Assembly: GCA_943328885.2 (NCBI GenBank)
Contig: CALQBT020000009.1
Location: 1-17,598, forward strand
DNA: 17,598 bases
Direction: 5' to 3'
DNA from: Bordetella parapertussis
GTDB taxonomy: Bacteria > Pseudomonadota > Gammaproteobacteria > Burkholderiales > Burkholderiaceae_C
Shown here: positions 1 to 17,598 of the stretch, piece after piece
Layout: every line of letters starts with the position of its first letter
Position numbering within the stretch: position 1 is the first letter of the stretch
Position numbers and translations under genes: made by a program
Notes under the pieces: generated by a model
The model's database searches: none
The model's input: only the letters and a program-made list of their open reading frames with translations
Told to the model about the DNA's origin: nothing

Positions 1-58
1 CGCCAATGCCGCTGCCGGCACCGGTGATCCAGGCCACCTTGTTCTTGAGATCTCGCAT
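1..58 (-). CDS. Short-chain dehydrogenase/reductase (SDR), N-terminal fragment
   Basis: Only the first 19 residues lie in the window; the gene continues beyond the left edge. The fragment reads MRDLKNKVAWITGAGSGIG. This is the first beta strand of a Rossmann fold followed by the TGxxxGxG dinucleotide-binding loop that opens classical SDR enzymes (NAD(P)H-dependent oxidoreductases). The ATG at 58 is supported by a GAGGAG Shine-Dalgarno sequence (complement of 65-70) six bases upstream. The gene is divergent from the glutamine amidotransferase, and a perfect 10-bp palindrome lies in the shared upstream region. The family is clear, but the substrate cannot be inferred from so short a piece. Confidence 0.85.
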   Translation of the reverse strand, partial: MRDLKNKVAWITGAGSGIG

Positions 59-124
59 CAAAGACTCCTCAGCTTGTGGAAGGGGCCCGGAATGGCCCCA
101 AGAAGAACATCATCGCCCATCGAC

Positions 125-134
125 CGACCGGTCG
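125..134. promoter_or_regulatory. Candidate operator palindrome between the SDR and amidotransferase genes
   Basis: CGACCGGTCG is a perfect 10-bp inverted repeat lying 67 bp upstream of the SDR start codon. GC-rich dyads of the ACCGACCGGTCGGT kind are typical of TetR-family operators. Here the left flank (ACCGACCGG) fits that pattern and the right flank diverges. No regulator gene is visible in the window, so the assignment is inference. Confidence 0.3.
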
Positions 135-248
135 AGCAGGGCAAGGCCGGCACGCGCCAACCGCCGACCATAGCCGTTGTTGGCAAAGGCCGCTGGCCAG
201 CACCGACCTGCTGTTGCCGCCGGGCCCGCCGCCACCCGGCGCGCAAGT

Positions 249-254
249 CATACT
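249..254 (+). promoter_or_regulatory. Possible -10 element giving a leaderless amidotransferase mRNA
   Basis: CATACT resembles the TATAAT -10 box and lies only 11 bp before the chosen ATG at 266. Transcription would then begin at or within a few bases of the start codon. No Shine-Dalgarno sequence precedes that ATG, which is consistent with a leaderless message. No good -35 box is seen at the usual spacing, so confidence is low. Confidence 0.25.
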
Positions 255-265
255 CTCGCCCCATC

Positions 266-982
266 ATGCGAAGAATCGCCGTGCTCACCACCTTCGAGGC
301 GTCTGCCGACTCTGCCGCGCGTCACCCCGACGATGGCGCCAAGGTCGCCGCAGGGCTGTTGGCATGGCGGCCGGATTGGCAGTTCGACACCTGGCGCGTC
401 AGCGAGGGTCATTGGCCACCGGATGCGACCGTCTACGACGGCGTGGTGATCACCGGCAGCCCGGCGTCGGTGAACGACGACAGCGCCTGGATCCGGCAAC
501 TCGAGGCCGTGGTGCGCGCGCTGCACGCGGCCGCCCTTCCGGTGTTCGGCATCTGTTTCGGCCACCAGTTGATCGCCCACGCGCTAGGCGGACGGGTGGG
601 GCGGTCGAGTGCTGGCATGCGGGTCGGTGCGGTCACGACCCATTTTTCGCAACATGCGGCCTGGATGCAGCCGGCGCAACAGACCGTCACGCTGTATGCG
701 GCGCACGAAGACCAGGTCGTCGAGCTGCCGCCGGGTGCGGCGGTGCTCAGCGGCGACGCGGTCTGTCCGGTCGCGGCTTACGCGATCGGCCGAAGCGTCT
801 TTGCGACCCAGTTCCACCCTGAGTTCAGCCGCGCCTTCATGGACGACCTGCTCGAGGAGATGGCGCCTACGATGGCGCCCCAGGCCTTGCAGCGAGCCCT
901 AGATCAGGTCAGCCGCCCGGTCGATGCCGCGCTGATGATGCGCTGGGTCGCGCAGTTTTTCGATCAAGCGCTTGAGCGCTGA
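266..982 (+). CDS. Class I glutamine amidotransferase domain protein
   Basis: This 238-residue protein is a stand-alone class I (triad) glutamine amidotransferase. The nucleophile elbow is FGICFGHQ with Cys97, and the catalytic His184 and Glu186 sit in QFHPEF. An oxyanion-type loop ITGSPASV lies at about 62-69. Such proteins release ammonia from glutamine or hydrolyse gamma-glutamyl bonds. The GMP synthase-like single-domain branch is often annotated only by domain. The reading frame is open upstream to 74, but the upstream residues are Arg/Pro-rich and unlike the family, so I place the start at the ATG just before the first beta strand (RRIAVLTTFE). It lies 72 bp upstream of the thiol dioxygenase and may be co-transcribed with it. 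The acceptor substrate is unknown. Confidence 0.85.
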   Translation: MRRIAVLTTFEASADSAARHPDDGAKVAAGLLAWRPDWQFDTWRVSEGHWPPDATVYDGVVITGSPASVNDDSAWIRQLEAVVRALHAAALPVFGICFGHQLIAHALGGRVGRSSAGMRVGAVTTHFSQHAAWMQPAQQTVTLYAAHEDQVVELPPGAAVLSGDAVCPVAAYAIGRSVFATQFHPEFSRAFMDDLLEEMAPTMAPQALQRALDQVSRPVDAALMMRWVAQFFDQALER

Positions 983-1020
983 CTTCACCGGGCGCCGGCC
1001 GCAGCCAAAATCAGCACTTC

Positions 1021-1038
1021 GGCGGGCCAGGCCCCGCC
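1021..1038 (+). other. Small GC hairpin between amidotransferase and dioxygenase genes
   Basis: GGCGGG (1021-1026) and CCCGCC (1033-1038) form a perfect 6-bp stem with a 6-base loop, ending a few bases before the dioxygenase ribosome binding site. No T-tract follows, so an intrinsic terminator is unlikely. It could be a weak attenuating or processing structure, or chance in GC-rich DNA. Confidence 0.2.
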
Positions 1039-1054
1039 TTCACTGGAGAACGAC

Positions 1055-1645
1055 GTGAGCAATTCGCCCTTGCGCGATTTCGTGGTCGCGGTCACCCACC
1101 TGGTCGATCAGCAGCACACCGAGCCGGAGATCTTGGCCGCCGTCGGCCCTGAGCTCGCCAAGTTGGTGGCGCGCGACGACTGGCTGCCAGATGAGCTGGC
1201 GCAGCCGCACCCGCAGTTCTACCGCCAGTATCTGCTGCACGCCGATCCGCTGGAGCGCTTCTCGGTGGTCAGCTTTGTCTGGGGGCCTGGCCAGCGCACG
1301 CCGATACATGACCACCAGGTCTGGGGCCTGATCGGCATGCTGCGGGGTCAGGAGACCGCCCAGCCCTTCGGCGTCGACGCCGACGGTCGCTTGCAGGCCC
1401 AGGGTGACGCGGTGACCTTGCGGCCCGGCCAAGTCGAGGCGGTGTCGCCTCGCATCGGCGACATCCACCAGGTCAGCAACGCCTGGGCCGACCACACCTC
1501 GGTCAGCATCCATGTCTACGGCGCCAACATCGGCGCAGTGCATCGCTGGACCTATGCCGAAGACGGCAGCCGCAAGCCCTTTGTGTCGGGCTACTCCAAC
1601 ACCAGCGTGCCCAATCTCTGGGACCGTTCCAAGGAAACCCTGTGA
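1055..1645 (+). CDS. Thiol dioxygenase of the cysteine dioxygenase type I family (Gln-type, probable 3-mercaptopropionate dioxygenase)
   Basis: This 196-residue cupin oxidises a small thiol to its sulfinate with O2 at a non-haem Fe(II). The three-histidine iron site is visible as H85 and H87 (TPIHDHQVWG) plus H138 (GDIHQVSN). The Ser-His-Tyr outer-sphere triad is S151, H153, Y155 (SIHVYG). The position of the cross-linking cysteine of animal cysteine dioxygenase is glycine (LRGQE), as in bacterial members. YRQYLL (Q58) places a glutamine where cysteine-specific enzymes have the carboxylate-binding arginine. That is the signature of Gln-type enzymes, several of which act on 3-mercaptopropionate. 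The start is GTG with GGAGA eight bases upstream. The gene ends TGATG, overlapping the rhodanese start, so the two are translationally coupled. The family is certain; the substrate is inferred from a motif. Confidence 0.9.
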   Translation: MSNSPLRDFVVAVTHLVDQQHTEPEILAAVGPELAKLVARDDWLPDELAQPHPQFYRQYLLHADPLERFSVVSFVWGPGQRTPIHDHQVWGLIGMLRGQETAQPFGVDADGRLQAQGDAVTLRPGQVEAVSPRIGDIHQVSNAWADHTSVSIHVYGANIGAVHRWTYAEDGSRKPFVSGYSNTSVPNLWDRSKETL

Positions 1646-3258
1646 TGTCTGATGCCCTGCCCACGCTGTCGCCCGAGGCCGTTCGAGCGGCCTTGCTCGC
1701 CAAGGCCGAGATCGCCTTGATCGATGTCCGCGAGGAAGACCCTTTCGCGCAGCAGCACCCGCTGTTCGCGGTGCAACTCTCGGCCGGGCGGATCGAGCTC
1801 GACGCGCCCTGGCGGCTGCCGCGACGCGACGTGCCGATCGCGGTCTACGACGCCGGCGAAGGCCTGGCAGCGGGCGCGGCGCGCAAGCTGCAGGCGATGG
1901 GCTACAACCGGGTCCACCTGCTGGCCAGCCTGGATGGCAACGGTCTGGCCGCCTGGTGCGCCAGCGGCGGCGAGGTCTTCCGCGACGTCAACGTGCCGAG
2001 CAAGTCCTTCGGCGAGTTGGTCGAGCACGAGCGGCACACGCCCTCGCTGTCAGCCGAGGCAGTCCAGTCGCTGATAGCCAGCGGGGCCAACGTGGTGGTG
2101 CTCGACGCGCGCCGATTCGACGAGTACCAGACCATGAGCATCCCCACCAGCACCAGCGTGCCCGGGGCCGAGCTGGTGCTGCATGTGCGAGACCTGGCGC
2201 CCGATCCGGCGACCCGGGTGATCGTCAACTGTGCCGGTCGCACGCGCAGCATCATCGGCACCCAGTCGCTGGTCAACGCCGGCATCCCCAACCCGGTGGC
2301 CGCGCTGCGCAACGGCACGATAGGCTGGACCCTGGCCGGTCAGGCGCTGGCCCACGGCCAGCAGCGGCGCTTTGGCCCGGCCAGCGCGGCGGGACTGGCT
2401 GCGGCGCGCGCATCGGCCCAGGCCTTGGCCGACCGCGCGGGCGCGCAGCGGCTGGACGCTGGTTTGATGGCCACCTGGCAGGCCGACACCAGCCGCACGC
2501 TTTATTGCTGGGATGTGCGCACGCCCGAGGAATACGCCGCCGGTCACCTGCCCGGTTTCGGCAGCGCGCCGGGCGGCCAGCTGGTGCAGGAGACCGATGT
2601 GTTCGCCGCGGTGCGTGGCGCGCGCATCGTGCTGGTCGACGGCGGGCCCGAGACCGACGGCGTTCGCGCAGCGATCACCGCGCACTGGCTGGCCCAGTTG
2701 GGCTGGCAGGTCGGCTGGTTGACCGATCCAGCGCCCTTCAGTCAGACGGGGCCCTGGCAGCCCGCGCACGAGGCCTTCCCCGAGGTCGCGCTCGTCACGC
2801 CGGCGCAGCTGGCGCAGCAGCGCAGCACGCTGGTGCTGGACTTCACCCCCAGCGCCCAGCATGTCAAGGCCCATGTCCCCGGCGCCAGGTGGGCGCTGCG
2901 CGCGCAACTGGCGCAGTTGCTGCCCAGCCTGCTGGCTTCAGGCGATGTCGAGCGCATCGTCGCGACCTGCGGCAGCGGTGCGCTGGCGCGTTTCGCCGCC
3001 GCCGATCTGGCTAGACTGACCCGCCTGCCGGTGGCCGTGCTGGCCGGCGGCAACAATGACTGGGTCGCCGAAGGCCGGCCGGTCGAGGCCGGCGACGCTG
3101 GCCTGGCCAGCCCGCGGATCGACCGTTACCGCCGGCCTTACGAGGGCACCGATGCGCCACGCGAAGCGATGCAGGCCTACCTCGACTGGGAATACGGCTT
3201 GGTCGAACAGCTCGGGCGCGACGGCACCCATGGCTTCCAAGTGCTGGCAGCAGCATGA
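1645..3258 (+). CDS. Four-domain rhodanese-like sulfurtransferase
   Basis: This 537-residue protein contains four consecutive rhodanese folds at roughly 8-115, 132-240, 265-365 and 380-485. A tail at 490-537 ends in the sequence RRPYEGTDAPREAMQAYLDW and beyond. Only the second domain has a canonical active-site loop (VNCAGRTRS, C196). The fourth has TCGSGALAR (C442). The equivalent loops of domains one (VYDAGEG) and three (VDGGPETDG) lack the cysteine and are probably structural. Rhodaneses carry sulfane sulfur as a cysteine persulfide. Coupling to a thiol dioxygenase suggests handling of sulfur released from the same organosulfur compound. The ATG at 1645 overlaps the dioxygenase stop and is preceded by AAGGAAA. 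An in-frame GTG at 1642 is a less likely start. Confidence 0.88.
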   Translation: MSDALPTLSPEAVRAALLAKAEIALIDVREEDPFAQQHPLFAVQLSAGRIELDAPWRLPRRDVPIAVYDAGEGLAAGAARKLQAMGYNRVHLLASLDGNGLAAWCASGGEVFRDVNVPSKSFGELVEHERHTPSLSAEAVQSLIASGANVVVLDARRFDEYQTMSIPTSTSVPGAELVLHVRDLAPDPATRVIVNCAGRTRSIIGTQSLVNAGIPNPVAALRNGTIGWTLAGQALAHGQQRRFGPASAAGLAAARASAQALADRAGAQRLDAGLMATWQADTSRTLYCWDVRTPEEYAAGHLPGFGSAPGGQLVQETDVFAAVRGARIVLVDGGPETDGVRAAITAHWLAQLGWQVGWLTDPAPFSQTGPWQPAHEAFPEVALVTPAQLAQQRSTLVLDFTPSAQHVKAHVPGARWALRAQLAQLLPSLLASGDVERIVATCGSGALARFAAADLARLTRLPVAVLAGGNNDWVAEGRPVEAGDAGLASPRIDRYRRPYEGTDAPREAMQAYLDWEYGLVEQLGRDGTHGFQVLAAA

Positions 3259-3338
3259 ACCAGAACGACACCGCAGGCAGCGCCGGCGGCTGACCGACCC
3301 GGCGCCAGTCGCCCCGAACCTACCCCCAAGGAGATCCG

Positions 3339-4142
3339 ATGTCCCTCTCGCTAGACCATGTGGTGATCCATGTCACCGATCTTGAAGCGGCCATCGCTGA
3401 CTTCAGCGCGCTTGGCTTCCAGGTGCAGCGCGGTGGCCAACACGCCGAGGGCGCGACGCACAACGCGCTGGTCGGTTTTGCCGACGGCAGCTATCTGGAG
3501 CTGATCGCTTTCCTGAAATCCAACAGCGGGCACCGCTGGGCCTATGCGGCCGAACGCGGCCTGCAGGGTTTCGTCGACTTTGCGCTGCTGCCCAGCCAGA
3601 TGAGCGCCGTGATCGACGCGGCGCGCAGCCGTGGCCTCAACTACCGCGGGCCGATGCCTGGCGGCAGGCTGCGGCCCGATGGCGAACGCCTGCAATGGCA
3701 GATCGGCACCGCGCCGGCGCCGGACCTGCCTTTTCTGTGTGGCGACATCACGGCGCGCGCCTTGCGGGTGCCTGAGGGCGAGGTCCGGGTGCATGCCAAC
3801 GGTGTGCAAGGCGTTGCCGCGATCACCGTCGCGGTGACCGACCTCGACGCCAGCCTGACGCGCTACCGAGCACTGCTGGGCGCGCAGGCTGACACCGGCA
3901 CCGAGCCCGTCACGGTGCCCGGCCTGGGCTTGCGGCTGGCGACCTTGCCGCTGGGCGCTGCGACGCTGTTGCTGCTCGCACCCAGCCCTGGCGCGCAGGC
4001 CGGCAGCGCGCTGCGCGCCCGGCTCGACGAGCGCGGGCCGGGCGTGATCGGGCTGGCGCTGCGCGGGCCGCGGGGCGCCGCAGCGCAAGCCCTGGCACTG
4101 GACAAGACCCATGGTGCGGCGTTCGAGATCGTGCCGGGCTGA
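3339..4142 (+). CDS. VOC family / glyoxalase-like protein with two modules
   Basis: This 267-residue protein belongs to the vicinal oxygen chelate superfamily, resembling the Glyoxalase_3 (PF13468) group. Module one starts LDHVVIHVTDLEAAIADFSALGF. Candidate metal ligands are H7, H41 and E54 (SYLELIAF). A second beta-alpha-beta-beta-beta module begins near 157 (GVAAITVAVTDLDASLTRYRALLG). The linker motif LPFLCGDITARALRVPEG is typical of this family in proteobacteria. The ATG has a near-perfect AAGGAG seven bases upstream. It follows the rhodanese gene by 80 bp on the same strand and may belong to the same transcript. Members isomerise, cleave or bind small metabolites, and the substrate cannot be told from sequence. 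Confidence 0.82.
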   Translation: MSLSLDHVVIHVTDLEAAIADFSALGFQVQRGGQHAEGATHNALVGFADGSYLELIAFLKSNSGHRWAYAAERGLQGFVDFALLPSQMSAVIDAARSRGLNYRGPMPGGRLRPDGERLQWQIGTAPAPDLPFLCGDITARALRVPEGEVRVHANGVQGVAAITVAVTDLDASLTRYRALLGAQADTGTEPVTVPGLGLRLATLPLGAATLLLLAPSPGAQAGSALRARLDERGPGVIGLALRGPRGAAAQALALDKTHGAAFEIVPG

Positions 4143-4309
4143 CACCGCGCGACATTCGGCGATCAAGGACCCGGATTTGATCGGGTGAGAGGGCGCGTTG
4201 CGGCCGTGCCGGGCCGCAGCGACGCGCACGAATCCTTGGGTTGGCGGCTGAGGCCGTGGCGCCGGCTGTCCGTTCGTCAACGGCTGTTTTCGCAAGACGA
4301 CAGCAGCCT

Positions 4310-4329
4310 AGTCCAGACACGTCTAGACT
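4310..4329. promoter_or_regulatory. Imperfect inverted repeat upstream of the sulfhydrylase gene (candidate operator)
   Basis: AGTCCAGAC (4310-4318) and GTCTAGACT (4321-4329) are inverted repeats matching at 8 of 9 positions, separated by two bases. The dyad ends 37 bp before the ATG of the O-acetylhomoserine sulfhydrylase and 21 bp before its ribosome binding site. This placement suits a repressor, or an activator acting on the leader. It lies in a 224-bp non-coding gap that also contains a short CCGTT/AACGG hairpin at 4270-4283. The binding protein is unknown. Confidence 0.35.
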
Positions 4330-4366
4330 GGCGCTCCCCACCCGTTTCAGTCCAGGAGACCTCCGC

Positions 4367-5668
4367 ATGAGCCGTGATACCAGCCAATGGCGCTTTGAAA
4401 CCAAGTCCGTGCACGCCGGTTACTCGCCCGAGCCCACCACGCATGCGGTGGCCGTGCCAATCTACCAGACCGCCGCGTATTCGTTCGACAGCGCCCAGCA
4501 CGGCGCCGACCTGTTCGACCTGAAGGTGGCGGGCAACATCTACACCCGGATCATGAATCCGACCCAGGCGGTGCTCGAAGAACGTGTGGCGGCGCTGGAA
4601 GGCGGCATCGCCGCATTGGCTGTGGCCTCGGGCCAGGCCGCAGTGACCTACGCGATCCAGACCATCGCCGAGGCCGGTGACAACATCGTCTCGAGCAGCG
4701 CGCTGTACGGCGGCACTTACAACCTGTTCGCCCACACGCTGCCGCAATACGGCATCACGACCCGCTTTGCCGACTACCGTGACCCGGCCAGCTTCGAGCC
4801 GCTGATCGACGCCCACACCAAGGCGATCTATGTCGAGTCGCTAGGCAACCCGTCGGGCAACGTCACCGACATCCGGGCGATCGCCGATATCGCCCACCGC
4901 CACGGCATCCCGCTGATCGTCGACAACACCGTGCCCAGCCCCTACCTGTGCCGGCCCTTCGAGCATGGCGCCGACATCGTGGTGCACTCGCTGACCAAGT
5001 ACCTGGGCGGCCACGGCACCAGCATCGGCGGGGCGATCGTCGATTCGGGCAAGTTCCCCTGGGCCCAATACCCCGAGCGCTTCAAGCGCCTGAACGAGCC
5101 CGATGTCAGCTACCACGGCGTGGTCTACACCCAGGCGCTGGGCGCGGCGGCCTACATCGGCCGGGCCCGCGTCGTGCCGCTGCGCAACATGGGCGCGGCG
5201 ATCTCGCCGTTCAACGCCTTCCTGATCCTGCAGGGCATCGAGACGCTGGCGCTGCGCATGGACCGGATTTGCGACAACACGCTGGCAGTGGCCCAACACC
5301 TGAAGTCGCACGCCAAGGTCGACTGGGTCAACTACGCCGGCCTGCCCACCCACCCGGACCACGCGCTGGCGCAAGCCATGATGGGCGGCCGCGCCTCGGG
5401 CCTGCTGACCTTCGGCGTCAAATCGGCCGGATCGGGCCGCGAGGCCGGCGCGCGCTTCCTCGACGCGCTGCAACTCTTCACCCGGCTCGTCAACATCGGC
5501 GACGCCAAGTCGCTCGCCACGCACCCGGCGTCGACGACGCACCGCCAGCTGTCGCCTTCGGAGTTGGCCGCATCGGGTGTGACCGAGGAGACGGTGCGCC
5601 TGTGCGTGGGCATCGAGCACATCGCCGACATCCTGGCCGACCTGGACCAGGCGCTGGCGGCGGTGTAG
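4367..5668 (+). CDS. metY: O-acetylhomoserine sulfhydrylase (O-acetylhomoserine aminocarboxypropyltransferase)
   Basis: This 433-residue PLP enzyme belongs to the Cys/Met metabolism family. It joins O-acetylhomoserine with sulfide (or methanethiol) to give homocysteine (or methionine) in the cytoplasm. The Schiff-base lysine is K211 in [12 protein letters not shown]186 ([10 protein letters not shown]) contacts the pyridine nitrogen, Y59/R61 (YTRIMNPT) belong to the phosphate-binding loop of the partner subunit, and S89-G90 (ASGQAA) follow. Length and motifs match the MetY branch, including the long insert around [20 protein letters not shown]. The reading frame is open upstream to 4241, but the ATG at 4367 has AGGAGA at the right distance and begins the conserved N-terminus ([12 protein letters not shown]). 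Sulfide supplied by nearby sulfur enzymes would be a plausible substrate. That link is inference. Confidence 0.93.
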
Positions 5669-5720
5669 TCAAGGACGGGCGCGGCGATCGATGCTGCGCG
5701 CGTCCGTCAGTGGGTCGACA

Positions 5721-6446
5721 ATGGCGCGCATGACTTCATTGATCGTGATCCGCCACGGCGAAACCGACTGGAATCGGCAACACCGCTTCCAAGGCCAGAT
5801 CGACGTGCCGCTCAACGCGATGGGGCTTGAGCAAGCGCGTCGCATGGGTCAGCGGCTGGCCGAAGAGCCGGTCGACCTGATCGTCGTCAGCGACCTGCTG
5901 CGTGCGCGCCAGACCGCGCAGGCGCTGGTCGACGCCCGGCTCAGCGGTCCGGCGATGCAGATCGAGCCCTTGTGGCGCGAGCAGGGTTTCGGCGTGCTGG
6001 AGGGTCTGGACGTCCCGACGATCCGCGCTCGCCACGCCGACCTGTGGGCGCAATGGCAGCGCCACGATGCCGGTTACGCGCTGCCCCAAGGCGGTGAGAG
6101 CAACCAGGCCTTCCACGCGCGGGTGATGCAGGCGCTGCAGGCGCTGCTGGCCGCCCATGCTGGCGCCCGGGTCGCGCTCGTCACCCATGGCGGCGTGCTC
6201 GACATGTTGTGGCGCAGCGCGCTCGAGCTGCCGCTGAGCGGGCCGCGCGAATGCGAGATCCCCAACACCGGGATCAACCGGCTGCGCTGGTCCGAGGACA
6301 GGCTGCAGATCGTGCAGTGGGCCGACGCGTGCCATCTCGAAGGTCTGCCGTCGCAGCCCAGCACGGTGCAGACCCGTCTGCCGGTGGCCGGCGACGACAC
6401 GCTGCGCCCGGTTGCGCGCAGCAGCACCGGCGTCAGCGAAGCCTAG
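5721..6446 (+). CDS. Histidine phosphatase family protein (phosphoglycerate mutase-like)
   Basis: This 241-residue protein is a histidine phosphatase superfamily member. The phosphorylated histidine is H12 in IRHGETDWN, with R11 beside it. R61 lies in LLRARQTA, the acid/base candidate E87 in REQGFG, and the second histidine H156 in VTHGGVLD. It most resembles GpmB-like cofactor-independent phosphatases rather than glycolytic mutase, and the substrate cannot be assigned. Three in-frame ATGs (5691, 5721, 5730) are possible. I chose 5721 because the conserved core begins at SLIVIRHGET; no start has a strong ribosome binding site, so a shift of a few residues is possible. The last ~35 residues are a poorly conserved tail. 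It lies 52 bp after metY and is probably read through from it. Confidence 0.85.
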   Translation: MARMTSLIVIRHGETDWNRQHRFQGQIDVPLNAMGLEQARRMGQRLAEEPVDLIVVSDLLRARQTAQALVDARLSGPAMQIEPLWREQGFGVLEGLDVPTIRARHADLWAQWQRHDAGYALPQGGESNQAFHARVMQALQALLAAHAGARVALVTHGGVLDMLWRSALELPLSGPRECEIPNTGINRLRWSEDRLQIVQWADACHLEGLPSQPSTVQTRLPVAGDDTLRPVARSSTGVSEA

Positions 6447-6503
6447 CCCAGCAAACCGGTCGACGAGCGCTGCCGCAAGCCTGGGTTGCCGCGGCCCCGG
6501 CTT

Positions 6504-7997
6504 TCAGCCCCAGCTCAGCGCCGACAAGTCGTTGGCAAAGATCGGCATCTCGCGCCACAAGCCCTTGAGCTTGGCATGGGCCACGGTGATCGAGGTCGGC
6601 TGGTAGAGGTAGGCCGCGACCGCATCGTCGGCCACCAGGCGCTGGGCCTCGCCCAACAGCTTCAGCCGCGTCGGTGTGTCGGCGGTGGCGTTGATCCGCG
6701 CCCACAGCGCGTTGAACTTCGGCGACTCGTAGTTCCAGTAGTAACCCGGGCGGGCGAAGTTGCCGAGGTCGAGCGGCTCGACATGGCTGATGATCGTCAG
6801 ATCGTAGGCTTTCTGGCTGTACACGCCCGACAGCCACTGCGCCCACTCGACGCTCTCTTGTTTGGCGACGATGCCCACCTTGGCCAGCATCGCGGCGATC
6901 ACCTCGCCGCCTTGGCGCGCGTAAGGTGTGGGCGGCAGCTTCATGCTGAGCTCGAGCGGCGTCGTGATGCCGGCCTCCTTGAGCAGTGCGCGGGCCTTGT
7001 CGGGGTTGTAGGCATTGACGGCGTTTAGGTCAACATAGCCCGGCGCGCCTGGCACATAGAAGCTGCCGATCGGTTTGCCAAAGCCTTCGGCGACGCCGTC
7101 GATGACTTGCTGGCGGTCGATGGCACAAGCGATCGCGCGGCGAACCCGCACATCGTCTAGCGGTTTTTTCTTGTTGTTGATCGCGACGATGGTCTTGGCG
7201 CGCGTGCCGCCGATCAGCACTTGGAAGCGCTTGTCGGCGCGGAACTGCGCCAGCGACCGCGCTGCCGCGACGCGCGGGAACAAGTCGACATCACCGGCCA
7301 GCAGTGCGGCGACCTGGGCTGCGGCGTCGCTGATGAAGCGCAGTGTGACGCGGCGCAGCGCGATCGCCTTCACATCGCGGTAGGCATCCCAGCGCGCGAG
7401 CACCAGGTGGCTGCCCTTGGTCCAGCTGTCGAGCTTGAACGGGCCTGTGCCCACCGGCTGGGTGTTGTTGGTCGCCGCGCTCTTGGGCTCGACGATCACC
7501 GCCGTGGCCTGGCCCATCTGAAACAGGAAGTCGGGGTTGGTGTTCTTGAGCGTGATCACCAGCGTCAAGTCGTCGGTGGCGCGCAGGTTGACGATGTTGG
7601 CAAACACCGCCTTGTCCTTGTTCAAGCTGTCGGCAGCGGCCGCGCGCTCGAACGAGAACTTCACTGTTGCGGCGTTGCAGGGCTCGCCGTTGTGGAACTT
7701 CACGCCCGCTCGCAGATGGAACGCCCAGGTCTTGTTGTCCGGCGTCACGGTCCAGCGCTGGGCCAGCAGCGGGGCGATGGTCGAATCGGCCTGGATCTTG
7801 GTCAGCGTCTCGAACAGGTTGTAGTGCACCACCTCGGCGATCGCCGAGGCAGCGCCGGCCGTCGGGTCGAGCCCTGGCGGCTCGAGCGTCATCGCGAGCA
7901 CCAGCGTGTCCTTGCGGGCCTCGGCCTGGGCGGCGAACACGCCGGTGGCCAGCGGCAGGCCGATGGCCAGGTTGATGGCGGTGCGGCGACGGATCAT
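6504..7997 (-). CDS. ABC transporter substrate-binding protein, family 5 (peptide/nickel/opine type)
   Basis: This 497-residue periplasmic solute-binding protein belongs to the SBP_bac_5 (DppA/OppA-like) family. A signal peptide occupies about 1-26 (MIRRRTAINLAIGLPLATGV then AQAEA). Its RRR start is somewhat Tat-like. Family landmarks include LEPPGLDPTAGAASAIAEVV, TWAFHLRAGVKFHNGEP, PVGTGPFKLDSWTKG and VRRAIACAIDRQQVIDG. Such proteins deliver oligopeptides, nickel chelates or related compounds to an ABC permease. The ATG at 7997 has GGAG six bases upstream; an in-frame TTG at 8009 is a weaker alternative. No permease or ATPase gene lies next to it: it converges on the histidine phosphatase on one side and is divergent from a hypothetical gene on the other. 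It is therefore an orphan here, and the ligand is unknown. Confidence 0.92.
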   Translation of the reverse strand: MIRRRTAINLAIGLPLATGVFAAQAEARKDTLVLAMTLEPPGLDPTAGAASAIAEVVHYNLFETLTKIQADSTIAPLLAQRWTVTPDNKTWAFHLRAGVKFHNGEPCNAATVKFSFERAAAADSLNKDKAVFANIVNLRATDDLTLVITLKNTNPDFLFQMGQATAVIVEPKSAATNNTQPVGTGPFKLDSWTKGSHLVLARWDAYRDVKAIALRRVTLRFISDAAAQVAALLAGDVDLFPRVAAARSLAQFRADKRFQVLIGGTRAKTIVAINNKKKPLDDVRVRRAIACAIDRQQVIDGVAEGFGKPIGSFYVPGAPGYVDLNAVNAYNPDKARALLKEAGITTPLELSMKLPPTPYARQGGEVIAAMLAKVGIVAKQESVEWAQWLSGVYSQKAYDLTIISHVEPLDLGNFARPGYYWNYESPKFNALWARINATADTPTRLKLLGEAQRLVADDAVAAYLYQPTSITVAHAKLKGLWREMPIFANDLSALSWG

Positions 7998-8100
7998 GAT
8001 GGGCTCCAATGCGGGGTGGGTCTGCGACGATGGTAACGGCCTCCAGAGTGGCTTCGCACAGCCTCGGTATCATCGCGCAGCACCGCGCGAGCGCAACGAC

Positions 8101-8607
8101 ATGAACTCACCAGCCATCGATCCCAGGCTCATCGACGCCCTCCACCAGGCCAGCAGTCTGGAGCTGTTTCAACTGGGTGCGGTCATCGATCTCATGCTGC
8201 GCGACCCGCGCCGAATCGCTGCGGTGCGCGGCAGCCTTCAGCTGGGGCAGACGGTGCGCTTTTTCGATGGACGCGACGGCGCGCTGCGCAGCGGCCATGT
8301 GCTGGCGATGGCCAACGCCACGGTCACCTTGCATGAGACGGGGACACGCACGCATTGGAAGCTGCCCTATGCCGCCGTCGAGCCGCCGGGCGGCCCGAGC
8401 GCTGCCACGCCAGCCGCGCCGCAGCCGTTCAAACCCGGCCGGGCCGACTTCGACCGCGGCGACAAAGTGTCTTTCGAAGACAAATACCTGCAAACCCAGG
8501 TCGGAACGATCATCCGGATCAACCAGCAAACGGCCACGATCGACGCCGGCGACGGGCGATCCTGGCGGGTCGGCTTCGCGCTGCTGCGCCACGTCCACGA
8601 CATCTGA
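8101..8607 (+). CDS. Hypothetical protein with two SH3/KOW-like repeat units
   Basis: This 168-residue cytoplasmic protein has no signal peptide, and I cannot name it. Residues 1-45 form a helical N-terminus (IDALHQASSLELFQLGAVID then LMLRDPRRIAAVRG). Two similar beta-rich units follow at about 48-94 (LGQTVRFFDGRDG to WKLPYAAVE) and 119-165 (RGDKVSFEDKY to WRVGFALLRHV). They share a G-x-x-V-x-F opening, a central N-x-x-T-x-T and a closing W-[KR]-[LV]. A Pro/Ala-rich linker (95-118) separates them. The pattern resembles KOW/SH3-like barrels that bind RNA or protein, but this is fold-level inference. The start is the ATG at 8101. There is no clear ribosome binding site, although TATCAT about 30 bp upstream could serve as a -10 box. 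Confidence 0.75.
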   Translation: MNSPAIDPRLIDALHQASSLELFQLGAVIDLMLRDPRRIAAVRGSLQLGQTVRFFDGRDGALRSGHVLAMANATVTLHETGTRTHWKLPYAAVEPPGGPSAATPAAPQPFKPGRADFDRGDKVSFEDKYLQTQVGTIIRINQQTATIDAGDGRSWRVGFALLRHVHDI

Positions 8608-8799
8608 CCTGCGACCGCGGTCTGCGCTGTGACGGCAAGCCCTCAGCCGTGCGTGCGGCCGTGCCAGGGTCTCGGGTTGGCTTTTGCCGACGAGGTGTCG
8701 CAGTTGATCTTCGACGGCGCGCGCAACGGGTATCTGGGGGACGACTTGGCCCTGGCCACGCAGCGTGCGGGGCTCGATGCGGCGGCGCTGGGCGCGCGC

Positions 8800-10053
8800 T
8801 CAGACGGCATTGCCGATCGCGTCGTGCCGGATCAGGTCGTCGCGCCAGGTGACGGCGATCACCAGCGTCAACAGCAGGCCAGAGACGACGAAACCCATCG
8901 CTGTCGTCTGGTAGCCGACCCGCGGGATCATCGCGCCTGCGAGCAGCAGCCCGAGTGGTAGCGGGTAGATCGCCAGCATCCGCACGCCCATGATGCGGCC
9001 GCGAAAGCGCTGCTCGGCGGTGCGCAGCAAGATGATCGACAAGGTCACCCTGCTCAGGCTCTGGGCCGCGCCGGCCAGCACGAGCAAGCCCATCGCGACC
9101 GGCAGGCTGGTCGACAGCGCGAAGCCGACCAAGCACAGGTGCCAGGCGGCGCAGGTCGCGATCATGGTCCGCGCCGGCCGGACTTGTGTGCCGAACAGGC
9201 TCAGGCCCATCGAGCCGATCAGCGCACCGACCGCGAAGCTCGCCACCAGCCAGCCCAGACCGCGCTGGTCAAGCTGGAAGACCTCGCGTGCGATGTATGG
9301 CATCAGGCCGTTGGTCAAAGGGAATGCGGTCAGGTTCACCAGCGCAGCCAGGCTCATCACGGCACACAAGCGCGGCGTGTGCCAGATGTAGGCCAGGCCT
9401 TCCTGGAGGTCGCGCCATGGCGATGGGCGCGCGGTCGCGGGGTGAGCGGGCTGCAGCGGGCGCGAACCCGGGCGTCCATCGGTCAGCAGCGTGAGCAGCG
9501 CGCCGACGAGGTAAATACTGGTGATGGCCAGGTAGGCCGGCGCCATGCCGAACGTGGTCATGAAGCCCGCGCCCGCCAGTGCGCCACCGACCCGGGCCGA
9601 ATCATGCGTCGTTCTCGAAATTCCCATCGCCGCCACCAGATGGTCAGGCGGTACGGTGGCACCGACCAGTGCGCTGCGAATGCCGATGTCCATGGGCCTG
9701 ACCAGACCCGACATGGCGGCAACGACCAGCACCAGCGTTGGATCTAGTTGCCGGGTCAGCGCGAGAAACAGGATCACGGCGGCAAACAGCGTGTACCACA
9801 AGCGCATTGCGGCGAGCACGTTGCGCAAGCCCAGCCGGTCGCCCAGAACGCCGAGCAGGGGCGAGACCAGCGTGCCGATGAACAGCAGCGAGCCGAACAC
9901 CGTCAACATCACCACCGAGCCGGTCTCGACCAGCACATACCAGCCCAGGATCAGCGTCTCCATCTCGAGCGCCCAGGCCGTGCACAGGTCAGCCGGCCAC
10001 TGGAACAGAAAACTGCGGGTGCGAAAAGCGGCCAGCGCGGAGTTCGCGCTCAT
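8800..10053 (-). CDS. MFS transporter (MFS_3 / EntS-like exporter family)
   Basis: This 417-residue membrane protein has hydrophobic stretches throughout, consistent with about 12 transmembrane helices. The MFS motif A is seen between helices 2 and 3 (GVLGDRLGLRNVL, about 68-80). The N-terminus FRTRSFLFQWPADLCTAWALE and the sequence LVRPMDIGIRSALVGATVPP resemble the MFS_3 group, which includes the enterobactin exporter EntS. A break at about residues 198-220 (GRPGSRPLQPAHPATARPSP) fits the central cytoplasmic loop. The ATG at 10053 is chosen because the conserved sequence begins there; the frame extends upstream to 10152 but that part overlaps the thioesterase gene. It starts 19 bp after the thioesterase stop, so the two are probably co-transcribed. 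The exported compound is unknown. Confidence 0.88.
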   Translation of the reverse strand: MSANSALAAFRTRSFLFQWPADLCTAWALEMETLILGWYVLVETGSVVMLTVFGSLLFIGTLVSPLLGVLGDRLGLRNVLAAMRLWYTLFAAVILFLALTRQLDPTLVLVVAAMSGLVRPMDIGIRSALVGATVPPDHLVAAMGISRTTHDSARVGGALAGAGFMTTFGMAPAYLAITSIYLVGALLTLLTDGRPGSRPLQPAHPATARPSPWRDLQEGLAYIWHTPRLCAVMSLAALVNLTAFPLTNGLMPYIAREVFQLDQRGLGWLVASFAVGALIGSMGLSLFGTQVRPARTMIATCAAWHLCLVGFALSTSLPVAMGLLVLAGAAQSLSRVTLSIILLRTAEQRFRGRIMGVRMLAIYPLPLGLLLAGAMIPRVGYQTTAMGFVVSGLLLTLVIAVTWRDDLIRHDAIGNAV

Positions 10054-10072
10054 GGTGTGGACGGGGTCGTCA

Positions 10073-10498
10073 TCAGGGGGGAGTTCCCGCCGCTTTGGGC
10101 TCGATGATGCGGAACGTGGCCTGGCCGAAGGCGACGACGGTGTTGCGCACATCCCGGAGTTCGGCGCGCACGAACACTGTGCGTCCGGACTGGTGAGTTG
10201 TTGTCGCCAGGCACGAGAACGGGCCGTGCCGGGCCGGTGTCGGGTACTGGATGCTGCAGTCGACGGTCGCGCAGCCGCGGTCAGGAGCCAGCGAAAGCAC
10301 CGCGAAGGCCATCGTCGTGTCGATCACCGTGAACAGGATGCCGCCGTGCGGCTGACCCGGTGTGGGCCAGCACACCTGGGGGTTTGGGCTGAGGGTGGAC
10401 CGCGCGCTGCCGTCCTGCGCTTCGTGGAGTTCGATGCCGATCGTCTGGTACAGCGGGTTGACGTTGAGCGTGGCGATGCGGTCGGCCGAGAGTTCCAA
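10073..10498 (-). CDS. PaaI-family hotdog-fold thioesterase
   Basis: This 141-residue protein carries the PaaI/HotDog signature PHGGILFTVIDTTMAF, with HGG at 51-53 and the probable catalytic Asp60. The family hydrolyses acyl- or aryl-CoA thioesters in the cytoplasm. The start is uncommon. No ATG is available, and a TTG at 10498 has GGAG (complement of 10507-10510) eight bases upstream. A second TTG at 10516 is in frame but has no ribosome binding site. The gene lies 46 bp downstream of the beta-lactamase-like gene and 19 bp upstream of the MFS gene on the same strand, suggesting a hydrolase-thioesterase-exporter transcript. The family is clear; the substrate is unknown. Confidence 0.82.
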   Translation of the reverse strand: MELSADRIATLNVNPLYQTIGIELHEAQDGSARSTLSPNPQVCWPTPGQPHGGILFTVIDTTMAFAVLSLAPDRGCATVDCSIQYPTPARHGPFSCLATTTHQSGRTVFVRAELRDVRNTVVAFGQATFRIIEPKAAGTPP

Positions 10499-10544
10499 GT
10501 GGCGGGCTCCAATCAAGGTAAGAGGGCAGGCGTGGTAAGGGCGT

Positions 10545-11762
10545 TCAATCCGCCAGCGCCTGATACGTCAGGTTGCGCATCAGCGCCCGGTAGTGGCGCC
10601 GCAGTTCAGGCGCGCACAGCATCAGCACAGCGACCAGTTGCTCGGCTGGGTCGATCCAGAAATAGCTGCCGAACGCGCCCGACCAGTAGAACTCGCCGAC
10701 TGAGCCGGGCACCGGGTTGCGGCCGGGTTCTGTGCGGACGCAGAACCCCAGCCCGAAACCTTGGCCGAACTCAGGCAAAGGTGCCGATTCCTCGAACTGC
10801 GCACGCGCAGTGGCTGACACCGCGATGCCGGGCGGCAGGTGGTCGCAGGACATCAGCGCGACCGTCTTGCGCGCGAGCAGCCGAACGCCGTCGAGTTCGC
10901 CGCCGTTGATCAACATCTGCGCGAAGCGCAGATAGTCGGGTGCGGTCGAGACCATGCCGCCGCCGCCCGACAGGAAATTCGGCTTGATGCTGAGCTTGCG
11001 CGGCATCGGCGGGCGTTCGCCGGTCATCGGGTCGACCAAGGCCTCGGCGATGCGGTGGGCTTCGGTCGGCGCCACGACGAAGCCGGTGTCCTTCATGCCC
11101 AGCGGCTGGGTGATGCGTTCGGCGATGAACTGGTCCAGCGCCAGACCCGACACCGCTTCGACCAGGCAGCCCAGCACGTCGGTGGACATGCCGTAGTCCC
11201 AGACGCTGCCGGGCTGGTGCTGCAAGGGCAGGGCGGCGAGCTTGTCGATGAACTGCGCCGAGGTCTGGTTTCGGTCTGCTGGTTCCACCGCGCGGTAGGC
11301 CTGCTTGACCAGCGAATCGCCATAGTGTCCGTAGGTGATGCCCGAGGTGTGGCGCAGCAGGTCGTGGACCGAGATCTCGCGCCGGGGCGCTTCAAGTTTG
11401 AGGACTGTTGCACCCGTGGCGTCGACCGTTTCGACGCCGACCTGCAGGTCTTTGAGCGCTGGCAGGTAGGTCGACACCGGGTTCACCAAGCGAACCAGTC
11501 CTTGCTCGACCAGCATCATCACCGCCACCGAGACCATCGGTTTGGTCATCGAGGCGATACGAAAGATCGAGTCGACCTCCATCGGCAGCCCTTTTTCCCG
11601 GTCGCGGTAGCCGAAGGCTTCGAGGTAGGCCAGTTGGCCGCGCCTGGCGATCAGCGCGACCGCGCCTGGAATCGAGCCTTTTTCGACATCTTGCTCGAAC
11701 GCGGTCTTGATGCGCAGCGCGCGCTCGGGCAGCAGCAGCTTGGGGTTCGAGGGCAGCGACAT
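10545..11762 (-). CDS. Serine hydrolase of the beta-lactamase / class C-like (EstB, family VIII esterase) family
   Basis: This is a 405-residue enzyme when started at the ATG at 11762. The nucleophile motif SxxK is IASMTKP (S71, K74), and the second motif is a tyrosine in [11 protein letters not shown] (Y190). Also present are [21 protein letters not shown] and a glycine-rich [11 protein letters not shown]. These match the Beta-lactamase (PF00144) domain of class C-like esterases and peptidases. No signal peptide is seen, so it is probably cytoplasmic and an esterase rather than an antibiotic-resistance enzyme. The ATG is preceded by AAGGA ten bases upstream. The reading frame is open without a stop into the bufB/bufC' region, so an automated annotation may report one 817-residue fused protein. 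I regard 11762 as the true start because homology to the hydrolase family begins just after it. Confidence 0.85.
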
Positions 11763-12998
11763 GTCCAGAGCGTCCTTGGTCAGCGTGGAAAGGCCGGCGC
11801 TGCGTGGGCAGTCGGACCAGCTTGAGATTATCGGCGCTGCCGGCTCCTGCGCTGGTATTGATTGATCCATTGAATCACCGGCGCAAATCTCGGTCCGGCC
11901 CTGGCCGCCCTCTTGGCGCTGCAGCACCGGGAAAGCGGCCGCCAGTGTCTTGTGGGTCGTGCCCAGCAGATGGCCGCGATAGCGGGCAAAACGCGAGGCA
12001 GCGCTGGGGCCGCGGAAAGCCTTGGGCAGTTGCTGGCCCGACAAGGCGCTTGCAAAGTCTTGCTGGAGTCGGGTCAGCGCAGGCGCCGGTATGGCCGCGC
12101 CGCCTTCGCGCGCGCCGGTCTGTGACACGCCGCCCCCCTCAGCGCGAGCCCGGGTCAGAGCCGACTCGGCGGGGCAGGGCTGTCGCATCATCGCGCGTGC
12201 GATGGCGGCTTCGGCCAGCAGCACTTCCAACGCGGGAATGTCGGTGTCCCATTCGATCAGTGTGGGCACCGGCCCTAAGCGTTGCAGCGCGCACTGGTAG
12301 AGCTGCCAGACCGGCGCGGCCACCGCAGCGCCATGGTGGTCTATCACCGCATCGGGTGTGACGAGGTGGCCGGCCAAGTGGATTTCAAGCACCTGTTGAG
12401 GCGCCACGGTGTCGATTGCCTGCAGCGCCGACTCCTGGTGGTTGCACTGGTTCACACACAGGTTGCTGACGTCGAGCAGGATGCCGCAGCCGGTGCGTTG
12501 CGCGACTTCGTACAAAAACTCGGCTTCGCTCATCGCGTCGGCGCGGTAGCGGAGATAGGTCGAGACGTTCTCCAAAAGGATGGTTTGTTGGATCGCATCC
12601 TGTACCTGGTGGACCCACTGGCAAACCAGCTCGAGCGCGGGTCGCGACAGCGGCAGCGGCAGCAAGTCATTCAGGTGCCGGTCTGCCACTGCGCCCCAGC
12701 ACAGGTGCTCGGACACCAGCGCAGGCTCTAGCGCCCTGACCAACTGCGCGACGCGCTGCAGATGCACTGGGCTGAAGCCCTGCGCCGAGCCGATGCCCAT
12801 GCCAACACCGTGCAGGCTGATGGGATAGCGCTGCCGCAACTCGAACAACACATGGCGGTCCACACCGCCTGCCTGCAAATAGTTCTCGGTGTGGACTTCG
12901 AGCCAGTCGACAGCCACTTGCTGCTGCATGAACTCGCGATAGTGGCGTGCTCTCAGTCCAATCCCAACGCCCTGCAACTGGGCCGCGCTCGCAGGCAT
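11763..12998 (-). CDS. bufB: BufB-type multinuclear non-haem iron oxygenase (DUF692/MNIO) fused to a truncated BufC
   Basis: Residues 1-270 form a complete DUF692 (MNIO) TIM-barrel, the enzyme family that modifies cysteines of bufferin precursors. Candidate iron ligands and landmark motifs are all present: SLHGVG (H63), VSEHLCWG (E97, H98), LLENVSTY (E143), [10 protein letters not shown] (D176, N179), CNH (H187), EIHLAGH (H207), IDHHG (D220-H222) and IEWDTD (E249). The iron site therefore looks intact. A linker (276-307) leads to about 55 residues of a BufC-like DUF2063 domain (308-362), after which homology stops. No stop codon follows; the frame runs on to 10545 through the hydrolase gene. 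The start ATG lies 15 bp after the bufA stop, implying translational coupling, and has only a weak ribosome binding site. The enzyme call is firm; whether the protein is made as a fusion is open. Confidence 0.85.
11907..12077 (-). pseudogene. bufC: bufC remnant (N-terminal part of DUF2063 domain)
   Basis: Residues 308-364 of the bufB frame read [12 protein letters not shown], then [11 protein letters not shown], then [12 protein letters not shown]. They match the opening helices of the DUF2063 / BufC family (LxxLQxxFxxAL, RxxxYRxxx, LxxAFPV). Family members normally continue for roughly another 190 residues with a PP-containing segment. Here the next 48 codons ([19 protein letters not shown] region) show no similarity to them, and the hydrolase gene follows. 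I inspected the other minus-strand frames of this stretch and found no displaced BufC sequence, so a deletion rather than a frameshift is likely. Confidence 0.7.
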
Positions 12999-13013
12999 CG
13001 GGAGCCGCCAGCG

Positions 13014-13279
13014 CTACTTCGTTTTCTTCTTCTTGGCTTCCTCGGCAGTCATGCCACCTGACTGTTTACAAGTGCCTTTGGCCACGTACGTCCAATCGTT
13101 TGCACTCTTGTCGGATGTGATCTGTCCGGCGCAGGAGTGCGAGCCGTTCAAAGAGGCGCAATCGTTTTGCCCAGCCTTGGCGATGCCGTAGCATTTTCTT
13201 TGGCCGCGTCGGCGCCAACGGCCGGCGCAGCGACCAGCGCGGTCAATGCTGCGGCGAGCAGGATCTGTCGTTTGTCCAA
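13014..13279 (-). pseudogene. bufA: BufA1-type bufferin precursor (DUF2282), interrupted by a one-base frameshift
   Basis: The start is a TTG at 13279 with AGGAGA upstream. The first frame encodes a signal peptide, [20 protein letters not shown] then VGADAAKE. The conserved core sits one frame over and begins [17 protein letters not shown], then [23 protein letters not shown] and a lysine-rich end before TAG at 13014-13016. Adding one T to the four-T run at 13194-13197 (an A on the coding strand) restores a continuous 88-residue protein with the motif KEKCYG and four cysteines at 30, 41, 50 and 71, as expected for DUF2282 bufferins. As given, the product would stop after 43 residues. Bufferins are secreted copper-binding RiPPs matured by BufB/BufC, and bufB follows 15 bp downstream. 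The frameshift may be a real null mutation or a homopolymer base error. Confidence 0.85.
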
Positions 13280-13350
13280 GTGAAGTCTCCTGAAAAAAGC
13301 GGGCGGGCGGTCTATGACGGTGGCCAGCTTAAGGCACTGACGGCAGGCCG

Positions 13351-13356
13351 ATTGTA
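13351..13356 (-). promoter_or_regulatory. Possible -10 element for bufA
   Basis: On the minus strand this reads TACAAT, five of six matches to the sigma-70 -10 box, about 70 bp upstream of the bufA TTG start. No convincing -35 box is found 16-18 bp further upstream. The promoter may therefore need an activator or an alternative sigma factor, or this may not be the promoter. Confidence 0.25.
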
Positions 13357-13421
13357 TTTCGGCGTCTTTGTCGGATTTTTTGACAAGCGCCACCTGGTCG
13401 ATCCGACCCGATCAGTGCAAA

Positions 13422-13437
13422 CCCTTGTGGACAAAGG
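13422..13437. promoter_or_regulatory. Inverted repeat upstream of the sigma-54-like promoter (candidate activator site)
   Basis: CCCTTGT (13422-13428) and ACAAAGG (13431-13437) are inverted repeats matching at six of seven positions, with a two-base spacer. A second dyad using the same half-site, TTGTC (13368-13372) and GACAA (13382-13386), lies further upstream. Sigma-54 promoters need an upstream enhancer-binding protein, for which PrsR is the known candidate in PEP-CTERM systems. The link is inference. Confidence 0.25.
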
Positions 13438-13449
13438 CATTTGGCAAAG

Positions 13450-13465
13450 TGGCACGAAATCTGCA
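13450..13465 (+). promoter_or_regulatory. Sigma-54 (RpoN)-type -24/-12 promoter for the PEP-CTERM gene
   Basis: TGGCAC (13450-13455), a five-base spacer and CTGCA (13461-13465) match the sigma-54 consensus TGGCAC-N5-TTGCA except for one base. The obligatory GG (13451-13452) and GC (13463-13464) are separated by exactly 10 bp. Transcription would begin near 13475, about 100 bp before the ATG of the PEP-CTERM gene. Expression of short PEP-CTERM genes through RpoN and the PrsK/PrsR system has been described in floc-forming betaproteobacteria, which supports the call. Confidence 0.65.
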
Positions 13466-13574
13466 ACTTGGTCGCGGCTGCGCGATCTCGACGCGATGCG
13501 CCCAGGCCCTGCTACCGCGTAGCCAGCATTGAGGGAGAGGTGCTTATGGCAGCAATGCCAACAAGGAAACTGCG

Positions 13575-13949
13575 ATGAAGCACTTCAGGAAGTCAATCCT
13601 CGCCGCCGCGCTGTCGGTTGCGTTTTTGTCGGTGCACGGGGTTGCCCAGGCAGACGACAGCAGTCCCCAGAGTGGCCAGCAGGACACAGGGAACGCACCT
13701 ACAGGCAACACCGATAGCTCCGGCGACAACCCTGGTGACAAAGGCGGCGACAAAGGCGGGGACAAAGGCGGCGACAAAGGCGGGGACAAAGGCGGTGACA
13801 AAGGCGGTGACAAAGGCGACGATGCCAATCATGCCAACACCGTCCCCGAGCCCGACAGCTTGGCGCTGGTGGCACTTGCTTTGGCGGGACTGGCGGCCTT
13901 GCTCAGGCGCGAACCGGCGCTGCAACCCAGCGCCGCCCCAGGCGATTGA
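13575..13949 (+). CDS. Small secreted PEP-CTERM sorting-domain protein with GDKG repeats
   Basis: This 124-residue exported protein has a signal peptide at about 1-26 (MKHFRKSILAAALSVAFLSV then AQA), a Ser/Gly/Asp/Asn-rich low-complexity region (27-53), and seven tandem GDKG units (54-81). A canonical PEP-CTERM signal follows: VPEP at 90-93, a hydrophobic helix SLALVALALAGLAALL (95-110) and RR at 111-112. The tail (EPALQPSAAPGD) is longer than usual, since most such proteins end at the basic cluster. PEP-CTERM proteins are exported, then recognised and cleaved by an exosortase, and short repeat-rich members are linked to exopolysaccharide and floc formation. No exosortase gene lies in the window. 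AAGGAA precedes the ATG. Divergent from bufA, it ends 37 bp from the convergent Bug gene. Confidence 0.88.
   Translation: MKHFRKSILAAALSVAFLSVHGVAQADDSSPQSGQQDTGNAPTGNTDSSGDNPGDKGGDKGGDKGGDKGGDKGGDKGGDKGDDANHANTVPEPDSLALVALALAGLAALLRREPALQPSAAPGD
13734..13817 (+). repeat. Seven tandem 12-bp units encoding GDKG
   Basis: The unit GGNGACAAAGGC is repeated seven times without interruption (84 bp). Only the third base of the first glycine codon varies, in the order T, C, G, C, G, T, T; the rest is identical. The period is a multiple of three, so gain or loss of units changes protein length without shifting the frame. The near identity suggests recent expansion by slippage. Confidence 0.95.
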
Positions 13950-13986
13950 ACCGCTTCCGGCCGGCGATGGTCTGACAGTGTGATGC

Positions 13987-14958
13987 TCAATCGAATTTCG
14001 CGCCAGATTCCTTCACGACCTTGGCCCAACGCGTCTTCTCGTCACGGATGAAGGCGCCGAAGTCGGCGGGTGAACCGGGTCGGGTTTCTGCGCCGGCCTT
14101 GACGAGCCGGTCTTGCATCTCGGCGGTAGCGAGGATCTTGGTGATCGTGGTGTGCAGCTTGGCAACGATCTCGACCGGTGTCGCGGCCGGTCCGACGATG
14201 CCCTGGAACGAGCCGGTCTCGAAGCCCGCAAGGCCTGAAGACTCGGCCACCGTCGGGATGTCGGGCGCCGACGCGAAGCGCTTCGCGCTCGACACCGCCA
14301 AGGCCTTGAGCTTGCCGTCCTTGACCAGCGGATAGGTCGCGAGCATGCCGTTGAACAACACCTGGGCCGACCCGCCCATCACGTCGGCGATGGCTTGCGA
14401 GCCGCCCTTGTACGGGATGTAAGTCCATTGGATGCCGGCGCGCATCGCGAAATCGATGCCCGCGAGGTGGTTGGCGCCGCCGATGCCTGAGATCGCGAAG
14501 TTCAGCGAATTCGGCTTGGCCTTGGCCAGCGCGACCAGTTCCCTGGCGTCCTTGGCGGCCACCGACGGGTGCACCGCGAGGATGTGCGGCGAGTAAGCCA
14601 CCATGATGACCGGCGCGAAGTCTTTGGTCGGGTCAAAGGGCAGCGCAGGAAAGACGCTGGGGGCGATCGCGAGCGAGCCGATGTCGCCCAGCAGCAGCGT
14701 GTAACCATCGGGCGCGGACTTGGCGACGAAATCGGCGCCCAGGTTGCCGGTGGCGCCGGCCTTGTTCTCAACGATCACGGGCTGGCCCAGCGCCTCGGTG
14801 ATCTTCGGTCCCAGTGACCGCGCCAGGATGTCGGAGGTGCCGCCCGGCGGGTAAGGCACGATGATCTTGATCGGCTTGGCCGGCCAGGCCTGAGCGAATG
14901 CGGCGCCGGCCAGGACAAGGGCGGATGCGAGCGCAAGCAACTGGCGGATGGCGTTCAT
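13987..14958 (-). CDS. Bug/TctC family tripartite tricarboxylate transporter substrate-binding protein
   Basis: This 323-residue periplasmic receptor of the Bug (Bordetella uptake gene) / TctC family has a signal peptide at about 1-22 (MNAIRQLLALASALVLAGAA then FAQA). Its conserved opening is WPAKPIKIIVPYPPGGTSDI, followed by GQPVIVENKAGATGNLGADFVAKSAPDGYTLL. Ligand-loop motifs include ISGIGGANHLAGI and YIPYKGGSQAIADVMGGSAQVLFNG. These proteins bind small carboxylates, amides or nucleobase-like compounds, and are greatly expanded in Burkholderiales. Most, like this one, have no adjacent TctAB membrane genes. The ATG at 14958 is chosen because a signal peptide starts there; the frame extends to 15006 with residues unlike the family. 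The ligand is unknown. The divergent class II aldolase shares its upstream region. Confidence 0.93.
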   Translation of the reverse strand: MNAIRQLLALASALVLAGAAFAQAWPAKPIKIIVPYPPGGTSDILARSLGPKITEALGQPVIVENKAGATGNLGADFVAKSAPDGYTLLLGDIGSLAIAPSVFPALPFDPTKDFAPVIMVAYSPHILAVHPSVAAKDARELVALAKAKPNSLNFAISGIGGANHLAGIDFAMRAGIQWTYIPYKGGSQAIADVMGGSAQVLFNGMLATYPLVKDGKLKALAVSSAKRFASAPDIPTVAESSGLAGFETGSFQGIVGPAATPVEIVAKLHTTITKILATAEMQDRLVKAGAETRPGSPADFGAFIRDEKTRWAKVVKESGAKFD

Positions 14959-15292
14959 CGGGTTCTCGTGGTGGGTCAGCCCGCGGCGCTGGCTGCGTGG
15001 CCGCATGCTAATGCTTTACCGGGACAAGGCCCCGCCACCCTCCGGGTCGCTTTGCCCGGGCTTGCCAAGCCTGGTGGGGGCGTCGTGCCCTGCCCACGAA
15101 GATGCACAGCGCGTTTGTGCGGAGTGACAGCGCCGACGATCGGGTCAGAATGCGTGGAGGTGATCGCGGCGGCAGATGAAGATCTTTCGGCATGCCGGGT
15201 CTGTGCGTGCCCCTGTCATCCGACAGGCGCTGAACCGGCATTCGGTGCGGCGGCCCGATCGCCGACGCATGCCTGTCAAGGAGTTGTCTGCC
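14959..15292. other. Divergent intergenic region between the Bug and aldolase genes
   Basis: This 334-bp region has no credible gene. It contains a GC-rich segment (15035-15077) that can fold as a three-way junction: an outer stem CCACC/GGTGG (15035-15039 with 15073-15077), an inner stem CCGGG/CCCGG (15042-15046 with 15055-15059) and GCTT/AAGC (15060-15063 with 15067-15070). It also holds a sigma-70-like promoter for the aldolase. Open frames running through it have no start context or family similarity. Confidence 0.45.
15124..15151 (+). promoter_or_regulatory. Possible sigma-70 promoter for the class II aldolase
   Basis: GTGACA (15124-15129, -35-like) and CAGAAT (15146-15151, -10-like) are separated by 16 bp. 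Four or five of six positions match the consensus in each. The start codon is about 140 bp downstream, leaving a long leader. Assigned by pattern only. Confidence 0.25.
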
Positions 15293-15973
15293 ATGAGCCT
15301 GATCACGAGCCTGGACCTGTCCATTCGCAGCGAGATCGTGCAGGCTCTGCAGAGTCTGGCCGCGCTCGGCCTGAACAAGGGCAGCTCGGGCAATATCAGT
15401 GTGCGAGCCGATGTGGGCTTCTACATCTCGCCGACCGGCCTGGGCTATGCCGACATGACACCGCAGCAGATCGTCTTGCTGAACTGGGACGGTTCGTACC
15501 AAGGCGACATCTTGCCTTCGAGCGAATGGCGATTCCATCGCGACATCCTGGTCGAGCGACCGGAACTCAAGGCCGTGGTGCACACCCACGCCGCGCATGC
15601 CACCGCGGTCAGCGTGCTTGGGCACGACATTCCGGCGATCCACTACATGGTGGCCGCAGCCGGCGGCAACAACATCCGCTGCGCCCGGTACGAGACCTTT
15701 GGCAGCGCCGAGCTGGGCCAGTCCATCCTGCTGGCCTTGCGGGGCCGCGGGGCCTGCTTGATGGCCCACCACGGCATGATCGCAGCCGACACCAGCCTGG
15801 CGCGCGCGATGGCTTTGGCGGTGACGGTCGAGGAGATGGCGCAGCTCTACCTGCAGGTGCTGGCGATCGGCGAGCCCCAGGTGTTGCCAGACGACGAGAT
15901 GGCGCGCGTGCTGGAGAAGTTCAAGACCTATGGCCAGCAGCGCCGCGAAGGCAGGTTGCGCCAGGCTGTCTGA
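15293..15973 (+). CDS. Class II aldolase/adducin family protein (FucA-like)
   Basis: This 226-residue protein belongs to the class II aldolase/adducin N-terminal domain family. It has the phosphate-binding loop GLNKGSSGNISVR (26-38), the catalytic glutamate E78 in PSSEWRFH, and zinc ligands H97 and H99 in HTHAAH with a third in MAHHGM (H160). This matches L-fuculose-1-phosphate aldolase-type enzymes that cleave or form sugar-phosphate C-C bonds in a zinc-dependent way. Related paralogues act as decarboxylases or epimerases, so the substrate is not fixed. The ATG at 15293 has AAGGAG eight bases upstream. The frame is open upstream to 15176, but residues before the chosen start are Arg-rich and unlike the family. 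It stands alone between two minus-strand genes. Confidence 0.88.
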   Translation: MSLITSLDLSIRSEIVQALQSLAALGLNKGSSGNISVRADVGFYISPTGLGYADMTPQQIVLLNWDGSYQGDILPSSEWRFHRDILVERPELKAVVHTHAAHATAVSVLGHDIPAIHYMVAAAGGNNIRCARYETFGSAELGQSILLALRGRGACLMAHHGMIAADTSLARAMALAVTVEEMAQLYLQVLAIGEPQVLPDDEMARVLEKFKTYGQQRREGRLRQAV

Positions 15974-16064
15974 ACCTCCTGGCGCTGGGCGGGCTCGATG
16001 TGGCCCGCATCGACAGCGCAACGCTGATAGAACGCTTGGCCGCTGCAGCTGCGCCGCAGGGGTT

Positions 16065-16571
16065 TCAGCGGAGGTCTGGCCGGTTGGGGAGTTCGTCGGG
16101 GTTGGCGGCCCCGGCTGCGGCGGCGAAATGTTCGCGCAGCAGGCCATCGATCGCGGTGATGGCCTGGTTCAGACCTTCCTCGAACCGGCCGTCCCGAAAA
16201 GCCTGCTGCATCGGGTCGATCAGCGCCCGCCACTGGTCTGGCTTCACATGCCGGTTGATGCCGCGGTCGGCGACGATCTCGACCGCTCGTTCAGCCAGCA
16301 ACAGGTAGATCAGCACGCCGTTGTTGTGCTCGGTGTCCCACACCCGCAGCTCGCCGAACAGCGCGACCGCCCGGTCGCGTGCGTGCAGACCCTGCCACAG
16401 ACAGGCCAGCGGCAGGCCGGCCTCGACGCAGACCCGGATCTCGCCGCTGTGAGCTTGCTCGCTGCCGCTCACCCGGGTTTCGATGCGTGCCAGTGCGGCT
16501 GCGGGCAAGGCCCGGCGGACATCGGTCTCGTCGTGCCAGCGGTGTTTGAACAGGCGCGTGAAGCGGTTCAT
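16065..16571 (-). CDS. TPM domain protein, short form
   Basis: This 168-residue protein contains a single TPM (TPM_phosphatase-like) domain without a signal peptide. Typical features are ALARIETRVSGSEQAHSGEI near the N-terminus, then ARDRAVALFGELRVWDTEHN, then NNGVLIYLLLAERAVEIVAD and RGINRHVKPDQW. Members of this short type regularly follow a longer YgcG-like TPM protein in lemA operons. Its ATG overlaps the stop codon of the preceding gene (TGATG at 16569-16573), showing translational coupling. The biochemical function is not established; some TPM proteins have phosphatase activity and others assist membrane complexes. It is the last gene of the lemA operon visible here. Confidence 0.85.
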   Translation of the reverse strand: MNRFTRLFKHRWHDETDVRRALPAAALARIETRVSGSEQAHSGEIRVCVEAGLPLACLWQGLHARDRAVALFGELRVWDTEHNNGVLIYLLLAERAVEIVADRGINRHVKPDQWRALIDPMQQAFRDGRFEEGLNQAITAIDGLLREHFAAAAGAANPDELPNRPDLR

Positions 16572-17431
16572 CACCAGCGGCCTCCTGCGCCGCCGCCGCC
16601 GAAGTCGCCGCCGCCGCCAGATGAGAAGCCACCGCCAGAGGAGAAGCCGCCGCCGCCCCAGGTCACGGGCGGCCCGCCCCGGCCGAACCGGCCACCCGAT
16701 GACCCGATGCCCAGCAGGCCGACCACCAACAGCGCGACCACACCGGCCAAGCCGCCGAGGATCAGACTGGTGCTCAGCCAACCAGCGACCGTGCCGGCAG
16801 CCCCGGCGGTGGCCAGGGCGCCTAGCTTGCGCCCCACCAGCGCCGTGAGCAGGCGGCCCACGACCGGGACGCCGACAAAGAAAAAGAGCGCCAGGGCGTC
16901 CCAGTCAAAACCCCTGCTGTTGCGCGGATGGGGCGCGGGCAGGTCTTCGCCGCGCAGGCGGGCGACGAGGCCGTCGACGCCGGCGCTCAACCCCGCGGCA
17001 TAGTCGCCCCTCTTGAAGGCCGGTGTCATGGCCCGGTCGATGATGTTCTTGGCGGCCAGATCGGGCACGGCGCCTTCGAGCGCCTTGGCCGGCGCGATCC
17101 AGACCCGGCGATCGTCCTTGGCCAGCACGATCAACAGGCCGTCGCCGACCTGGCGGCGGCCGATCTTCCAGGCATCGCCCACGCGCTGGGCATAGCTGGC
17201 GATGTCCTCGGGCGCCGTGGTCCGCAGCGTCAGCACCACGATCTGCGGGCCGGCCTGAGCCTCGAAGTCAGCCAGCTTCTGCTCGAGCACGGACCGCTCC
17301 GCCGTGCTCAGCAAGCCGGCGCCATCGACCACCCGGCCGCTGAGCGCGGGTACCTTGACCAGTTCCTGCGCCGTCGCGGCGCTGAACCACAAGGCCAGCA
17401 ACGCGGGCAAGAGACGCCTGATCCAGATCAT
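16571..17431 (-). CDS. YgcG-like TPM domain membrane protein
   Basis: This 286-residue protein has a signal peptide at about 1-22 (MIWIRRLLPALLALWFSAAT) and then a TPM domain (about 28-150). Typical motifs are LSGRVVDGAGLLSTAE, LADFEAQAGPQIVVLTLRTT and GDGLLIVLAKDDRRVWIAPA. After it come two hydrophobic segments (about 178-200 and 212-245) and a glycine-rich tail with GGGFSSGGG repeats ending GGAGGRW. This is the standard layout of YgcG-type proteins: the TPM domain in the periplasm, a membrane anchor and a flexible Gly/Ser tail. It starts 16 bp after the lemA stop and overlaps the next TPM gene, so the three are one operon. A role at the envelope is inferred from the layout. Confidence 0.9.
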   Translation of the reverse strand: MIWIRRLLPALLALWFSAATAQELVKVPALSGRVVDGAGLLSTAERSVLEQKLADFEAQAGPQIVVLTLRTTAPEDIASYAQRVGDAWKIGRRQVGDGLLIVLAKDDRRVWIAPAKALEGAVPDLAAKNIIDRAMTPAFKRGDYAAGLSAGVDGLVARLRGEDLPAPHPRNSRGFDWDALALFFFVGVPVVGRLLTALVGRKLGALATAGAAGTVAGWLSTSLILGGLAGVVALLVVGLLGIGSSGGRFGRGGPPVTWGGGGFSSGGGFSSGGGGDFGGGGAGGRW

Positions 17432-17447
17432 GATCGACTGCCCCGCC

Positions 17448-17598
17448 TCACTTGCTGGCGGGCTTGTCGAAGCTCACGGCCGGCGGCGTGTTGATGGCAG
17501 ACTCATTGGCCACCGTGAAACTTGGTTTGGTCGCGTAACTAAAGACCATGGCCGTCAGGTTGCTCGGGAAGCTGCGCGTCAGCACGTTGTACTGCTGC
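17448..17598 (-). CDS. lemA: LemA family protein, C-terminal fragment
   Basis: Only the last 49 residues are in the window; the gene enters from the right edge. The fragment begins QQYNVLTRSFPSNLTAMVFS, continues YATKPSFTVANESAINTPPA and ends VSFDKPASK. The YN-x-x-x-x-x-FPSN segment is the hallmark of LemA proteins. These are membrane-anchored with a helical bundle outside or in the periplasm, and their molecular function is unsettled. It is followed 16 bp later by a YgcG-like TPM gene and then a second TPM gene, the usual lemA operon order in betaproteobacteria. Confidence 0.92.
   Translation of the reverse strand, partial: QQYNVLTRSFPSNLTAMVFSYATKPSFTVANESAINTPPAVSFDKPASK

Follow-up and report, generated by a model that had tools for sequence, protein, structure and literature searches.

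MNIO enzymes modify the cysteines of precursor peptides. In the passages of PMC12452194 on bufferins, these use a DUF2063/RRE partner, and copper is sequestered in the periplasm. Likewise, the oxazolin system of Haemophilus combines an MNIO enzyme (HvfB) with a DUF2063 partner (HvfC). According to passages of PMC13419390, no oxazolin product is obtained if either the enzyme or HvfC is omitted, and an engineered HvfBC fusion is active.

We analysed a window of 17,598 nucleotides from Bordetella parapertussis. It is one whole contig of a draft genome (2.92 Mb, 467 contigs, 61.65% complete), whose incompleteness suggests a metagenome bin. The genome as sampled gives a single match to each of DUF2282, MNIO and DUF2063, all inside the bufferin cassette of the window. 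At this completeness and number of contigs, further copies of the cassette may be unsampled.

The Bufferin (Buf1/BufA1) cassettes in the passages of PMC12452194 have the order bufA-bufB-bufC. The window shares with them the DUF2282 four-Cys core, a signal-like N-terminal half, an adjacent MNIO_BufB and a DUF2063 remnant (Table 1). However, its precursor is split between frames and its partner is shortened. It also lacks the motif described below for the upstream region of some relatives, and the Pfam scan of 18 window frames gave no sigma-factor family. There is no sigma-70-like site in 11800-13700, and the Rfam (gathering thresholds) and tRNA scans of the window were both empty. The HvfB/HvfC system resembles the window in its MNIO enzyme with DUF2063 partner. 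It differs in the precursor family, with EGKCG repeats, and the window BufB stays below the HvfB model (220.4 of 360 bits).

The bufferin cassette of this genome has probably decayed. More precisely, the bufA sequence is divided over two frames, a serine-hydrolase gene occupies the place of most of bufC, and likely no mature copper-binding peptide is made.

Table 1. Features of the bufferin cassette and its surroundings in the window. P0001 is the closest public protein and G013 the nearest relative.
Feature	Position	Strand	Evidence
Signal half of bufA, start frame	13148..13279	-	TTG start at 13279, 43 codons and stop; matches P0001 at 26 of the 27 residues that precede the run
A run, parting point of the two bufA frames	13194..13197	-	Frame comparison and DNA alignment to G013
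Four-Cys core of BufA1 (DUF2282), other frame	13014..13205	-	First Cys at 13193, stop at 13014; Pfam DUF2282; shares 57 of 59 residues with P0001
bufB (MNIO maturation enzyme), apparently intact	12174..12998	-	Pfam PF05114, 326.7 bits; NCBIfam MNIO_BufB NF050167, 346.8 (cut-off 310)
bufC remnant, with just the beginning of DUF2063	11914..12068	-	DUF2063 positions 2-47 of 83; similarity to G013 bufC stops at about 11914
Serine hydrolase (PF00144), own ATG at 11762, in place of the rest of bufC	10545..11762	-	Pfam; comparison with G013
817-codon open frame through bufB, bufC remnant and hydrolase	10545..12998	-	Open reading frame
Thioesterase (4HBT), where collinearity with the relative restarts	10073..10516	-	Pfam; comparison with G013
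Joins of the hydrolase segment	near 11914 and 10500-10541		

The precursor gene and its relatives

The original prediction described a broken BufA1-type precursor with a TTG start at 13279, a frame change at 13197-13194 and a four-Cys core. All these elements, with their coordinates, are present as described. Searched by itself, the core piece (13205-13014) reaches 77 bits against Pfam DUF2282 (E 1.1e-21, cut-off 22.4), and its frame has the four conserved Cys. The signal-like half and the core lie in separate frames, and not in one open frame as in BufA1. No Pfam family matched the signal piece alone, and none of the NCBIfam models matched the core or P0001.

From the upstream stop at 13331 to the first Cys, the core frame has no ATG, GTG or TTG; an ATT is the only candidate start there. 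With no usual start codon ahead of the core, ordinary gene callers would probably miss it. A product started at the TTG would comprise the signal stretch plus a brief unrelated tail, and the four-Cys core would consequently not be exported.

We compared 110 loci, 30 from one search and the best 80 of 388 from another. They contain 111 bufA frames, and 110 of these cover the profile from the signal to the C-terminus in one frame. The exception, in L020, starts one position past the profile limit. L133 has no bufA; its stretch starts shortly before bufB. The nearest relative is G013 (MAG Jr-14may18-272, CANFPU010000004.1). Its cassette has the same flanking genes, the TTG start and a BufB 92% identical to that of the window. 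Unlike the window, it has an unbroken bufA frame, combines bufB and bufC in a single 579-aa protein, and carries no hydrolase in the cassette.

Dissimilarity of the relatives across the junction was named beforehand as evidence against a broken gene. What we found is similarity on both sides, and both halves align at the DNA level to the intact bufA of G013.

The two bufA frames separate at an A run, and slippage can happen at such runs. Nevertheless, a programmed slippage that reads bufA across the frame change and keeps the cassette working is scarcely credible. The run is short, it is absent from all 108 relatives readable at that place, and most of bufC is gone regardless.

When the bufA core was searched against proteins, 2143 reached E <= 1e-10, and we looked at the best 120. 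The best match among those listed is P0001, a public protein of 88 residues. It is nearly identical to both pieces (Table 1), which bears out the earlier claim that the two halves are conserved. As a side observation, one of the best 120 of the 2143 proteins, the DUF2282 protein P0047, is short. It has 59 residues, starts at the core without the signal half and is represented by three member sequences.

The existence of a near-identical whole P0001 implies that the break postdates the divergence from the P0001 lineage, or is an error. The original prediction had offered the same two options, and P0001 fits both equally. As an alternative, we considered that the frame break stems from a base-calling or assembly error: the organism would have an intact bufA, and the bufC lesion alone would be real. 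P0001 itself, the coding character kept in both halves and the draft state of the genome speak for it. On the other hand, such an error must strike by chance a cassette that is already damaged, and the control scans below revealed no clear break of a real gene among 103 genes compared with G013. We regard this explanation as rather unlikely, yet as the first of the alternatives.

Controls for frameshifts

For the controls we used 353,235 bases from this genome and 1,209,342 from G013. With the G013 frames in this genome, a strict E-value scan flagged 0 of 104, and a second scan flagged 4 of 103. One flagged query was rejected as an out-of-frame reading, since the other frame there has a Pfam glutamine-amidotransferase match. 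Another long frame lies opposite two further queries (L236 in L172, and L202 in L179); L245 is a 24-residue 5' stretch. None of the four among the 103 was judged a clear break of a real gene.

An indel scan gave 5 candidates in 94 genes. Two of the five belong to the out-of-frame query, and three are in two frames that align in one frame nearly full length. The reverse scans, with the frames of this genome in G013, gave as raw candidates 4, then 8 in 7 queries, and 13 indels. Neither forward scan caught bufA itself. It means that these controls are blind to genes this short, also where they count against an error in bufA.

bufB, the bufC remnant and the serine hydrolase

The original prediction read the cassette correctly for the broken bufA. 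However, it overlooked a second, larger lesion: bufC is shortened, and a serine hydrolase stands in its place. bufC is broken off at about 11914, after about 56 of 258 residues, and does not hold the complete DUF2063 and RRE-type domain. The remnant matches DUF2063 with 25.4 bits in one scan (below the cut-off of 27.2) and with 28.8 in another (above it). Both flanks of this lesion are collinear with G013. The hydrolase of the window is 90% identical to a G013 gene in a different setting.

That different setting, together with the draft state of the genome, could indicate that both lesions are assembly artefacts, with the hydrolase segment misjoined and the cassette whole. Against this, it would take two false joins, with the assembly coming back to one and the same locus on either side. 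Neither a second copy of the left join nor a second gene about as similar to the G013 hydrolase turned up in this genome. Likewise, there is no direct repeat of at least 8 bases between the two compared end stretches of the segment. A double artefact is thus very improbable.

An inverted match of 8 bases, AAGAGGGC, is present at the segment ends (window 11914-11907 and 10527-10520). By chance alone, some 0.6 such matches would be expected across the two orientations, and this one may therefore be fortuitous.

The 817-codon frame might also be a working new MNIO chimera, with the partner swapped for a serine hydrolase and bufA abandoned as substrate. This would be birth and not decay, and it seems to us more doubtful still than the double artefact.

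If the cassette has decayed, the loss of most of its partner would leave BufB inactive, since no oxazolin product formed when HvfC was omitted (passages of PMC13419390). Two lesions in one cassette make a real, recent decay likelier than a base-calling error. The halves of bufA and BufB have drifted little, so the decay would be young.

Selection pressure and origin

We estimated dN/dS for the pieces of the cassette. The bufB gene had a value of 0.14 (bootstrap 0.08-0.24), and the hydrolase 0.16 (0.11-0.24). The bufA core shows 0.61 (0.26-1.71), the signal half 0.70 (0.13-2.89) and the bufC remnant 0.26 (0.07-0.70). These last three pieces are short, so their values cannot separate decay from constraint. 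At 13575-13949, the window also encodes a small protein in which GDKG repeats accompany a PEP-CTERM match; it has diverged from the corresponding G013 protein (dN/dS = 0.45).

The end branch of BufB is 0.044 in the window versus 0.074 in G013, without overall acceleration. Of 59 columns in which at least 95% of 108 relatives agree, the window BufB departs at 2. Together with the dN/dS of 0.14, these values count against decay of the cassette. It presents 23 differences from that of G013, 14 of them polarisable. The polarised changes fall on conserved sites in 4 of 5 on the window line versus 1 of 9 (p 0.023, test chosen post hoc). This excess hints weakly at relaxation.

In a tree of 60 BufB picked from 109, the window and G013 are inside a clade of 25 rows, largely Oxalobacteraceae. 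The nearest row to them is a MAG labelled Acidobacteria (L099), and they stand apart from the 15 sequences of their own genus. Judged by these sequences, the cassette likely originated outside the genus.

BufB-BufC fusion and upstream motif in the relatives

In 71 of 80 loci, which were picked by likeness to the window BufB, bufB and bufC form one open frame (MNIO plus DUF2063 partner). Such frames are seen among L069-L148, and also in L062 (6487-8226). Pfam was run on three of these fusion proteins, and many fusion loci are Oxalobacteraceae. The fusion passages of PMC12452194 and PMC13419390 make no mention of a natural BufB-BufC fusion. The natural single protein is a counterpart of the engineered HvfBC fusion in the latter.

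The whole G013 BufBC model was used in a fold search. The enzyme half (residues 6-279) took up the matches, and the BufC half was therefore folded separately. A PDB sequence search with this half gave nothing at E 1.

The motif TGTAA[GC]-N14..18-CG[AT]CTA appears at most 400 bases upstream of 37 of the 111 bufA (L072 and L087, for example). Over both strands of the compared loci, 1.99 Mb gave 38 matches. It resembles the Caulobacter sigma-F site GTAACC-N16-CGAA in passages of PMC3511200. Upstream of bufA in the window and in G013, it has no match.

Significance

The literature searched, with most subscription journals outside it, gave no report of a broken bufferin cassette. The decay of a known RiPP family is ordinary and of modest interest, and the fusion in the relatives may interest specialists more. 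Small precursors broken in frame can escape gene callers. If the decay is true, this locus shows a route by which a copper-buffering RiPP cassette is lost, with the frame of the enzyme unbroken while the precursor and the partner are already damaged.
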